A DNA stretch of 64,000 nucleotides. Source: a virus. The notes under the pieces are model-generated. The model made no database searches, had not been told where the DNA came from, and was given only the letters and a program-made list of their open reading frames with translations. Of the stretch, positions 1 through 64,000 are shown piece after piece. Numbering within the stretch: the first letter of the stretch is position 1; every line of letters starts with the position of its first letter. The stretch covers positions 1-64,000 of the IMG/VR virus record IMGVR_UViG_3300027833_000001. One strand, given 5' to 3'. The position numbers and the translations under genes were made by a program.

Positions 1-2
1 TC

Positions 3-269
3 CCGTTCTATAAAGTTCTAGCAGGTTGGAGTGGTGGTTACTTGGATGGCTCCTCATGGAGAATGAATAGTGGTATTACTCTTGTGTTTGATCGTGAAGA
101 TGAATTTCATTTCCATGGTGAAAGCGGTTCACTCTACAGATGCCCTAAAGGAGCCTACGGACTTAAAATGAGTACTGCTGGTATCTATAAGGATTTGTGT
201 TCACAGCAACACTTTAAGGGCCAGATTATATTGATGCCAGAAGATACCGACTGGATGGAGTTGATATGA
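3..269 (+). CDS. Conserved phage hypothetical protein, 5' end outside window
   Basis: The frame is open to the left edge of the window, so the N-terminus is missing; a TTG at 42 is not needed as a start. The visible 88 residues are rich in Gly, Ser and aromatics and contain no catalytic motif I recognise. The stop overlaps the ATG of the next gene by 4 bases (ATGA), so the two are translationally coupled. Function unknown. Confidence 0.6.
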   Translation, partial: PFYKVLAGWSGGYLDGSSWRMNSGITLVFDREDEFHFHGESGSLYRCPKGAYGLKMSTAGIYKDLCSQQHFKGQIILMPEDTDWMELI

Positions 270-817
270 AAATTAAAATAGGCAAGTATCCAACACATAG
301 ATGGTATCACAACTTTCTATATGAAAAGTTTGGTATCGGTAATGAGCCTAAAGTATCTGTGCATATAGATGACTTTGATACCTGGAGTATGGATCATACG
401 TTAGCACATATCATTGAGCCGATGCTGAAGCAACTCAAACTTACCAAGCACGGTGCTCCTTACGTATATCCAGAAGATGTGCCAGCAAAGTTGCGCCCTA
501 CTAAGAAAGAACTAACAGCATACACTAAAAATGGTGATACTGATCCTAAGTTCTTTGAGCGTTGGGATTGGGTATTAGATGAAATGATTTTTGCCTTTGA
601 GAGCAAACATACAGACTGGGAAACCCAGTTTTCATCCGGTGAACATGACATTCAGTGGGTTAAACTAATTGAAGGTAAACTCAAAGGTCATAGTAAAATG
701 GTCAAAGGTCCTAACGACACATATGAGGTTGATTGGGAAGGGCGTACAGCATACCAAGAGCGTATCTCAAACGGCTTCAAATTGTTTGGCAAGTATTATG
801 AAAATCTTTGGGATTAG
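266..817 (+). CDS. Conserved T4-like phage hypothetical protein
   Basis: 183 aa, soluble, no signal peptide or membrane segment. It is rich in Trp, Tyr and His (for example RWYHNFLYEKF near the N-terminus and ERWDWVLDEM near residue 100). The overall look is that of a family recurring as an unnamed protein in marine T4-like phages, but I cannot attach a function. It overlaps the preceding gene by 4 bases. Confidence 0.7.
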   Translation: MKIKIGKYPTHRWYHNFLYEKFGIGNEPKVSVHIDDFDTWSMDHTLAHIIEPMLKQLKLTKHGAPYVYPEDVPAKLRPTKKELTAYTKNGDTDPKFFERWDWVLDEMIFAFESKHTDWETQFSSGEHDIQWVKLIEGKLKGHSKMVKGPNDTYEVDWEGRTAYQERISNGFKLFGKYYENLWD

Positions 818-872
818 AGCAAGCGAGAGATTTCACGCATATATAGTATAACATTAGTAAAGGAAAATTGTA

Positions 873-1190
873 ATGCCAACATATAGTTTCAAGAATAAAG
901 AAACTGGTGAAGAATGGGAAGAGTTTATGTCCATATCTGCTAGTGAAGAATTGGTAGAAAATAGTAACGGAAATATACATAAACTCCCAACAACCATGGC
1001 AATTATTGGTGGTACGGGTGATTCTGTCAAACCAAAAGGAGACTTTAAAGAAGTTCTCTCACGTATCGCTGATCAAAATCCATACGCACCAATAGCGAAT
1101 GAGTATGGCAAGAAAGATCCAACTTCAGTCAAACTCAGAAATGTGGTAGACAATGTTAGAAAGAAAGTGGGTCCAGCAATTGATAGTTAA
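873..1190 (+). CDS. Small FmdB-like protein without zinc ligands
   Basis: 105 aa. The N-terminus (MPTYSFKNKETGEEWEEFMSI) resembles the start of FmdB-family zinc-ribbon proteins, which begin MPTYEY and continue into a CxxC pair, but the cysteines are absent. The resemblance is therefore structural at best. The C-terminal half is basic and probably helical. A usable ribosome binding site (AAAGGAAAA) lies just upstream of the ATG. Role unknown. Confidence 0.6.
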   Translation: MPTYSFKNKETGEEWEEFMSISASEELVENSNGNIHKLPTTMAIIGGTGDSVKPKGDFKEVLSRIADQNPYAPIANEYGKKDPTSVKLRNVVDNVRKKVGPAIDS

Positions 1191-1416
1191 ATTCCTTAAA
1201 AAGATAGCTGATTGGATAGACCCTAGTTATTGGGCAGACAAAATTGGCGATAAAACTGGTGCGTATGACAAAGCGAATGATAGTTCTCTAGCAGAATGGT
1301 CAAGAAACCTTACCGGATGGAAATGGTGGGCTTGGCAATTACTTGGGGGTTTTATCGGATTGATAATTATAGAAATCTTATTAAACATGATAGGTATGAC
1401 AATTATACCATGGTAA
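1153..1416 (+). CDS. Small membrane protein
   Basis: 87 aa with one strong hydrophobic segment near residues 56-82 (rich in Trp, Ile, Leu and Gly), preceded by a charged, soluble N-terminal half. The ATG at 1153 lies 38 bases inside the preceding gene; an in-frame TTG at 1180 would reduce the overlap to 11 bases, so the start is uncertain. A single-pass inner-membrane protein near the lysozyme region could take part in lysis, but no holin motif proves it. Confidence 0.5.
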   Translation: MLERKWVQQLIVKFLKKIADWIDPSYWADKIGDKTGAYDKANDSSLAEWSRNLTGWKWWAWQLLGGFIGLIIIEILLNMIGMTIIPW

Positions 1417-1445
1417 GAGTTTCGTAGAATAGGAAACACATAAAT

Positions 1446-1913
1446 ATGACTGAATATTATGATATCGAAAGTGACGTTGGTCCTAATTTGGAATTAAATG
1501 ACGCACTACCAGAAATGGCAAAAAAGTCTGAAGAAGAGCGTTATCAAGATGAAAGAGTTCGGGTGCTACAAGAAGCACTAAGAGTTGATTATATAGAGAA
1601 GTTTGATATATATGCTAAACTTATTGTTACTCAGCGAGAACTAGCAGAGACTACAATACATAGAGACAAACTTCAAAATGTTAAAAACCTTTTGGATTTG
1701 AACAACAAAGCCCTCACAAAAGAAATTGTTGAATTGAAAGGTATAGCCAGAGACTTGAAAGCAAAAAAAGAAAAATTGCAACAAGCGGCTAAGAAGAAAA
1801 AAGAGTCTTTTGCACCCTCCGAATCTTATGTAGAAGAGGAAGTAGAAGTACAGAAACCCAAACGCGCCGTTGTAAAACGGACAAGAGCGAAGAAAGCAAA
1901 AGAAGAAGAATGA
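1446..1913 (+). CDS. Coiled-coil protein with basic tail
   Basis: 155 aa. Residues about 25-120 are a long charged helix with heptad-like Leu/Ile spacing, suggesting a coiled coil. The last 35 residues are a Lys/Arg/Glu-rich tail typical of nucleic-acid-binding or disordered segments. AGGAAACAC precedes the ATG. The stop overlaps the next gene by 4 bases. No enzymatic motif. A scaffold or structural role is only a guess. Confidence 0.6.
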   Translation: MTEYYDIESDVGPNLELNDALPEMAKKSEEERYQDERVRVLQEALRVDYIEKFDIYAKLIVTQRELAETTIHRDKLQNVKNLLDLNNKALTKEIVELKGIARDLKAKKEKLQQAAKKKKESFAPSESYVEEEVEVQKPKRAVVKRTRAKKAKEEE

Positions 1914-3163
1914 AAAGATTTTCAACATTTCTAACCGAAGACGCAAATGGCAAAAACTTGCATTTGGAGCATCTCGAGGACGAAATTATTAATTCTGGAA
2001 TTGGCGGTGCTAGAGGCGCAGTCAACTTTCTTCGGTCATTAAGAGATATGATGGCTGGCAACTCACGTAGTTCCATTAACATGACTGTTAAATGGGATGG
2101 AGCTCCAGCTATTTTCGCGGGTATAGATCCTGCAGACGGTAAATTCTTTGTAGCTAAAAAGAGCGTGTTCAATAAGACACCTTTACTGTATAAGACTGCA
2201 AAAGAAATAGATTCCGATGCAAGATTACCCGCATCACTAAAACCCAAATTCAAGATTGCTCTCACAGAATTTAGTAAATTGGGTATCAAGAACGTCCTAC
2301 AGGGTGACTTGATGTATACGTCTGCCGATTTAGAAACGGACAAAATAGACGGTCAAACATATACAACATTTCAGCCCAACACAATCGTTTACGCAATTCC
2401 TAAAGGTTCATTTTTAGAGAGAAAGATGAAAGCCGCTAAGATCGGTGTAGTTTGGCACACTACATATACAGGAACGTCACTAGAAAACATGAAAGCATCA
2501 TTCGGTGCAGATACGAAGAGTCTTAGAAAACCTACGTCTATCTGGATGGATGATGCCACTTACAAAGATGAAAGTGGAACAGCCACATTTACTAAAGCAG
2601 AGACAGATCAAGTAACAGCTAAATTGTCTGAAGTTGGAAAAGCATTTGCCAAAATATCTTCTGCGGAATTAACAAAATTTTTAAGAATACAAGCATCAAT
2701 GGAAGGTAAATTTGTTGGCGCTAGTATAAAAACATATACAAATTCTAAAGTAAGAGTCGGTCAAGAAATTACTAATCCTAGTGAACACGCAAAAGGTTAC
2801 CTTACCTGGGTTGAAGAAAAATTCGACAAAGAAGCGGGAAAGGTTAAAACTGATAAAACGAAGAAAGCGATTGAGGACAAGAAGACAGCGACCCTCCGCG
2901 ATCTACGTAAGCTAACAGGCTTACTTGTAAACGTCATCATCTTCCAGAACTTACTAATATCTGCGAAGATGATGATAGTTTCCAAACTTAATAAGATAAA
3001 ACAATTAACTAACACATTTGTCAGAACTCCTAATGGATTTAAAGTAGTGAATCCTGAAGGATATGTTGCTATCGACAGAACATCTGGTCGGGCAGTAAAG
3101 CTAGTTGACCGAATGGAGTTTAGTTACAACAACTTCACCGCAATCAAGGCTTGGGACAGATAG
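1910..3163 (+). CDS. Nucleotidyltransferase/ligase-like phage protein (KxDG motif)
   Basis: 417 aa. K61-W-D-G (61-64) sits in a context (TVKWDGAPAIFAG) like motif I of the covalent nucleotidyltransferase superfamily, whose lysine is adenylated or guanylated in DNA/RNA ligases and capping enzymes. LQGDLMY near residue 138 and KKSVF near 85 could correspond to later superfamily motifs. The family recurs in marine T4-like phages as a DUF (I believe DUF6267; not checked). Whether it is an active ligase is unknown. The C-terminal third is basic and helical. ATGA overlap with the upstream gene. Confidence 0.55.
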   Translation: MKRFSTFLTEDANGKNLHLEHLEDEIINSGIGGARGAVNFLRSLRDMMAGNSRSSINMTVKWDGAPAIFAGIDPADGKFFVAKKSVFNKTPLLYKTAKEIDSDARLPASLKPKFKIALTEFSKLGIKNVLQGDLMYTSADLETDKIDGQTYTTFQPNTIVYAIPKGSFLERKMKAAKIGVVWHTTYTGTSLENMKASFGADTKSLRKPTSIWMDDATYKDESGTATFTKAETDQVTAKLSEVGKAFAKISSAELTKFLRIQASMEGKFVGASIKTYTNSKVRVGQEITNPSEHAKGYLTWVEEKFDKEAGKVKTDKTKKAIEDKKTATLRDLRKLTGLLVNVIIFQNLLISAKMMIVSKLNKIKQLTNTFVRTPNGFKVVNPEGYVAIDRTSGRAVKLVDRMEFSYNNFTAIKAWDR

Positions 3164-3176
3164 TTTATTTTTGTCT

Positions 3177-3184
3177 TATAAATA
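3177..3184 (+). promoter_or_regulatory. T4-type late promoter box TATAAATA
   Basis: Perfect TATAAATA followed by GT in the gap between genes ending at 3163 and starting at 3221. In T4 this -10-like box is read by the gp55 late sigma. With T4 geometry, transcription would start near 3190, leaving a leader of about 30 nt before the ATG at 3221. Confidence 0.65.
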
Positions 3185-3220
3185 GTATATAGAATACTAA
3201 TTAGTAAGAGAATTTAAACC

Positions 3221-3856
3221 ATGAACCTTAGAACAATACACGAAGAACGAGAAAAGCGAATAGTTTTTGCTTTTGGTCGACTAAACCCTCCAACTGCTGG
3301 TCATAGCAAGTTAGTCGATAAAGTGAAGAGTGAAGCCCAGAAACGTAGGGCAGATCACAGAGTAATAGTGAGTCATTCTCAAGACAAGCATAAAAATCCT
3401 CTTACAGCACAAGATAAAATTACATACCTAAAAAGTATTCATCCTGGCACGAAATTCCAAGCCTCCTCTAAAGCACAACCACACTTTATTGCACATCTAA
3501 CAAAGATGAATAAAGAAGGATTTACCCATGTGGTAATGATAGCAGGTTCAGATAGAGTACAAGAGTTTCAAAAAATAGCAGATAAATACAATGGTAAAGA
3601 CTACAACTTTAAAGAGATAGCAATAGTATCTGCTGGCGAAAGAGACCCAGACGCTGAAGGTGTGACTGGAATTAGTGGTACTAAGATGAGATCATTTGTC
3701 AGTAACAATGATTTTACATCATTCAAGAAAGGACTGAATCAACGAGCATCACAAGCAAGTGCAAAGAAGCTATTTGATGCGGTACGTAAAGGTATGCAAC
3801 TCAAAGAGGGTGAAAGTCGCCCCTCTTTTTCAAATTTTTTAAGGGAAAGTAAATGA
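3221..3856 (+). CDS. HxGH-type nucleotidyltransferase (NMNAT/cytidylyltransferase-like)
   Basis: 211 aa. T-A-G-H at 25-28 is the (H/T)xGH nucleotide-binding motif, and ISGTKMR at 151-157 is the second signature (ISxTxxR) of the nucleotidylyltransferase superfamily (NadM, NadD, TagD). Substrate is not determinable; NMN adenylylation or a cytidylyltransfer is possible. No Nudix domain is fused, unlike some T4-like NadM-Nudix proteins. It sits directly behind a late promoter and ends 4 bases into the lysozyme gene. Its 3' end contains a terminator-like hairpin. Confidence 0.75.
   Translation: MNLRTIHEEREKRIVFAFGRLNPPTAGHSKLVDKVKSEAQKRRADHRVIVSHSQDKHKNPLTAQDKITYLKSIHPGTKFQASSKAQPHFIAHLTKMNKEGFTHVVMIAGSDRVQEFQKIADKYNGKDYNFKEIAIVSAGERDPDAEGVTGISGTKMRSFVSNNDFTSFKKGLNQRASQASAKKLFDAVRKGMQLKEGESRPSFSNFLRESK
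3803..3830 (+). terminator. Terminator-like hairpin inside the end of a coding sequence
   Basis: AAAGAGGG (3803-3810) pairs with CCCTCTTT (3821-3828) across a 10-nt loop and runs into a T-run ending at 3830. This has the form of a rho-independent terminator, but it lies within the last codons of the nucleotidyltransferase, 22 nt before the lysozyme ATG. Confidence 0.5.
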
Positions 3857-4296
3857 ACAGAGAAGCAGTTTTTGAGCAACTAAAAATCGATGAGGGAGTT
3901 GTGTATGAAATTTATAAAGACCATTTGGGCTACCCAACTTTCGGAGTTGGACACTTGGTCCTCGAGTCTGATCCAGAATTTGGACAAGCAGATGGCACAC
4001 CAGTCTCAGAAGAACGAGTTAGAGAATGCTTTGAACGTGACCTTGACACATCAATCTCAGAGTGTGTTGCACTATATAAAGCACAATTTAATACATGGCC
4101 GGGGACAGTACAGGAAGTCCTAGTAAACATGATGTTCAATATGGGCAGAACACGCCTAGGTAAGTTTCAGAACTTCCGTAAAGCACTAGAAGAGTGTGAT
4201 TGGAAACAAGCTGGCATCGAAGGTAGAGATTCTAGATGGCACGATCAAGTTACAAATCGTGCGGAAAGGTTAATGATAAAATTGGAAGAAACATGA
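3853..4296 (+). CDS. e: T4-type lysozyme (endolysin)
   Basis: 147 aa, close to the 164 aa of T4 lysozyme. It hydrolyses the MurNAc-GlcNAc bond of peptidoglycan at lysis (glycoside hydrolase family 24). The catalytic triad is visible: E14 in IDEG, D23 in YKDHLGY and T29 in YPTFGVGH, aligning with T4 E11/D20/T26. The NRAERL motif near the C-terminus matches T4 PNRAKRV. No signal peptide, so it needs a holin. ATGA overlap with the upstream gene. Confidence 0.92.
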   Translation: MNREAVFEQLKIDEGVVYEIYKDHLGYPTFGVGHLVLESDPEFGQADGTPVSEERVRECFERDLDTSISECVALYKAQFNTWPGTVQEVLVNMMFNMGRTRLGKFQNFRKALEECDWKQAGIEGRDSRWHDQVTNRAERLMIKLEET

Positions 4297-4297
4297 G

Positions 4298-4756
4298 ATG
4301 AATTCTTGTGTTGTGGTAATAGACGCATGGAAGTATTGCTCACAAGAAGACTTAAACAAATTTCCGTGGTTATTAAAAGAAAATAAATTATTTGGATCAT
4401 TTTTAGACCTACAATTATCCAACATAAAACAAAAATATAATTATGATGTTATACACCAATGTGGAGGTCATCGACCAGAGCAAGTAATGGAAGAAATACA
4501 AACTAAAGACTTGGTTATAGAGGATTTAAGAGAAATACCTACATATGACTACTATTATTTTTGCGGATTTCATTTAGGCAGATGTTTAAACCAGTCTGTT
4601 AGAGTTTTGAATAAATCTAACTGTGGTATTGTATACAATTTAAGCCTGATATTTCCAGAAGACACATATGGTCACGTTATTGGTAAAAACTTTTCCAATA
4701 ATTATATGTATAGCTATAGCAAAGGTTTTGAAAAAATAACAATGGAGGAAGCATGA
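4298..4756 (+). CDS. Hypothetical protein
   Basis: 152 aa, soluble, with an alternating hydrophobic N-terminus (NSCVVVIDAWKY) and a central FCGFHLGRCL stretch that suggest an alpha/beta fold of the isochorismatase or Rossmann type. No catalytic triad can be assigned. It starts 1 base after the lysozyme stop and overlaps the lipoprotein gene by 4 bases, so it is co-transcribed with the lysis region. Function unknown. Confidence 0.6.
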   Translation: MNSCVVVIDAWKYCSQEDLNKFPWLLKENKLFGSFLDLQLSNIKQKYNYDVIHQCGGHRPEQVMEEIQTKDLVIEDLREIPTYDYYYFCGFHLGRCLNQSVRVLNKSNCGIVYNLSLIFPEDTYGHVIGKNFSNNYMYSYSKGFEKITMEEA

Positions 4757-5118
4757 AACACGGATTATTAATAATAGCAACTTTACTTACACTGTCTGGT
4801 TGCGCCAACTTATTCTCAGATAGATTTGACAACGTAGAGTATGGTATGCTAGTACAACTTAATGTTGACTCAATTACTCAACGAACTGATTGTCCAATCA
4901 AACTGGATACATACAAGAAATCACTAGCACTCAAGATATACTCTGAAGGTACAATGAACGATACCAGTAAAGATATATACAATGAGATACATGGGTTAGT
5001 AGATGAATTCTACACAAGAGAAAACCCGTCTCCTGTATATTGCGGACTTAAATGGGATAACATACAAGACGCAACTACAAGAGCAATTGAACTTACAGGA
5101 TCACGCATTAAAAAATAA
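4753..5118 (+). CDS. Lipoprotein next to lysozyme
   Basis: 121 aa. A short hydrophobic signal peptide ends in the lipobox LSGC (Cys at residue 17), so it should be cleaved by signal peptidase II and lipid-anchored. The mature part is soluble with two further cysteines. Being just downstream of the endolysin, an outer-membrane spanin or lysis accessory role is possible, but I see no partner inner-membrane spanin. Alternatively it could act at the host surface. Confidence 0.65.
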   Translation: MKHGLLIIATLLTLSGCANLFSDRFDNVEYGMLVQLNVDSITQRTDCPIKLDTYKKSLALKIYSEGTMNDTSKDIYNEIHGLVDEFYTRENPSPVYCGLKWDNIQDATTRAIELTGSRIKK

Positions 5119-5127
5119 CTTGGAGAC

Positions 5128-5355
5128 ATGACAATGCAAGAAGCAGAACACGAATTATTTGAGGAATACTCTCTCAAAATTACCCAATTACAAGAGTACC
5201 TGAGTACGAATGCTATTACCCGTAGCGAATATGATGAACTAGTAAACGATTTCTCTGATGTTGAAGCAATACGTGACAGCATCAAAGATGAGAAGTTGAA
5301 AATTCACGCAGAGAATTTAGTCTCAGCACTTACCAAGGTATTAGCTTTAGTCTAA
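5128..5355 (+). CDS. Small helical hypothetical protein
   Basis: 75 aa, acidic and predicted almost wholly alpha-helical (QEAEHELFEEYSLKI and following). No motif is recognised. The preceding CTTGGAGACATG provides a good ribosome binding site (GGAG). It lies between the lipoprotein and a late promoter. Confidence 0.55.
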   Translation: MTMQEAEHELFEEYSLKITQLQEYLSTNAITRSEYDELVNDFSDVEAIRDSIKDEKLKIHAENLVSALTKVLALV

Positions 5356-5356
5356 G

Positions 5357-5364
5357 TATAAATA
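5357..5364 (+). promoter_or_regulatory. T4-type late promoter box TATAAATA, abutting a start codon
   Basis: Perfect TATAAATAGT. If transcription starts at the T4 distance (box at -13 to -6), +1 would be base 5370, the A of the next gene's ATG. That would make the late transcript leaderless. Confidence 0.55.
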
Positions 5365-5369
5365 GTCTT

Positions 5370-7196
5370 ATGAACAAAACATTCGTAGATTTTCTTGACC
5401 CGCGACCACTTGAAGAGGGTATAAATGACCCTGGAATTTTCAAGGCAGTTTTCCTTGCTGGAGGACCTGGCAGTGGTAAATCTTTTATTGTGGGACAAAC
5501 ATCCCTTCAGTCGTTTGGGCTAAAATTAATTAATAGCGATGACGCATTTGAAAGAGCATTAGCCAAAGTTGGGCTAGAAGCAACACCAGAAAACATTTAT
5601 TCTAGTAAAGGTCAGTCCATACGAGACAGAGCCAAGCTCCTCACTAAGATGAGACAAGAGCAATGGATTGATAGTAGGCTTGGTCTAGTAATTGATGGTA
5701 CTGGTAAAGACTTCACAAAAATTAATAACCAAGTAAATAAACTCAGATCAATTGGTTACGATGTTGCGATGATATTTGTCAACACTGACCTAGAAACAGC
5801 AAAAACAAGAAACCAATCAAGAGCCAGAACTCTTCCAGATAACGTAGTATCAGATATGTGGAATGATGTTCAGAAAAACATCGGTAAATTCCAAAACTTG
5901 TTTGGTAGATATATGTATATTGTCGATAACTCAGATGGTGCAAACTATCAGGGTGCTACCATGTCAATCTACAGAAGAATTGGTGCATGGACAAGAGAGC
6001 CAGTTGCAAATCATAGAGCGAGAGCCTGGGTAAGAAGCCAGAAAAAATTACGCGGAATCAAAGAAGAAGACATAGGCAGAACTCGCACAACGATGCGAAA
6101 TCGTCTTGGTAAGTCTTCAATGCAACTGAAAGCAGAAAAGCGCAGAGCAAAACTTACTATTAAAAACCCAAAGGCTCCTAAAGAACTGGGTAAATTAGAA
6201 GAAGCAGAACTTGATGAAGCACCGAGATGGATGCTTGATCCTCTAGCCAAGACAGTGTATAGACACCAGTATGCAGTAGCCGCAAAACTATTAAAACAGA
6301 TATACGATAAAAAGAAAAAAGAAGGTGGCGGCAGGACCAGACATGGTATTGAGTGGTATGCCCATAGTGTAGCTGGACAAATTTCAAACCGAGTTGATGC
6401 AAGAACTTTGGCTAATATGGTCAAAGAATCTTATAACGCAGATGTGCATCAATGGGGAACACCAGAAGGCACTCAGTTATATAAAGATATGACTCCTGGT
6501 CAAGGCGATGATGTATATAAAAAGAGCAACGCCGATGACGCAGTAACAGATGCTCCCAATGCATTCGTTTTCTCAGAAGTAGAAATACTTCAGATGGAAG
6601 ATGAAATTGGTATGATGAGTTTCGAAGATATGGTCGATCTTGGAATGTATGACGAAGATGAGTTGCTTGATTTCCAAGACATTGAAAACATTCCAGATGA
6701 TGGTGAATTGGATGATCTAGATTTAGACGAAGAAACACTTGATGAAGTATTATCTGTACAAGGTAGAATGAAGCGCAGATTTGCGGCTAGAAGAAACAGA
6801 CAGAAACTTAAAGTTGCTAGAATGAGAGCATCTAGAAGAGCCGCTGATCCAGCTAGAATCAAGAAGAGAGCGCAACGTGGTGCAAGAAACATAATCAAGC
6901 AGAGATTTGCTAGAGGTCGAGATGTAAGTAAAATGCCTCCACAAGAGAAAGCACGTATCGAAGGCATGGCAAAGAAGATGGCGCCACTCGTATCTCGTTT
7001 GGCTATTCGTATGATGCCACTCGTAAGAAAGAATGAATTACAAAGAATCAAATCTGGCGGTGGTGGAAAGAAGCAAGCCGCAAAGAAATTTAAAGTAACT
7101 AAAGGCGGTTCTGCTAGTAAGTATACTGCAAAGAAATTTAAAGTCAAAGCACCTAAAAAAGCCAAGAAAGCTAAAGCTCCAGCCAAAAAGAAGTAG
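5370..7196 (+). CDS. Zeta-toxin-like P-loop kinase with long basic C-terminal region
   Basis: 608 aa. Residues 26-38 (AVFLAGGPGSGKS) form a Walker A loop, and the following ~160 residues resemble zeta-toxin/polynucleotide-kinase-like P-loop NTPases: VIDGTGKDF near 110 is the probable Walker B region. The middle (residues ~265-470) is acidic and the last ~140 residues are extremely Lys/Arg-rich, ending in repeated AKKFKVK units. The basic tail suggests packaging with DNA or binding nucleic acid. The homologous type recurs in marine T4-like phages. Target of phosphorylation unknown. No antitoxin is adjacent. Confidence 0.75.
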   Translation: MNKTFVDFLDPRPLEEGINDPGIFKAVFLAGGPGSGKSFIVGQTSLQSFGLKLINSDDAFERALAKVGLEATPENIYSSKGQSIRDRAKLLTKMRQEQWIDSRLGLVIDGTGKDFTKINNQVNKLRSIGYDVAMIFVNTDLETAKTRNQSRARTLPDNVVSDMWNDVQKNIGKFQNLFGRYMYIVDNSDGANYQGATMSIYRRIGAWTREPVANHRARAWVRSQKKLRGIKEEDIGRTRTTMRNRLGKSSMQLKAEKRRAKLTIKNPKAPKELGKLEEAELDEAPRWMLDPLAKTVYRHQYAVAAKLLKQIYDKKKKEGGGRTRHGIEWYAHSVAGQISNRVDARTLANMVKESYNADVHQWGTPEGTQLYKDMTPGQGDDVYKKSNADDAVTDAPNAFVFSEVEILQMEDEIGMMSFEDMVDLGMYDEDELLDFQDIENIPDDGELDDLDLDEETLDEVLSVQGRMKRRFAARRNRQKLKVARMRASRRAADPARIKKRAQRGARNIIKQRFARGRDVSKMPPQEKARIEGMAKKMAPLVSRLAIRMMPLVRKNELQRIKSGGGGKKQAAKKFKVTKGGSASKYTAKKFKVKAPKKAKKAKAPAKKK

Positions 7197-7203
7197 GATA
7201 AAA

Positions 7204-7683
7204 ATGATAACATTTTCAGAAGGTAATAAAAAAGGTTTGTGGGATAACATCCACGCAAAGAGAAAAAGAATTAAAGGCGGATCTGGCGAGAAGATGCGTA
7301 AGCCAGGAAGTGAGGGAGCACCATCTAAATCTGATTTAGAGAACTCTCGGACTGAAGAAGTTTGTTGCAGTGAATGCGAAGCAATGAACGAAGATTTAAT
7401 ATCAGAAGATATTGTAATTATGGAAGAAGGCGAGAAAAAGAAAGTTGCGCTAAATAAAGTTCAACGTGGTGGTTCAAAGAAATTTTACGTGTATGTCAAA
7501 AACGACAAAGGCAATGTAGTTAAAGTTTCATTTGGTGATCCAAACATGGAAATTAAACGAGATGACCCAAAAGCAAGAGCAAGTTTCAGAGCCAGACATG
7601 ACTGTGCAAACAAAAAAGACAGAACTAAAGCAGGATACTGGAGTTGTAGACAGTGGCGTGGTGGTGCGAAAGTCGAGGATTAA
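7204..7683 (+). CDS. Conserved phage protein of structural-region type
   Basis: 159 aa, basic, with a CCSEC cluster near residue 57 and a conserved-looking C-terminal block (FGDPNMEIKRDDPKARASFRARH, then GYWSCRQW). That block recurs in marine T4-like phages as a DUF of unknown function. The gene follows a late promoter-driven gene by 7 bases, so late expression and a virion or head role are plausible but unproven. Confidence 0.6.
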   Translation: MITFSEGNKKGLWDNIHAKRKRIKGGSGEKMRKPGSEGAPSKSDLENSRTEEVCCSECEAMNEDLISEDIVIMEEGEKKKVALNKVQRGGSKKFYVYVKNDKGNVVKVSFGDPNMEIKRDDPKARASFRARHDCANKKDRTKAGYWSCRQWRGGAKVED

Positions 7684-7918
7684 AGAATGGTGGCTCAGAT
7701 TCTGGTTAGAAGAATATGAGTTGACTATTTTCTTTCCTGGCAAGACAACCATAATGCCCGATGGTGCAAGAATTACAGAGGGCGCACCTAAAACATGGCG
7801 CGTAGCTAAGATTAAAAAGCTATCTCCTAAAAATATTGTGTTCATAGATACCGACAAGAGAAAACATGAAATAAAGACGGTTGAACCAGTAGGATATAAT
7901 CTTACTAAAATATATTAG
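7658..7918 (+). CDS. Small hypothetical protein, start uncertain
   Basis: The frame is open from 7532 but overlaps the preceding gene heavily. GTG codons at 7658, 7661 and 7664 are the most economical starts (about 85 aa, 20-26 nt overlap); an ATG at 7598 is the alternative. The product has aromatic residues near its start (IKEWWLRFWLEEYEL) and a beta-rich, SH3-like C-terminal half (WRVAKIKKLSPKNIVFIDT). No function assigned. Confidence 0.5.
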   Translation: MVVRKSRIKEWWLRFWLEEYELTIFFPGKTTIMPDGARITEGAPKTWRVAKIKKLSPKNIVFIDTDKRKHEIKTVEPVGYNLTKIY

Positions 7919-7927
7919 AGTTACATT

Positions 7928-9541
7928 ATGGCAGTAGACGTACTACTTTTTACGGGTATCTCCGCATATTCGTATGAAGTAACAAATATGAGTACCTCAC
8001 CTTCTTATGAAATGGCGATGCGAACATCAGGCACGTATCGAGTTGCCACCTACCTCAGAGAAACATATGATCTAAACGTAGAAGTTGTTGACTATCTACA
8101 CTCATGGACATATGAAGAACTAGTCGAAATCGTTGATAGTAGAGTAGACCGCAATACCAAACTAGTTGGTGTTGGAGGCATCTTCTATTTAAACACTCCC
8201 AATATAGCAAGTATATTTCAATACGTCAAGGAAAACTATGACGTAGTAACAGTGGCTGGCAGCCAAGGATTGTGGTCTATTGCATCCATACCCAACATAG
8301 ACTATGCCATAGTAGGATACGGAGAACTGGGTATCAGCGCAGTACTTGCTGGTAATCCAATATACTCAGAGAAATCAGTTTATCCTGGTGGACCAACGGT
8401 AAAAGTTGTTGAGTGTATGGACACAAAAGAGTACAATGCATTCCCTTGGAAAAATATTGGAATTGGATATGAAAAGCGAGACTTTGTAAGACCAGAAGAG
8501 ACACTATCATTTGAGACTTCAAGAGGATGTCGTTTTCAATGTGCATATTGTAACTTTCCTATTCTTGGTGTGAAAGATGACCACACAAGATCAGCCGAAG
8601 ACTTTGAACGCGATCTCAAGCGCAACTATGACACATGGGGTACAACAGATTACATTGTTACAGATGATACTTTTAATGATTACACAGACAAGATAACAAA
8701 GTACGCTGATGTAGTACAAGATTTATCATTTGAGGTTGACTTTACAGGATATATCCGTGCTGATTTAATGACACAGAGAAAGGGTGATTTAGAACAACTT
8801 GCTAGGATGAGATTCAATAGTCACTTATATGGAATTGAGTCAACAAACAGAGAATCAGCTAAAGCAATGGGTAAAGGTGGCGATCCTAAAAAGATTCTTG
8901 ATGGCATATTAGAAGCAAAAGAATATATGTTAAAGCAGACTGGGTACTATAGAGGTGAGATGAGTTTCATATGGGGGCTGCCGTACGAGACAAGAGAAAC
9001 GCTTGACTGGACATTTGATTGGATAGATAAAAATTGGCAGGGAGAAGCAATGTCAATGTTTGATCTCAGTATACCAATGGCAGGTCCACACGCTATTATT
9101 CGTAGCAATATACTCTCCACAAACCTAGATAAATACAATTATAGAAAGGCTCAACCAATAGAAATATCTAACATTGATGTTCAACTACAACAAATTTTAG
9201 ATGACCCTAATGTTGATGATTTCAATAAGAATAGAATGCGTTTGATGAAACCGGATCCAAATGATCCATTGTATCAGATACACACGGTACTATGGAAAAA
9301 CGAACACTGGGATATGATTAGTGCGTGGTTAGGATGTCAAACAGAGTTATATGGCAACAAACGATACTGGGATAGAGGCATTCCAATCTTCAATCAAGCC
9401 AACTGGACATCGGTAGGATACAAAAAAACTGACTTATTGAAGTCATTTAGGGAACTTGGACTGACAATGCACCCACCTATAGAAAAAAGAAGAGCGGTTA
9501 TTGAAGAATACAAGCAGAATAAACTTTCCTGGGTATCTTAG
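7928..9541 (+). CDS. Radical SAM protein with B12-binding-like N-terminal domain
   Basis: 537 aa. Residues 1-150 resemble the Rossmann-like cobalamin-binding domain of class B radical SAM enzymes (VGVGGIFYLNTPN near 80; DYAIVGYGELG near 125), but without the DxHxxG cobalamin ligand. The radical SAM core carries CxxxCxxC at C201/C205/C208 (CRFQCAYC), binding the 4Fe-4S cluster that cleaves S-adenosylmethionine. Possible reactions are methylation or methylthiolation; substrate unknown. It lies between structural-region genes rather than metabolic genes. Confidence 0.82.
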   Translation: MAVDVLLFTGISAYSYEVTNMSTSPSYEMAMRTSGTYRVATYLRETYDLNVEVVDYLHSWTYEELVEIVDSRVDRNTKLVGVGGIFYLNTPNIASIFQYVKENYDVVTVAGSQGLWSIASIPNIDYAIVGYGELGISAVLAGNPIYSEKSVYPGGPTVKVVECMDTKEYNAFPWKNIGIGYEKRDFVRPEETLSFETSRGCRFQCAYCNFPILGVKDDHTRSAEDFERDLKRNYDTWGTTDYIVTDDTFNDYTDKITKYADVVQDLSFEVDFTGYIRADLMTQRKGDLEQLARMRFNSHLYGIESTNRESAKAMGKGGDPKKILDGILEAKEYMLKQTGYYRGEMSFIWGLPYETRETLDWTFDWIDKNWQGEAMSMFDLSIPMAGPHAIIRSNILSTNLDKYNYRKAQPIEISNIDVQLQQILDDPNVDDFNKNRMRLMKPDPNDPLYQIHTVLWKNEHWDMISAWLGCQTELYGNKRYWDRGIPIFNQANWTSVGYKKTDLLKSFRELGLTMHPPIEKRRAVIEEYKQNKLSWVS

Positions 9542-9544
9542 ATT

Positions 9545-9552
9545 TATAAATA
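9545..9552 (+). promoter_or_regulatory. T4-type late promoter box TATAAATA
   Basis: TATAAATA immediately after the radical SAM stop. The predicted start near 9558 gives a short leader carrying AGGAG (9573-9577) before the ATG at 9585. Confidence 0.65.
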
Positions 9553-9584
9553 TGATTACAAATAAAATCTTTAGGAGATAACCG

Positions 9585-11678
9585 ATGTCAATTGAAAGAC
9601 GCATTAAAGATATTATGTCGGGCGATAACCAACTGCAAGAAGCTGATCAATCCAGGCGTCTAGATATGTTGGTTCGTCAGGGCTTAATGTCTCCTGCTAA
9701 GTTACCTATTTTAAAAAGAGGTTTAGCAAAATTGAATGATGGTAAGGCTATGGCACCAAATGAAAGAGATGCCGTAAAGTCGTTACTTAATAGTTTCATG
9801 TTTATAGTGCTTGGAGATGATGCAGTCTTTAACAGGGCAAAACAGAATACTCAAAAGAACAAATACCAGCAAGAAGATGTCCAAGAGTATGTAGAAGAAT
9901 CTTGTTCTTGCTGTGATAACAAAATCGAATCTGATGGAACTTGTGGTTGTGACGAATCTTGTGACCATTGTGGTGGACAACATAACGTATCAGAAGAATT
10001 TAAAGCACATGATATGTGGGATCCTAAAACTGGTGAAAAGAAATTAGCCAAAACAGAGAAAGAGCATCTAGCATTAAAAGATAAGGGTTGGGAACATGAA
10101 GATCCTAATCAGAAAGAAGAGCAAAAAGATTTCAATGAAGCCATCGATCCTGAAGAAGACGAAGCACTGACTGATGAAGAAATGGAAGCAATTCTCAGTG
10201 ATGACTCCATTGATACTGATTTGAGTGAAGATTACAAAACTGGTCACAAATCATACACAGATGCAGTCAATACTGCATTCTCACATCATGCCAAAAGAGA
10301 TAACATTCACTCTACACCAGATCACAAGGCAGATCATATTGGATTAAATTCTAAGAAGCCAGGTAGTGGTAAAACAACTCGCGTGAACATTCCTGCTACA
10401 CACAAAGAAACTGGCAAGAAACACATGATTCATATGCAAGTACACAATAAAGGTGGATCACACCCGTACGAGTTAAACACATACTCTAGTAAACTGCCAC
10501 GTAAAGATCAGAAAGAATCAGTTGATGAAGCTGTGTTCGATAGAGATGCTAATTCTAATTCATTTAACAGACTAAAATCAAAAACTACTAAAGTAAAAAC
10601 AGGCGAGAAGCGTAACCCAAAAACTGGTAAAATGGAACCAGTAATGGGAACGACTACTACGCCACAGGGGAACCCATCTATGAGCATTAAAAAAGAACAC
10701 GTTGGTCCATCACCACTGGATGTATGGAAAACACATCAAGATAAATTGTCAGAAGGTGGTTTCAAGACCATGGCTACTGATGCCTCAGAAACTGCTAGAT
10801 TAGCCAAAAAGAAAAAAGTTGGCGACATGAATCCTGCTGAAAAATCAGCTAATGATTCAAGACGCAAAGAGTACAACGATTATCAAAAATCTAAGCGCAA
10901 CGAAGAAGTTGAAGAACAGGGCGAGACTCTGCAAGAGGGCGGAGAAGTTCAATCAGCATCTGGCGCATCAATGAATAAGAAAAATCAAATGGACAAACCA
11001 GTTGGTTATGGTATTCCTGGTGTTAAAAAGCCTAAGAAAGATACGCTTGTAGCTAATCCTAAATCAGGAAGAGTTCGCAAAGTAACTAAGAATCGTGCCG
11101 CTTCAGCCGTTAAGAAAGGCTTTGTATATGCAGAAGAGTGGACTACGGAAGACCTTGAAGCACTGTTTGAAATGGACTACAAAGAAAAGTTCCAAGCAAT
11201 GCTTAAAAAGACTGGTAAATCACTTGCAGATATGTCTGACGAAGATAAGAAGAAATTCTTTGGTGCAGTAGATGCCGCTCATTCAGCTAAGAACGAAGAC
11301 TTTGAAGAATTTACTATGGACTCCTTCAATGAGTTTACTGCTGAACAAGAACAGTTAGCAATTGAAGAAGGTGCCGCAGAAGATGCTAGAAGAGATGCTC
11401 GGAAAGATAGCAGAGGTTTAGCACCTACTAAGCAAGATAAACCAGATGTATCACATAATGCAAAGACGGACAAGAGCGTAGAGCATATTGTTCCTCAGTT
11501 AAGAAAAGCAATGTCTATTGGAAAGAAAGTAACTTTTCAAGACGGAAAATCCCATACAATTAGCAAGGGACATGCCGCTAAATTCTTATCTAAATATATG
11601 ACTGGCAAACCAGCAGACAAAGAAAGAATGCAGAGTCACGGTCATACATCACACGAACATTTTAAAAAACACGTATAA
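9585..11678 (+). CDS. Large hydrophilic phage protein with N-terminal cysteine cluster
   Basis: 697 aa, highly charged, with long probably disordered Lys/Glu/Asp/Gly-rich tracts. The N-terminal ~90 residues (RRLDMLVRQGLMSPAKLPILKRGL) form a helical domain that I associate with marine T4-like phages. A cluster of seven cysteines (C107, 109, 110, 120, 122, 126, 129) could bind zinc. The last ~60 residues are His/Lys-rich. It is driven by its own late promoter and followed by virion-type genes, so an internal or scaffold role is likely, not shown. Confidence 0.65.
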   Translation: MSIERRIKDIMSGDNQLQEADQSRRLDMLVRQGLMSPAKLPILKRGLAKLNDGKAMAPNERDAVKSLLNSFMFIVLGDDAVFNRAKQNTQKNKYQQEDVQEYVEESCSCCDNKIESDGTCGCDESCDHCGGQHNVSEEFKAHDMWDPKTGEKKLAKTEKEHLALKDKGWEHEDPNQKEEQKDFNEAIDPEEDEALTDEEMEAILSDDSIDTDLSEDYKTGHKSYTDAVNTAFSHHAKRDNIHSTPDHKADHIGLNSKKPGSGKTTRVNIPATHKETGKKHMIHMQVHNKGGSHPYELNTYSSKLPRKDQKESVDEAVFDRDANSNSFNRLKSKTTKVKTGEKRNPKTGKMEPVMGTTTTPQGNPSMSIKKEHVGPSPLDVWKTHQDKLSEGGFKTMATDASETARLAKKKKVGDMNPAEKSANDSRRKEYNDYQKSKRNEEVEEQGETLQEGGEVQSASGASMNKKNQMDKPVGYGIPGVKKPKKDTLVANPKSGRVRKVTKNRAASAVKKGFVYAEEWTTEDLEALFEMDYKEKFQAMLKKTGKSLADMSDEDKKKFFGAVDAAHSAKNEDFEEFTMDSFNEFTAEQEQLAIEEGAAEDARRDARKDSRGLAPTKQDKPDVSHNAKTDKSVEHIVPQLRKAMSIGKKVTFQDGKSHTISKGHAAKFLSKYMTGKPADKERMQSHGHTSHEHFKKHV

Positions 11679-11701
11679 ACAAAAACTAGGAGAATACAAT
11701 C

Positions 11702-12478
11702 ATGTCCGCATGGGGAAAAACAGACGATAAGACTAGTTCAGGTACTATAGCACTTACTACTGCAGGTGCTGTTACTGGAACTAGCACAGCTTTCACTACT
11801 GAAAGCGCAATTGGTGACACTCTCACCGCAAACGCAATCGATTTCAGAATCACTGCAATAGCATCTGATACTGCCGCTACGGTAGTAAATGCTAATGCTT
11901 CTGGTACTGCTATTGTAGCACAATCTGCAGGCGCCGCTTACACATTGAGCGAAAAGCCTAAATCTATTGGTTCTAATTCGGTTGGTGGTTACACCTCTGA
12001 AACTACATTTGGTGTAGATGAGAACGAAATGGCAGCCAACCCAGATATTGGTGCTGGTCATGCTGGATGGGTTCACGTAAGAACTAACGGATCTCGTAAA
12101 ATCTCAGAAACATTAGTAGCATTATCTAAGAATGGTATTACTGGCGATGCTGAAGATACAGAATTCGAAGATTACTTACTGTCTATCACTACTCAGCCAT
12201 CTAATAGCACTAAAGCTACTGGAGAAGCAGAGTCATTCACTGTAGTAGCCGCATCTACTGGAACTGGTGGTACGATTACGTTCCAATGGCAGTTGCAGAC
12301 AGGCGGTACAGGATCATTTGGTAACATATCAAATGCCGGTGTATACACTACAGCAACAACAGCTACTTTGAATATTTCAGACAACACAGGTCTTGGCACT
12401 AACAAGTACCGTTGTGTAGTTAGTAAAACAGGCGCAGATGATGTAACATCTACCGCTGCCACACTGACTGAAAGCTAA
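11702..12478 (+). CDS. Virion protein with C-terminal Ig-like domain
   Basis: 258 aa, low in charge and rich in Ala, Thr, Gly and Ser. Residues 1-150 are a beta-rich region with the MSAWGKTDD start seen in marine phage virion proteins. Residues ~160-258 look like a bacterial Ig-like/I-set domain (TTQPSNSTKATGEAESF, then FQWQLQ, then NKYRCVVSKTGA with the typical Y-x-C). Such domains decorate phage heads or tails (compare T4 Hoc) and may bind surface glycans. RBS AGGAG at 11689-11693. Confidence 0.7.
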   Translation: MSAWGKTDDKTSSGTIALTTAGAVTGTSTAFTTESAIGDTLTANAIDFRITAIASDTAATVVNANASGTAIVAQSAGAAYTLSEKPKSIGSNSVGGYTSETTFGVDENEMAANPDIGAGHAGWVHVRTNGSRKISETLVALSKNGITGDAEDTEFEDYLLSITTQPSNSTKATGEAESFTVVAASTGTGGTITFQWQLQTGGTGSFGNISNAGVYTTATTATLNISDNTGLGTNKYRCVVSKTGADDVTSTAATLTES

Positions 12479-12486
12479 TATAAATA
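12479..12486 (+). promoter_or_regulatory. T4-type late promoter box TATAAATA
   Basis: TATAAATACT overlapping the stop region of the Ig-like gene. The predicted start near 12492 leaves about 20 nt with ACAGGAG before the ATG at 12512. Confidence 0.6.
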
Positions 12487-12511
12487 CTTTTAACAACAGG
12501 AGTATTTTTAA

Positions 12512-12955
12512 ATGGCTGATTCGAAAGTAAGTGAACTCACAGCGGCAACGTCAGTTGCCGCAGTGGACAACCTTTATCTGGTAAAAGGTGGAGCTAGTAA
12601 CAAGATTACAATAGCTAACCTTTTTGCCGATGTTCCAACCCCGGCATCCTTTTCAGGAAAAGTTAGTATTGCTGGTACAGATACTATCACTGCACCGGGT
12701 GCCATCTCAGTTGCAACTAATACCACGCTTATTACAAATCCTTCCTCAGCAGGGAATTTGAACATAATTGCTGGTGTAACTGGGCAGATCAAAATTATTA
12801 TAATGACATCGAATAGTGCTGGACATATTGTTAGTTTAATTGACTCACAATTAGCCCACGCATCGATTGCGTTTTCATCCGCTGGTGACACTGCCCAACT
12901 TATTTACTTAGCTGACAAGTGGTATTGCATTGGAGGTACGGCTACCGTATCGTAA
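12512..12955 (+). CDS. Probable virion structural protein
   Basis: 147 aa, almost uncharged, Ala/Ser/Thr/Ile-rich and predicted beta-strand throughout. The N-terminus (MADSKVSELTAA, then DNLYLVKGG and NKITIANLF) is a signature I associate with tail-fibre- or decoration-type proteins of marine phages. It has its own late promoter and RBS, consistent with abundant late expression. Exact virion location unknown. Confidence 0.6.
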   Translation: MADSKVSELTAATSVAAVDNLYLVKGGASNKITIANLFADVPTPASFSGKVSIAGTDTITAPGAISVATNTTLITNPSSAGNLNIIAGVTGQIKIIIMTSNSAGHIVSLIDSQLAHASIAFSSAGDTAQLIYLADKWYCIGGTATVS

Positions 12956-12973
12956 CATAAAAAGACTTACTTA

Positions 12974-13357
12974 ATGATAGAATTGAATGAAGATACTTTT
13001 TTGGTATTTGCTCTAAAGAATTATAATAACCCAGAATGTACGGGAATGGACGATTTTGAAGAGGATACTAAAAGATTCAAGTATCTAAAAAGATTATTTA
13101 ACAGATATGAAAGCAGTGGTATTTTAAAAGACAGATTGATTATTAACCATTTAATAGTCCTATATAATGTGTTTGATAAAGCCGCTACACCAATGTTATT
13201 CTACAAGATAGATAGAGAACATTGGTCCATATTAAAGACTTTCCTTGTGTTCTTGAATAGAATGCCAATGGAACAGATCGTTACTGGTGGGGTATCAATC
13301 GAGGAGACTGATATCCAACTAAATTTCGATATAATAAACATACTTAGGAAGATTTAA
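12974..13357 (+). CDS. Conserved T4-like phage protein
   Basis: 127 aa, helical, acidic at the N-terminus and hydrophobic-helical in the middle. The pattern FKYLKRLFNRYESSG, then LIINHLIVLYNVF, matches a family conserved next to the following gene in T4-like marine phages (I believe DUF7207). Its stop overlaps the next gene by 1 base. Function unknown. Confidence 0.65.
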   Translation: MIELNEDTFLVFALKNYNNPECTGMDDFEEDTKRFKYLKRLFNRYESSGILKDRLIINHLIVLYNVFDKAATPMLFYKIDREHWSILKTFLVFLNRMPMEQIVTGGVSIEETDIQLNFDIINILRKI

Positions 13358-13884
13358 TGTCACGCACGATTGATGCACTTATTGTTTACCGAATTCTTAG
13401 GTTGTTCGCAACCAAGATCGAAGACTTTGATGCTTTCAAATTCGGCATTATTGACGCCAACGGAAAGAAATTAAAGAATCCGAAAACAGAGGAAGAGAGA
13501 AACTCTTGGACAATGCTAGTTCGCTTTGTCCTAAAGGTCAAGAGCAGTCTTCTTAAATCTTCAGATATGAATGCACGTAGACTATTGACATTTGCCGCGG
13601 CAGTTGCTATACTACGAGAACATGGAGAAGATGCAGAGGAGCATTTAGACTTACTAGAACTGTATATGACAGATGAGGCTGTTATTAAAGAAGCTAGTCT
13701 ATTAGAGAACTACAATCTGATGACGTTTAAGTCATTCCTCACAGATGAAGCGGCAATGTCAGTAGGAGCCGGAGGAGTTGCTGGAATAGGAACAGGTCCA
13801 GCATCACAAAGAGAACCGGGCAGAGATCCAGTATTCATGCCCATGGTCCGCAGAAAAAAGAAGAAAAAAGATGCCACCAAATAA
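13357..13884 (+). CDS. Conserved T4-like phage protein with Gly-rich and Lys-rich tail
   Basis: 175 aa. The N-terminus (RTIDALIVYRILRLF) followed by a helical core, then a Gly/Ala-rich linker (VGAGGVAGIGTG near 140-152) and a final run of Lys/Arg, is a layout recurring in T4-like phages. It probably belongs to the late operon beginning at 12974. Function unknown; the tail suggests interaction with DNA or a partner protein. Confidence 0.65.
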   Translation: MSRTIDALIVYRILRLFATKIEDFDAFKFGIIDANGKKLKNPKTEEERNSWTMLVRFVLKVKSSLLKSSDMNARRLLTFAAAVAILREHGEDAEEHLDLLELYMTDEAVIKEASLLENYNLMTFKSFLTDEAAMSVGAGGVAGIGTGPASQREPGRDPVFMPMVRRKKKKKDATK

Positions 13885-14371
13885 TACGGAAACTGTAGAA
13901 ACTAAGGTTGCAATCTTACAGAACGACATGAAACAAATGTCAGGATTGTTTCAAAGACTTGACGATGCCATAGAGAAGATGAGTGAGGTGTCTAATTGTA
14001 TTAATAAATTATTAGCCGTACATGAGGTGCAATTAGCCCAAGCGGCAACGGATACTGGAGAACTTTTCAACTTGGTAGAAACACGTAGAGTAGAGCAGGA
14101 TGCAATGGAGAAAGAATTGCATTCTCGTATTACGACTCAGAGTAGAGAAATCAAAGAAGAACTCAGAGATGACTATAAAAGGCTGGTGGATTCCATTGGC
14201 GAACTAAAGATCATGCTAGGCACGGCTGTAAAAGACGCTGACGATCAACGGATGCGACAGGAAGAACGTATCAAGATCATTGAACGTAAGCAATGGCTCA
14301 TTATGGGTGGTGCTTTGGCTGGTGGATTCATACTTGGCAATTTAATTGATTTATTGGCAATTTTTGCTTGA
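13871..14371 (+). CDS. Coiled-coil protein with C-terminal membrane anchor
   Basis: 166 aa. Residues ~10-140 form a charged coiled coil; residues ~142-165 are a hydrophobic segment (WLIMGGALAGGFILGNLIDLLAIF), giving a tail-anchored inner-membrane protein with the coil in the cytoplasm or periplasm. A similar coil-plus-anchor topology is seen at 45625-46098. It overlaps the previous gene by 14 bases. Role unknown. Confidence 0.65.
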   Translation: MPPNNTETVETKVAILQNDMKQMSGLFQRLDDAIEKMSEVSNCINKLLAVHEVQLAQAATDTGELFNLVETRRVEQDAMEKELHSRITTQSREIKEELRDDYKRLVDSIGELKIMLGTAVKDADDQRMRQEERIKIIERKQWLIMGGALAGGFILGNLIDLLAIFA

Positions 14372-14396
14372 CATACGAATAAACACCTGCTATAAT
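14368..14396 (+). promoter_or_regulatory. Consensus sigma-70 promoter upstream of primase
   Basis: TTGACA (14368-14373), 17-bp spacer, TATAAT (14391-14396): both hexamers are perfect. It begins inside the stop region of the upstream gene and reads into the primase at 14422, indicating early transcription by the host polymerase. Confidence 0.85.
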
Positions 14397-14421
14397 GTAG
14401 TCTAATTAGCAGGGTTATATT

Positions 14422-15441
14422 ATGAGTCTTTATATTGATATCAAGTACCTTAACTTGATCTCCCACAGATTTGAATTATTCAAACGAAAAGATGACAATC
14501 TCTGGAATGTGAGATGTCCAATCTGTGGCGATTCCCAAAAGAAAAAGACCAAGATGCGTGGCTATTTTTATCGCAAAGAAAATGGACTATTCTACAAGTG
14601 CCACAATTGCGATTTTGGTACAAATTTTGGTAATATGTTAGAGAAGCTAGACACCCTATCCTATAAAGAATATGTTCTGGAAAGATACAGCAATGGACAG
14701 AGCAAATTCACCTCCCATAAGAAACCCGTACTACCAGATTTCAAGCCTAAATTCAAGCCTAAGTCCGTTATAGATAGTTTAATGGATAGACTTGATACTC
14801 TCCCCTATGACCATGAAGCGGTCAAGTATTGTGAGTCAAGGGCTATACCCAAAGACACTTATGATAGATTGTATTACATAGACAATATCAAAAATGTAAT
14901 TCAACTTAATGATAAGTATAAAGAGTCAATAAGAACTGAAGAACCACGGCTTGCTATTCCATTTTTTGATGGTAATGGTAGACTTTTATCCGTTGCACTT
15001 AGAGCAATTCGTGGGGAAGCATTACGTTATATAATTATTAAGGTGCATGAAGACGCACCAACTGTATTCGGTCTTGATAAGATCGATGTGAATGAGCAAA
15101 TCACAGTGGTTGAAGGACAACTTGATAGCTTATTTTTGGACAATGCGATCTCTGTATCGGGAACTAGTTTCTCAAAGATAGAGAGTCTCAATTTGCCCAA
15201 AGAACGGTTGAATATCGTTTTTGATAATCAACCAAAGAATACTGAAATCTGTAGATTGATGAAGAAATATATAGACTTACAGTATTCCATTTGTATCTGG
15301 CCAGAAGATATTAACGGCAAAGATATTAATGAAATGGTACTGAGCGGGTTGACAAGACAATGTGTTTCTGATATAATAGTCAAAAATACATTTAAAGGTC
15401 TTCAAGCGCAGATGAAACTATCTTCATGGAAAAAATGTTAG
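14422..15441 (+). CDS. 61: DNA primase, T4 gp61-type
   Basis: 339 aa, matching the 342 aa of T4 gp61. It makes RNA primers for lagging-strand synthesis with the gp41 helicase. An N-terminal zinc-binding site is visible (CPIC C32/C35 and CHNC C60/C63), followed by a TOPRIM fold: VVEGQLDSL at 229-237 holds the catalytic glutamate E231 and D235, and VFDNQ near 266-270 the second acidic site. It sits at the start of a sigma-70-driven block, consistent with early synthesis. Confidence 0.88.
   Translation: MSLYIDIKYLNLISHRFELFKRKDDNLWNVRCPICGDSQKKKTKMRGYFYRKENGLFYKCHNCDFGTNFGNMLEKLDTLSYKEYVLERYSNGQSKFTSHKKPVLPDFKPKFKPKSVIDSLMDRLDTLPYDHEAVKYCESRAIPKDTYDRLYYIDNIKNVIQLNDKYKESIRTEEPRLAIPFFDGNGRLLSVALRAIRGEALRYIIIKVHEDAPTVFGLDKIDVNEQITVVEGQLDSLFLDNAISVSGTSFSKIESLNLPKERLNIVFDNQPKNTEICRLMKKYIDLQYSICIWPEDINGKDINEMVLSGLTRQCVSDIIVKNTFKGLQAQMKLSSWKKC
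15349..15377 (+). promoter_or_regulatory. Consensus sigma-70 promoter inside primase 3' end
   Basis: TTGACA (15349-15354), 17-bp spacer, TATAAT (15372-15377), followed by AGTC as in other promoters here. It lies within primase codons and would drive the block beginning at 15454 (EF-hand protein, ThyX, glycosyltransferase and onwards). Confidence 0.75.
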
Positions 15442-15453
15442 GAGAAATATAGC

Positions 15454-15747
15454 ATGACGATTTGGCAAAAGATCAAAGCCTTTTTTGGTGTAGTCGAAGA
15501 TAAACTAGACTATAACAAAGACGGTGTAGTATCCTCTCAAGATGCAAAAGATGCGTTAAAGGATGCTAAAGGAAAAGTAAATGAAGTCAAAGCCGAGACT
15601 AAGCGTAGAGTTAAAAGAGTCAAGGAAGAGATTTCTGACGTAGCAGAAGCCGCTAAAGATGTCGCTGAACAAGCTGGCGATGTTGTCGATGCAGTCAAAG
15701 GTAAGACAAGACGCGGTAGACCAAAAAAGAAAGCGACTAAAAAGTAA
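15454..15747 (+). CDS. Small protein with EF-hand-like loop and AT-hook-like tail
   Basis: 97 aa. Residues ~20-31 (DYNKDGVVSSQD) match a dockerin/EF-hand calcium loop (DxNxDGxVxxxD). A long amphipathic, Ala/Lys/Val-rich helix (35-80) follows, and the tail (TRRGRPKKKATKK) contains GRP flanked by basic residues, the core of AT-hook DNA-binding motifs. It could be a DNA-condensing or membrane-associated protein; calcium and DNA binding are inferred from motifs only. Good RBS (TAGGAGAAA). Confidence 0.65.
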   Translation: MTIWQKIKAFFGVVEDKLDYNKDGVVSSQDAKDALKDAKGKVNEVKAETKRRVKRVKEEISDVAEAAKDVAEQAGDVVDAVKGKTRRGRPKKKATKK

Positions 15748-15773
15748 ACCACAACCCTTAACAGGAATATATT

Positions 15774-16457
15774 ATGTATCAAGAAGTGAATTTGATAGGT
15801 TTAACTACCCCGAGTGCTAACACAGGGTGTAACACGGCAGAAGAGTTAGTCGCTTATGCCGCCCGTGTTAGCAATCCGGGGAATCAAAGTAACAAACTCT
15901 CAGCACCAAAACTATTAGGGTATCTAATCAAAGAAAACCATTGGTCTCCTTTTGAGATGGTGTCTGTGACGTTGGAGATTAAAACTACAAGAGACATATC
16001 TAGACAGATTGTTCGCCATCGTAGTTTTAGTTTTCAAGAGTTTAGTCAACGGTATGCGGTATCTGAAGATTTCGTAACCCGTGAAGCACGACTACAAGAC
16101 AAGAAGAATCGACAGAATAGTATAGCTATTGACCGCTCAGATGTCAAGCAAATTGAACTTGCTGAAGAGTGGAATATGCAACAGATCAAACTAACAGAAA
16201 AAGTTAAAAAACTATACAAGTGGGCATTAGACAATGGCATAGCAAAAGAACAAGCACGTGCCATTCTGCCAGAAGGCAACACAGTGACTACATTGTATAT
16301 GTCTGGTACACTCAGAAGCTGGATACATTATTGTCAGTTGCGTATGGCAAATGGTACACAAGCAGAGCATATGGAAATTGCTCAACTCGCTTGGAATATA
16401 CTTGAAGGGCATTTCCCAAACACTACAACCGCAGTACGGGAACTAGATAATGATTGA
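15774..16457 (+). CDS. thyX: Flavin-dependent thymidylate synthase
   Basis: 227 aa, normal ThyX length. It converts dUMP to dTMP using methylenetetrahydrofolate, FAD and NADPH. The ThyX signature RHRSFSFQEFSQRY is at 81-94, and EQARAILPEG near 158 is the second conserved block that binds dUMP. With dCMP deaminase at 22283 and ribonucleotide reductase it supplies dTTP for phage replication. RBS AGGA upstream. Its stop overlaps the next gene by 8 bases. Confidence 0.92.
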   Translation: MYQEVNLIGLTTPSANTGCNTAEELVAYAARVSNPGNQSNKLSAPKLLGYLIKENHWSPFEMVSVTLEIKTTRDISRQIVRHRSFSFQEFSQRYAVSEDFVTREARLQDKKNRQNSIAIDRSDVKQIELAEEWNMQQIKLTEKVKKLYKWALDNGIAKEQARAILPEGNTVTTLYMSGTLRSWIHYCQLRMANGTQAEHMEIAQLAWNILEGHFPNTTTAVRELDND

Positions 16458-17313
16458 TAGAATTTACATACCGACTGTTCGTAGAGCAGACAATCAGATT
16501 ACTTTTGATAATCTTCCTAAAGAACTGCAAAAGCGAGTTGTTATGGTTGTCGAGCCAGGTGAAAGACACCTATACAATTACGACTGTGAGTATCTTGAGA
16601 TACCAGAAGAGTTTGTCGGTACGTGGACTCAATTAGCACAGACTAGACACTTCATTCACAAACACGCTGGATCTATTAAATATTGTGTTGCGGATGATGA
16701 TATCATTATTAGAAAAAGAAATTCTAGGTACTGGTCTGACATTTCTGATATGGAAAAGTCCAAGAGAAATGCTACCCAAGAAGAAATACTTAGATTATAT
16801 GAAACAGCAGATAAATGGTTTGATGAACACGATATTGGTGTTGTTGGTCTTTCAGATGCTGGAAGCCATCCAGGATTTGACGAATACCATGATACTAAAG
16901 ATGTGTACTCATACATATTCTATGATGGAAGAATGCTTTCAGAAGTCATTGATGACATAGACATATGTTCGTTGAGAATTGCAGAAGATGTTTTGTTTCT
17001 ATATGAAGTTTTATCTAGAGGAATAAACACTAGACGGTCTACGGAATTCATGTACGATAATAGAAGTATGGTAGACAAGAAACTTAAAAATACACGCGAA
17101 GTATGGACTGGTATGTATGAAAAAGAAGAAGATAGACCAGACAACTTTTACCAAAGCAAAGAACATTATGACGCTATGAGATATATTCAACAAAAGTATC
17201 CTCATGGAGTAAAGATTTTCGAAAAAGATGGAAAGATGAAGAACGTCAAGTATTGGAAAAAAGTTTATAACCCACATACTAAGCCATCTTTATCAGATTT
17301 ACTAGGAGAATAG
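16450..17313 (+). CDS. GT-A-like glycosyltransferase
   Basis: 287 aa. It begins RIYIPTVRR, a typical first strand of GT-A transferases. CVADDDIIIRKRN near 77-89 contains the DxD-type acidic motif for nucleotide-sugar/metal binding, and RIAEDVLFL near 177 resembles the acceptor-side ED motif. It may belong with the TET-associated glycosyltransferases that sugar-coat phage bases, or act on a small acceptor; the motif alone does not decide. It follows thyX with an 8-base overlap. Confidence 0.65.
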   Translation: MIDRIYIPTVRRADNQITFDNLPKELQKRVVMVVEPGERHLYNYDCEYLEIPEEFVGTWTQLAQTRHFIHKHAGSIKYCVADDDIIIRKRNSRYWSDISDMEKSKRNATQEEILRLYETADKWFDEHDIGVVGLSDAGSHPGFDEYHDTKDVYSYIFYDGRMLSEVIDDIDICSLRIAEDVLFLYEVLSRGINTRRSTEFMYDNRSMVDKKLKNTREVWTGMYEKEEDRPDNFYQSKEHYDAMRYIQQKYPHGVKIFEKDGKMKNVKYWKKVYNPHTKPSLSDLLGE

Positions 17314-17314
17314 T

Positions 17315-18190
17315 ATGAAAATTGGATCAGACACAACCTTTGATGTATTGCGCGAAGGCGATGATATTGAACACCACAGAAACACCGTGCATGAATATGC
17401 TCAAGGATGGTGGGTAAACAAAGACGATGATATTCCTGGTGTTAAGGAAGCTATTCGATATTCAAATAAACGTGCATTAAAATTCAAAGAGCCTTATGTG
17501 ACTCCATGGTTTTCTACTGACGCTGAAGATGTGTGGTTAAAAAATATGGAAGAAAAACCAGAAATAATGGCAGACTATGGTTGGGCAGATCCAGATAATC
17601 AAATCATCTACAACTTCAATTCAAATGGATTTAGAGATGAAGAACTCACCGACTACGATGATTGTTGGCTTGCTGTAGGAGAATGTTTTACTTTTGGTTC
17701 AGGACTGCATGACGAAAATATCTGGGTAAGAAGAGTTGAAAAACATTTTGGTACAAAAATTTGGAATTTAGCACACTGTACAACTGGATTTGATTATACT
17801 TTTAGAGTAATTTTAGGGTTACTAGATGAATTGAAGCCATCTAAAGTATTAGTGTTAGAACCAGTTCCAATAACTCGGGAAGTTTATGTAGACGGTAAAC
17901 CAGAATGGCCAGGGGATTGGTCAGACGATCACTGGATGAGAAATATTGCTGGTGACAAAGTAGAACGCTATGTTTCCAGAGTAAAAAATTATTTTGCATT
18001 GAAGCATTTTTTAGAATCACGAGGAGTAGAACTTGTTTTCGTATCCTCAGATGAAAGACATAACATGGCAATGCAATCATGGGAAGAAAAGAGTAGTGGT
18101 TTCGGTGCGGCAGCCAGAGATTTGATGCATCCGGGAAATCACTTTCACGAATTATTATTACAACATTGGAAGAAAAAACTTGGAGAATAA
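17315..18190 (+). CDS. SGNH-hydrolase-like protein with Cys at the nucleophile position
   Basis: 291 aa. AVGECFTFGSG at 120-130 aligns with the block I nucleophile motif of SGNH/GDSL hydrolases (typically GCSFTFG), but the serine is replaced by C124. INLxG-like block (IWNLAHCTTGFD) and the C-terminal DLMHPGNHFH, the DxxH catalytic pair, are present. NGFRDEEL before block I is typical of phage and marine bacterial SGNH proteins. It is a putative esterase or acyltransferase, or a thiol variant. Two other SGNH-like genes lie at 23534 and 32344. Confidence 0.62.
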   Translation: MKIGSDTTFDVLREGDDIEHHRNTVHEYAQGWWVNKDDDIPGVKEAIRYSNKRALKFKEPYVTPWFSTDAEDVWLKNMEEKPEIMADYGWADPDNQIIYNFNSNGFRDEELTDYDDCWLAVGECFTFGSGLHDENIWVRRVEKHFGTKIWNLAHCTTGFDYTFRVILGLLDELKPSKVLVLEPVPITREVYVDGKPEWPGDWSDDHWMRNIAGDKVERYVSRVKNYFALKHFLESRGVELVFVSSDERHNMAMQSWEEKSSGFGAAARDLMHPGNHFHELLLQHWKKKLGE

Positions 18191-18194
18191 ATTA

Positions 18195-18467
18195 ATGAAG
18201 AAGAATGATATAATTTCAGTAGTGACAGCGGCAGGTGAGTTTATTGGTAAATTTGAGGATGAAGACACTTCAAGATTAACTATCAATGATCCTCGTATGC
18301 TGATCAATACACCAGAAGGTATGGGATTTGCTAGAGGTGTTTGTGTGAGTGGCGTAGAAAATCCTAATTCAATGGCTTTTTACACAGGTGGTATCGTTTT
18401 CGTTGCGCCCACAAATGAAGACATTCAGAAGTCATATAGACAAGCAGTTAGCGGCATAATCACATAG
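18195..18467 (+). CDS. Sm-like (Hfq/LSm-fold) phage protein
   Basis: 90 aa from the ATG at 18195 (an upstream in-frame start at 18180 would overlap the previous gene; GGAG at 18181-18184 favours 18195). DIISVVTAAGEFIGKFEDED followed by LTINDPRML has the Sm1 strand pattern. An Sm-like protein of putative cyanophage origin is known structurally, and this sequence resembles my memory of it. It may form an RNA-binding ring that modulates phage or host RNA. Confidence 0.6.
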   Translation: MKKNDIISVVTAAGEFIGKFEDEDTSRLTINDPRMLINTPEGMGFARGVCVSGVENPNSMAFYTGGIVFVAPTNEDIQKSYRQAVSGIIT

Positions 18468-18478
18468 GGTAGATACAC

Positions 18479-20278
18479 ATGGCAAAGCAAGAATATTTAG
18501 GACTACAGATAGATCCATCGCGGGATAGTCTATTCGATAAACTGGGACTGGCGCGACTGAAAGAAAGTTATATGCGGGATGACGAAGATAGTCCTCAACA
18601 GAGATTTGCCTATGTAAGTAAGCAGTTCGCTAGTAATCCAGAACACGCGCAAAGATTGTATGAATATAGCAGTAAGCATTGGCTATCATACTCTACACCA
18701 ATTCTATCTTATGGTAAATCAAAGAAAGGTATGCCAATATCATGCTTTTTAAATTACATCAACGACACTGCGGAGGGATTGGTTGAGAATTTATCGGAAA
18801 CAAACTGGCTTAGTATGCTCGGCGGTGGTGTGGGGATCGGTTTTGGTATCCGTGCTGCCGATGACAAATCTGTTGGCGTCATGCCTCATCTTAAAACCTA
18901 CGACTCAAGTAGTCTCGCATATCGACAAGGAAAAACTAGACGAGGAAGTTATGCCGCATACCTCGATATCAGTCATCCAGACATTACCATGTTTTTGGAA
19001 ATGCGTAAAGGCACCGGTGATCAGAATGTTCGATGTTTGAATCTGCACCACGGTGTCAATGTAACAGATCGATTTATGGATGTCATAGAACGATGTATGT
19101 TGGACCCCGAGGCTGATGATGGTTGGAATCTATGTGACCCACACACGGGTGAAGTCAGAGAGACAGTATCAGCAAAAGCATTATGGCAAAGAATATTAGA
19201 AATGCGAATGGAAACTGGTGAACCCTACATTCACTACATCGATACTAGTAACAGACATTTGAATCAGTTTCAAAAAGATTTGGGACTAAAGATACACCAG
19301 AGTAATCTATGCTCAGAGATTATCTTACCTACAAACAAAGACAGAACAGCCGTATGCTGTTTATCATCTGTCAACTTAGAACACTATGACGCTTGGAGTA
19401 AGGATAGCTTATTTCTAAGAGACATGGCTGAAATGTTGGACAATGTATTGCAATTCTTTATTGATAATGCACCAGCTGAAGTGAGTCGAGCAGTATTTTC
19501 GGCAACACAAGAGCGTAGTATTGGCATAGGTGCCTTAGGCTTTCACGCTTACTTACAGAAGAAAGGACTACCATGGGAAAGCGCACTAACAACTGGTGCT
19601 AATCTCAGGATGTTCAAACTAATAAGGAGTAGATTAGATGAAGCAAACATTCAACTTGGCACGGAACGAGGTGAAGCTATTGATGCAAGAGGCACCGGAA
19701 GACGGTTTAGTCATGTTATGGCTATTGCTCCCAATGCTAGTAGTAGCATTATTATGGGAAACACTTCTCCGTCTATTGAACCCTATCGTGCAAATGCTTA
19801 CAGACAGGATACCATCAGTGGAGCGTTTCTCAATAAGAATAAGCATTTGGATATCCTTATTAAGGATAAAATTAAAGATGATCCTAAGCTGGACTATGAA
19901 GAAATTTGGTCGTCAATAATTGCCAATGATGGATCAGCACAGCACCTCAAATGTCTTGATGAAAATGAGAAGTTAGTGTATAAGACTGCAATGGAGATAG
20001 ACCAGAGATGGGTGATTGAACACGCATCAAAACGTCAAGCATTTATCGACCAAGCACAGTCACTTAACCTGTTCTTTAGACCTGATGTAAATATCAAGTA
20101 CCTTCATGCAGTACATTTCCTAGCATGGAAACAAGGACTGAAGACATTATATTATTGCCGTTCAGAGAAACTTGGTAAAGCCGATAAGGTAGCCAATCGA
20201 ATTGAGCGCAGAATTACGAAAGAACTTGACATGACCGCACTAGCAAATGACGAAGAATGTCTGGCATGTGAAGGTTGA
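18479..20278 (+). CDS. nrdA: Class I ribonucleotide reductase alpha subunit
   Basis: 599 aa, shorter than E. coli NrdA (761 aa) because the N-terminal ATP-cone is missing, so the dATP off-switch is probably lost. It reduces NDPs to dNDPs. Visible residues: active-site CxE in SNLCSEI; the redox cysteines in PISCFLN and CCLSSVNL; the radical-transfer tyrosine pair in TLYYCRS; and a C-terminal CLAC that accepts electrons from glutaredoxin. SMLGGGVGIGFG is the typical glycine-rich loop. The partner NrdB is at 21127. Confidence 0.93.
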   Translation: MAKQEYLGLQIDPSRDSLFDKLGLARLKESYMRDDEDSPQQRFAYVSKQFASNPEHAQRLYEYSSKHWLSYSTPILSYGKSKKGMPISCFLNYINDTAEGLVENLSETNWLSMLGGGVGIGFGIRAADDKSVGVMPHLKTYDSSSLAYRQGKTRRGSYAAYLDISHPDITMFLEMRKGTGDQNVRCLNLHHGVNVTDRFMDVIERCMLDPEADDGWNLCDPHTGEVRETVSAKALWQRILEMRMETGEPYIHYIDTSNRHLNQFQKDLGLKIHQSNLCSEIILPTNKDRTAVCCLSSVNLEHYDAWSKDSLFLRDMAEMLDNVLQFFIDNAPAEVSRAVFSATQERSIGIGALGFHAYLQKKGLPWESALTTGANLRMFKLIRSRLDEANIQLGTERGEAIDARGTGRRFSHVMAIAPNASSSIIMGNTSPSIEPYRANAYRQDTISGAFLNKNKHLDILIKDKIKDDPKLDYEEIWSSIIANDGSAQHLKCLDENEKLVYKTAMEIDQRWVIEHASKRQAFIDQAQSLNLFFRPDVNIKYLHAVHFLAWKQGLKTLYYCRSEKLGKADKVANRIERRITKELDMTALANDEECLACEG

Positions 20279-20292
20279 TAGTTTCGACTTTT

Positions 20293-20910
20293 ATGAAATT
20301 ATACATATCAGTACCAGCAGAAAAAAGAATTGCAGTAGTTGTTTCTGGTGGTTGGGATAGCGCCTGTCTTTGGTATATGGTAAAGAGTATTTGTCTCAAA
20401 AGAGGACAAGAATGTACTGCTTACACCGTACCTAAAATAGATGGCGCTGAACATTATGCCAACCTCGTATTGAAATGGGCAAGTGAGAAGTTAGGATATG
20501 GATTTGAGCCTACCCGCATTGTCGGTAAGATAACCTCAGAAAATCCTTCAGACTACGTAACGAGTGGCGCACATGAAATTTTTGATAAGGGATACGCAGA
20601 CTATCTCTTTAATGGAATGAATGCATACCCACCAAATCAAAGGGAAATGATGCCATCTGGCTATCCAATGCCCAATGATAGGTTTACACCAACAGAGAAT
20701 GAACGTAAATATGTAGGACATCCGTTCGCAGATTTAACAAAAGATCAGACCATACAGTTAGGCTTTGAATTAGGCATAGCAGAAGATATTATGCCTATTA
20801 CACATAGCTGTACAGAACAAGATCGTGGTCGATGTAATGATTGTTGGTGGTGCAAGGAGCGTGAATGGGGTTTTAATCAAATAGGCAAAAAGGACAAAGG
20901 AAATGAGTAA
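20293..20910 (+). CDS. QueC-like PP-loop ATPase (7-cyano-7-deazaguanine synthase-like)
   Basis: 205 aa from ATG 20293 (a TTG at 20275 overlapping the nrdA stop is an alternative). SGGWDSA at 18-24 is the PP-loop that adenylates a carboxylate. The C-terminal cysteine group (HSC, then RCNDCWWCKERE) is the zinc site typical of QueC, which makes preQ0. PreQ0 feeds queuosine in tRNA or, in some phages, deazaguanine bases in DNA. FolE, QueD and QueE are not in this window, so they may come from elsewhere in the genome or the host. Confidence 0.72.
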   Translation: MKLYISVPAEKRIAVVVSGGWDSACLWYMVKSICLKRGQECTAYTVPKIDGAEHYANLVLKWASEKLGYGFEPTRIVGKITSENPSDYVTSGAHEIFDKGYADYLFNGMNAYPPNQREMMPSGYPMPNDRFTPTENERKYVGHPFADLTKDQTIQLGFELGIAEDIMPITHSCTEQDRGRCNDCWWCKEREWGFNQIGKKDKGNE

Positions 20911-21115
20911 AGTTTTAATTAAGAGCAGGGATGATTGCCGTTATTGTAGTGATGCGAAAATGTTTTTAGAAGGCATGGAAGTAGAGTACGAAGAACAGCA
21001 CCAAGCAGAGGGAACAGTCCCCCAAATCTCCATTGGAGATTACCAAATAGGCGGATATAACGACCTAGTGGAGTTCGCCACAACAAACGATTTTGATCAA
21101 CTAATTAACCAATAA
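20903..21115 (+). CDS. Glutaredoxin
   Basis: 70 aa, small glutaredoxin size. The active site CRYC is at 12-15, the cis-proline in TVPQI near 43, and the GGYNDL glutathione-binding turn near 52. Lying between nrdA and nrdB, it is the probable reductant of the NrdA C-terminal cysteines, as T4 NrdC is. ATG overlaps the QueC-like gene by 8 bases. Confidence 0.88.
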   Translation: MSKVLIKSRDDCRYCSDAKMFLEGMEVEYEEQHQAEGTVPQISIGDYQIGGYNDLVEFATTNDFDQLINQ

Positions 21116-21126
21116 GGAAGCAATAA

Positions 21127-22107
21127 ATGTCACCAAAGCTAGGACTTCAGGACAAGAGAGAGTATTTTAAACCATTTAACTACCCATGGGCGTATGATGC
21201 ATGGCTTAAACATGAGCAATCACATTGGTTGCACACTGAAGTTCCAATGTCAGAAGATGTAAAAGACTGGAAGAATAAACTGACTGACTCAGAGAAGGGA
21301 TTCCTTACAAACATCTTTAGATTCTTTACTCAGGGTGATATCGATGTAGCAAGTGGATACGTAGATAACTATCTACCACACTTTCCACAACCAGAAGTAA
21401 GAATGATGCTTATGGGTTTTGCCGCACGGGAAGCACTCCACGTAGCCGCGTATAGTCATTTGATTGAGACTCTTGGTATGCCAGAGTCAACTTACAATGA
21501 GTTTCTTGAATATCAAGCCATGGCAGACAAGCACGAATACTTTAAAGAACTCTCAGCCGCAAATGGTGACAGAGCAAGCATCGCTACCAACATTGCGGCA
21601 TTCAGTGCATTCACTGAGGGTATGCAGTTGTTCTCCTCATTCATTATGCTACTGAACTTCCCAAGACATGGTAAGATGAAGGGTATGGGGCAGATCATTA
21701 CATGGTCAATCGTAGATGAGACAATGCACGCCGAGTCCATGATCAAGTTGTTTAGATCGTACATCGATGAGAACTTGGACATCTGGAACGATGATACAAA
21801 GGGCAAGATATACACTATAGCTGAAAAGATGGTAGAACTTGAAGATAAGTTCATCGACTTAGCATTTGCTATGGGTCCAATGGAAGGGTTGACCTCAGAA
21901 GAAGTCAAAAAGTATATCAGATATATTGCTGACCGTAGATTGATTAGTTTAGGCATGAGAGGAATCTTCAAAGTTAAGAAGAATCCAGTGCCATGGGTAG
22001 AAGAGATGATCAATGCTCCTACTCATACAAATTTCTTTGAGAACAGAAGCACAGACTACGCCCGTGGCGCCCTTGGCGGTGATTGGGCAGATGTGTGGGC
22101 AGCCTAA
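21127..22107 (+). CDS. nrdB: Class I ribonucleotide reductase beta subunit
   Basis: 326 aa. It houses the diiron centre and stable radical used by NrdA. Metal ligands are visible in REALHVAAYSHL (ExxH with the radical Tyr following) and DETMHAE (ExxH). A Tyr is present at the position of E. coli Y122, so a class Ia tyrosyl radical is likely. It follows the glutaredoxin by 11 bases with GGAAG as RBS. Confidence 0.93.
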   Translation: MSPKLGLQDKREYFKPFNYPWAYDAWLKHEQSHWLHTEVPMSEDVKDWKNKLTDSEKGFLTNIFRFFTQGDIDVASGYVDNYLPHFPQPEVRMMLMGFAAREALHVAAYSHLIETLGMPESTYNEFLEYQAMADKHEYFKELSAANGDRASIATNIAAFSAFTEGMQLFSSFIMLLNFPRHGKMKGMGQIITWSIVDETMHAESMIKLFRSYIDENLDIWNDDTKGKIYTIAEKMVELEDKFIDLAFAMGPMEGLTSEEVKKYIRYIADRRLISLGMRGIFKVKKNPVPWVEEMINAPTHTNFFENRSTDYARGALGGDWADVWAA

Positions 22108-22275
22108 ATGAAGAAGCTATCTTATCTCTGGAAAATCTGGGCAATGTCTTTAGGTGAGAAAGCATCTGAAGACTCTAAGGAAGCCGATAGAGTAGCCCTC
22201 ATACGTACAGTTGTAGTACTTGTTAATTTCATCACTTGTTTTTTTATTATTGCAGGAAATATACATAATTGGTAA
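22108..22275 (+). CDS. 55-aa membrane protein
   Basis: ATG starts directly after the nrdB stop. The product has a charged N-terminal half (LWKIWAMSLGEKASED) and a hydrophobic segment at ~31-50 (LIRTVVVLVNFITCFFIIAG). Small proteins of this form follow nrdB-like or membrane genes in marine T4-like phages. Single-pass inner-membrane protein of unknown role. Confidence 0.6.
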   Translation: MKKLSYLWKIWAMSLGEKASEDSKEADRVALIRTVVVLVNFITCFFIIAGNIHNW

Positions 22276-22282
22276 CATACAT

Positions 22283-22693
22283 ATGAACGAGAAGTACATT
22301 AAGTATTTTCACACTATTGCTTTAGAGACAGCAATGCTCTCTACCGCTACAAAGCTAAAGGTAGGGTGCATTATCGTAAAAGGTACTCGCATCCTATCTA
22401 TTGGCTACAATGGCACACCAGCTGGCTGGGATAACGAATGTGAAGTAAACGGAAAGACCAAGCCAGAAGTACTCCATGCAGAAGCAAATGCATTGATGAA
22501 ACTGGCACAGTCAACGGAAAGTTCAAAAGATGCGGTATTGTTCATCACGCATTTTCCCTGTATAGAATGTGCTAAACTAATTTACCAAGCAGGCATATCT
22601 AAAGTTTATTATGGACAATTTTATGAAGCATCGAAAGGATGCGGTGAATCTTTTTTAAAGAAGGCAGGGATAGAACTATATGCAAAAACCTAA
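22283..22693 (+). CDS. cd: dCMP deaminase
   Basis: 136 aa from ATG 22283; the frame is open upstream to 22220 but that would overlap the membrane protein gene. It converts dCMP to dUMP for ThyX. The zinc site is complete: H65-A-E67 and PCIEC with C93 and C96. GYNGTPAGWDN at 41-51 is the conserved substrate loop of dCMP deaminases. Its last codons overlap the next gene by 14 bases. Confidence 0.88.
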   Translation: MNEKYIKYFHTIALETAMLSTATKLKVGCIIVKGTRILSIGYNGTPAGWDNECEVNGKTKPEVLHAEANALMKLAQSTESSKDAVLFITHFPCIECAKLIYQAGISKVYYGQFYEASKGCGESFLKKAGIELYAKT

Positions 22694-22877
22694 AACATTA
22701 GAATGTATGGAATGCGATGCAGTGTTCGATATTAAACACGAAATGTCAGAAACCCATTACACACCACAATATTGCGTATTTTGTGGTGAACACTTAGAGA
22801 TCGAACTGAGTTTACCCACAGAGGATGAATTCGATGAGTTTGATGATAATTCAATTGACCTAGAACAGGAATGGTAG
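22680..22877 (+). CDS. Small zinc-ribbon protein
   Basis: 65 aa. Two CxxC knuckles, CMEC (C9/C12) and CVFC (C32/C35), form a likely zinc ribbon; the rest is strongly acidic (EDEFDEFDD). Such proteins can act as transcription cofactors or DNA mimics. No specific assignment. Confidence 0.65.
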   Translation: MQKPKTLECMECDAVFDIKHEMSETHYTPQYCVFCGEHLEIELSLPTEDEFDEFDDNSIDLEQEW

Positions 22878-22886
22878 GAGAAACCA

Positions 22887-23333
22887 ATGAAGGACTTTTT
22901 AAGAATAGTAGGATTTGTTATCATAGGAATGTGGATTGGTGCGGCATACGGCACACCAAATGCAGAGATTTACGATTTTCCAATCACAAGAGTTATTGAT
23001 GGAGACACCGTAGCATTTGAAGCATCATTCTTACCAGCACCATTGAAGCAAGAGTTGTCTATACGAGTATATGGAGTGGACACACCTGAGAAATCTTGGC
23101 GCGGGTCATGCGACTATGAGAAAGATTTAGGTGAGCAAGCATCCAAATTTACAGAGAATATGCTGTTTCATGGCGAGAAAGATATCAAAGTAATGATTAT
23201 GAAATGGGACAAGTTTGGTGGTAGAGTATTGGGTGATGTGATCGTTGATGGTGTGTCTCTCAGAGAAGCACTATTGGAAAATGGTTACGCAAGAGAATAT
23301 TTTGGAGACAAGAAGGAATCATGGTGTGAGTAA
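22887..23333 (+). CDS. Exported staphylococcal-nuclease-like protein (SNase/thermonuclease fold)
   Basis: 148 aa. An N-terminal hydrophobic segment (~5-22) is a signal peptide or anchor. The SNase core is complete: VIDGDTV (36-42) with calcium aspartates D38/D40, R60, DTPE with E68, and R113 in DKFGGRVLGD, aligning with R35, E43 and R87 of the S. aureus enzyme. A secreted nuclease could degrade DNA in the periplasm, for example from superinfecting phage, or recycle nucleotides. GGAG RBS upstream. Confidence 0.85.
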   Translation: MKDFLRIVGFVIIGMWIGAAYGTPNAEIYDFPITRVIDGDTVAFEASFLPAPLKQELSIRVYGVDTPEKSWRGSCDYEKDLGEQASKFTENMLFHGEKDIKVMIMKWDKFGGRVLGDVIVDGVSLREALLENGYAREYFGDKKESWCE

Positions 23334-23541
23334 AGGTAGCAAACAGAGACCCACTTCCAAAGAAGCCTTTGATAAGAACTACGAGATTATCTTTAACAAA
23401 AAGGCAATGGACCAATTAAAAGTCGATTTGGAAAATAGTGAGAAAAACTATAAGATCATTCAACAAGATCAAACGGAACTTAACGGTGACGGCAACAGAG
23501 AGCGTGGTAGATACGGGGAAGACGAGTCTGTAGATGAATAG
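23326..23541 (+). CDS. Small charged hypothetical protein, GTG start
   Basis: 71 aa from GTG 23326, chosen because AAGGAA lies at the right distance and the longer frame from 23245 would run inside the nuclease gene. Highly hydrophilic, Lys/Glu/Asp-rich, helical in the middle (DQLKVDLENSEKNYKII). No motif recognised. Overlaps its neighbours by 8 bases on each side. Confidence 0.5.
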   Translation: MSKGSKQRPTSKEAFDKNYEIIFNKKAMDQLKVDLENSEKNYKIIQQDQTELNGDGNRERGRYGEDESVDE

Positions 23542-24316
23542 ACTCTTTACTTTTGGCTGTAGCTTTACACACTATCACTGGCAAACTTGGGTAGATTCTA
23601 TTGCAGATCAATTTGATAAAACCTATAATTGGGGTATGCCAGGTTCTGGTAATCAGTCGATAGCAATAAGACTCACACAGTGCCACAAGTCATTTAATAT
23701 TACCAAAGATGATACTGTTCTTATCATGTGGACAAATATCTCAAGAGAAGATAGATGGTCAACTAACGGTTGGGAATGTGCTGGTAACATATCATCGCCT
23801 AAACATAAAAAACTTCCAGATATTGAAGATTTACAATGGTATGCCCTAAGAGACTATTCAACGATAACAAATACAGTATGGTTGTTAAATCATTTGGGAT
23901 GTAAGCATGAAATGTATAGCATGGTACCCTATTACCAAGCAGACCAGTATGAAGATGGACCAATATATGATAGAGGTAAAACTATATCAAATGTTTTTGG
24001 AAATGAGTTAGAACAAATCAAACCAAGTGTACTAGATGTCTTATACAATGGTATATGGCCACAAGACAGAAGAGATATGCACCCTTATCCAAGTGAACAT
24101 TTAAAATATATGGACCTAGTATCATCATATACACCATCTGAATCTGCAAGAAAAATAGCATACGAACAAGATATATGGATCAAAGACAAAATAGAAAGTT
24201 TTGGTAATAGTAAGAAGATGCTAGGTGTAGATGAACTATCTAAAATTAGAGAGAATAAGAAAAACCATAGAACAGCCATGGTTGGCTTACAGCATTATGA
24301 ATTAGTATCCTACTAG
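23534..24316 (+). CDS. SGNH-hydrolase-like protein
   Basis: 260 aa. LFTFGCSFTHY at 4-14 is SGNH block I with nucleophile S10; NWGMPGSGNQS near 33-43 is block II/III-like (Gly, Asn); and DMHPYPSEH near 184-192 offers the DxxH-like catalytic pair. No signal peptide, so it is cytoplasmic. Substrates of such phage proteins are unknown; acyl-ester hydrolysis or glycan acyl transfer are typical of the fold. Confidence 0.68.
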   Translation: MNRLFTFGCSFTHYHWQTWVDSIADQFDKTYNWGMPGSGNQSIAIRLTQCHKSFNITKDDTVLIMWTNISREDRWSTNGWECAGNISSPKHKKLPDIEDLQWYALRDYSTITNTVWLLNHLGCKHEMYSMVPYYQADQYEDGPIYDRGKTISNVFGNELEQIKPSVLDVLYNGIWPQDRRDMHPYPSEHLKYMDLVSSYTPSESARKIAYEQDIWIKDKIESFGNSKKMLGVDELSKIRENKKNHRTAMVGLQHYELVSY

Positions 24317-24319
24317 CAC

Positions 24320-24327
24320 TATAAATA
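24320..24327 (+). promoter_or_regulatory. T4-type late promoter box TATAAATA
   Basis: TATAAATAGT in the 40-base gap after the SGNH-like gene; predicted start near 24333, 24 nt before the ATG at 24357. Confidence 0.6.
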
Positions 24328-24356
24328 GTAGTATCATTAATTATTATGGTGCTATT

Positions 24357-24695
24357 ATGGCAGTGAAGAAAAAGAAGCGCAAGGCAAAAGAACCCAAAGT
24401 ACACCGAGTGTACTGTACATATTTCCCAGACGGTAAATACTACATCGGGTACTCTTGTAAGACAGAAAAACTTTATGAAAAGTATTTTGGTAGTTCTAAG
24501 TATGTTACCGAGTACGAAGGTGATCTAAAGAAAGAGACTCTAGCAACATATACGCAAAAGTCTTATGCTAAGATGCAAGAATTTTTATTGCAATGGCAAC
24601 AGAGAGAAGACCCCAATTGCCTAAACGATATGTTGAATATCAGATTGCGAAGGAGTCACCTCTCCGATTTTAAACCAATTAAGTGGAAACCATAA
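24357..24695 (+). CDS. Small basic protein with degenerate GIY-YIG-like N-terminus
   Basis: 112 aa. After a Lys-rich start, HRVYCTYFPDGKYYIGYS (residues ~16-33) and KYFGSSK resemble the GIY...YIG motif of GIY-YIG nucleases (strand-turn-strand, then the YFGSS loop). GIY is replaced by VYC and the downstream catalytic Arg/Glu cannot be placed with confidence. It may be a homing-nuclease relative or a non-catalytic derivative. Confidence 0.5.
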   Translation: MAVKKKKRKAKEPKVHRVYCTYFPDGKYYIGYSCKTEKLYEKYFGSSKYVTEYEGDLKKETLATYTQKSYAKMQEFLLQWQQREDPNCLNDMLNIRLRRSHLSDFKPIKWKP

Positions 24696-25667
24696 ATGGC
24701 ATTTTTATTACTACTCATAACCTCAGCACTAGCAGTATCATTTGTAGCTGGCTGGTTCTCAATTGTAGGATTGATGGCTATATTTCCAACAGCCGCATTC
24801 TCTATCATGGTTATGGGCATTGTATTAGAGATAGCAAAACTAGTAACCGCTTCTTGGTTGTATCGTAACTGGCAAAAAGCTGGTTATATCATGCGTACAT
24901 ATTTCACAACAGCAGTCATAGTTTTATCAGTAATAACCTCAATGGGTATCTTCGGATATCTTTCTAAAGCACACATCGAACAGACCGTATTGACGGGAGG
25001 TGGCAATGCCTTACAAATCTCCAATTTGGAAAGAAAGATTGTTGTTGAAGAGAATAAGATTACAACAGCACAGCGCCAAACTGACCAGCTTAATACGGCA
25101 GTTGAAACCCTCATTGACTACGATAGAATACGAGGTAGGGGTGGTGCTACAGCGTTACGTAAAGCACAAGAACCAGAAAGGGCATCGCTCAGTCAGTCAA
25201 TTGACACATCGATAGAGACAATTGAGACATACCAAGAAGAACTATTACCACTCAAGACAAGTAAAATACTACTGGAAGCAGAGGTAGGTCCCCTAAAGTA
25301 CATAGCAGAATTAATATATGGTGAATCTAGTACAGAAGTACTTGACAGGGCTGTGAGATTTGTTATAATGATGCTTGTATTTGTATTTGATCCATTGGCA
25401 ATCCTGCTTGTGATCGCGGCTAACATGAATATTATGGAGCGTAGAGGTGAAAGCATTACTTTTATTGGCGAAAAAGATTTTGAGAAAACTGAAGAAAATT
25501 TCGGAATTGGACCCGAATCACCCAGACCCCCGCCTACATTTACTGGGAATTCAGAAGAACAACCCTCATTTACCGAAGATGACACAGAGCAGTTCAAGCG
25601 ACTCGACCGAGGTCTGAGGAAAAAGATGGAATGGATAATAGACAAGAAACCTGAAGAAAAGACTTGA
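24696..25667 (+). CDS. Multi-pass membrane protein with internal coiled coil
   Basis: 323 aa. Hydrophobic segments at ~1-22, 26-48 and 68-88 are followed by a ~110-residue coiled-coil region (ERKIVVEENKITTAQRQ onwards), a further membrane segment at ~222-246 (FVIMMLVFVFDPLAILLVIAA) and a polar, Pro-rich cytoplasmic tail. The FVFDPLAILLVIAAN block recurs in membrane proteins of marine T4-like phages. Function unknown. The ATG follows the upstream stop without a gap. Confidence 0.7.
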   Translation: MAFLLLLITSALAVSFVAGWFSIVGLMAIFPTAAFSIMVMGIVLEIAKLVTASWLYRNWQKAGYIMRTYFTTAVIVLSVITSMGIFGYLSKAHIEQTVLTGGGNALQISNLERKIVVEENKITTAQRQTDQLNTAVETLIDYDRIRGRGGATALRKAQEPERASLSQSIDTSIETIETYQEELLPLKTSKILLEAEVGPLKYIAELIYGESSTEVLDRAVRFVIMMLVFVFDPLAILLVIAANMNIMERRGESITFIGEKDFEKTEENFGIGPESPRPPPTFTGNSEEQPSFTEDDTEQFKRLDRGLRKKMEWIIDKKPEEKT

Positions 25668-25692
25668 CAAGTGGTTAATATGGTGCTATACT
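25664..25692 (+). promoter_or_regulatory. Sigma-70 promoter
   Basis: TTGACA (25664-25669), 17-bp spacer, TATACT (25687-25692), preceded by AAAAGAC as at several other promoters here. Reads into the gene at 25719. Confidence 0.8.
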
Positions 25693-25718
25693 AAGTCAAA
25701 ATATAGCGAGGTTTATAT

Positions 25719-26042
25719 ATGATGAATTTTAGTGGTTCTTTACGCTATGATATGAACGGTCGTAAGCGTAAAGCATACAAGAAGAACAACCCAACTGTTA
25801 AGAAAGCAAAGCCCATCAAATCTACTAAAGAATTAGTACAGAATCCCATACAACAGCGTATTGAAGATGAGCGTAAGAAGTATCCATCTATGAACGATAT
25901 GCACGGCACTGGTGGTCAGAAGAATCACCTATGGGAAAAAGAGAAGCTGGATATCAGTCAAGGCTACACTGTAGCACCTGCATATAACAAGGGTGCTTAT
26001 CAAGTGATAGGCAAATCAAGCATCAAGGACATTGGCAAATGA
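25719..26042 (+). CDS. Small basic hypothetical protein
   Basis: 107 aa; N-terminal half Lys/Arg/Asn-rich (RKRKAYKKNNPTVKKAK), C-terminal half with Gly, Tyr and His. Probably nucleic-acid-associated. It is the first gene behind its own sigma-70 promoter, so early expression is likely. Overlaps the next gene by 4 bases. Confidence 0.55.
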   Translation: MMNFSGSLRYDMNGRKRKAYKKNNPTVKKAKPIKSTKELVQNPIQQRIEDERKKYPSMNDMHGTGGQKNHLWEKEKLDISQGYTVAPAYNKGAYQVIGKSSIKDIGK

Positions 26043-26455
26043 TAGTAGGATTTACCTGCTCGGCATTTGATCTGCTTCATGCAGGACACGTACAAATGTT
26101 AAGAGATGCAAAACAACAATGTGAATTTCTGGTGTGTGGATTACAAGTTGATCCTCGTATCGACAGACCAGAGAAGAATAGCCCAATCCAATCCGTAGTG
26201 GAGAGGTATACTCAATTGAAGGCTATTCGCTATGTGGATGAAATAATTCCATATAGTACTGAAAAAGACTTAGAGGACATATTATCCATGTATTCATTGG
26301 ATGTAAGAATTCTAGGGGAAGAGTATAGAGAAAAGGACTTTACAGGTAAAGATATCTGCAAACAGCGTGATATCACCCTGTATTTTAATAAGCGGGATCA
26401 CCGCTTTTCAACCAGCGACCTACGTAGTCGCGTATGTACAGAAGGAATTATATAA
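26039..26455 (+). CDS. Cytidylyltransferase-like protein (TagD/RfaE type)
   Basis: 138 aa, matching glycerol-3-phosphate cytidylyltransferase size (~130 aa). H-A-G-H at 14-17 is the nucleotide-binding motif, and RFSTSDLRSRV near 124-134 the (S/T)SxxxR signature. It would couple CTP or ATP to a phosphorylated small molecule (glycerol-P, heptose-P or similar). No transferase using such a product is adjacent. ATGA overlap with the preceding gene. Confidence 0.75.
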   Translation: MIVGFTCSAFDLLHAGHVQMLRDAKQQCEFLVCGLQVDPRIDRPEKNSPIQSVVERYTQLKAIRYVDEIIPYSTEKDLEDILSMYSLDVRILGEEYREKDFTGKDICKQRDITLYFNKRDHRFSTSDLRSRVCTEGII

Positions 26456-26691
26456 TGACAAAAGATAACTATGTGAAACAGTTGCAATCAGGCACTAAGA
26501 AAATTACATTCACGAAAGTGGATGGGACTCAACGTGTGATGAATGCGACTCTAGACCCTGCTGTGTTGTCCAAAATGTACGGTGAGCAAATCACTGCTAC
26601 TCAGCGCAATGACACAACTCTTACCGTATTTGATACGGATAAGCAGGACTGGCGCGCCATGAGATTAGAATCAATTCAATCTTTTGAATAA
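26455..26691 (+). CDS. Small WYL_2/DUF2693-like protein
   Basis: 78 aa from ATG 26455 (RBS GAAGG at 26441-26445; the track frame from 26434 would overlap the previous gene). The sequence (GTKKITFTKVDGTQRVMNATLDP, then TVFDTDKQDWRAMRLESI) matches the small beta-barrel phage proteins annotated DUF2693, relatives of WYL ligand-sensing domains. Possibly a regulator; not demonstrated. Confidence 0.65.
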   Translation: MTKDNYVKQLQSGTKKITFTKVDGTQRVMNATLDPAVLSKMYGEQITATQRNDTTLTVFDTDKQDWRAMRLESIQSFE

Positions 26692-26697
26692 AAAGAC

Positions 26698-26726
26698 TTG
26701 ACATTTGGTCGGACTCCTGTTAATAT
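26698..26726 (+). promoter_or_regulatory. Sigma-70 promoter
   Basis: TTGACA (26698-26703), 17-bp spacer, TAATAT (26721-26726); the overlapping TATACT (26726-26731) would give a 22-bp spacer and is less likely. Preceded by AAAAAGAC. Drives the gene at 26760. Confidence 0.7.
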
Positions 26727-26755
26727 ATACTAATACAAAATATAAACAGGAGTCC
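26711..26755 (+). repeat. 11-bp inverted repeat hiding the RBS of the gene at 26760
   Basis: GGACTCCTGTT (26711-26721) is perfectly complementary to AACAGGAGTCC (26745-26755), with 23 nt between. The right arm contains the ribosome binding site AGGAG (26749-26753). The left arm lies between the -35 and -10 hexamers, so RNA started at this promoter lacks it while read-through RNA from upstream can fold and mask the RBS. Confidence 0.7.
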
Positions 26756-26759
26756 TATC

Positions 26760-27296
26760 ATGGCAAAATCTAAAATCAAGTACGAAGAATTTCGTAAAGA
26801 ACCAAAGAAAATACGCAAGAAGCGTAAACCAATGACTGAAGAGCAGAAGGCTGCCGCAGTTGAGCGACTTGCAAAAGCACGTGCGGCTCGCGCACTGAAG
26901 AACCCACCCAAGCATTCCGGCATTGCCGCTTCGGTTGTAGCATTACCAGATGACGATCCATTTTCACTAGTTAGTGTTAGGGGTTGGATTAAGTCTAACA
27001 AAGAGAAACTTACTGGTGCTAGACAAGAAGAGAAATCTGGTCTGAAGGGTGCAATAGCTAAAGTGGCTTCCCTTGATGGTTACATAAGAAACATGGAAAC
27101 TTACATTCGCACAGGTGTGTGGAATGATCTGTTCTATGGTGAACACCGTAACAACAAGATTCGCCAGTCGTGTATTGCAATGGCATACCATGAAGATGGC
27201 ACACCTAAAAGATCAATTGGTGTATTCTATGCAGACATTGGCATGACATGGCAAGGTGAAGAAGCATATGAAGAGAGAATGGAGGAACTAGCATGA
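26760..27296 (+). CDS. Conserved T4-like phage protein with basic N-terminus
   Basis: 178 aa. Residues 1-50 are Lys/Arg/Ala-rich and helical; the remainder is a compact domain (GWIKSNKEKLTGARQEEKSG, then YIRTGVWNDLFYGEH) recurring in marine T4-like phages without known function. Its translation is probably controlled by the inverted repeat around its RBS. Overlaps the RNase H gene by 4 bases, so it is likely part of a replication operon. Confidence 0.65.
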   Translation: MAKSKIKYEEFRKEPKKIRKKRKPMTEEQKAAAVERLAKARAARALKNPPKHSGIAASVVALPDDDPFSLVSVRGWIKSNKEKLTGARQEEKSGLKGAIAKVASLDGYIRNMETYIRTGVWNDLFYGEHRNNKIRQSCIAMAYHEDGTPKRSIGVFYADIGMTWQGEEAYEERMEELA

Positions 27297-28183
27297 TTGT
27301 TGTAGATTATTCGCAGACCGCAATCAGTAACTTTATGGCTGAGATAAATCACCGTAAAGATTCATCCATTGAAGTGAATGTACCACTCATACGACATATG
27401 ATTCTCAATACCCTGCGCTCATACAGAACTAAGTATGGTGCAGAGTATGGTGAACTTGTAATTGCCTGTGATAACAGACACTATTGGCGTAGAGAAATCT
27501 TTCCACAGTACAAAGCTGGACGTAAGAAAGGCAGAGATGACAGTGGACTGGATTGGAACTCCATCTTTGAAGCACTCAATGCGGTGCGTGATGAGATTGA
27601 TGAATTCATGCCTTATCCTGTAATCAATGTTCATGGTGCTGAAGCTGATGATGTAATTGGTGCGTTAGCTACATATAGTCAGACTAACGACTTGACGGAC
27701 CATCCATTGTTTCAAGAGCCAAAGCCATTTATGATCATCTCTGGTGACCATGACTTCAATCAGTTGCAGAAGTACAGCAACGTGGCTCAGTACTCACCTG
27801 GTAAGAAACGCTTGGTAAAGATTACAGAACCAGCAGATCATGTAATCATGGAACATATTATCATTGGAGACAAAGGTGATGGTGTACCAAACATATTGTC
27901 AGATGATGATACATTTGTTACTGACAAGCGCCAGAGACCTATTCGTAAAACTCTATTAGCAGAGTGGAAGAAATCACCACCAGAGCAGTGGATCACAGGT
28001 GACATGGCACATGGCTACACACGCAATAAAGCATTAGTCGATCTCTCCATGACTCCTACAGCTATCTGTGAAGAGATAGTTGAGAGTTACGAGTCACAGT
28101 TAGGACAGGGCAGACAAGAGATGTTTAATTATTTCGTCAAATACCAATTAACCGGCATGATGGGTGTCATACAGGATTTCTAA
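27293..28183 (+). CDS. rnh: RNase H / 5'-3' flap exonuclease, T4 Rnh-type
   Basis: 296 aa (T4 RNase H is 305 aa). It removes RNA primers from lagging-strand fragments. FEN1-like acidic metal residues are visible: D5 in VVDYS, D60, E117/D119/D120 in GAEADDVIGAL, D152/D154 in SGDHDFNQL, and D193/D196 in GDKGDGVPN, the helix-hairpin-helix-side site. K74-A-G-R-K is the helical-arch basic region. ATGA overlap with the preceding gene. Confidence 0.9.
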   Translation: MIVVDYSQTAISNFMAEINHRKDSSIEVNVPLIRHMILNTLRSYRTKYGAEYGELVIACDNRHYWRREIFPQYKAGRKKGRDDSGLDWNSIFEALNAVRDEIDEFMPYPVINVHGAEADDVIGALATYSQTNDLTDHPLFQEPKPFMIISGDHDFNQLQKYSNVAQYSPGKKRLVKITEPADHVIMEHIIIGDKGDGVPNILSDDDTFVTDKRQRPIRKTLLAEWKKSPPEQWITGDMAHGYTRNKALVDLSMTPTAICEEIVESYESQLGQGRQEMFNYFVKYQLTGMMGVIQDF

Positions 28184-28275
28184 TGGATTATATTCAAATA
28201 GGGTCATACATCTTTTTTGGTGCAGTGTTTATAGTTTGGTGGATTATAAAATACGATGATTACCATGATGACTAA
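28183..28275 (+). CDS. 30-aa membrane peptide
   Basis: ATG overlaps the RNase H stop (TAATG). The product is one hydrophobic segment (YIFFGAVFIVWWIIKY) with an acidic, His-containing tail. Too short to assign; coupling to the upstream stop and the clean membrane profile support it being translated. Confidence 0.4.
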   Translation: MDYIQIGSYIFFGAVFIVWWIIKYDDYHDD

Positions 28276-28312
28276 ATAGTAATGTTATTATTAAACTACC
28301 AGTGGAGTTAGT

Positions 28313-28804
28313 ATGAAGAAATTTAGACAAGTTGATGAAGGTTTAGTATGGGTACTTGAAGGAGTATCCATCGATGATCAAGTCAGTAGATTAAAAGAAT
28401 GGGCAAAGTCAACCCAGTGTTTAGTACCAGTTGTTAGAATTGGTGTCGGAGCAGAAAAAGTAGACTTCGGTATACCAGAAGGTATGCCAGACCTCGCAAA
28501 ACTCAAAGAAGATATTCCAGCAGGGATGGGGCATTCTACCATCAATCTAGAATGGCGTAGGATTTCTGGTTTTACGCAAGCTGATAGCCCAATTCACAAA
28601 ATCACCCAAGCAAAGCGTGAAAACGTATGGGTACAAATACTAGAGGGATTACACCATACAGAAGCTAAGGTGCTTACTGCGGTAAAAGATGGTAAACTTC
28701 TAGGACTCTATCCAAAGCTGGAAAGAATTTTGCCGGCATTGGGTATAACAGAATACAACAAGCCAAAAGCTAAACGGAAAACTAAAGCTAAGAAGGAGAA
28801 GTAA
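28313..28804 (+). CDS. Conserved T4-like phage protein (DUF6433-like)
   Basis: 163 aa. A mixed alpha/beta body with a basic tail (KPKAKRKTKAKKEK). The middle and C-terminal parts (LEGLHHTEAKVLTAVKDGKL) match my memory of a conserved T4-like family (DUF6433; not verified). A CTAAATAGTAATG just upstream is a near-match to the late box. The GGAG RBS is clear. Overlaps the next ATG by 1 base. Confidence 0.6.
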   Translation: MKKFRQVDEGLVWVLEGVSIDDQVSRLKEWAKSTQCLVPVVRIGVGAEKVDFGIPEGMPDLAKLKEDIPAGMGHSTINLEWRRISGFTQADSPIHKITQAKRENVWVQILEGLHHTEAKVLTAVKDGKLLGLYPKLERILPALGITEYNKPKAKRKTKAKKEK

Positions 28805-29094
28805 TGAAGATTGAGATTGTCAAGGCGGCTAGAGCGTATTTTGAAGGTGCTAAGTCTAAGCACGTATTGAATGCACTCCTGATATTGGAGAAACCAGCGG
28901 CAGTTGCAGAACACCCTGATATGATTGAGACACTAGAAGTAGAACTTGGAAAGGTAGCGCACTACAATGATATGCTAGATGCATTAGGTGAAGTGGCTCC
29001 TAGAAATGTTCAACAAACTCTAGTTGAAGCAGGAATGGATGGTGTGATAGGTGCATTAGGTCAAGAATTCCTAGACAAAGACGAAGGTCTATAG
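28804..29094 (+). CDS. Small conserved hypothetical protein
   Basis: 96 aa, helical, acidic (KAARAYFEGAKSKHVLNALLILE, then a Leu/Ala-rich tail). It follows the previous gene without gap and probably works with it. The stop overlaps the tail of the convergent NUMOD3 ORF; a GGGGTC/GACCCC hairpin starts at the stop. Confidence 0.6.
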   Translation: MKIEIVKAARAYFEGAKSKHVLNALLILEKPAAVAEHPDMIETLEVELGKVAHYNDMLDALGEVAPRNVQQTLVEAGMDGVIGALGQEFLDKDEGL

Positions 29095-29597
29095 GGGTCA
29101 TAAAAGCGACCCCATTGCCAACCTTCTGGCAATACAAATTCAAGTAATACAAGGTGCCTCTTGCCGTTCGGTTCAACGCACCATTTTCTTTTGGGTCTTT
29201 GAAAAGCCTTTAGACGTATTTTATTAATGGTATCTTGGGTGTGTTTGCGCCCATACATAGGATTAAATTCACCACCTCTGGTGCCAGTCATAGTTGCAGA
29301 GATTCTCCTCTTATGATCCTCTTTCAATCCATTAGCGGCAGGATGCTTCTTTCCCAGTTTCGCTTGGCGTATCCTCTCACGACCTTCTGGTGTATGCCAC
29401 TCAGTTCTATCACGACACTTATCTACAATGGGGAAATTGGCTGTATTCAAGGAGATCACATAGTCCCGCACATCCTCTACAGTAGACTTTTTGATGATCA
29501 GTTCTCTAGGTTTGGGTACTGTCTGAAGTGAGTCTTCATCTACTATCCAGAACTCATTTCGGTGCTGAAAGAGGAAGAAACGTGTGGCACGTGGCAT
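29061..29597 (-). CDS. NUMOD3-containing homing-endonuclease-like protein
   Basis: 178 aa on the opposite strand to its neighbours. Two copies of the NUMOD3 (nuclease-associated modular) DNA-binding motif are visible: GRERIRQAKLGKKH near 72-85 and EFNPMYGRKHTQDTINKIR near 110-128. A GIY-YIG or HNH catalytic motif is not apparent, so it could be a DNA-binding remnant or a nuclease with an unrecognised N-terminal domain. The antisense position and private late promoter are typical of a free-standing mobile gene. Confidence 0.65.
   Translation of the reverse strand: MPRATRFFLFQHRNEFWIVDEDSLQTVPKPRELIIKKSTVEDVRDYVISLNTANFPIVDKCRDRTEWHTPEGRERIRQAKLGKKHPAANGLKEDHKRRISATMTGTRGGEFNPMYGRKHTQDTINKIRLKAFQRPKRKWCVEPNGKRHLVLLEFVLPEGWQWGRFYDPYRPSSLSRNS
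29094..29113. terminator. Possible hairpin between convergent genes
   Basis: GGGGTC (29094-29099) pairs with GACCCC (29108-29113) over an 8-nt loop right at the stop of the plus-strand gene. No T-run follows on either strand, so intrinsic termination is doubtful; it may protect the 3' end. Confidence 0.3.
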
Positions 29598-29636
29598 TAT
29601 ATGGTCAATCCTATAATAATATTGTCAACTTTCTTC

Positions 29637-29644
29637 TATTTATA
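29637..29644 (-). promoter_or_regulatory. Minus-strand T4-type late promoter box
   Basis: TATTTATA on the plus strand reads TATAAATAGA on the minus strand, 40 nt upstream of the NUMOD3 ORF start at 29597. T4 geometry would put +1 near 29631. Confidence 0.55.
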
Positions 29645-29656
29645 TGCAAAAAAGGG

Positions 29657-29685
29657 TTGACTTTTACCTCAAAATGGTGCATAAT
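29657..29685 (+). promoter_or_regulatory. Sigma-70 promoter
   Basis: TTGACT (29657-29662), 17-bp spacer, CATAAT (29680-29685), preceded by AAAAAGGG. The leader ends in TGAGAGAGGAG before the ATG at 29713. Confidence 0.7.
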
Positions 29686-29712
29686 ATACTAGTAAATGAG
29701 AGAGGAGATCAA

Positions 29713-29994
29713 ATGTTAATAGATTATATAAGTGCTAATGAGGGTGGAATCCAGTTCTTTGGGGGTGAGCCTACTAAAGATTGGGATATGATTGGATTCG
29801 GTAAGACTCCAGCAGAATGCCAAGCTATCATTATGGAAAATGGACTTTCTGAAGATGGTGTTTTTGCTTCTTCTTCAATGGACTTTGCTAGTGAGTATGG
29901 CTTTGCTGAAAACGATGACGCGAATACCATGTGGTACGAAGCTATCAAGAATTGCACCCAAGACAATTGGAAATCTATCTCAGTAGGAATATAA
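29713..29994 (+). CDS. Small hypothetical protein
   Basis: 93 aa from ATG 29713, chosen because GAGAGAGGAG sits just upstream. Acidic, with Gly-rich start (SANEGGIQFFGGEP) and PAECQAIIMENG helix. Probably an early protein under its own sigma-70 promoter. No function recognised. Confidence 0.6.
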   Translation: MLIDYISANEGGIQFFGGEPTKDWDMIGFGKTPAECQAIIMENGLSEDGVFASSSMDFASEYGFAENDDANTMWYEAIKNCTQDNWKSISVGI

Positions 29995-29996
29995 TT

Positions 29997-30539
29997 ATGA
30001 AAATTGTAATCAATACTCAAATCAAAGAAAACTACGGTGCCCACGACTGGGATGGCGTTGGTACTTGCCCTCAGTACTGGAAGTTCAAAGGTGGTCGCAC
30101 GTTTGTTATATCCAATGTGTCTGTAGAGCAGGCACAAGATATTCCTTTCTGGGATAACGCTATCGATGCTGTTACCTGCTCGGACGAGTACTACGAGGAG
30201 TACGTATTACAGTCGGAACTGTTAGATGATGGTGCTACCGTCGATATAGAGCCATGGGAGACTGTTATCTCATTAGAGAAGGACATCTTCACTGATGGTT
30301 TTGTAGCATTGCAGACTGTGGTCAACGACCGCTATGCAAGCATGAAGTTTCCAATCGCTAAGAAGTTTAACCGTTGGTTACAGATATCTGGTGAGCAGAT
30401 TGATTACTCTTGCTCCTACGAGTTTGCAAATGGTCATGTTCTACCTTACAAGGAAGCTATGGAATACCTTGCTAAGATCGATGACAACAACTACGAATTA
30501 CAAATATTTGAGGATGATGCACAATGTGTAACGGCATAG
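29997..30539 (+). CDS. Hypothetical protein
   Basis: 180 aa from ATG 29997, two bases after the preceding stop. It begins MKIVINTQIKENYGAHDWDGVGTCPQ, rich in aromatic residues and acidic overall. The family-like start recurs in marine phages, but no catalytic motif is clear. Co-transcribed with the upstream gene. Confidence 0.6.
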   Translation: MKIVINTQIKENYGAHDWDGVGTCPQYWKFKGGRTFVISNVSVEQAQDIPFWDNAIDAVTCSDEYYEEYVLQSELLDDGATVDIEPWETVISLEKDIFTDGFVALQTVVNDRYASMKFPIAKKFNRWLQISGEQIDYSCSYEFANGHVLPYKEAMEYLAKIDDNNYELQIFEDDAQCVTA

Positions 30540-30727
30540 ATCAGATGGACGTTGAATGGGAAGAGGTCAAGTACCTGTTTCCACCTAAAATTCAAATTGG
30601 TCTGAAAGGTTTCAAACAAACTTTCGAAACAGAGGAGTTAGCCATTGACTTCTTTGGTGCAATCGAGTATAATGCTATTAAGAATGGCACTCATTCAGAA
30701 TACTGGTTTAAGGAGGTATATAATTGA
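30524..30727 (+). CDS. Small hypothetical protein
   Basis: 67 aa; acidic N-terminus and an LKGFKQTFETEELAIDFFGAIEYN helix-strand pattern. Overlaps both neighbours by 16 and 4 bases, so it is embedded in the operon starting at 29713. No function assigned. Confidence 0.5.
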   Translation: MCNGIDQMDVEWEEVKYLFPPKIQIGLKGFKQTFETEELAIDFFGAIEYNAIKNGTHSEYWFKEVYN

Positions 30728-31311
30728 ACGTATTTTATTTAGATAAACAGCCGACAGATTGTGCTAAATTCCATGTGGACAAGCACGTAGTCAAAATGAA
30801 CGTAGAGTATGCACAACTACTCTCAACAGCACACCGCGTATTAGACGGTGAATTATGGTATGACAAGACCGCTAATGGTAGAAGCATCAAGCGATGGCGA
30901 CATACCGACCAATGGCGTGATGATATCCTATACAAAGCATCTCATGTCAATCACCCTTCCAATATCTGGTGCAGAGCATCAAAAGACAATTACGATTGGC
31001 TCTACCAGCTATTTCTTGCTACCCTTGATGAGTACACATATCGTTATGGTAAAATCCATGGTTGTGCTAAAATGGTGCACGTACTCAGAGAAGCACCTCA
31101 GAATATCCCTGATGTCGGCTTCACACAGCCCACACCAGCTATGCCAGACCAGTACAAAACAAGTGACGCAATACAAGCGTATCGACAGTACTACATTGGT
31201 GAGAAGTCTGGTTTCGCAGTATGGAAGAATCGTGAGACTCCTGCGTGGTTTTTAGAAGAGAATTACAAGAAAGTGCTTGACAATGCGGAGAATCCTGCTA
31301 TAATAACTTAG
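30724..31311 (+). CDS. Conserved T4-like phage protein, TTG start
   Basis: 195 aa, starting at TTG 30724 (AAGGAGG at 30710-30716). The N-terminus (NVFYLDKQPTDCAKFHVDKHVVKM) with paired His/Lys/Asp and the later QLLSTAHRVLDG recur as a conserved but unnamed protein in marine T4-like phages. The conserved C/H/D/H residues suggest an enzyme or metal site. Its 3' end contains a sigma-70 promoter. Confidence 0.65.
   Translation: MNVFYLDKQPTDCAKFHVDKHVVKMNVEYAQLLSTAHRVLDGELWYDKTANGRSIKRWRHTDQWRDDILYKASHVNHPSNIWCRASKDNYDWLYQLFLATLDEYTYRYGKIHGCAKMVHVLREAPQNIPDVGFTQPTPAMPDQYKTSDAIQAYRQYYIGEKSGFAVWKNRETPAWFLEENYKKVLDNAENPAIIT
31277..31304 (+). promoter_or_regulatory. Sigma-70 promoter inside a coding 3' end
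   Basis: TTGACA (31277-31282), 16-bp spacer, TATAAT (31299-31304), followed by AACTTAGTAAATTGAGAGAGGA, the shared leader type, before the ATG at 31330. Confidence 0.75.
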
Positions 31312-31329
31312 TAAATTGAGAGAGGAAAT

Positions 31330-31494
31330 ATGACAGTAAAAAATTATGAAGCCGCCATTGCCAAATACGAGGTTATGCTACGAAACGCTGACCTCACCAT
31401 TTCACAGTATGTGGCAATCAAACGTGAAAGCGACAGAGTTCGCCTCGAACTAGCCGAGTTGAAGCTAGGAGGAACTGGATATGCAAGAATCTAA
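31330..31494 (+). CDS. 54-aa helical protein
   Basis: ATG preceded by GAGAGAGGAAAT. The product is charged and helical (KNYEAAIAKYEVMLRNADL, then ESDRVRLELAELKL), resembling a short coiled coil. First gene after its promoter; overlaps the HAD gene by 14 bases. Function unknown. Confidence 0.55.
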   Translation: MTVKNYEAAIAKYEVMLRNADLTISQYVAIKRESDRVRLELAELKLGGTGYARI

Positions 31495-32104
31495 TAGCCC
31501 AGATAAATTCATACTGGTCGATTGTGATGGAGTATGTCTGGACTGGGAACAAGCATTCTATATGTGGATGCTACACAAGACCATCCAACCCGCAGTAGAG
31601 AACTACAAAGAACTCTACAACGTGAACGAGTGGTACGGACTTGACAAAGAGCAGGGCAAGAGACTGGTCACTGAATTCAATGCTAGTGCCGCTATGGGGT
31701 TCTTACCTCCTCTGCGTGATTCTCAATGGTACATCAAGATGCTGGCTGAGAAGCATGGTTACCGATTTGTAGCAGTCACCAGTCAAAGCGATGATCCATT
31801 CGCACAACAACTCCGTATCAGCAATCTGAAGAAGTTATTTGGAGAAGACACCTTTGCAGAGTATCACATCCTAGGGTGTGGAGATGACAAAGATGAAATC
31901 TTGTTGGAGCTCCAAGATAAATATGCTGGATGCTACTGGATAGAAGATAAGCCTAAGAATGCCATAGTAGGACACAACTTAGGGTATCGAACTATGCTGG
32001 TAGAACACACCCATAATATGCAGATGGAGATTCCAGAAGGAATCGAAGTCGTTAGAACTTGGGAAGATATATACAACAGCGTAATAGGAATTGATAAATG
32101 GTAG
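31481..32104 (+). CDS. HAD-superfamily phosphatase-like protein
   Basis: 207 aa. DCDGV at 14-18 is HAD motif I (DxDG), TSQS near 104-107 motif II (T/S), and EDKPKNA near 163-169 the motif IV acidic site with the preceding Lys region. Length and cap insertion are like phage 5'-nucleotidase-type HADs. Substrate unknown; nucleotide monophosphates are plausible in this context. Confidence 0.75.
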   Translation: MQESNSPDKFILVDCDGVCLDWEQAFYMWMLHKTIQPAVENYKELYNVNEWYGLDKEQGKRLVTEFNASAAMGFLPPLRDSQWYIKMLAEKHGYRFVAVTSQSDDPFAQQLRISNLKKLFGEDTFAEYHILGCGDDKDEILLELQDKYAGCYWIEDKPKNAIVGHNLGYRTMLVEHTHNMQMEIPEGIEVVRTWEDIYNSVIGIDKW

Positions 32105-32343
32105 AAGCGTTTAGTCTAGAAGTAAAAGAATTAGTGTTTTTGTGTGTATTCGCAGTCGGTATTACCTGTTCATATATTTCAGGTAGATCATATGGTATGT
32201 CCATTGGTGGTACTGTGGGTATGAATCTTATGAAAGAGTTTTTCAAGACTCGCCTTGGTTCAGAAAAAGTTGAAGAACTGTGTGAACAGGGACCATGGAA
32301 TTTTGAAAATTGGTTGGTTAAACTACAAAAAGATAAATCATAA
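32098..32343 (+). CDS. Small membrane-anchored protein
   Basis: 81 aa; hydrophobic segment at ~12-30 (LVFLCVFAVGITCSYISG), then a Gly-rich turn and an amphipathic C-terminal part. Overlaps the HAD gene by 7 bases. No function recognised. Confidence 0.55.
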   Translation: MVEAFSLEVKELVFLCVFAVGITCSYISGRSYGMSIGGTVGMNLMKEFFKTRLGSEKVEELCEQGPWNFENWLVKLQKDKS

Positions 32344-33228
32344 ATGAAAACACTAGTCGGTAATGATACGTTCGGTAGAAGCAGTTCCGATGGAGCACAG
32401 CTAAAAGATCAACCCGAAATTCGTAAATGGTTCCCCTCTGATACAGAAGAGAATTGGGAACACCTGATGTCCAATGAAAAAACGAGACAAATCAGTATCG
32501 ACAATGGATGGGTAAAGCGCAATCCAGATGATACCTGGTCAAACGATCCTAAAGAAATCTTATATAGAATCAATAAGCATGGCTTTAGGGCTGACCATTT
32601 TATGGCAAATAGACTCCAAGAAAAGTGTGCTATGTTCCTAGGATGCTCTAATATGTTTGGAGTGGGTATATACGAGAAGCACACCATACCTTACCTATTT
32701 TCACAGAAACTTGCATCAACTGACATGAAGCAGTTACACTGTATTAACATGGGACAACCTGGTGGATCACTGGATGCGGCTACCAGAGTAGCGATGACAT
32801 GGGCACCTATATTTAAACCTAAACTCATTGTATTACTATTACCTCCAGGACTCAGAAGAGAGTATTGGACATCTGCATTGATGAATGAAGATATGGTAGA
32901 TAATGGCAACAGATGGATTCAATATGGGATTAACAAAGCCAGTGGTACATCCAGCCCTGCTTGGGGTGAACTTATAGAACAGATTTTTATAACACCACAG
33001 GAAGAGATGGTCAGTACAGCACGTAATATGTGGGCACTCAAAGGATTGGCACTACACCTGGGAGCAAGGTTCCTAGTTGCAGATGGTATGCAAGTACCTA
33101 CAAAATTAAGTAAAGAAACAATATTAAAGGCACGTGATATGAAGCACTATTCTGCCAAATGGCATGAGTGGTTAACCGAGTATTACTTTGATCAATATAT
33201 GAATAACAATACAAGTTATTGCCCGTAA
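32344..33228 (+). CDS. SGNH-hydrolase-like protein
   Basis: 294 aa. MFLGCSNMFGVG at 97-108 is block I with S102 as likely nucleophile; INMGQPGGSLD near 136 is the Gly/Asn block; ARDMKHYSAKWH near the C-terminus supplies DxxH. NKHGFRADHF before block I matches the paralog at 17315, so the two are probably related by duplication. Cytoplasmic. Substrate unknown. Confidence 0.68.
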   Translation: MKTLVGNDTFGRSSSDGAQLKDQPEIRKWFPSDTEENWEHLMSNEKTRQISIDNGWVKRNPDDTWSNDPKEILYRINKHGFRADHFMANRLQEKCAMFLGCSNMFGVGIYEKHTIPYLFSQKLASTDMKQLHCINMGQPGGSLDAATRVAMTWAPIFKPKLIVLLLPPGLRREYWTSALMNEDMVDNGNRWIQYGINKASGTSSPAWGELIEQIFITPQEEMVSTARNMWALKGLALHLGARFLVADGMQVPTKLSKETILKARDMKHYSAKWHEWLTEYYFDQYMNNNTSYCP

Positions 33229-33240
33229 CACAGGAAACGA

Positions 33241-33552
33241 ATGGAAAAACTACTCAGAGTGACATTCACCGTCACACTCATGCTTATATTCTTTTGGACA
33301 TGGCCAGCAAGGCTATTCACTGACAAGAGCAACTGTTATTTCTGGACACTAGAACGGCTCATCGTAGAAGGTGGTCGTGCTAAATGGTATAATTCACAGC
33401 GATGGTTTGGACATCATGTGATATGGATAGACAAAGCAGGACAAGGATGGGAGTATACGATACCTAGAATGCGTAGGAATACTCCATGGTGGAAGATGTT
33501 ATACTACGCTGGTACAGTCAGAAAGTTTAAGCAGTCACGCAAAGACCAGTAG
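33241..33552 (+). CDS. Hypothetical protein with N-terminal membrane segment
   Basis: 103 aa. Residues ~6-25 are hydrophobic (VTFTVTLMLIFFWTWPA), the rest basic and Trp/Tyr-rich (RWFGHHVIWIDKAGQGWEY). It may be a membrane-anchored or exported protein. Function unknown. Confidence 0.5.
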   Translation: MEKLLRVTFTVTLMLIFFWTWPARLFTDKSNCYFWTLERLIVEGGRAKWYNSQRWFGHHVIWIDKAGQGWEYTIPRMRRNTPWWKMLYYAGTVRKFKQSRKDQ

Positions 33553-33563
33553 TCTTGAACTAG

Positions 33564-33869
33564 ATGGAGTCCACCTCAAGAAAGTGTATAGGAATCTGTA
33601 AGCTAGATGAAATGGATACCTGTATTGGATGTAATCGAACGATAGAAGAGATAACTATGGAAGGTAAGAAAGCTAAAAAAGTACCTACACGACCAGCGAA
33701 AACAAAATTCGCAAGTCTCACCGATTTCAGGAACTGGCTTGAAAAGAACACCAAAGAAAGAGTGGTAAGTTTTGATGGTCTGCACCTGGTAATGAGGCGT
33801 GGAAGAAAGCATATCACATATGGCATGGTCGATTCTGAAGTCATAGAACACGGACAGGAAAAGTTATGA
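33564..33869 (+). CDS. DUF1289-like cysteine-motif protein with extra domain
   Basis: 101 aa. CIGICKLDEMDTCIGCNRTIEEI (C8, C12, C20, C23) matches the DUF1289 pattern C(x3)C...C(x2)CxRT, a probable Fe-S or zinc knuckle. The C-terminal part (VVSFDGLHLVMRRGRKHITYG) is beta-rich. Overlaps the next gene by 4 bases. Function of DUF1289 proteins is not known. Confidence 0.65.
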   Translation: MESTSRKCIGICKLDEMDTCIGCNRTIEEITMEGKKAKKVPTRPAKTKFASLTDFRNWLEKNTKERVVSFDGLHLVMRRGRKHITYGMVDSEVIEHGQEKL

Positions 33870-34702
33870 GCGAAGTATGGTTTGATGTAGAAGACGATGA
33901 GCCACGCTACTATAAGACGATGGTAGTCAGCGGTGGCTTTGATCCTCTTCATAGTGGACACATAGACTATCTAGAGTCAGCATCAAGTCATGGAGACGAA
34001 TTGGTAGTTCTCCTCAACTCAGACGAATGGCTCATACGGAAGAAGGGCACAGCATTCATGCCATTCGCAGAACGCAAAGCGATCCTAGAAAGCCTCGCTT
34101 GCAACCCTCGCGTATTCGCACATGACGATAGTGACGGTTCAGCAAGGAAAGGGCTAGAGAATCTGGTGAGCGACAAGCGATGGTCAGATATTATCACATT
34201 CTGCAATGGTGGTGACAGGACAGTAGACAATATACCAGAAGGAAACATCGTAGGTATAGAGTATCTGTTCAACGTAGGTGGAGAGAAAACGGAAAGTTCG
34301 TCAGGAATTCTCAGCAAATACCTCAATAATACAGCAAGTCTCGTCACGGTAAAGCGCACCTGGGGTCATTACTCAGTGCTATGGGAAGACGATAGCGTCA
34401 AGGTAAAGGAACTGGTGATCAAGCCCAACAGTGGAATCAGTATGCAACGCCATAGAAAACGCTCAGAGCAGTGGTTTATCAGTAAGGGAACAGCTAAAGT
34501 CAAAATGGGATTGCCCACGAATCCCGAATATCGCCAAACAATAGAACTCAAAGAAGCGCAATTCTTTCAGGTACGAGTAGGCTCATGGCATCAATTATAC
34601 AACGAATCGAGTACAGATGTCCATGTGATAGAGATCCAATACGGTGAGGACACCAGAGAGGATGACATCGAAAGACATTCATTTTACGGAGAAGAGCCAT
34701 GA
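33866..34702 (+). CDS. Cytidylyltransferase-cupin fusion (RfaE-like + mannose-6-P isomerase-like)
   Basis: 278 aa. Residues ~15-150 form an RfaE/TagD-type nucleotidyltransferase: GGFDPLHSGH at 23-32 contains HSGH. Residues ~160-275 form a type II mannose-6-phosphate-isomerase cupin (TWGHYSVLWED, KPNSGISMQRHRKRSEQW with the metal His/Glu set). In bacteria the cupin domain is usually fused to a GDP-mannose pyrophosphorylase (ManC), not to this enzyme. A role in sugar-nucleotide synthesis is likely; the sugar is unknown. Confidence 0.75.
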   Translation: MSEVWFDVEDDEPRYYKTMVVSGGFDPLHSGHIDYLESASSHGDELVVLLNSDEWLIRKKGTAFMPFAERKAILESLACNPRVFAHDDSDGSARKGLENLVSDKRWSDIITFCNGGDRTVDNIPEGNIVGIEYLFNVGGEKTESSSGILSKYLNNTASLVTVKRTWGHYSVLWEDDSVKVKELVIKPNSGISMQRHRKRSEQWFISKGTAKVKMGLPTNPEYRQTIELKEAQFFQVRVGSWHQLYNESSTDVHVIEIQYGEDTREDDIERHSFYGEEP

Positions 34703-34902
34703 ACAGAAGAAGGATGATTCGCAAGCAAAACGAAGAAAAAGAGCAGTGGTATTACATGATGTTCCAAGAGAACTGTAAGGAGAGGGAAGACAATCAAGAA
34801 GATATCTACACCTTCCAAGAGTATCTCACTCGGTGCGCTAGTTTTCTAAACGAGGAATGGGAGGAATATTGTGAAAAGAATAACACGCGGAGACTATCAT
34901 AG
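34699..34902 (+). CDS. Small charged hypothetical protein
   Basis: 67 aa, Arg/Lys/Glu-rich, helical, with aromatic residues (WYYMMFQ, FQEYLTRCASFL). ATGA overlap with the fusion gene, 32-base overlap with the next. No function recognised. Confidence 0.5.
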   Translation: MNRRRMIRKQNEEKEQWYYMMFQENCKEREDNQEDIYTFQEYLTRCASFLNEEWEEYCEKNNTRRLS

Positions 34903-35293
34903 ACACATATGGTGGTTGGAAGAGAACAATAAAGAACTTATATCGTGGGAACAGTATAAGCATATGAAACAAAAAGGACTACCTATGGGTGATGATACAG
35001 ATAAGACAGTAAAGATACTCGCATACAGTATAACATTGATAGTAGTATTCAGTATTCTATTGCTATACTTCATAGTAACAAAAGATAACAACATCCCTGG
35101 ATATATGGGTACACCTATGAGTGAAGACCTTTATAGGGATCATCCTGCTGACCGAGTTAAACCATCTCCGATACCAGTAAGACCATCCACAGAGCAGATG
35201 GACCGTACGTTGGAGAGATGTTTTCGTAGGGGAACTGATAGTTGTATACTTGAATTAGATTCCAGTGCCTCCATGAGAAAGCACCTAGTATAA
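34871..35293 (+). CDS. Single-pass membrane protein, GTG start
   Basis: 140 aa from GTG 34871, preceded by GGGAGGAAT as an excellent RBS. Cytoplasmic basic N-terminus, membrane segment at ~49-69 (ILAYSITLIVVFSILLLYFIV) and a polar C-terminal domain with two cysteines. Function unknown. Confidence 0.55.
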   Translation: MKRITRGDYHRHIWWLEENNKELISWEQYKHMKQKGLPMGDDTDKTVKILAYSITLIVVFSILLLYFIVTKDNNIPGYMGTPMSEDLYRDHPADRVKPSPIPVRPSTEQMDRTLERCFRRGTDSCILELDSSASMRKHLV

Positions 35294-35456
35294 ATGTGAG
35301 CGTCGGCTCCGTTTCCAGAAAGGTCCCGGAGATTTTACCTAGACAGCTACGGGGATCCGAGCATCCATAGCCTCCAAAACAGCTAGTATAACACAGGTAG
35401 CGCCAGAAGTCAAGGGGTCCGTGCAAAATAAACATGAAATAAAGTGAAGAAAAGGG
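35294..35456 (+). other. Unexplained GC-richer intergenic region
   Basis: About 160 bases without a convincing ORF on the plus strand. CTCCG (35307-35311) can pair with CGGAG (35327-35331), followed by ATTTT, a weak terminator for the upstream operon. The rest (ACAGCTACGGGGATCCGAGCATCC and following) is noticeably richer in G+C than its surroundings and may be an RNA or a degraded gene. A 92-codon minus-strand frame there looks non-coding. Confidence 0.4.
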
Positions 35457-35484
35457 TTGACATTCCCTCCTAGCCGTGTATAAT
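35457..35484 (+). promoter_or_regulatory. Consensus sigma-70 promoter
   Basis: TTGACA (35457-35462), 16-bp spacer, TATAAT (35479-35484), preceded by AAAAGGG. Only a tiny reading frame lies between it and the next promoter, 86 bases on, so the two may be tandem promoters for the gene at 35632. Confidence 0.8.
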
Positions 35485-35569
35485 AGGGTGTGTAGCCCTT
35501 AAAGAATAGAACAACACTATATGGTTATACATTGTTTATACTGTTATAACAAATAAGTCTAAAAAAGAC

Positions 35570-35598
35570 TTGACATTCCCTTGGAAGTGTACTATAAT
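35570..35598 (+). promoter_or_regulatory. Consensus sigma-70 promoter
   Basis: TTGACA (35570-35575), 17-bp spacer, TATAAT (35593-35598), then AGTCTTGTAACAATGAGAGAAG. A 6-bp inverted repeat AAGTCT/AGACTT (35555-35571) overlaps the -35 and could be an operator or the hairpin of a terminator for the upstream transcript. Confidence 0.85.
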
Positions 35599-35631
35599 AG
35601 TCTTGTAACAATGAGAGAAGAGAGAGAAATT

Positions 35632-35961
35632 ATGCAAAAAGAACTTGAAATGTTGAAAGAGAAGATCGTCCAAGACTATGCCAACTGGAACGCAAGGACT
35701 CCATATGGTGATGAAGACACCAAGGCTGAGCGAGTCGCAGAGTTTGCCGAGAAGATCCGCATAGAAGAGGGTCGTAAGTATATGAAGGTGATCACTGGTG
35801 GATCTGTCTGGGGTTTCGTAATGAAAGAAGCAGACAAGATGTTCCAACAGGGTGACATCCTTAAAGCCGCTGGTTGGGCTGCTCCTGCGCGAAACAAGCC
35901 ACGTGGAAACGTCTATACAGACTTCACATGGGTAAGATGGACTGGTCCAGAATATCTTTAA
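35632..35961 (+). CDS. Hypothetical early protein
   Basis: 109 aa from ATG 35632 (GAGAGAGAAATT upstream; ATG 35611 is an alternative giving a slightly longer N-terminus). N-terminal helix with charged residues, then GGSVWGFVMKEAD and a C-terminal aromatic segment (FTWVRWTGPEYL). Isolated behind strong promoters, so an early host-directed role is plausible. No motif recognised. Confidence 0.6.
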   Translation: MQKELEMLKEKIVQDYANWNARTPYGDEDTKAERVAEFAEKIRIEEGRKYMKVITGGSVWGFVMKEADKMFQQGDILKAAGWAAPARNKPRGNVYTDFTWVRWTGPEYL

Positions 35962-35979
35962 TTAAATCGTAATAAAGGG

Positions 35980-36008
35980 TTGACAAATGGTCGATCCTTT
36001 GTTATAAT
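35980..36008 (+). promoter_or_regulatory. Consensus sigma-70 promoter
   Basis: TTGACA (35980-35985), 17-bp spacer, TATAAT (36003-36008), then AGTCTTGTAACAAATTGAGAGAG, nearly identical to the leader of the promoter 410 bases upstream. Confidence 0.85.
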
Positions 36009-36040
36009 AGTCTTGTAACAAATTGAGAGAGAATCTATTT

Positions 36041-36394
36041 ATGGCATATGTATCACAAGAAATGAAGAAGTCCCTAGCACCTACCATCAAGGCTATCCTA
36101 AAGAAGTATAAGATGAAGGGTAGCATCTCAGTCCAGAATCATAGCACCCTCGTGGTGAATCTTAAAGAAGGTGCCATCGACTTCAAGGCACAAAACACCC
36201 ATTACCAAGTCAATGAGTACCATATAGAGTCTCAGTGGACTGGTGTTGCCAAGACATTTCTATTAGAGTTGTTAGATGCCATGAAGGGTCCAACATACTT
36301 TAACAATGATGACGCTATGACGGACTACTTCCATAGGAGTCACTACACTAGCATTAACGTAGGTAAATGGAACAAGGAGTATGCCCTTGTATAA
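36041..36394 (+). CDS. Conserved hypothetical phage protein
   Basis: 117 aa from ATG 36041. N-terminal helix (SQEMKKSLAPTIKAILKKYKMKG) followed by strands (SISVQNHSTLVVNLKEG). The pattern is seen in small proteins of T4-like and other phages without known function. Single early gene behind a consensus promoter; overlaps the next gene by 14 bases. Confidence 0.6.
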   Translation: MAYVSQEMKKSLAPTIKAILKKYKMKGSISVQNHSTLVVNLKEGAIDFKAQNTHYQVNEYHIESQWTGVAKTFLLELLDAMKGPTYFNNDDAMTDYFHRSHYTSINVGKWNKEYALV

Positions 36395-36590
36395 AGTAAA
36401 CAATGAGATCGCACGGATCTTTAACCGTGCAGTAACGTCAGAAGAGAATCAGGATACGAATGGTATCAATTGGAACTTTGTCCAAGCTGATTTCTATATA
36501 GATGCACCACTGCTAGACCTAGAGTTAGACAAAGCGTGGGACTTCCTAGTCTCCCAGTTTAACATGGCACCGCGAGATCGTCTAGGCTAA
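36381..36590 (+). CDS. Small hypothetical protein
   Basis: 69 aa, acidic, aromatic-rich (NGINWNFVQADFYIDAP). Co-transcribed with the preceding gene. AAGGAG lies upstream of the ATG. No function recognised. Confidence 0.5.
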   Translation: MPLYKVNNEIARIFNRAVTSEENQDTNGINWNFVQADFYIDAPLLDLELDKAWDFLVSQFNMAPRDRLG

Positions 36591-36724
36591 CCAAGCAGGG
36601 TGATCCGGGGTATGGGATTGGATTCCAACCGTATGGTCTTACAGGGGCATATGCATCGACCAGTGTTTTGACTGGTTAATGGTGGAGAAATTTGCCCAGA
36701 ATTTTTTTTGTGGAGAGAGAACCG
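36591..36724 (+). other. Structured intergenic leader
   Basis: 134 bases with a perfect hairpin ACCAGT (36659-36664) / ACTGGT (36671-36676) and a T8 run at 36702-36709 too far from it for a classic terminator. TTGG/CCAA near 36620 may form a second small stem. The RBS GGAGAGAG lies at 36712-36719 before ATG 36725. It may be a regulatory leader or a small RNA. Confidence 0.35.
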
Positions 36725-37825
36725 ATGAAGAAGAACAAGGCTTTAGTAAACGTACACGCACTAGGTGATACAAAACAGTTCACCCCTAAAGATGTGGAAA
36801 CGTATAACCAAACGTGGGATACACAGCGAGAACTACGACCCGAGATATTCGGTGATGAGTGCGTTGGTGGTCTTCGATGGAGTACCACTCTACTGATCCC
36901 TATGGATAAGATTAACCCTAGAATTGATACTGTAGATAAGATACAGGGTGCAGTTCGATCAGGGTTAAATCCAGCTTCACTTGCTATCACTGCATCTATT
37001 GTACAGGGTGGATGGGATCTCCGTGAGTTAGCTATATGTGTTCAGAGAGATACTACTGATAGTCCATATGATTTTATTATAAGAGAAGGGTGTACACGAT
37101 ATCTTTCACTTGCTGGACTTGAGTTTAAGAATGTTATATGTGAAGTCTATGATCATGTCAATCCAGCAATTAATCCCGATTACTTCTCCGTCTATATGAA
37201 TTACTATGGGCAGCCACGTGGGAAGCAACAAGCGGCTGATTTACAATTGTTCATATCTTCAGAGATTACCTCGCAAGGTTATGATCTGAAGTCAATGTCG
37301 CATAAAGAGATTATGGATGTTACAGATGGAATCTTCACCCTTCTCAATCAAGACGTTACTCGGAAAGTAAAGAATGAACTTCGATATGATCTGATGACTG
37401 GTGCGGGGATTCGTCCATACGAGACTTTGGATAAGAAAGGATGTGATGCGCGATTAGAACCATTGAATAAAGAGGATGATAATTATGTGTATATATCCAT
37501 GGGATCTGATCCCGACAACCTCAGATTCTTGACTCGATACGTAAGAAATGAGCCAGAGTCTGAGAAGCATAAGATGCTCCGCTTTGTACCTTTTAAAGGA
37601 AAACTCTCTGTCGAGAAGTCTGAGGATGATTACTATGATCTAGCGGATGCTGGCGCAACTATGGTTGCTACGCTTCGCGCTATTGTGAACATTGCAAGTA
37701 GAATAGATGATACGACTGGTATCTTCCCGCAACTACCCTCTTTATGGGATAAGTACGAAAAGGGTAAGTTGATTACGATTGCACCAGATACCAACCTAAA
37801 AGAAATGGTTGACTCTCGTGGTTAA
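36725..37825 (+). CDS. ParB/sulfiredoxin-fold-like protein
   Basis: 366 aa from ATG 36725 (GGAGAGAG RBS; the frame opens upstream at 36692). The middle (GLNPASLAITASIVQGGW, then FIIREGCTRYLSLAGLEFKNV near 120-140) resembles ParB N-terminal domains, where a basic motif after DG/EG binds nucleotide (compare DGHRRL). It might bind or cut DNA, or use the fold for nucleotide hydrolysis. The C-terminal 150 residues have no clear match. Confidence 0.45.
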   Translation: MKKNKALVNVHALGDTKQFTPKDVETYNQTWDTQRELRPEIFGDECVGGLRWSTTLLIPMDKINPRIDTVDKIQGAVRSGLNPASLAITASIVQGGWDLRELAICVQRDTTDSPYDFIIREGCTRYLSLAGLEFKNVICEVYDHVNPAINPDYFSVYMNYYGQPRGKQQAADLQLFISSEITSQGYDLKSMSHKEIMDVTDGIFTLLNQDVTRKVKNELRYDLMTGAGIRPYETLDKKGCDARLEPLNKEDDNYVYISMGSDPDNLRFLTRYVRNEPESEKHKMLRFVPFKGKLSVEKSEDDYYDLADAGATMVATLRAIVNIASRIDDTTGIFPQLPSLWDKYEKGKLITIAPDTNLKEMVDSRG

Positions 37826-37844
37826 GTATGATACGATACTGAGT

Positions 37845-38432
37845 ATGACTGCCCATTGGGACTTCGATGAATTTGTAGAGATGTTACCTCAAGAAGGTAA
37901 TCTATTAGAGATTGGAAGTTTCGTGGGTAAGTCCACAGTATGTTGGGCTAAGACTTTTGAGAAGTATCAGAAGAATTGGTCCATTCATACTGTCGATGCT
38001 TTTGCTGGAATTATGTCGCCTGCTTTTTATATGCCACGAAAGGGTGGCGATCTGTACGATATGACACCATCTGAAAAGAAAGGTTTCTTAGAGTTGATGG
38101 AACCATTTAATATGGATTCTAAGAAGCAGATGGCAATGTTCCTAGAGAACATAGAAGGATGGGATAATATCACTTGGGAAAAAAGATGGCTTGGTCATAC
38201 GAAACAATATGTGCCACCAGTAAAACCCACAGCAATGTTCTATGATGGTGATCACGGTTACAGAGGTATGAAAGCATTGTTTGATTCTCTAGGGGATACA
38301 CCATACATCTTTGTTGACGATTGCACACCACAGTTTCCGCAGTCCATTCAAGTGTTAGAAGAATTGAATAGACCTTATAGTATAAACGAATATGGCATAG
38401 GAGTGATCCATGAAGAATTCTTTACCAACTGA
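37845..38432 (+). CDS. Class I SAM-dependent methyltransferase
   Basis: 195 aa from ATG 37845 (a TTG at 37809 would overlap the previous gene). LEIGSFVGKST at 21-31 is the motif I glycine loop for SAM. TVDAFAG near 59-65 holds the acidic residue at the end of strand 2, and FYDGDHGYRG near 144 resembles the post-IV motif of Methyltransf_24-type enzymes, often acting on small molecules or sugars. Substrate unknown. Confidence 0.7.
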   Translation: MTAHWDFDEFVEMLPQEGNLLEIGSFVGKSTVCWAKTFEKYQKNWSIHTVDAFAGIMSPAFYMPRKGGDLYDMTPSEKKGFLELMEPFNMDSKKQMAMFLENIEGWDNITWEKRWLGHTKQYVPPVKPTAMFYDGDHGYRGMKALFDSLGDTPYIFVDDCTPQFPQSIQVLEELNRPYSINEYGIGVIHEEFFTN

Positions 38433-38925
38433 TTGTATGGCACCCGATGTGGTGTCAATGAAGGAAGAATATATTGAAGAGTTACAATTAAAACTTGTTG
38501 CGGCGCGCCAAGATGTAACTCTTGCTAAGATGGGTGACATCCTGAAGAAACATAATCCCAGTGAACCAGAATTGTTTATTGATTTCTCTTGCCCTGGCAA
38601 ATTAATTGGCGTCTACATTATAGGGCATATGGATGGAAGCATAGCAGATATTGGACAGGGTAGAATCATGAGCCGTGTTTCGTTGAAGCGCCAGTTTCTA
38701 ATGCAGAAGCAACGTAAGCTAGATAAAACAAAAGACTATCGAGTAGCGGAACAGATTGTCAATTACGACCCTGACCCAGAACAGTGGTGGGTACAGTACA
38801 TTCCATTCTATGGTCTTACTGCTAAAGATGAAGCAAGAGCATATGAAGAGAGAATTCACCAGAGATATATTGTAGAAGATAACGCACCAATGTTTGCGTC
38901 ACTACATATGGTAGGTGTTGGATGA
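38410..38925 (+). CDS. Hypothetical protein
   Basis: 171 aa. N-terminal helical region, then KLIGVYIIGHMDGSIADIG near 64-82, vaguely like the GIY strand of GIY-YIG nucleases but without the YIG partner, so not assigned. C-terminal part is charged and helical (DEARAYEERIHQRYI). Overlaps the methyltransferase gene by 23 bases and the next frame slightly. Confidence 0.5.
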   Translation: MKNSLPTDCMAPDVVSMKEEYIEELQLKLVAARQDVTLAKMGDILKKHNPSEPELFIDFSCPGKLIGVYIIGHMDGSIADIGQGRIMSRVSLKRQFLMQKQRKLDKTKDYRVAEQIVNYDPDPEQWWVQYIPFYGLTAKDEARAYEERIHQRYIVEDNAPMFASLHMVGVG

Positions 38926-38996
38926 TATCAGCTAAAGTAATGAGACAGTTAGGTGCTACCCATGCAGGTCACCTATCATTTAAGAGGAGAGAGAAT

Positions 38997-40118
38997 ATGA
39001 TATTTAAATTACCCACGTTATACAAGAGAGATTCAAAAGGCAAGATACGTGAATTAACAATTGAGTGGCAATCCGACGAGCCTGCTACTAGGTCCATTGC
39101 TGGAATAAAAGATGGCAAACTTGTTATGTCTGGTTGGAATAAATCAGAAGCAAAGAATGAGGGTAGAGCCAATGCAACTACCGCTGTCGAACAAGCAGAG
39201 AAAGAAGCTAAGGCTGATTGGGATAAGAAAGTTGAGAAAGAGTACTTTGAAGATATTACTCAAATTGATTCCTATGATAAGTTCAAACCACAACTAGCAA
39301 ATGACTATACAAAGAAGCCACAGTCTAGTGGCATTAGTCAACCTAAGTTAGATGGTATCAGATGTATTGCGAGAAAAGATGGACTCTATACAAGACAGGG
39401 TAAAGACATTACCACTTGTGATCATATCTTCAATGCACTGAAGCCTTTCTTTGAGTTACACCCAGATGCAATTCTAGATGGTGAATTATACAATCACGAA
39501 CTAAAAGATGACTTCAACAAAATTACAAGTCTAGTTCGTAAAGTAAAACCTACAAAGGGTGAGGAGCTTGAATGTGCTTTACTTGTTGAGTATCATGTAT
39601 ATGATATGTCTGGCACTTCACTGTATTGGAAAGAACTGGCATTCTGGGATAGAATCACAATCATCAAAGCGATGGCATGGGGCTTAGTTTGGAAGCACCC
39701 TGTTGTAGTTGTTGATACTCAAAAATGTGACAACCAAGAAGAACTTGATGCTTTGTATTCTAAGTACACCGAACAAGGTTACGAAGGACAAATGGTCCGT
39801 AATGATTCTTTATATGAAAACAAAAGAAGTCACAACCTTCTCAAGCGAAAAGAGTTTATTACTGAAGAGTTCGATGTAGTAGAAGTATTAGAAGGATCTG
39901 GAAACTGGGCAGGATATGCCAAACACTTTCAACTAGAGTTGGGTGATGGTAGAACTTTCCATAGTGGTGTTAGAGGCAACCAAGCAATCTTAAAGGAATT
40001 GCTCAATCAGCCTGTCAAACCAAATTGGGTTACTGTTAGATACTTTGAGAAAACTCCTGATGGAGTTCCAAGGTTCCCTGTCGTTATAGATTGGGGAACT
40101 GGTAACAGAGTAGACTAA
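38997..40118 (+). CDS. ATP-dependent DNA ligase
   Basis: 373 aa from ATG 38997, chosen because AGAGGAGAGAG precedes it. It seals nicks between Okazaki fragments. K117-L-D-G (117-120) is the adenylated lysine motif I, DGELYNH (161-167) motif III, EGQMVR (263-268) motif IV, LLKRK (281-285) motif V; the OB domain follows. The N-terminal ~80 residues (SGWNKSEAKNEGRANATTAVEQA) look like a WGR-type nucleic-acid-binding domain, unlike T4 ligase. A CTAAATAAT late-like box lies at its 3' end. Confidence 0.88.
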   Translation: MIFKLPTLYKRDSKGKIRELTIEWQSDEPATRSIAGIKDGKLVMSGWNKSEAKNEGRANATTAVEQAEKEAKADWDKKVEKEYFEDITQIDSYDKFKPQLANDYTKKPQSSGISQPKLDGIRCIARKDGLYTRQGKDITTCDHIFNALKPFFELHPDAILDGELYNHELKDDFNKITSLVRKVKPTKGEELECALLVEYHVYDMSGTSLYWKELAFWDRITIIKAMAWGLVWKHPVVVVDTQKCDNQEELDALYSKYTEQGYEGQMVRNDSLYENKRSHNLLKRKEFITEEFDVVEVLEGSGNWAGYAKHFQLELGDGRTFHSGVRGNQAILKELLNQPVKPNWVTVRYFEKTPDGVPRFPVVIDWGTGNRVD

Positions 40119-40145
40119 ATAATACCACATAGCAAGGAGAATACA

Positions 40146-40478
40146 ATGAAGCAAACAACACTAAAAGAACTAGGTGAAGTTGTTAAGAACAATCGTACCT
40201 ATGTCGTTAAAGATGATGAGTCTATGGAGACTATGGTCGTAAGCACCACCAGACTCTTCCCTGGCAAAGAGACAACTGGGCATAAACATGATGACCAAGA
40301 AGAGGTGTACGTCTTTGTAGAGGGTTCTGGTAAGATAATTATAGATGATGTCGAACATGATGTCCGGATGGGCAATGTTGTGATGATCGCTAAGGGTGAA
40401 CACCACAAGGTAATCAACGACTCCGACAACGATGAGATGTTCTTTTTCTGTGTTTTCCCTGGTAAGCGAGAAAATTAA
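40146..40478 (+). CDS. Cupin-domain protein
   Basis: 110 aa, single cupin fold. GHKHDDQEEVYVFVEGSG near 46-63 is cupin motif 1 (two His, one Glu as metal ligands) and GEHHKVIND near 83-91 is motif 2 with the third His. It may be a small-molecule isomerase or dioxygenase, or a sugar-binding protein. AAGGAGAAT RBS. Compare the cupin half of the fusion at 33866. Confidence 0.8.
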   Translation: MKQTTLKELGEVVKNNRTYVVKDDESMETMVVSTTRLFPGKETTGHKHDDQEEVYVFVEGSGKIIIDDVEHDVRMGNVVMIAKGEHHKVINDSDNDEMFFFCVFPGKREN

Positions 40479-40532
40479 TTTAATTTATTTTTAAAGTCGT
40501 TTAATATCAGTAACTTACAGACGTAAATAAAC

Positions 40533-40561
40533 TTGACATTTGGTCTGATATATCGTATAAT
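40533..40561 (+). promoter_or_regulatory. Consensus sigma-70 promoter
   Basis: TTGACA (40533-40538), 17-bp spacer, TATAAT (40556-40561). The post -35 bases TTTGGTC are the same as at the promoter at 26698. The leader ends in ATTGAGAGAGGA before ATG 40596. Confidence 0.85.
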
Positions 40562-40595
40562 ATGTATATATTGAATGATTGAGAGAGGATATAAT

Positions 40596-40859
40596 ATGAG
40601 TTCATTTGTTGAAGAGTCTGTTGTTTGGTGCATTGAGATACCATCTATCACTGAGTATACTGGTGGAATTCCTGCTGGTTATGATCTCGTTGAGTACGAA
40701 GCTGGTACTGACCCATATCAAGAAGGAATGGTGTTGTACGGTTTTGATGAAGTTGGTATGTTTGAGTTCAACTGTCCCCAACACGCCTTTGTAAACGGTA
40801 CTTTGGCTGAACTAGTTCTTGACCGCAGTAAGCCTGCTAAGATTGTAAAAGTTCAATGA
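40596..40859 (+). CDS. Small acidic hypothetical protein
   Basis: 87 aa from ATG 40596 (GAGAGAGGATAT RBS). Acidic, aromatic, beta-rich (EESVVWCIEIPSITEYTGGIP). First gene of an operon including a metallopeptidase and an exported protein. ATGA overlap with the next gene. No function recognised. Confidence 0.55.
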   Translation: MSSFVEESVVWCIEIPSITEYTGGIPAGYDLVEYEAGTDPYQEGMVLYGFDEVGMFEFNCPQHAFVNGTLAELVLDRSKPAKIVKVQ

Positions 40860-41320
40860 AACTTTCCTCTCGAGGAGGTACAAAGTTTCAACGCCATGTG
40901 GTCGATGTTGCTGGTGTCTTTATGTGCAAGCAACTCGGTCTCACTCGCTACCCTTCATTGGAAGTTGTAGTGAAGATAAAGAAAGTCGATGACGGCTTTA
41001 ACGGATATTGTTATCCGACTGAATACGGTGATATCATTAGTAAGCCTAGAGATATCACAGTCGAGGTATCCAAATCTTTGGACCTCTATAGTTTCATTAG
41101 AACCATCTGTCACGAATTTGTCCACGTGAAGCAGTATGTGAAGGGCGAGATTCGGGAAGATTTAATAAACGGTTCTTCTATGTGGAAGAAAGGTCGAGTG
41201 CCACAAGGAACTCCTTACTTGGAGCAACCTTGGGAGAAAGAAGCATTTAGACTTGAGAATCAATATGCATTGGATGTTATTATCAATGTAGAAATCGCAA
41301 TGAATGGAGAAACATTATGA
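40856..41320 (+). CDS. SprT-like zinc metallopeptidase-like protein
   Basis: 154 aa. H86-E-F-V-H90 is the HExxH zinc motif, and EKEAFRLE near 127-134 provides the third glutamate ligand downstream, as in SprT/ImmA-type metallopeptidases. No signal peptide, so cytoplasmic. It might cleave host or phage proteins, or repressors. ATGA overlaps on both sides. Confidence 0.72.
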   Translation: MKLSSRGGTKFQRHVVDVAGVFMCKQLGLTRYPSLEVVVKIKKVDDGFNGYCYPTEYGDIISKPRDITVEVSKSLDLYSFIRTICHEFVHVKQYVKGEIREDLINGSSMWKKGRVPQGTPYLEQPWEKEAFRLENQYALDVIINVEIAMNGETL

Positions 41321-41511
41321 TACGATTACTTACTGGCTTATTTTTAATACTTGGTGCTGTTGGTCGTGATGACGCATGGCTTGCTTGTCACGCCGCGGCT
41401 GACTGTTTAGCTGGTCCCGCTCCGACTATTACTAGTCTTTTAACATACTCTTCTATTGGTCTTGCTCTATGTATGTGGGCAGCCGTTGACTTGAATAAGC
41501 AGTATTCATAA
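41317..41511 (+). CDS. Small membrane protein with two hydrophobic segments
   Basis: 64 aa. Hydrophobic N-terminus (RLLTGLFLILGAVG) and C-terminal segment (LLTYSSIGLALCMWAAVDL), with two Cys between (ACHAAADC). Could be a two-pass membrane protein or an exported peptide. ATGA overlap with the metallopeptidase. Confidence 0.5.
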   Translation: MIRLLTGLFLILGAVGRDDAWLACHAAADCLAGPAPTITSLLTYSSIGLALCMWAAVDLNKQYS

Positions 41512-41732
41512 TGTTGGTGAATAGATTATTTGCTTTGCGAGTTATCTCTTGTGATGACCCTAACAAATGGTATGCAGATAAAGTAGGACAAATAGTTCCT
41601 TACATAGCAGACCAATCTGAGTCTGAGTGGAAAAGTTTACAAGATGATGGTGTTGCACCAGGACATCGATTTACAAATTTCATCACAAAGAAAGATGCCG
41701 TTCTGGAGGAACTGTACGATGTATTTGACTAA
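41511..41732 (+). CDS. Small hypothetical protein
   Basis: 73 aa, acidic, with a helix-strand pattern (RLFALRVISCDDPNKWYADKVGQIV). Stop overlaps the start of the next gene by 14 bases. No function recognised. Confidence 0.5.
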   Translation: MLVNRLFALRVISCDDPNKWYADKVGQIVPYIADQSESEWKSLQDDGVAPGHRFTNFITKKDAVLEELYDVFD

Positions 41733-42369
41733 ACTGGCAATAGCAACCACCGTGGTTGTTGCAAGTCTTGGCATTGCTGATTCTGTTGCAATTGGACAAG
41801 ATGATGATTTACGCCTCGTGCTTGAGCAACCTTTTTACAGGGCTGAGATAGGTCAGATCAGTGAGATTAGAGGATGGGCATTACATCCAACTGAACAAAT
41901 TGATACAATAGAAATCTATATTGATAATCAGTTCTACTCTATTGTTCCTGTCGGTGGACAGCGAGGTGATGTTTACAACGCATATCCCGATGCAGTAAGT
42001 TCTAGATATTCTGGTTATGCACAAACAGTAAACTTCAAGACTTTACCGCCTGGGTTTCATACCATGCAAGTTGTAGCATATACTGTTGAAGGTAGCTATA
42101 ACGCTATAACGTCCGAGTTCTGTGTGGATGGATTTACTGGTGAGTTTATCAGTGATTCTTCAAGTATAAATTTACAAACAGTAGCGCGATTACACACGGA
42201 TAAAAATGCTCTGATATTAGAAGGTATGGAAGTTGACGGATACCTATATAATGTCGAGTTGGTGTGGAACAAAGCCACGCAAGGATTTATCATTGAGCAA
42301 ACTACTCCTTACGAATATATCAATGGCGATTATTCTAAGCATTGTCGAGTATGCGCTCCAGATATGTAA
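41719..42369 (+). CDS. Exported beta-rich protein
   Basis: 216 aa from ATG 41719 (GGAGGA RBS). N-terminal signal peptide (~1-25, LAIATTVVVASLGIADSVA). The mature part (GWALHPTEQIDTIEIYIDN, then GFHTMQVVAYTVEG) is an Ig-like beta-sandwich of a kind found in secreted bacterial proteins. Two C-terminal cysteines may form a disulfide. It is likely periplasmic or surface-exposed and could alter the host envelope. Confidence 0.65.
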   Translation: MYLTKLAIATTVVVASLGIADSVAIGQDDDLRLVLEQPFYRAEIGQISEIRGWALHPTEQIDTIEIYIDNQFYSIVPVGGQRGDVYNAYPDAVSSRYSGYAQTVNFKTLPPGFHTMQVVAYTVEGSYNAITSEFCVDGFTGEFISDSSSINLQTVARLHTDKNALILEGMEVDGYLYNVELVWNKATQGFIIEQTTPYEYINGDYSKHCRVCAPDM

Positions 42370-42397
42370 TTTTTTTGACAATAAATACGATTGCCAC

Positions 42398-42426
42398 TTG
42401 ACTTTTACAACTGTTTAGTTTATAAT
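42398..42426 (+). promoter_or_regulatory. Sigma-70 promoter
   Basis: TTGACT (42398-42403), 17-bp spacer, TATAAT (42421-42426). Reads into the 22-aa ORF at 42452. Confidence 0.75.
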
Positions 42427-42451
42427 GGCACACATCAATAGGGAGGCGCAA

Positions 42452-42520
42452 ATGACGAAAACAATAGTAATCGAACTTACGGTAGCTATAGCGTGTTTAA
42501 TAATTCTCGTTACACTATAA
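42452..42520 (+). CDS. 22-aa hydrophobic peptide
   Basis: ATG with GGGAGG (42441-42446) as an excellent RBS and its own sigma-70 promoter. The product is one membrane helix (TVAIACLIILVTL after a short polar start). Such short hydrophobic peptides can act as membrane-active or regulatory proteins, but nothing here identifies it. Confidence 0.45.
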   Translation: MTKTIVIELTVAIACLIILVTL

Positions 42521-42548
42521 GCGTATATTATTAAACCTATGTCTCTTA

Positions 42549-42647
42549 TTGGTCTGCTGGATTGCCGAAGAAAAAGATCCAGAGTTGTGTCGATTAAAAA
42601 GTCGTGGTGAACAGTCCGCGATTATTGAATACGAGGTAGATTTATAA
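42549..42647 (+). CDS. Possible 32-aa ORF with TTG start
   Basis: TTG-started frame giving a plausible soluble peptide (VCWIAEEKDPELCRLKSRGE) with no clear RBS. The frame is open upstream to two stops within the preceding peptide gene, so it might be the tail of a frameshifted protein. Low confidence. Confidence 0.2.
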   Translation: MVCWIAEEKDPELCRLKSRGEQSAIIEYEVDL

Positions 42648-42657
42648 GTTTTAGGTT

Positions 42658-42665
42658 TATAAATA
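42658..42665 (+). promoter_or_regulatory. T4-type late promoter box TATAAATA
   Basis: TATAAATAGT. The predicted +1 near 42671 is directly in front of a hairpin, 227 bases upstream of the next gene. Confidence 0.6.
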
Positions 42666-42670
42666 GTATT

Positions 42671-42875
42671 AGAACAACCCGGTTGTAGTCCTGAGTAAAG
42701 ACTCCACCCTGTACTAAGTTAAACTGCTCCGTCAATAGAGCCAAATGCCATTGACGTTAAGCCATAGACTCCTGAGTAAGAGTATAAAACTTCTCCGGCT
42801 GTCACCTCTCTCAAAACACCGGCAGTCGTTAAACGGAGGGTCCTGGGCATGACGCTTAAACTGCCCAACTTTTTA
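42671..42875 (+). ncRNA. Candidate late non-coding RNA
   Basis: A ~205-nt stretch from the predicted late start to a T-run, without a convincing plus-strand ORF. It begins with hairpin ACAAC/GTTGT (42674-42686), has repeated CCTGAGTAA and TTAAACTGC elements, and ends with GGGCA (42845-42849) / TGCCC (42862-42866) followed by T5 (42870-42874). It could instead be a long structured leader of the gene at 42898. A 43-codon minus-strand frame (42719-42850) is the coding alternative. Confidence 0.35.
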
Positions 42876-42897
42876 TAATGATCAAGTGGAGAATATG

Positions 42898-43269
42898 ATG
42901 TCAGATGAAACACCCAAACCAGAAGTAGAAGAAAGTGCTGAGTATGAAAACTTTCTAGGACAGAAAGCGACTGAGTATGAAGCTCCTTCATTATCTGATG
43001 TCCTTGGAGTGGATCAAGAAGACTTACGTGGTAGTGTAAACCCAGTCAAAGATCATTGGGTAGGTATGCCAGAATACGAACATAAAAAAGATGCTGGTCC
43101 ATTTAAATCTATCAATGTACATTTTCGCAACGAAGAAGATTATCAAGCATTTGCTGAACTGCTAGGTACTGGTTTAACAAAGAGAACAAAAAGCATTTGG
43201 TATCCAAAACAATCTATTACAGCAAATTCATTAATGCGTTGGATGCAGGAAGATGATGCCGATGCGTAG
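42898..43269 (+). CDS. Acidic hypothetical protein
   Basis: 123 aa from ATG 42898 (TGGAGA at 42887-42892; ATG 42895 also possible). Strongly acidic N-terminal half, then a compact domain (FKSINVHFRNEEDYQAFAELLG) resembling a small ferredoxin-like or RRM-like pattern, and a WYPKQS motif. It overlaps the following glycosyltransferase gene by 17 bases and may partner it. Confidence 0.55.
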   Translation: MSDETPKPEVEESAEYENFLGQKATEYEAPSLSDVLGVDQEDLRGSVNPVKDHWVGMPEYEHKKDAGPFKSINVHFRNEEDYQAFAELLGTGLTKRTKSIWYPKQSITANSLMRWMQEDDADA

Positions 43270-44197
43270 TAATCAATATCCAATTTACATAGTATCTAAG
43301 GGTAGACATGAATCCATGTTTACTTCTAGAAGTCTTGATAAGATGAATACGCAACATTACATTGCTATTGAACCACAAGACTATGACAACTATGTACAAG
43401 CGTTCGTAGAGTTCGGTATTACTACTGCTACTCTTTTAGTTCTACCCTTTAGCAATCATGGTGATGGACCTGGTCGCGCACGTAATTGGTGTTGGGATCA
43501 TTCGATGCAAAATGGCTTTGATGCTCATTGGGTACTTGATGATAACATACAATCATTCTATAGATTCAATGATAACATACGAATACGTGTGGGCTCAAGT
43601 GTATTCTTTAGAGTAATGGAGGATTTCTTTGACCGATACGATAATCTTTATATTGCTGGTCCTCAGTACCGCTTTTTTATTGCACCCAATCAGAGTTATC
43701 CGCCTTTTGTGGCGAACACTCGTATTTACTCTTGCCTTCTTATTAGGAATGATTGTTCTCACAGATGGCGAGGTAGATACAACGAAGATACGGACATCTG
43801 CTTGCGAGTTCTTAAGGACGGAGACTGCACAGTCCAATTTAACGCCTTCTTACAGGGCAAAGTTGCAACACAAACTGTAAAGGGGGGAAATTCCACTGAG
43901 TTCTATCATAAGGAGGGTATGGAAGAAGGGTTATCTGAAGAACAAGTTGCACAGATGACAAAGGAGAAAGGTGAAAGATATAACATCGATGGCACCATAA
44001 ATAAATCACAGATGCTGGAGGATATGCACCCAGATGTAGCCAGAGTAGTTTGGCGATACGGAAGGTGGCATCACTATGTTGATTATTCATCTTTTAAAAA
44101 GAATAAATTAATCTTGAAAGAAGGAGAAACATTGCCCAATGTGAAAGTAGATAACTATGGCATGAAGCTAGTTACCCTTGAAGAGAAAATAACTTAA
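43253..44197 (+). CDS. TET-associated-type glycosyltransferase
   Basis: 314 aa. YPIYIVSKGRHE (9-20), then HYIAIEPQDYDNY, then LPFSNHGDGPGRARNWCWDHS (64-84) and HWVLDDNIQSFYR (92-104, D96/D97 as the metal site) are the signatures of the TAGT family, found in phages beside base-modifying enzymes and in eukaryotic GREB1. It probably transfers a sugar to a modified base or another acceptor. No TET/JBP or cytosine hydroxymethylase is in the window. ATGs at 43253, 43256 and 43262 are alternative starts. Confidence 0.72.
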   Translation: MMPMRSNQYPIYIVSKGRHESMFTSRSLDKMNTQHYIAIEPQDYDNYVQAFVEFGITTATLLVLPFSNHGDGPGRARNWCWDHSMQNGFDAHWVLDDNIQSFYRFNDNIRIRVGSSVFFRVMEDFFDRYDNLYIAGPQYRFFIAPNQSYPPFVANTRIYSCLLIRNDCSHRWRGRYNEDTDICLRVLKDGDCTVQFNAFLQGKVATQTVKGGNSTEFYHKEGMEEGLSEEQVAQMTKEKGERYNIDGTINKSQMLEDMHPDVARVVWRYGRWHHYVDYSSFKKNKLILKEGETLPNVKVDNYGMKLVTLEEKIT

Positions 44198-44215
44198 AAT
44201 AAAGTAAAAAAAGGG

Positions 44216-44244
44216 TTGACAAATGCAATCAAGCCTGCTATAAT
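44216..44244 (+). promoter_or_regulatory. Consensus sigma-70 promoter
   Basis: TTGACA (44216-44221), 17-bp spacer, TATAAT (44239-44244), preceded by AAAAAAGGG. Drives the isolated gene at 44310. Confidence 0.85.
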
Positions 44245-44309
44245 GTGTATTGTAAGTTGGAAAACTATTTACATTTCTGAAACTATATTATTGATAACGG
44301 AGAACGTCT

Positions 44310-44591
44310 ATGACAACTCAAACTGTAACTACTAAATCTAGCCAAGTCCTTTCTGCCTTTATGGCGGGTGAAGAACTTTCAGCTGGTCAATTGAAGCAAC
44401 GCTTTCAAGTCGGCAACCCTACTGCAACTGTTTCGGCACTGCGAATGAAGGGCTATGCTATTTACCTTAACCAAGGCACCAAAGACTCTAGGGGTCGACT
44501 CGGTGTCTCTAAGTATCGATTAGGTTCGCCTAGTCGTGCTGTAATTGCGGCTGGATATCAAGCACTAGCGGCTGCGGCAAAGACTGCATAG
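44310..44591 (+). CDS. Small winged-helix-like DNA-binding protein
   Basis: 93 aa. Residues ~10-55 (SQVLSAFMAGEELSAGQLKQ, then NPTATVSALRMKGYAIYLN) match a winged helix-turn-helix: helix 2 and recognition helix, then the beta wing (KDSRGRLGVSKYRLG). A monocistronic gene between a consensus promoter and a strong terminator, it is a likely early transcription regulator. Confidence 0.7.
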   Translation: MTTQTVTTKSSQVLSAFMAGEELSAGQLKQRFQVGNPTATVSALRMKGYAIYLNQGTKDSRGRLGVSKYRLGSPSRAVIAAGYQALAAAAKTA

Positions 44592-44622
44592 TCTAGCCAT
44601 TATCCAACTTACAGCACTAAAG

Positions 44623-44648
44623 AGGGAGCTTAACGGCTCCCTTTTTTT
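44623..44648 (+). terminator. Rho-independent terminator between convergent genes
   Basis: AGGGAGC (44623-44629) pairs with GCTCCCT (44636-44642) over TTAACG, followed by T7. It ends the winged-helix gene transcript. The minus-strand gene stop at 44647 overlaps the T-run. Confidence 0.88.
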
Positions 44649-45477
44649 ATGCAGTTTTGTAATGACTGTCTGGTAATTTTATCTGGTGTTCCATTACTAC
44701 AGCACTACCCTTTATAACAGGTCCTATATTATAAGGTGACTTCTTTACTGATTTGAATGTCATTGACATTGTTATCTGATACCCCTGGCTACCAGTAGGC
44801 TTCTTATTACGCTCTTCCAGTAAGAGAGCCTTAGAAACACCCTTAGACTGTATTCTGATTCTCAATACACATTTATGTGAACGACTCCACAAAGGAACTT
44901 TAGGTGCAGTACATTGCATCTTTGCTGGATCTTTACCTCCCAGTAAAAAGAATCCATGAGTTCCTACATTAATGTAGTACGTGTCTTTTAGGTTATAATA
45001 TTTTTCAATTGAGGTATCTGGTAAATCAAATAATATGTCCTTGCTATTTTCCAAGTCTTGTTTATATCGTTCTTCTACATTTGGTCGACCAGCTTTTTCC
45101 CATCGTTGGAGCCATTTAGCATCTCTGTCTTCTGCAATCCAAAGTCTCTTTTGACCCTGTAGCCATTTTCTCTTTATTGCAGTGAGTACTCCATTCTTTT
45201 CTCCAAGACTTTTCATAAATTCTTTTTCTTTAGAACCGCCAGTATCACCAATTCTAACATCATTCTTGGAGTTGTTATACTTTATCACAAGAGAGCCAGC
45301 ATCTGCTAGGTCTTTCTTTAGTTCGCATCCGTAGTCTACTCCATTTATGGTCAAGTCTAAGTCTGGTCTATCACTTGATGCACCAGCTGGAATATAGTTT
45401 TTCTTTACAAGCCCAAACTTTACCTTCTTGAGGGCATTTGCTACGTTAGCCTCATATAGAAATCCTTCTTGTGCCAT
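44647..45477 (-). CDS. PD-(D/E)XK nuclease-like protein
   Basis: 276 aa. RPDLDLTI with D39/D41, then CELKK with E52-x-K54, is the PD-(D/E)XK restriction-endonuclease-fold signature, preceded by a helix (GFLYEANVANALKKV) typical of the fold. It could be a structure-specific or DNA-processing nuclease. It is the last gene of a minus-strand late operon otherwise made of envelope or virion-type proteins. Start overlaps the upstream 48-aa gene. Confidence 0.62.
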   Translation of the reverse strand: MAQEGFLYEANVANALKKVKFGLVKKNYIPAGASSDRPDLDLTINGVDYGCELKKDLADAGSLVIKYNNSKNDVRIGDTGGSKEKEFMKSLGEKNGVLTAIKRKWLQGQKRLWIAEDRDAKWLQRWEKAGRPNVEERYKQDLENSKDILFDLPDTSIEKYYNLKDTYYINVGTHGFFLLGGKDPAKMQCTAPKVPLWSRSHKCVLRIRIQSKGVSKALLLEERNKKPTGSQGYQITMSMTFKSVKKSPYNIGPVIKGSAVVMEHQIKLPDSHYKTA

Positions 45478-45623
45478 TATTTTCCTTGACCTCTGTATTT
45501 TTTATAGGATCTCTTTTTGGATTTATTCATGGAACTCATCTTCAAAGTTCCTCTACCAATACTAGTTCCTTTAATTGTAGGCTCTATTGTTACTTGCGCC
45601 CCGATGCCTCTTTGCTTTGCCAT
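45477..45623 (-). CDS. 48-aa basic protein
   Basis: ATG at 45623, stop overlapping the next ATG. The product (AKQRGIGAQVTIEPTIKGTS, then SSMNKSKKRSYKKYRGQGK) is strongly basic at the C-terminus and has the look of a small protein conserved in marine T4-like phages. It may bind DNA or the virion. Function unknown. Confidence 0.6.
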   Translation of the reverse strand: MAKQRGIGAQVTIEPTIKGTSIGRGTLKMSSMNKSKKRSYKKYRGQGK

Positions 45624-45624
45624 A

Positions 45625-46098
45625 TTACTGTCCTGCCAATGGGTTCTCTAATGCTAACTGAATTTGATCTGCAATAGACTTTCGGATATCAATCAACTCT
45701 TTACCGGTGTCTCTTTCAAGTTCATATAGTCTTTTGTCAGAACTTCTAAGATCCACAGAAAATCCACCTAAGTCTCCGTCGATTCTATTTATGCTTTCTC
45801 GCATCACGGAAAGATTAGTCTGCATTGCTTCAATCTTTGTGTCGTAAGATCCAATTATAGTATTCTGGCTTTCAACTGTTTCTTCTAGTACTGCTATTGA
45901 TTGATTTATAGCTGACAAGTCTGGTGCAACATATTCTTGGATAGTTTCTTTCATGTCCATGTAATCTTTATAGACTTCAAAACCTCCATATAACACACCA
46001 ACCGCGGACGATAGTGCAACTAGGATTCCAAATACTTTGCCTCCCTTAAATGAGATGCCACCGACCTCTATTTCCATTCCTTCTTTTTCTTTAGACAT
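45625..46098 (-). CDS. Membrane-anchored coiled-coil protein
   Basis: 157 aa. Residues ~20-42 form a membrane segment (VFGILVALSSAVGVLYGGF); residues ~60-145 are a coiled coil with heptad Leu/Ile. Possible spanner, tape-like or envelope protein. The stop of the upstream large protein overlaps its ATG by 1 base. Confidence 0.62.
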   Translation of the reverse strand: MSKEKEGMEIEVGGISFKGGKVFGILVALSSAVGVLYGGFEVYKDYMDMKETIQEYVAPDLSAINQSIAVLEETVESQNTIIGSYDTKIEAMQTNLSVMRESINRIDGDLGGFSVDLRSSDKRLYELERDTGKELIDIRKSIADQIQLALENPLAGQ

Positions 46099-48566
46099 TA
46101 ATATTGACTCCTAATTAATTGTTGTAGTGTACCGTGATTCTCTTTCGACAAATCATACATTGTTCTGTTGTTGTCTTTGAGTTGACCTCCCAGATACACT
46201 TGATCTTGTAAATAAACTTGATCGCTTGCTGTCATCGTGTTATTGTAGTATGCACTCAAGTCTGTTCCAACCGCAATAGACTGTAACGCGACTGTTTGCC
46301 CTTGAGCGGCAATGTTTGACTTCTCTTCTCTTGCTTTCTTGTTGGCATCTGCCATCTTTTCGGCTAATGACTTTACTGGTTCTATCTCTTGCATAATCAT
46401 ATCTGTTACTGGCTCTATAATAGAGAATCCAATAGGCGCTGAATCGCCCAATGCGACATTTTGCCCTATCTGTTCTATATTCATTGCGAACTGAGTGTTG
46501 GAAGACCCTGTACCATCGTCACCTCCGCTCTCTCCAGACATTTGTGTGAATAACTGAGTATCACTACCAAATATTGCGCTTGAATTCAACTCAACACCAA
46601 TTTGACCGCCGTTATTACCGGTATTGAACTGTTGCGAACCGTTATCAGAGCCGTCAGCGTACTGATTTGAGCCGTTATTTTGTGATCCTGCCGATCCATC
46701 GCTATTTTGTTGTTGATTTTGATTTGATTGACCGGAATTTTGATTCATATCTTGTACATTTCCGTTATTTTGACTATTATTAGAAACATTTCCGTTGCTT
46801 TGACTATTATTAGAAACATTTCCGTTGCCATTGTTGTTTTTACCCGCACTATTGCTAGAATTTGTCTCTATACTTGAAATTAATTTACTTGTTGTTGATA
46901 ATGAGAGTGATAAAGCTAACTTGTTGCCACCTTTTTTGCTTGGACTGCTTGGCTTTGATAATTCTTCCAGTGATCCCGGCTCTTCAAGTACTTCTTCCTC
47001 TGCTTCTTCTTCTCTGATATCTCTTTCCGCTCTAGATTCGTCAGGACGATCTTCTTCCAAGTCTGCAATGTCTTCAATTTCCTCAAATAGTTCTTCTTGT
47101 GGTTCTTCAAAACTTCTTTCAAAGTCTTGGATGTCTTCAAACTGTTCTTCAAAGAATGGTTCTTCCCTAGGCATAGGAAAATTTTCTGGTCTTTCTTGAT
47201 GTTCATGTGGAGCCAATCCTGGTAAATCTTCAGGTCGTTCTATCATTACCAGTTCGAAGGCTCCAGCTTCTTGAAATTCTTCTCCGGGTATGAACTCTTC
47301 GCTAATAGGGGGTGCGGGATAAAATGTCCCTTCTTCTGGAATGTCAAATCCGCCTTGAAAATCTTCTTGGTGTCCATCTGGTACGGACCCAAACGTGAAA
47401 AGAGATCCATCTGCATCTTCTCTAGGCATATCCCCTGTCTCATTGCTAAATCCATAAAATTCCTCCTCTGACACTCCGAAACTATCTTCAAATGATTGTC
47501 CGTCATCTTGACCACCATTATTGGATCCATCGAAAGGGTCATTATTAAAGTTGGGTTGTCCGTCATCTTGTCCGTCATCAGGTCCAAAAGCAAAATTGTC
47601 ATCTTCCCAGTAATCTTCAAAGTCATCCATCATATAGCCAGGACAGAACTGGTCAGATTGTGGATCGTTATTACATTCGTTTTCGTATACTGCTTCATCA
47701 TAGAACTCGCACTCTGAGTTTGATGTTTGATCATCATTACATTGTTGTGCAAATACGGCAGCCGCATATCCAGGACAAGTAGAATCATTCAATGCGTTAG
47801 AACAATCAACACTTGCTACTGAAGAGTAACCACCGTCTGTACCATACCATGCTCTACCACCCGGTACTGTCTCTGAATGAAAGTCTATATTAAATTCTGT
47901 AAAATTGCTATCTGCAAATTGTAGCTGATTCAACTCCGACTCGTTATCCTCATTTGCTGTTAAGTCACCAGTAAATCCAATAAACACATCGTGGTTTGTT
48001 ATATCAACTTCATCATATACAAAATCAAACGAATTGTCGGTATGTATATTGACTTGGAATGTGTTCTTGTTGTTATTATAGTATTCATTTACATTGTACC
48101 ACAGAAATGACGAACCTGAATTACTGGTTTCATAAAAGAATCCACTATTAGCACCATTAGTCTTGTCTATTATGTCAGTCCATAAAGGAGCTATCATATA
48201 ACTGTAGGGAGTTATATTACCACCCGCTGATTCTAATGCTTTAAGATTAAGTCCATCACAACACAAACTTCGGTTAAAGTTATTGATCGAGGCATTTCCT
48301 AATCTGCTATTACCAATTCCAGATGATGAATCATAGAACATAAGAAAACCATTAGTTGACATCCATGCATCATTAAATGTGCCACCATAGTATGTGAATG
48401 AATGTCCTAAAGATATCTTCATAATAGAGTCATCAAAATTTTGTCCATCCATAACTTGCGTCATACCAGAAGGGCTTAATAGGTCTGGAGACGCATGAGT
48501 ATTATTGCCAAATGTGCCTACCAAAAGATAGGCTAGAAAAAATAACCCTGCAAACCAATTACGCAT
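46098..48566 (-). CDS. Large exported NIDO-like protein with acidic and Asn-rich regions
   Basis: 822 aa. Signal peptide (~1-25). Residues ~55-230 resemble the NIDO (nidogen-like) extracellular domain: TYYGGTFNDAWMSTNGFLMFYD, then APLWTDIID, then FDFVYDEVDI. A repeated cysteine-rich unit (CPGYAAAVFAQQCNDD, then FCPGYM) follows at ~255-310, then a very acidic region, then a Gln/Asn/Gly-rich tract with NVSNNSQ repeats at ~575-650. It is probably a surface or virion adhesin-like protein. Confidence 0.68.
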   Translation of the reverse strand: MRNWFAGLFFLAYLLVGTFGNNTHASPDLLSPSGMTQVMDGQNFDDSIMKISLGHSFTYYGGTFNDAWMSTNGFLMFYDSSSGIGNSRLGNASINNFNRSLCCDGLNLKALESAGGNITPYSYMIAPLWTDIIDKTNGANSGFFYETSNSGSSFLWYNVNEYYNNNKNTFQVNIHTDNSFDFVYDEVDITNHDVFIGFTGDLTANEDNESELNQLQFADSNFTEFNIDFHSETVPGGRAWYGTDGGYSSVASVDCSNALNDSTCPGYAAAVFAQQCNDDQTSNSECEFYDEAVYENECNNDPQSDQFCPGYMMDDFEDYWEDDNFAFGPDDGQDDGQPNFNNDPFDGSNNGGQDDGQSFEDSFGVSEEEFYGFSNETGDMPREDADGSLFTFGSVPDGHQEDFQGGFDIPEEGTFYPAPPISEEFIPGEEFQEAGAFELVMIERPEDLPGLAPHEHQERPENFPMPREEPFFEEQFEDIQDFERSFEEPQEELFEEIEDIADLEEDRPDESRAERDIREEEAEEEVLEEPGSLEELSKPSSPSKKGGNKLALSLSLSTTSKLISSIETNSSNSAGKNNNGNGNVSNNSQSNGNVSNNSQNNGNVQDMNQNSGQSNQNQQQNSDGSAGSQNNGSNQYADGSDNGSQQFNTGNNGGQIGVELNSSAIFGSDTQLFTQMSGESGGDDGTGSSNTQFAMNIEQIGQNVALGDSAPIGFSIIEPVTDMIMQEIEPVKSLAEKMADANKKAREEKSNIAAQGQTVALQSIAVGTDLSAYYNNTMTASDQVYLQDQVYLGGQLKDNNRTMYDLSKENHGTLQQLIRSQY

Positions 48567-48568
48567 GG

Positions 48569-49708
48569 CTACTTACAGACCTGTTCTTCTGGATATGATG
48601 CACAAAATTCAGGTTTTTTCCAAACTCTATATTCCATATTTTTATTAGATTTGATTGTTGTTCCGTTTGTCTTATCGAACACTCCATCAGGCATTCTTTC
48701 TGGTGATTGTTGCCATCTTGTTAAAGCATCATCGCCAATCTCTCCTTGGAATGGGCAAGGAGTTCCTGCCATTCGCATTGCGCTCCAGACTCTTTTGTCT
48801 TGGCACATTAAAGATACTGCGGCTACTTTCATGCCCATATCATACATTGTTTTGGAAAGTTTTATTCTCTCACAATTCATATCTCTTACAGACTTACCAG
48901 CAGACACACCGAATATTTGCGTCTGCACTGCACCACTGATTCCAGTTGTACATAAGTCTTGTGAGTATGATGAGCCAATACTAGGTGCGATTGCACTAGG
49001 AGGTGGAGACTTGATAGTAGTCTCTGATTTGTTTATATTCTCGTTTCTATTTGTATTCTCGTTCTTACTGTTGATATCAGATTTACTTTCTGATTTAGAG
49101 TTGTTGTTATTGGTGTTAGTATTATCCGAAGTACTATCACTTTTAACATTCTGGTCTACAGTTGAGTTCGAATTGGAATTAGAAGTTGAGTTCGAATTTA
49201 CCGTACTGTTGTTATTGTTATTGTTGGTGCTAGTACTGTTGATAGTGCTGGCATTTGTATTGGTATTATTGTTGGTATTATTCGAGGTGCTGTTGCTAGT
49301 ATTATTATTGGTATTAGTATTTGCACTAGTACTGTTAATAACACTAGTATTATTGTTGTTATTAGTATTTGTACTTGTGGAAGTATTTACATTATTGTTG
49401 TTATTGGTGTTCGTATTTGTGGACGTGTTGTTATTGGTGTTCGTATTTGTGTTTACACCAGTATACGTAGTTGCATTAGTATTAGTATTGTTGTTTGTGG
49501 ACGTATTAGTATTGGTATTGTTATTGGTGTTCGTTCCAGTGACCGTAGACGTTGTAGCCGTCGTGTTATTGATGTTAGTGGTCGATGAACTTTCCTCACA
49601 ATACTGTGTACCTGCAGTACACGTACCTGTCTGTGCGCCAAAAGCCATTGGAATAGCAAAAGCTGTTGCGGTTGCAAAGAATACGCCTATGATAGTATTC
49701 CGCTTCAT
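48569..49708 (-). CDS. Exported protein with Asn/Thr-rich low-complexity domain
   Basis: 379 aa. Signal peptide (~1-25, ending around AFG|AQ). Residues ~40-235 are almost only Asn, Thr and Ser, an NTNTNNN-type low-complexity domain. The C-terminal ~135 residues are a folded domain with six Cys (CTTG, CER, CQD, CPF, CAS, CK). A periplasmic or virion-associated fibre-like protein is plausible. It is the first gene of the minus-strand operon; TAAGGAGATAC precedes the ATG. Confidence 0.7.
   Translation of the reverse strand: MKRNTIIGVFFATATAFAIPMAFGAQTGTCTAGTQYCEESSSTTNINNTTATTSTVTGTNTNNNTNTNTSTNNNTNTNATTYTGVNTNTNTNNNTSTNTNTNNNNNVNTSTSTNTNNNNNTSVINSTSANTNTNNNTSNSTSNNTNNNTNTNASTINSTSTNNNNNNSTVNSNSTSNSNSNSTVDQNVKSDSTSDNTNTNNNNSKSESKSDINSKNENTNRNENINKSETTIKSPPPSAIAPSIGSSYSQDLCTTGISGAVQTQIFGVSAGKSVRDMNCERIKLSKTMYDMGMKVAAVSLMCQDKRVWSAMRMAGTPCPFQGEIGDDALTRWQQSPERMPDGVFDKTNGTTIKSNKNMEYRVWKKPEFCASYPEEQVCK
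49003..49588 (-). repeat. In-frame Asn/Thr codon repeat region
   Basis: A ~590-base run of AAT/AAC/ACT/AGT-type codons encoding the NTNTNNN tract. It is imperfect tandem repetition, prone to length change by slippage or recombination. It is coding, not CRISPR: unit length and spacers are irregular. Confidence 0.75.
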
Positions 49709-49793
49709 TGTATCTCCTTAATAAGATTAGTAACAGCCGAGTGCTGTACTCTGACATGATAATCAAATCACTTATTATAAAGAGAAATTCCGC

Positions 49794-49822
49794 TTGACAT
49801 AATGAGTTCCATGGTGTATAAT
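49794..49822 (+). promoter_or_regulatory. Consensus sigma-70 promoter of the radical SAM operon
   Basis: TTGACA (49794-49799), 17-bp spacer, TATAAT (49817-49822). It reads into the desaturase at 49878 and is the only clear promoter I see before the end of the window. Confidence 0.82.
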
Positions 49823-49824
49823 GC

Positions 49825-49832
49825 TATTTATA
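49825..49832 (-). promoter_or_regulatory. Minus-strand T4-type late promoter box
   Basis: TATTTATA on the plus strand reads TATAAATAGC on the minus strand, 117 nt upstream of the exported-protein gene at 49708. The box overlaps the start region of the plus-strand sigma-70 promoter, so opposite-strand operons share this 170-base spacer. Confidence 0.55.
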
Positions 49833-49877
49833 ACCGTAATAAATACAAGTAGAAAGAGTAGAACTATGGTGATATAA

Positions 49878-50609
49878 ATGAGAAAAGCAGTACTTAAACA
49901 AAACAATTCCTGGGCACCCATCACATTGTTGATTAGCCAACTGATCGCTCAGGTGTCATTGATACCTATGATCATGTACGCACAGTCTTGGCAATGGATA
50001 CCATTCATCGCTGTCTATTGCGCTATGATGTTAGGTGTTACAATGGGATATCATCGATACTGGTCACACCATGCATTCAAGTGCAATAAAGTTATTGAGT
50101 ATGTTATGATGTTCTTTGCTCACGTTATGATGATCGGTCCAGCAATTACTTGGGCAGCCAATCATAGAGAACATCATAGATATGCTGATACGGAAAAAGA
50201 TCCACATTCACCTCACTATAGAGGTTGGCTTCTTGCATACTTTGGACAAGTTCTTATTAATATAAACTTCAAGTATGCCCGAGACTTATTGAAGCAGAAG
50301 TTATGTCGAGATCAGGTAAAGTATTATTGGCACGTTATAGGAGCATATGCTCTCTTGTTAGTTTTGATTGATCCGTTTGCTTTAATATATGCTTGGTTAG
50401 CACCAGCAGGTGCCGCTAAGTTGATTGGCTCTTTCGTATTTACATTTTCACATAGAGGCAAAGAAGCGCATAGTGATACTTGGTTAGGAATTATAACACT
50501 TGGTGAAGGTTTTCATAAAGCACACCATGATCACGGTAACAGACAAATTCTTTGGCATAAACTTGACCTTGGAGGACAGTTAATCAGACTTATTGATAAA
50601 ACTGCTTAA
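49878..50609 (+). CDS. Membrane fatty-acid desaturase (acyl-CoA/acyl-ACP delta-9 type)
   Basis: 243 aa. The three histidine boxes are intact: HRYWSHH (59-65), HREHH (96-100) and HKAHHDH (213-219), which bind the diiron site. Hydrophobic segments at ~14-34, 40-56, 73-92 and 152-175 fit a polytopic membrane enzyme. It would introduce double bonds in acyl chains, possibly altering host membranes or an acyl group for the downstream pathway. First gene of the operon. Confidence 0.88.
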   Translation: MRKAVLKQNNSWAPITLLISQLIAQVSLIPMIMYAQSWQWIPFIAVYCAMMLGVTMGYHRYWSHHAFKCNKVIEYVMMFFAHVMMIGPAITWAANHREHHRYADTEKDPHSPHYRGWLLAYFGQVLININFKYARDLLKQKLCRDQVKYYWHVIGAYALLLVLIDPFALIYAWLAPAGAAKLIGSFVFTFSHRGKEAHSDTWLGIITLGEGFHKAHHDHGNRQILWHKLDLGGQLIRLIDKTA

Positions 50610-50612
50610 ATT

Positions 50613-51311
50613 ATGAATTTTAAATATGTACCCTTTGTGGCTGATAGATTTGATTATGACTATTGTAGAAGACACCCGTATCGCAATCAATTAGAAGCAC
50701 ACCCAATCGCCAACGCAGATGATATGGCTTTACTCCATGAAAATCTTACGGACTGGGAAAAAGCTATTATCATTGCAGGAAGTTATTACTTTATTTGGGA
50801 TAGCTATGACCAGAAAAGAATAACAGAGCAATCAGACAAACTAATCAGCATTGAAGACTGTCAATTCTCTTCAGATGTCCATGCAAACTCTACCAGTCTT
50901 ATTAAAGAATATGTAGAAACATATCAAGGTACTTTTAGTTTCTTGATGGGTAACAATGACTACAGACCTAAAGCAGATAGCTACTTTAAACACGCACATC
51001 AACCTACAGAGATTGATGGCAAAACATATGAAGACACTTTCACGATTATCTATCCTATACATCTAGAAAATGACGTTATAGAAGAGTTCAAAATTTTCTA
51101 TGTGGAAGAAGAAGGAATCTACAAGCTATTAAAAGCACCATTGACTTATCCAGACGGAGATGTTAAAAGTGTAAGATTTCCTAAAAAGGGTGAAGCACTC
51201 TTGATACACTTTAATTCATGTAAGGGTATTCATTGGATAGACGGACTTACTAATAATAATTTTATGGCTCATGCATTTGATTCTGTCAATATGAGGAAAG
51301 AACTATGCTAA
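50613..51311 (+). CDS. Hypothetical protein in radical SAM operon
   Basis: 232 aa. SYFKHAHQPTEIDG near 127-140, TIIYPIHLEND and GEALLIHFNSCKGIHWIDG near 193-211 suggest a double-stranded beta-helix of 2-oxoglutarate oxygenase or cupin type, but the HxD...H ligands are not clear. It starts 3 bases after the desaturase and overlaps the oxygenase gene, so it is part of the same operon. Confidence 0.6.
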   Translation: MNFKYVPFVADRFDYDYCRRHPYRNQLEAHPIANADDMALLHENLTDWEKAIIIAGSYYFIWDSYDQKRITEQSDKLISIEDCQFSSDVHANSTSLIKEYVETYQGTFSFLMGNNDYRPKADSYFKHAHQPTEIDGKTYEDTFTIIYPIHLENDVIEEFKIFYVEEEGIYKLLKAPLTYPDGDVKSVRFPKKGEALLIHFNSCKGIHWIDGLTNNNFMAHAFDSVNMRKELC

Positions 51312-52003
51312 AGAAACGAGATTTGCCTGTTGTTGCTCCTATTCCAGGAATACGATTTAACTTGGATAAGATTAAAGAAGAACTTGCTAAGATAGAACAT
51401 CTATGGGAAGACATCTACAAAGCTAATCCCGGCATAACAAAATTACATGATCCATCTTTTGTTGATAATGCATATGCAAACTTAAAAGAGATTCCCTTGA
51501 TGGTAATGTCACCAGAGAATATGGCAAAAGCTGATGACTTTGAACTTGAAGATTTGGGTGCTACTCTTAGAGATAGAATTCGTAATAAGAAAGCGAAGGG
51601 TGATAACTTACCACCAACTGCAAATGAGATGTTGTGGGATTATCAGACTGATGCTTGTAGGGGTACTTACTTTGAAGAAGCATTAGCAGGACACTTTTCT
51701 GCACCAGTTTGTCGTGCTAGACTACACTTTCTTGCACCAGGTATGAGTTTACAACCACACATTGATTATGATCCATCTTATGGTGTTAGAATCGTCTGTC
51801 CTATATCTGGAACTGATGAATGTATCAATCAATTTTGGGTAAACGGTGAGTATCAAGAACATAATCTGCCAGCAGACGGAAGAGTTTGGTTTTTGAATAC
51901 TGGATTTAAACATGGCGTAGTAAATAATGGTACTGAGCCACGCATTGCATTATTAGCTACATTGAAGAGTCAGGAAGATATAGAATGTTTGAAATTAGTA
52001 TAG
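51305..52003 (+). CDS. Aspartyl/asparaginyl beta-hydroxylase-like 2-oxoglutarate oxygenase
   Basis: 232 aa. ARLHFLAPGMSLQPHIDYD carries H152-x-D154. FLNTGFKHGVVNNG carries distal H203, and EPRIAL carries R213, which binds 2-oxoglutarate. These are the Fe(II) and co-substrate residues of the Asp_Arg_Hydrox family. It probably hydroxylates a peptide or small molecule. Its neighbours suggest the substrate is shared with the radical SAM enzymes. Overlaps both neighbours. Confidence 0.8.
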   Translation: MLKKRDLPVVAPIPGIRFNLDKIKEELAKIEHLWEDIYKANPGITKLHDPSFVDNAYANLKEIPLMVMSPENMAKADDFELEDLGATLRDRIRNKKAKGDNLPPTANEMLWDYQTDACRGTYFEEALAGHFSAPVCRARLHFLAPGMSLQPHIDYDPSYGVRIVCPISGTDECINQFWVNGEYQEHNLPADGRVWFLNTGFKHGVVNNGTEPRIALLATLKSQEDIECLKLV

Positions 52004-52626
52004 TAGAGTATGATGGTTCTAAAATAGAAAGAGAACAGATAGAGAACTTTAGAGAGTTGTCTTTTAAAGAAGGTAATGATAGTTTAGCATATGACAAATA
52101 CGACCCAGACAAGACTGGTCAGACGTTTTTAAATTATGTTGATGGCAAGCTGGCTTCATTGAGTGTTATAGAGCCAAGTCATTACACGGGTGATCCAACT
52201 GTAGCCGCAAGAGGTTGCAGACTTCACATTGCTACTGAATTTAGACCTGCTTGGTTAGGATTGCTTCATGCACCTAAACAAATTATGTGGGCAAAAGAAA
52301 ATGGGTTTAAAGTATTCTTCTTTACGCATGATATTCGTAACAGAGCAATTAATGCAATGTATCAAAAACGAAGATTTGGTGGAGCAGTTACAGAGTTACA
52401 GAAACAGATGGAATGGATGTGGACTTCAGATTGGTATCAGGACTTGTCTCTTGATAGAAGACTATTATTTCAAGTCGATGAAAGGTCTGACTTATTACAG
52501 TATGTTTATTATTGGACATTAGAAGAAGGGTATGTCTGGAAACCACCTAGCAATGTTGTTTGGTATGACCACGATGGAAGAATAAAATCGAACGTAACAG
52601 AAAAGGAAATAATTAATGCACATTAG
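51985..52626 (+). CDS. GNAT-like acyltransferase
   Basis: 213 aa. DGKLASLSVIEPSHY, then CRLHIATEFRPAWLG, then QIMWAKENGFKVFFFTHDIRNRAINAMYQKRRF has the strand-helix order and crowded motif of N-acetyltransferase folds (the last helix after the splayed strands). It might attach an acyl group, perhaps derived from the desaturase. Assignment is from pattern only. Overlaps the oxygenase gene by 19 bases. Confidence 0.55.
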   Translation: MFEISIVEYDGSKIEREQIENFRELSFKEGNDSLAYDKYDPDKTGQTFLNYVDGKLASLSVIEPSHYTGDPTVAARGCRLHIATEFRPAWLGLLHAPKQIMWAKENGFKVFFFTHDIRNRAINAMYQKRRFGGAVTELQKQMEWMWTSDWYQDLSLDRRLLFQVDERSDLLQYVYYWTLEEGYVWKPPSNVVWYDHDGRIKSNVTEKEIINAH

Positions 52627-53227
52627 CGGTGAAGTAGTTGCCACTTGGTTTAACTTTCTTAGAGATAATCAAGATGATCCAGAAGTTTGTCGTAGATACT
52701 ACGAATGCTTTTGGGAAAGTCAATTGCAAAGTAAACAAGTAGTGTTGGACATGATTGATAGAATGGATGTGTATCAATGTTACATCTTTGGTGGATGGTA
52801 TGGGTTGCTTGCACAGATTTTACATGATTCAATCCGAAATCATCATCCTGTCGTTAGTGTTGATATAGACCCTAAGTGTGCTATTGTAATTAATAATTAT
52901 TTTAATCCTGAAGATGGTATTGTAGCACATACAGGTGATATGGCAACATATAAGTATATTATTAAGCCCGAACTTGTTATCAATTGTAGTACAGAACACG
53001 TTGATCAAAAAACATACGATGCTTGGTTTGATAGAATACCATTGAACACTGAGTACATTATTCAAGGTAATAATCTGGATATACCAGAGCATATAAGACT
53101 TGCAGATGATATTAATCATTTTAAAGATATTAATAGATGCACCAAAGTCATTGATAAGAGAGTTACTGACTGTCCTGGACCCAATGGAATCTTTCAGAGA
53201 TATACGATTAAGGGAATCAAAGTATAA
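52616..53227 (+). CDS. Class I methyltransferase-like protein
   Basis: 203 aa. YIFGGWYGLLAQIL (56-69) corresponds to a motif I loop with Gly-Gly, VVSVDIDPKCAIV (78-90) has the acidic residue after strand 2, and LVINCSTEHVDQ (118-129) fits motif IV. A phage methyltransferase of this kind recurs in T4-like genomes. The acceptor is unknown; it may act in the same pathway. 11-base overlap with the GNAT gene. Confidence 0.62.
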   Translation: MHISGEVVATWFNFLRDNQDDPEVCRRYYECFWESQLQSKQVVLDMIDRMDVYQCYIFGGWYGLLAQILHDSIRNHHPVVSVDIDPKCAIVINNYFNPEDGIVAHTGDMATYKYIIKPELVINCSTEHVDQKTYDAWFDRIPLNTEYIIQGNNLDIPEHIRLADDINHFKDINRCTKVIDKRVTDCPGPNGIFQRYTIKGIKV

Positions 53228-53230
53228 TAC

Positions 53231-54022
53231 ATGGACAAAAAAGTGATAGCAGTCCATCTAGGACTCAATAAAGAATATACTCTTAATATAGAACTCTTTG
53301 ATCACAGAGTGGCAAATCGAATATGGGAAATGATACGGGTAGCAGATGATGTAGACTTTGTTTCTCGTATGGAGTTTTATAAGTTTGGTAAAACTGAGTC
53401 ACAAGTAGAATCCGACTTATATGAAACAATAGAAGAACTAAAGCGATTAAAACCTGATACCTTTACACTAGATTATGATTTAAATAGATTACATGAAAAT
53501 TTTCCTGAGTTAGTACGCACAGAAACATCGTCATCGATAAAACACTGTTTGACAATGTTTAATTATCATCTGCATCATCTTGAAAGAATGCGTCAAGGTG
53601 GTGGAAGACAATTTTTATTCTGTAGCAACATTGAGTCAGAACCTTTACAAGATGAAGACTATGATCTTTTTACTATAGGCAATAAAGAAAACATTGCTTA
53701 TATGAACTATCCTCATGTGGGTAAGAGTGTTACAGAAATAGTACAACAAGAAGACACAGAAATTCCATCACAACATATTCTCCCTACAAGTGTAATCAAG
53801 CCAGATTTATTGTTTCACTTAGACGAAGATAGATGGATAGGGAACGAACAAACAATAGTAGAATACATAAACTCATGGCTTGTTAAGATACAACATAAGT
53901 TACCGTATCCTATTAACGATAAAAGATTGGCACTTGGACACATACCCATAGGTAAAATAATCGATCCAAATATAACTAGTATAACAGAGAATCAATACAT
54001 ACACAGCATAGAGGCTATATGA
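53231..54022 (+). CDS. Hypothetical protein in radical SAM operon
   Basis: 263 aa, acidic, helical in the middle (SHHL-type motif HCLTMFNYHLHHLERMRQGGG). No cysteine cluster, no catalytic motif recognised. It starts 3 bases after the methyltransferase-like gene and overlaps the truncated radical SAM gene by 4 bases. Similar unnamed proteins lie near glycan-related genes in marine phages, which is only suggestive. Confidence 0.55.
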   Translation: MDKKVIAVHLGLNKEYTLNIELFDHRVANRIWEMIRVADDVDFVSRMEFYKFGKTESQVESDLYETIEELKRLKPDTFTLDYDLNRLHENFPELVRTETSSSIKHCLTMFNYHLHHLERMRQGGGRQFLFCSNIESEPLQDEDYDLFTIGNKENIAYMNYPHVGKSVTEIVQQEDTEIPSQHILPTSVIKPDLLFHLDEDRWIGNEQTIVEYINSWLVKIQHKLPYPINDKRLALGHIPIGKIIDPNITSITENQYIHSIEAI

Positions 54023-54570
54023 AAACTTTATCAATAGAAAGTTGGGGAACTCAAGCAGAATATATTCGTAGTGGTCTTAATCTGACGCTATTCGATAAAA
54101 ACCTAGCAGAGATAGTTGACAATGGTATTGATGCTTGTATTGTATGTACCTTCAACTTACTAAGCATTCCAAACTTTAAAGAGTTTCTTGATGTTATGTT
54201 GGAATTCAAGACTGTTGCATGGCTTCGTGGTGAAGGTAAGGTATCTTTGGACACTTTCCCAGTTCATAGTCATTATCATTTATCATCATTGATATTAGAT
54301 GATAAACAGCTTGACAACCTCCGCAATTTAGTGTATTATATGTCTAAATCTGTAGATGATAGGGATGTTACTAAATTTAACTCAATAGAGTTCGCTAAGT
54401 TTGAGCGAGTACTCACATGGGTTGAGGAGAATAGGTTTACTGGTGATGAATTAGTCAAGAATAGATTAGATTTTAAAAAGTTTATTGATGAACACGATAA
54501 GGAAAGGGGTACGAACTTTACCAAAACTTTTCCAGAATTGGAGTATTTCTACGAGATGTGTAATGGCTGA
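54019..54570 (+). CDS. Radical SAM paralog lacking its catalytic N-terminal half
   Basis: 183 aa. SWGTQAEYIRSGLNL at 8-22 aligns with the WGPQAEYARYGMNL stretch of the radical SAM gene at 61142, and ACIVCTFNLLSIPNFKEFLD aligns with the NILSISSMVEFVQD strand-helix of 54563. The tail DEHDKERGTNFTKTFPELE matches the FPEL tail of the paralogs. The region that would hold CxxxCxxC and GGEP is missing, and the upstream gene does not supply it. It is a stand-alone C-terminal half or remnant. Confidence 0.65.
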   Translation: MKTLSIESWGTQAEYIRSGLNLTLFDKNLAEIVDNGIDACIVCTFNLLSIPNFKEFLDVMLEFKTVAWLRGEGKVSLDTFPVHSHYHLSSLILDDKQLDNLRNLVYYMSKSVDDRDVTKFNSIEFAKFERVLTWVEENRFTGDELVKNRLDFKKFIDEHDKERGTNFTKTFPELEYFYEMCNG

Positions 54571-55948
54571 AGAAGGCACTAATGAATATTGGATCAAAGA
54601 ATTAAAAGATAAAAGAATCAAGATAAATGAAATAAGTCCTTCTTTTTGTTCTGCTAAATGGTTACAGACTACTCTGATGTTACAGAATGGTTATAATCAT
54701 TCATGTCACCATCCATCCCCACACAAGATTCCTGTTGAAGAAGTCTTGGCAAATCCAGCGGCATTGCATAATAGTAATTATAAGAAAGTGCAAAGAGACA
54801 AGATGTTGTCTGGTGTTCGACCTAAAGAATGTGACTATTGTTGGAAGATAGAAGACTTAGACAAAGAGTATTTCTCTGACAGACATTACAAGACTGCTGA
54901 TTGGTGGGCTTGGGATAAAGTTGACATTATTGCAAAGAGCGATCCTTACGAAGATGTTTATCCTACTTACTTAGAAGTATCATTCAGTAATGCTTGCAAC
55001 TTTGCCTGTGCTTATTGCTCACCCGAAATATCTTCTGGGTGGATGAAAGACATTCAGAAAGATGGCGTGTATCCAGTTAAGTTTGGTTCACATGATTTGA
55101 ACTATCTTAAAGAAGTCGGCAAGTATCCATTCAAGAATAGTGATCCAAATCCTTATGTTGATGCATTTTGGAAATGGTTCCCAGAAGCATTTAAACATCT
55201 AAAAGTATTCCGCATTACTGGTGGTGAACCTACAATGTCAAAAGACTTTTGGAAAGCAGTCGATTATATTGTAGAACATCATCACGAAAATCCAGAACTT
55301 AAAATAGGAATCAATAGTAACTTAGGTACAGACCCACGTTTGATCGAAAGACTTATTGAGTCTGTTATAAGACTAGAATCACATGGCATTGATGTTGAGA
55401 TATTCACTAGCGCAGAAAGTACTGGTAATAAAGCCGAGTATGCTAGAGATGGTATTGTCTATGATGAATGGATAGCGAACATAGAACGTATGTTGACAGA
55501 AACAAATTGTCGTGTTGTTATTATGACAACGGTAAATATATTGTCGATATCTTCAATGGTTGAGTTTGTTCAAGATATAATGGACTTACGTATTAAGTTT
55601 AATCAGAACTTGGCGCATAATAGAATACCATTAAGTGTAAACTACTTACGTTATCCACCGCATTTACAGTGTACATTGTTGACACCTATTTACCGAGAGA
55701 CAATGGCTAATACATTAGAGGTATTTTGTGAGAGTTGGTTGAAGTATGATTCACCTGACAAATTTGCTAGATTGTACTTAGAAGAATTTGACCAAGTTAA
55801 AAGACTTTGTGACTATCTGAGATCGGAGCCTACCGCAGATAAATACAGAGAAGACTTTGCAAACTTTATTAAAGAATACGATAGGCGAAGAGGAAAGAAC
55901 TTTAAAAATACTTTCCCCGAATTGATTAAAGATATGGAGAAATGGTGA
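54563..55948 (+). CDS. Radical SAM protein with N-terminal cysteine module (A1)
   Basis: 461 aa from ATG 54563. Core cluster C145/C149/C152 (CNFACAYC) and SAM-binding GGEP (220-223). The N-terminal module has C29, SCHHP C48, and CDYC C90/C93, likely ligands of an auxiliary Fe-S cluster; in SPASM/twitch enzymes such a module lies after the core, here it lies before. C-terminal EYDRRRGKNFKNTFPEL is shared with paralogs. Product and substrate unknown. Overlaps the previous gene by 8 bases. Confidence 0.82.
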   Translation: MAEEGTNEYWIKELKDKRIKINEISPSFCSAKWLQTTLMLQNGYNHSCHHPSPHKIPVEEVLANPAALHNSNYKKVQRDKMLSGVRPKECDYCWKIEDLDKEYFSDRHYKTADWWAWDKVDIIAKSDPYEDVYPTYLEVSFSNACNFACAYCSPEISSGWMKDIQKDGVYPVKFGSHDLNYLKEVGKYPFKNSDPNPYVDAFWKWFPEAFKHLKVFRITGGEPTMSKDFWKAVDYIVEHHHENPELKIGINSNLGTDPRLIERLIESVIRLESHGIDVEIFTSAESTGNKAEYARDGIVYDEWIANIERMLTETNCRVVIMTTVNILSISSMVEFVQDIMDLRIKFNQNLAHNRIPLSVNYLRYPPHLQCTLLTPIYRETMANTLEVFCESWLKYDSPDKFARLYLEEFDQVKRLCDYLRSEPTADKYREDFANFIKEYDRRRGKNFKNTFPELIKDMEKW

Positions 55949-57456
55949 AAAAAGAACATGATTTAATTAAGTATCGGGAAGATATTCTTGATACCAAATC
56001 TAAAAGTTTTTGTGGTGCAAAGTGGTACAATGCTACTACTTGGTTGGGCAGTGGCACTACTGCTTCATGTCATCACCCGCCCGCGCATAAAATCCCACTA
56101 GACGAAATCAAAGTCGACCCATCTGCAATTCATAATACTAAGCATAAGAAAACTATGCGGAAGATGATGCAGAAAGGCGAACGTCCAAGAGAGTGTGAAT
56201 ACTGCTGGAAAGTAGAAGACATGGATACGGGTGCTGTTAGTGACCGTACATACAAGTCGATCATCTATTCAGAAGAAGAACTTCAAGCCGCATTTGAAAT
56301 GGACCCTGATGAGAGTGTTGATTTAAAAACATTTGAAATATCATTTGACCGTACTTGTCAGTTGGCTTGTTCTTATTGCAACTCAAGTTTCAGTACAACA
56401 TGGGCTAAAGATATTAATAAGAAAGGTCCATATCAGAATCTAGTATCTGATGGTGCTGGAGCATTCCAACATAACGGAGATTGGGCAGATCCATATGGCA
56501 AGAAAGAAACTAACCCGTATGTAACAGCATTCTGGGATTGGTGGAATGACGGACTATCTAAGAGTCTAGACGAATTGCGAGTTACTGGTGGTGAGCCGTT
56601 GATGTCAGATCAGGTATGGAAACTGTTTGACTGGTTTGGTGAGAATAAAACAGATATGAGATTTGCAATCAATTCAAACTTGATGGCAAAAGATTCTATC
56701 ATTGATGCGATGATTGCGAAGACACAGAAAGTAGATCAGTTCCATCTTTATACTAGTTGTGAAGCAACGGGATTACAAGCAGATTATATCCGCGACGGAT
56801 TACATTATGAAACTTGGAAAAATAATGTATACAAGATACTGACTAATGGTAGACTTAGTGGTTGTAATATTATGATGACTATTAATAGTTTATGTTTGTT
56901 TAGTATCACGGACTTTCTTGATGATGTATATGATATGAAAATACACACAGGAATGAAAGCACCTGTTGTTAGTTTAAACTTGTTACGTTTTCCTAGCTTT
57001 CAATCTCCTCTTGCTTTACCAGATCATCTTAAAGATCACTGTCGAAAGCAACTACAAGATTGGTGGGAAGAAAAGAAAGATTTAAAATTGTGGCATGAAT
57101 TTGAAAGGGCTAGTATAGAACGTCTTATTGACTATCTTGTTACTGTTGATGCACCACATAGACGTACAAGTGATAAGATGACTTTATGGAGAGACTTCAA
57201 AACTTTCTATGCTCAATACGATGAAAGAAGAGGGTTGTCATTATCTGTATTTCCTAAAATTCTTACTGACTGGGTAGAAACTATTCCTACTACAGAAACT
57301 ATTCCATTAAAAGAAATGATTGATGGTGATAGCACTAGACAGTATGACAATGACCCCGATTTACAAGAGACTGTATCGTTAGCGAATGAAGAGGGTTGGG
57401 TACTTGACCCAGATAGTGAGAATATTGATGAACCTTTAGCATCGTATGACGAATGA
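55942..57456 (+). CDS. Radical SAM protein with N-terminal cysteine module (A2)
   Basis: 504 aa, the longest of the group. N-terminal C24, SCHHP C43 and CEYC C85/C88; core C139/C143/C146 (CQLACSYC); GGEP in RVTGGEP near 214-217. The C-terminal ~70 residues are extra acidic sequence absent in the others. Closest to A1 in layout (HKIP and SCHHP shared), pointing to duplication. 7-base overlap with A1. Confidence 0.82.
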   Translation: MVKKEHDLIKYREDILDTKSKSFCGAKWYNATTWLGSGTTASCHHPPAHKIPLDEIKVDPSAIHNTKHKKTMRKMMQKGERPRECEYCWKVEDMDTGAVSDRTYKSIIYSEEELQAAFEMDPDESVDLKTFEISFDRTCQLACSYCNSSFSTTWAKDINKKGPYQNLVSDGAGAFQHNGDWADPYGKKETNPYVTAFWDWWNDGLSKSLDELRVTGGEPLMSDQVWKLFDWFGENKTDMRFAINSNLMAKDSIIDAMIAKTQKVDQFHLYTSCEATGLQADYIRDGLHYETWKNNVYKILTNGRLSGCNIMMTINSLCLFSITDFLDDVYDMKIHTGMKAPVVSLNLLRFPSFQSPLALPDHLKDHCRKQLQDWWEEKKDLKLWHEFERASIERLIDYLVTVDAPHRRTSDKMTLWRDFKTFYAQYDERRGLSLSVFPKILTDWVETIPTTETIPLKEMIDGDSTRQYDNDPDLQETVSLANEEGWVLDPDSENIDEPLASYDE

Positions 57457-58766
57457 CCAGTTCTTATTTTTGTACAGCACCATGGACACACACCTATGCC
57501 TCTCCTACTGGAGAGCGTAGGCTTTGTTGTGCAAGTAGAGAAGACGCATCGTTTCAAAAGCAATACATAGACTCTGGTAACAAAGCTGGAGAATTTAATC
57601 CTGTATCTTTGAAAGAACATTGGAACAGTGAGTACATGAAAGATATTCGCAAACGTATGCTTGCGGGTGAGAAAATAAAACAGTGTGAAGTATGTAATGA
57701 TAATATATTAAACTTACACACCTATAGAAAATACTTTACGGAAACATTGTTCCCACATAAAGTGGAAGATATAATAGCTAGAACAGAGCCAGATGGTCAT
57801 TACAACGATCTTCCTATTTCATATGACTATCGTATATCAAATCTTTGCAACTTCAAATGTAGAATGTGTGGTGATCAGTTGTCGAGCAGTTGGGAAGCAG
57901 AGAATAAGATAAATGGTAGAATGCAAACTCAACCATGGACACAAAAAGACACTAGAAAGAAAATAGATACATTTCAGAAAGAAGTGTTAGAAGAAGAACT
58001 TCAAGCCGCAGTAGATGAGCGTAGAATAGAAGAAATATATTGGGTAGGTGGTGAGCCTTTAATGTGGGAACGCCATTGGACTATCTTAGAACAATTAGTG
58101 TATGATGGACAAGCAAAGGATGTTACACTAAGATATAATACAAATTTAAGTAGAGTATCATACAAGGGTATTGAGTTGTTCGACTTACTTCCACATTTCA
58201 AGCACGTTAATCTATGTGCATCGATTGATGGAGCTGGTGAAGTCGGTGAGTATATTAGAACTGGTCTAAAGTGGGATGAGTGGCTAGATAATTTTAAAAA
58301 AGGTATTCCTTTAATAGAAAAATATGGCAATGATGCTATGGTGTTTGATGTTACATTGACAACTCCAGGATTGTTTGATTTAAAACGCCTGTTCGATGTT
58401 GTTACAGAATTGGATGTAAAATCGTACTTCAAGTTCACTTTTGCATTTGATCCATCTGTTGTTATGAGTCCTTTATGTTTGCCCAGAGAGATATTAGAAG
58501 AAACCGTTAACGATTTGATTGATTACATTACTCCTAGAATGACTGATAAGACCCATGTATATAAAACATCTCTTGTTAATCTTTTGACTAGACAGACATT
58601 TCAAGAACAGTGGCCAAGAAAGTATGAAGAAGGAATCAGAAGTGGTAAAGGACATATGAAATATCTTGATCGTATTAGAAACGATAATATTGTTTTTAGA
58701 GACACTCTATCTGATAGTGCAAAAATCTGGTGGGATGCAATACCAGAAAATGAGGATTTGCCATGA
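57453..58766 (+). CDS. Radical SAM protein with N-terminal SPASM-like motif (B1)
   Basis: 437 aa. N-terminal FCTAPWTHTYASPTGERRLCC (C7, C25, C26) looks like the SPASM motif C...W...P.G....CC, with CEVC C78/C81. Core C132/C136/C139 (CNFKCRMC). VGGEP near 197-201. Distinct from A1/A2 in the first block. ATGA overlaps on both sides. Confidence 0.82.
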   Translation: MTSSYFCTAPWTHTYASPTGERRLCCASREDASFQKQYIDSGNKAGEFNPVSLKEHWNSEYMKDIRKRMLAGEKIKQCEVCNDNILNLHTYRKYFTETLFPHKVEDIIARTEPDGHYNDLPISYDYRISNLCNFKCRMCGDQLSSSWEAENKINGRMQTQPWTQKDTRKKIDTFQKEVLEEELQAAVDERRIEEIYWVGGEPLMWERHWTILEQLVYDGQAKDVTLRYNTNLSRVSYKGIELFDLLPHFKHVNLCASIDGAGEVGEYIRTGLKWDEWLDNFKKGIPLIEKYGNDAMVFDVTLTTPGLFDLKRLFDVVTELDVKSYFKFTFAFDPSVVMSPLCLPREILEETVNDLIDYITPRMTDKTHVYKTSLVNLLTRQTFQEQWPRKYEEGIRSGKGHMKYLDRIRNDNIVFRDTLSDSAKIWWDAIPENEDLP

Positions 58767-59956
58767 GTAAAACTTTTTGCCCTTTACCATGGACACATTT
58801 GGCTACACACCCCCAAGGTGAATTGACTCTTTGTTGTGAAGCGGATCATACAATGGGAATCTCTGAAGCATTTGATACTGATGAGTTTGGTCAACGTAAG
58901 CCGAGAACTCTTCATACAACTGAATATGATTTCGATGCAATACAGAACAGTGGTTCATTTAGTCGAGTCAGAAGAGAGATGCTTGACGGTAAGAAACCTC
59001 CTCAATGTACAAGATGTTTCGACTTAGAGAAAGTTGGAATAAAATCTAAACGTCAATATGAAAGCGACCGATTAAACTTTGATGAAACCAAAGCAATAGA
59101 AATAACAAATGCCGACGGAACAATCAATGAAGTTTCTTACGAGTTTGTTGAGTTACGTTTGGGTAATCATTGTAATCTAGCTTGTCGTTCTTGCAACCCA
59201 TTATCAACTAGCCGATGGACAAAAGATTGGAATGAAGTAAATCCTGATAATAAACTTTCAGTTACACAGAAGCTATTCAACTGGCCACTTGATACTGATT
59301 TCTGGGAGAAACTGTTAGAGCATTCTAATACACTTAGGTATGTTTATATTAACGGTGGAGAGCCATTACTAATTGATAAGCACTTGCAATTCTTAATTGA
59401 TCTTGTTAAGTGTGGTAGATCAAAAGATATTACTTTAGTTTATTCTACTAATTGCACTGTTGTTAACCACATATACGAAGACGTATGGCGACACTTCAAG
59501 CACGTACAGTTAATGGTATCTATTGATTGTCTAGCTGAAAGAAATTCGTTTATTCGCTCACCATCAAAGTGGGATGTTATACTACAGACATTAGAATGGA
59601 TAAAAGCAATATGTAAAGTAGATAATATATCATACAATATTATGCAAACGGTTTCTGTTTATAACATCTATTATATGAAAGAGTTCCATGAATTCTTTGA
59701 GTTTGCACCTTACGTATCGATGAACTTTGTGACTGATCCTTCTTATCTGGATCCTGCACTATTACCACAAGAGATAAAAGATGCTGTTATTGCTAAGTTC
59801 CCAAACCAGACAGTTATAGATTATTTGTCTAAAGGTGAATGCGCTGACAACATGAAAGAATTCCACAAGAAGAATGCTAAGATGGATGAATTGAGAAAAC
59901 AAGATTTCAAAGCAACATTCCCAGAACTATACGATATGGTGATTCCCTATGTCTGA
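58763..59956 (+). CDS. Radical SAM protein with N-terminal SPASM-like motif (B2)
   Basis: 397 aa. FCPLPWTHLATHPQGELTLCC (C6, C24, C25), then CTRC C82/C85; core C137/C141/C144 (CNLACRSC); NGGEP near 192-196. The C-terminus ends in DFKATFPELYDM, the FPEL tail seen in the group. 4-base overlap with B1 and 8-base overlap with B3. Confidence 0.82.
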   Translation: MSKTFCPLPWTHLATHPQGELTLCCEADHTMGISEAFDTDEFGQRKPRTLHTTEYDFDAIQNSGSFSRVRREMLDGKKPPQCTRCFDLEKVGIKSKRQYESDRLNFDETKAIEITNADGTINEVSYEFVELRLGNHCNLACRSCNPLSTSRWTKDWNEVNPDNKLSVTQKLFNWPLDTDFWEKLLEHSNTLRYVYINGGEPLLIDKHLQFLIDLVKCGRSKDITLVYSTNCTVVNHIYEDVWRHFKHVQLMVSIDCLAERNSFIRSPSKWDVILQTLEWIKAICKVDNISYNIMQTVSVYNIYYMKEFHEFFEFAPYVSMNFVTDPSYLDPALLPQEIKDAVIAKFPNQTVIDYLSKGECADNMKEFHKKNAKMDELRKQDFKATFPELYDMVIPYV

Positions 59957-61145
59957 TAAATTTTTCTGTGTAGCACCATTTGTTCATCTTTATGGACACA
60001 CAACAGGAGCAATTAAAACTTGTTGTGTTGGTGAAAAAACTTACGGTGATACAAAAGTAAATTCACTTGAAGAAATATGGCACAATGATGAATTTAAAAA
60101 TCTTAGAAAAGAATTTATTGCTGGTGATATCACAGATAATATAGCTAAGAATTGTGCCACTTGTATTAACTTTGAAAAGTCTGGAGTGCATAGTTTACGT
60201 ACAGCTATGAATGACTCTTATATGCAGTTCGCTGACATAGAAGAAGATCCTGATTTAAACTTAATGTATATGGATTTTAGATTTAATAATTTTTGTAACT
60301 TTAAATGTCGAGGTTGTTACAACGAGTATAGTAGTTCTATTAATGATGAAGATCATGGAGAAAGACAAGATATTATTTTTGCGGGTAAAACTGATAGAGA
60401 CATATTCGATCAAATTTATCCGTTGTTAGAAGATGTACAGAAAATTTATTTTGCTGGTGGTGAGCCTCTCATACAATGGCAACATTGGGAAATACTTGAA
60501 AGACTAGTAGAGATTGGAAGAACTGATGTTACCCTAGTGTACAATACAAATTTCAGCACAATGAAATATAAGGGTGGTAAAAATGTTATTGACTACTGGA
60601 AGAAATTTACTGACATTCAACTCTTATTGAGTTTTGATGGTATAGACAAAGGAGCAGAATACTGGCGAAATGGTTCTGACTGGCCACGACTTGTTAAGAA
60701 TGTTCATCGAGTAGTAAATGAAGCACCTCATGTTAATGTAGGTTGTACTACTACAGTTGGTTGGGCTAATCTGTACACTGCTATGGATTTTATTGATTAT
60801 TGTTCAGATAACTCAAAGACATTTATTAATCCTGAAGGTATAAATATAAACGTATTGCAACACCCAGTACATTTTTGTGTGCAGACTCTTCCTGATTGGA
60901 AGAAAGAAGAACTTGAAATACGCATTAGAAAAACACTGCATAAATATGATAGTATGGGATATAAAGATTCCTTACTATCTCGTAATCTACACGCATTGAT
61001 CACTTTCATGTGGGCAGACCGAAACGATAAAGTAGTACTTAAAGGTGCATGGAAAAGGATTGTTACTAAAAGAGACAAACTTAGAAATGAAAACTTCTTT
61101 GAGACATTTCCAGAACATATAAACATGAAAGAGTTAGTTGAATGA
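59949..61145 (+). CDS. Radical SAM protein with N-terminal SPASM-like motif (B3)
   Basis: 398 aa. FCVAPFVHLYGHTTGAIKTCC (C7, C25, C26) and CATC C69/C72; core C116/C120/C123 (CNFKCRGC); AGGEP near 174-178; tail ENFFETFPEHI. Same architecture and length as B2. Its ATG overlaps the B2 stop, indicating translational coupling. Confidence 0.82.
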   Translation: MSDKFFCVAPFVHLYGHTTGAIKTCCVGEKTYGDTKVNSLEEIWHNDEFKNLRKEFIAGDITDNIAKNCATCINFEKSGVHSLRTAMNDSYMQFADIEEDPDLNLMYMDFRFNNFCNFKCRGCYNEYSSSINDEDHGERQDIIFAGKTDRDIFDQIYPLLEDVQKIYFAGGEPLIQWQHWEILERLVEIGRTDVTLVYNTNFSTMKYKGGKNVIDYWKKFTDIQLLLSFDGIDKGAEYWRNGSDWPRLVKNVHRVVNEAPHVNVGCTTTVGWANLYTAMDFIDYCSDNSKTFINPEGININVLQHPVHFCVQTLPDWKKEELEIRIRKTLHKYDSMGYKDSLLSRNLHALITFMWADRNDKVVLKGAWKRIVTKRDKLRNENFFETFPEHINMKELVE

Positions 61146-62410
61146 GTGATGATATTTTTCCAATAAAAACTGCTACAGCCTGTCAATTCAAATGGTCATG
61201 GAGTACAATATTCTTATCTAAGGGTACAACTACAAGTTGTCACCGTTGCAACCATTGGGAATTTGATTTAAGCACACTCAAAGACTTTCATAATCTTCCT
61301 GGAAAGATTGGTGATAGAGAGAAGATGCTTGATGGTTTATGGCCAGGGAATGGATGTGAGTATTGTAAGAAGATTGAAGATGTTGGTGGTTCTAGTGAAC
61401 GTACAGCTTGGATAAACAAAAAAGATTTGATACCACCTGAGATTCTTGCTGGTGATATGAAAGCAACTAAAGTTACTCCACGTTTATTAGAAGTTTACTT
61501 TACCAACGTATGTAATCAAGCCTGTGTCTATTGTACTCCCCAATTCAGTTCCCAAATCGAAGCAGAACTTAGAAAGCACGGAGAAATACCAGCTAATCCT
61601 AGCTACATGAATCATCCTAGTATTGGCGATAACTATCCATTGTATCTACAGAAATTTTGGGAGTGGATGGAAGAACACGGATCAAAACTGTATGAGTTTC
61701 AGACTCTTGGTGGCGAACCTATGTATCAAAAAGAGTTTGAGCAGTGTATAAACTTCTTTGATAAACATCCAAATCCAAATCTCATTTGGAGAATCTTCAG
61801 CAATCTAAAGCATGATGAAGAGAAATTTAAAAAGAAGATTCAAAAAGTTAATGATCTTATTGCAAACAAAAAGATACGAGAGTTTCATATTGTTGCAAGC
61901 CAAGATTGTTGGGGTCCTCAAGCAGAGTACGCCAGATATGGAATGAATCTAAAGAACTGGGAAGCTAATCTCAGATATTGTTTATCACAGGGTGTTCCCG
62001 TTAATATCCATATGACAATCAGCGCACTGACTATTCCTACTCTAGGAGATTTCATAGACAAGATTTACAGTCTACGTAAAGAATACAAAGCAGGATTATG
62101 GATTAGTTCTAACACTATTGTTAAACCTGAATGTTTAGATCCATATATTTTTGGTGATAAAATTGCATTTTACTTAGAAGATGTTCTTACTAAGCTAACT
62201 GATCCAAATGACAAAGATCAGAAAGAATGTTTAGAAGGCATTCTTGTAGGAATGAAGTCTAGTAAAGTAAATATAAAAGAAGTAAATGATTTTAAAAATT
62301 ATTTGGATGAGATTGATAGGAGACGAAATACGAATTGGCGAATTCTTTATCCTGTTATCAGTGATATAACGGAGACAATTACGGAGAATATAATTGGCAC
62401 GTCAAGATGA
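61142..62410 (+). CDS. Radical SAM protein with N-terminal cysteine module (A3)
   Basis: 422 aa. N-terminal C14, SCHRC C33/C36 and CEYC C72/C75; core C124/C128/C131 (CNQACVYC); LGGEP near 195-199; DCWGPQAEYARYGMNL later, which the truncated gene at 54019 shares. Tail DEIDRRRNTNWRILYP is related to A1/A2. 4-base overlap with B3 and 17-base overlap with the next gene. Confidence 0.82.
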   Translation: MSDDIFPIKTATACQFKWSWSTIFLSKGTTTSCHRCNHWEFDLSTLKDFHNLPGKIGDREKMLDGLWPGNGCEYCKKIEDVGGSSERTAWINKKDLIPPEILAGDMKATKVTPRLLEVYFTNVCNQACVYCTPQFSSQIEAELRKHGEIPANPSYMNHPSIGDNYPLYLQKFWEWMEEHGSKLYEFQTLGGEPMYQKEFEQCINFFDKHPNPNLIWRIFSNLKHDEEKFKKKIQKVNDLIANKKIREFHIVASQDCWGPQAEYARYGMNLKNWEANLRYCLSQGVPVNIHMTISALTIPTLGDFIDKIYSLRKEYKAGLWISSNTIVKPECLDPYIFGDKIAFYLEDVLTKLTDPNDKDQKECLEGILVGMKSSKVNIKEVNDFKNYLDEIDRRRNTNWRILYPVISDITETITENIIGTSR

Positions 62411-63980
62411 GCCTTTAACTGCCAATCAGGGCGATAGGATAATATTACTTTTAGAACGTATTGCAGAAGCACTTGAACATCCAAAACTTAGCCACAATAC
62501 GACCACGATATCTAATACTATTCCTAGACCGAATCTTGGTAGATATGAACAGGCAGAGTATCCAGAAATTACTTTCAATGTATTCTTTGATAGATTCAAT
62601 GAGTCTGTTACTAACCCCAATGGTAATGGACAAGCACAATACCCTCCAAATGGAAGTTTAAAAGATCATATTTGGGATACTATTTTCCAAAGAATGAAAA
62701 CACATACGTTTGCAATAAGAGCATACGATGTAAAAGACTATGAAAGCGCATCAAAGTCATTTGATGAGAATGATGTCAATATTTTCCCAGTAGATTTGTG
62801 GGTAGATATGGAATTTGGCAAATCAATATCATCAATATCAGATAACGCAAAGAAGCTAATTGCAGACAAAAAACTATCACTGTTCTTATGTCTAATGGGT
62901 GAAGCGTTTGGATGTGATTATGAAGACTGGATAGCTAAACTCTCACAAGCAATTATAGGACATGGTCTTGCACAAGGTAAGATTGCAATATCATGTGCTG
63001 ACTTACGATTCCCAGAAAACTACGAAGAGTGGTCTAAAGACAATACTAAAATAACTTCCATGTTTAAATTTGAGAATATATTTCCATATGAATATTTTCA
63101 GTTGTTATATGCAGAACAATTTCAAGCAAGAACTGGTAGATGGTTACCTGAAGGCAAGCCAGCTAAATTCGGTAATATAGATGCACTAAGACCTATAAGC
63201 GAGGCTGAAGTCATGTTGAGTGTTCCTGATGGAACTACTAAGACTAAAGACTTCTTATGTATGAATGCCAGATCGAGACCACATAGAATTGCTATGGTAT
63301 CAGAACTGCATAGATTAGGATTAGATAATAACTTTATTAGTTTATTGTTTAGAGGTGATGATGTTGATAGTATTGTTAACCAAGATGGAATAATTAATTT
63401 TATCCGCAATGAATATATGGACACTGAAGCGAAACTAAATCACTTCAACACAATGTTTGTTAAGAATAGAAGTAAGAGAAAAATAATACTAGATGCAGAT
63501 GAAGCAGTCCATGCAGATGATAGAATACTTAATACCAAATATTTTGATGAGTCTTATTTTAGTCTTGTTACAGAAACAAATTTTGGAGTAACACTTGGTG
63601 AAGGTCAATTTCATCAAGAGTCATACAACACAACGATGTTTATTACAGAGAAGACATTTAAACCTATAGCGTATTTTCATCCTATTATTGTTTTAGGATC
63701 TCCTTATACATTAGCATTTTTAAAAGACGAGGGTTACGATACTTTCGAAGAGATGTTTGATGAGTCATATGATTTAATACTTGATCCACAAGAACGCTTT
63801 AACGCTGTTGTTACCCAAGTGAACAACTGGTGTAGAAAACCAGAAAAAGAAAAACGAGAGATATACGATTCAGTTAAGAAGAAGTTACATCACAATCATT
63901 GCCACTTTATCGGTAGATTTGATACACTGAGAAGAAGGGAGAAAAACTACTACAGGTATTTAGGGGCAAAATTAAGATGA
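62394..63980 (+). CDS. Glycosyltransferase-like protein
   Basis: 528 aa from TTG 62394 (overlaps A3; no strong alternative). The C-terminal half (FLCMNARSRPHRIAMVSEL, then FITEKTFKPIAYFHPIIVLGSPYTLAFL, then DTFEEMFDESYD) resembles a family of phage and marine bacterial transferases with a GT10/GT-B-like nucleotide-sugar motif (TEKTFKP...HP). N-terminal ~120 residues are variable. It may attach a sugar in the pathway of the upstream enzymes. Overlaps the next ATG by 4 bases. Confidence 0.6.
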   Translation: MARQDEPLTANQGDRIILLLERIAEALEHPKLSHNTTTISNTIPRPNLGRYEQAEYPEITFNVFFDRFNESVTNPNGNGQAQYPPNGSLKDHIWDTIFQRMKTHTFAIRAYDVKDYESASKSFDENDVNIFPVDLWVDMEFGKSISSISDNAKKLIADKKLSLFLCLMGEAFGCDYEDWIAKLSQAIIGHGLAQGKIAISCADLRFPENYEEWSKDNTKITSMFKFENIFPYEYFQLLYAEQFQARTGRWLPEGKPAKFGNIDALRPISEAEVMLSVPDGTTKTKDFLCMNARSRPHRIAMVSELHRLGLDNNFISLLFRGDDVDSIVNQDGIINFIRNEYMDTEAKLNHFNTMFVKNRSKRKIILDADEAVHADDRILNTKYFDESYFSLVTETNFGVTLGEGQFHQESYNTTMFITEKTFKPIAYFHPIIVLGSPYTLAFLKDEGYDTFEEMFDESYDLILDPQERFNAVVTQVNNWCRKPEKEKREIYDSVKKKLHHNHCHFIGRFDTLRRREKNYYRYLGAKLR

Positions 63981-64000
63981 AAATAAATTTATTCTATGAT
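63977..64000 (+). CDS. Start of next operon gene (truncated by window)
   Basis: ATG overlaps the preceding TGA (ATGA). Only MKINLFYD is visible. The operon evidently continues beyond the window. Confidence 0.5.

Follow-up and report, generated by a model that had tools for sequence, protein, structure and literature searches.

The window, that is, the whole stretch of DNA analyzed here, spans the initial 64 kb of a virus record 165,127 bases long, which we regard as T4-like because it encodes PhoH together with open reading frames (ORFs) judged by eye to specify tail, baseplate, and replication proteins. The ORF list of the window contains six plus-strand genes arranged head-to-tail at positions 54563 to 62410, with overlaps of 7, 4, 4, 8, and 4 bases from gene 1 to gene 6. 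Each product carries the motifs CxxxCxxC and GGEP and a cysteine module N-terminal of the radical SAM core. An earlier note on this DNA had described this arrangement, and its coordinates and motifs were confirmed. Three genes are A-type, recognized by SCHHP or SCHRC plus CxYC: A1 (gene 1; 54563 to 55948; 461 amino acids, aa), A2 (gene 2; 55942 to 57456; 504 aa, with a C-terminal extension), and A4 (gene 6; 61142 to 62410; 422 aa, with the SCHRC form). The three B-type genes, defined by FCxxPW/PF...CC plus CxxC, are B1 (gene 3; 57453 to 58766; 437 aa), B2 (gene 4; 58763 to 59956; 397 aa), and B3 (gene 5; 59949 to 61145; 398 aa), the last of which has PF where the other two have PW.

Family membership and domain order

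All six proteins matched the family model NF033640 (N_Twi_rSAM; curated cutoff, 170 bits) over nearly its whole length, with scores between 217 and 346 bits (A1, 308; A2, 292; B1, 346; B2, 343; B3, 314; A4, 217). With E-values from 3.8e-64 to 2.4e-103, these matches are far beyond chance and place the genes in a single family rather than in unrelated families that happen to be adjacent. Among 326 distinct full-length relatives, the core cysteines and four twitch cysteines were intact in every one, as was CxxxCxxC, while GGEP was present in 322; none had a broken core. In B-type proteins, C7, C25, C26, C78, and C81 were invariant along with core cysteines C132/C136/C139 (61 aligned rows), and in A-type proteins the invariant residues were C24, C43, C85, and C88 along with C139/C143/C146 (55 aligned rows).

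The earlier note had likened the N-terminal cysteines to a SPASM/twitch module, a comparison that proved apt. The Pfam SPASM model matched genes 3 to 5 at residues 6 to 85, N-terminal of the core, and residues 7 to 86 of the B-type profile aligned to the C-terminal twitch domain of BtrN (E = 4e-5), with E-values of 4e-5 to 7e-5 across the N-terminal modules in profile alignments. BtrN is a 2-deoxy-scyllo-inosamine dehydrogenase that oxidizes an aminocyclitol. Because the cysteines are invariant and the module aligns with the BtrN twitch, its sequence identifies the module as a twitch domain relocated ahead of the core. The array enzymes thus depart from the classical SPASM/twitch layout, and from BtrN itself, in which the module is C-terminal to the core. 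Each enzyme likely holds one auxiliary [4Fe-4S] cluster in this domain. AlphaFold2 models of B1 (pLDDT 93.1) and A2 (pLDDT 88.5) gave Foldseek matches that covered the radical SAM part only (BlsE, anSME, SuiB, CteB, DesII, and MoaA), the predicted core of A2 resembling BlsE, anSME, and SuiB. No whole-chain match to BtrN-like sugar or aminocyclitol enzymes was found with Foldseek, the best TM-scores being about 0.3 to 0.5 over the core only.

A truncated seventh copy at the 5' edge

The six copies counted earlier are all real, but a seventh, truncated copy had been overlooked at 54019 to 54570 on the plus strand, where it overlaps gene 1. It is the C-terminal half of a gene that we call A0 (76.5 bits over positions 236 to 398 of the NF033640 model) and lacks both the twitch and CxxxCxxC. 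The remnant consists of the C-terminal 183 codons, starting in an ATGA overlap with the upstream gene f1, and is 64% identical at the aa level to residues 260 to 442 of the A0 protein at the related locus L007. A0 is full length there and at L010, L019, and L037.

The gene f1 (53231 to 54022, plus strand; 263 aa; no Pfam match) forms the 5' edge of the array and appears to be a recently exchanged cassette. Positions 49876 to 53225 of the window are 91% identical to L007, in which the full-length A0 comes next. By comparison, f1 shares 94.7% DNA identity with L087, while nearby L087 sequence matches at only 72 to 79%. The edges of f1 fall where the 91% match to L007 stops and where A0 is truncated, and they are exact gene ends. 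The simplest reading of these alignments is that a cassette exchange replaced the front half of A0. Relatives of f1 with 335 to 390 aa occur inside other arrays. We rejected f1 as an obligate partner of the array, since only 1 of 33 f1 loci (L087) had an array within about 10 kb.

An ancient core with accessory genes

A scan with gene 3 as the query yielded 80 viral loci that were kept. At least three such genes were present in 80 of the 82 loci examined, and all 20 related whole virus records tested had 6 to 20 of them. The gene order A1-A2-B1(-B2) recurred among viral contigs, so the synteny that the earlier note proposed to look for exists. Across the array loci, 358 of 363 neighboring gene pairs were on one strand and 255 overlapped. 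The array, strongly conserved and made up of genes of a known family, is thus not unique.

We constructed a FastTree phylogeny of 146 proteins from 26 loci. Its basal split separates A from B as the two deepest groups, which bears out the division into three A-type and three B-type genes. The A1, A2, B1, and B2 groups contain one gene per locus almost throughout. Support was 100 for the B1 clade (26 rows) and 99 for B2 (24 rows); A1, which groups with the A-type genes that come first at other loci, was resolved less cleanly than A2 and B1 because five distant A1 genes adjoin it. B3 clusters with genes from L007, L009, and L022, and A4 forms one clade with genes from L007, L009, L044, L053, and L060. 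Pairwise distances were correlated between groups (r = 0.72 to 0.89), a result equaled in 0 of 2,000 Mantel permutations. On this phylogenetic evidence, A1, A2, B1, and B2 each form an orthologous group of their own and their histories mirror one another, which places the duplications before the split of these viruses, and inheritance of the core as one unit is the simplest reading. The same evidence marks these four genes as an ancient, nonredundant core and B3 and A4 as accessory; many uncultivated marine viruses have this core in common. The earlier idea of duplication and divergence thus stands insofar as the genes are paralogs of one family; the duplications are old, with orthologous groups common across viruses, and the tree ruled out recent local duplication.

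Comparison of the six genes with their nearest relatives at L007 gave dN/dS values of 0.06 to 0.12 (A1, 0.066; A2, 0.060; B1, 0.059; B2, 0.073; B3, 0.123; A4, 0.067), which are rough because dS is near saturation in several genes; A1 is 91% identical to its L007 counterpart at the aa level. Despite the cost and oxygen sensitivity of radical SAM enzymes, these open-water viruses carry 6 to 20 such genes per record and have long retained a core set.

Outside viruses, isolate bacterial genomes contained solitary B-type genes in varied surroundings, and the only sources of A-type genes were viral contigs and metagenome-assembled genomes, some of the latter being possible viral contigs themselves. 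The solitary bacterial copies adjoin genes for phosphate butyryltransferase, a PLP enzyme, and proline racemase, as might be expected if the viral enzymes served the infected cell by making or modifying a cofactor or small metabolite, in an auxiliary pathway unrelated to surfaces. The virus also carries its own IscU gene (E = 3.6e-54). However, the bacterial neighbors vary between lineages, and IscU occurred in only 5 of the 20 array records, several of which are fragments; we therefore consider a metabolic role unlikely. An A-type Fe-S carrier was found in 7 of these 20 records. For want of a consistent context, the bacterial neighbors were also set aside as a guide to the substrate. In the record analyzed here, IscU and, directly after it, a weak A-type carrier match lie at record positions 130395 to 131071 (L004).

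Relation to described phage systems

The earlier note knew of no described phage system of this kind. That claim is not supported because T4-like clusters with multiple radical SAM genes have been published (PMC2853527, PMC5332604, PMC7029224). The marine virus TARA_ERS488813_N000010 (183 kb) is likewise T4-like and has 12 radical SAM genes and an A-type carrier, with IscU in other viruses (PMC5332604). The Fe-S genes found here fit that report, which describes Fe-S assembly genes in marine viruses rich in radical SAM genes; the likeness concerns radical SAM count and Fe-S supply. In pelagimyophages, radical SAM cassettes are gained and lost within a host recognition cluster, or island, alongside glycosyltransferases and tail fibers, although radical SAM is known there from annotation alone (PMC7029224). 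The T4-like Campylobacter phages CP220 and CPt10 have five radical SAM genes in an operon-like cluster with nucleotide-sugar transferase-like genes, which forms an interchangeable module (PMC2853527). That module differs from ours in not being N_Twi and in having its extra cysteines C-terminal of the core. We rejected the cluster as a homolog, as the six-gene profile had no match at E < 10 in the 50- to 99-kb stretch of CP220.

Interchangeability of the Campylobacter type (PMC2853527), together with the cassette exchange at the 5' edge, the 6 to 20 copies per record, and the variable accessory genes, is what one would expect of a fast-evolving, exchangeable module for anti-host functions or superinfection exclusion, with copy number set by arms-race turnover. 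The slow evolution and coinheritance of A1-A2-B1-B2 argue against such a module, as does the poor match to the viperin family, and we regard it as very unlikely. A viperin-like function was itself rejected, NF038283 scoring at most 35.4 bits against a cutoff of 180.

Divergent relatives were detected in isolated phages. In Vibrio phage K566 (L199), five genes matched the six-gene profile and three of these lie close to one another, yet those in K566 and K567 share only 22 to 24% identity with the array, and the three genes read had the B-type motif. Some N_Twi genes of Vibrio phages are annotated as hypothetical. K566 and K567 offer a possible bench system. A tblastn search of 50,697 phage records returned no relative of A2. 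The tandem A1-A2-B1-B2 order is absent from the definition of NF033640, and the present analysis worked out the definition of the core, the mirroring of its trees, and the history of the truncated copy.

Neighboring genes and candidate substrates

Upstream of f1 lies f11 (52616 to 53227, plus strand; 203 aa), which was found at 25 of 80 array loci; it looks methyltransferase-like by eye, an assignment that is tentative because there is no Pfam match. Downstream of the array is f2 (62394 to 63980, plus strand; 528 aa), with a conserved TEKTFKP motif, which occurs in all contexts and at 33 of the 80 array loci. It had no Pfam match and no convincing PDB match, and a glycosyltransferase assignment was rejected because the motif was all that spoke for it. 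A viral scan with this gene as the query found no relative.

The surroundings of the arrays fall into three contexts. The first, with families f3 and f4, comprises 39 loci. The second (15 loci) has GT7-LamG fusions (GT7 match, E = 7e-21) and a LamG protein between A1 and A2; at L045 (L045:3594-5009) and its relatives, the fusion occurs twice in tandem upstream of A1, and a free-standing LamG-like protein separates A1 from A2. The third (15 loci) is that of the window, with a desaturase, an Asp/Asn hydroxylase, and f11. A carbamoyltransferase was present at 19 loci and a UDP-sugar dehydrogenase-like gene at 12, both also downstream of the window's array, and an epimerase gene lies farther downstream in the record. 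By sequence match, the glycan assignments of GT7, carbamoyltransferase, UDP-sugar dehydrogenase, and epimerase are solid, and those of f4 (glycogenin-like transferase, E = 4e-4), f3 (putative glycosyltransferase, weak match), and f25 (putative glycan family) are tentative. The only families in all three contexts were f1, f2, the carbamoyltransferase, the dehydrogenase, an SGNH-like family, and a few epimerase genes. At 27 of 80 loci, no glycosyltransferase family (f3, f4, f22, or f25) was within five genes.

We tentatively favor the view, possible rather than probable, that the array tailors a virus-made glycan or a glycosylated part of the virion. It builds on what was observed of family, domain order, conservation, core order, selection, and neighbors. 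The six N-terminal-twitch enzymes would be translated as one coupled operon, each with a SAM-cleaving [4Fe-4S] cluster and, presumably, one auxiliary [4Fe-4S] cluster in the twitch. They might then catalyze C-H oxidations, epimerizations, or deoxygenations, several in succession or in parallel, on sugars built or attached by virus-encoded glycosyltransferases and carbamoyltransferases, and the outcome would be a changed surface glycan or glycosylated virion component. Alignment of the twitch with that of the aminocyclitol enzyme BtrN, the sugar-nucleoside enzyme BlsE among the best Foldseek core matches, and the glycan enzyme families that recur beside arrays all point this way. The IscU gene of the virus and the weak A-type carrier match beside it are also in keeping with it. 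Against it, the peptide enzymes anSME, SuiB, and CteB match the core about equally well, and the solitary bacterial B-type genes have no common glycan context. The same holds for the absence of a whole-chain match to any sugar-acting enzyme, the merely putative glycosyltransferase identity of f2 and f3, and the 27 loci without a glycosyltransferase family nearby. Adjacency to glycan genes also counts for little, since T4-like marine phages commonly have such genes in their variable islands (PMC7029224).

The main alternative is direct modification of amino acids (cross-links, epimerization, or oxidation) at several sites of virion or host proteins, like that performed by SPASM/twitch peptide maturases. 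Here the resemblance of the core fold to anSME, SuiB, CteB, and EpeE would be expected. Genes close by also speak for it: LamG-type proteins separate A1 from A2 in 14 loci, the array has genes for tail sheath and tail tube nearby in 7 to 8, and f8, structural-looking by eye, is near it in 21. However, a small substrate gene in conserved synteny, which the earlier note would have taken to favor a biosynthetic system, was searched for and not found. No family of less than 130 aa spans the three contexts, the overlapping junctions of the window's array leave no room for a small precursor gene, and Pfam detected no RiPP recognition (RRE, PqqD-like) domain in the six genes or the window neighbors scanned. 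We consider protein modification somewhat unlikely.

A strongly conserved protein of 75 to 77 aa, phrog_8676, is encoded between A1 and A2 at several loci (L007:7686, L010:8271, L019:7399, and others). It was rejected as a conserved substrate because it is confined to five loci, all near relatives, and tblastn found it absent from the examined stretches of the window's record.

A broader possibility, which we hold to be doubtful, is a widespread, virus-owned pathway in which the ancient core A1-A2-B1-B2 and interchangeable accessory enzymes would make an infection- or virion-specific glycan or protein decoration through chemistry undescribed in cellular systems. Knowing the product would make sense of a large part of the unassigned gene content of these abundant, uncultivated T4-like viruses from the sea, and new enzyme chemistry might come to light. 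Within the orthologous core, A2 and B1 are the first candidates.

Other features of the record

Radical SAM genes also occur elsewhere in the record. Two are of another kind, one of 537 aa at positions 7928 to 9541 of the window and one of 499 aa at record positions 76498 to 77997, the latter with a weak B12-binding match; a 268-aa radical SAM protein at record positions 149365 to 150171 matched NF033640 only weakly. ARAGORN identified a permuted tmRNA at about 72,645 to 72,976 of the record (L001:10646-10977) with the tag ANDEVFALAA, which matched the Rfam families RF04321 (tmRNA_permuted) and RF01850 (beta_tmRNA).
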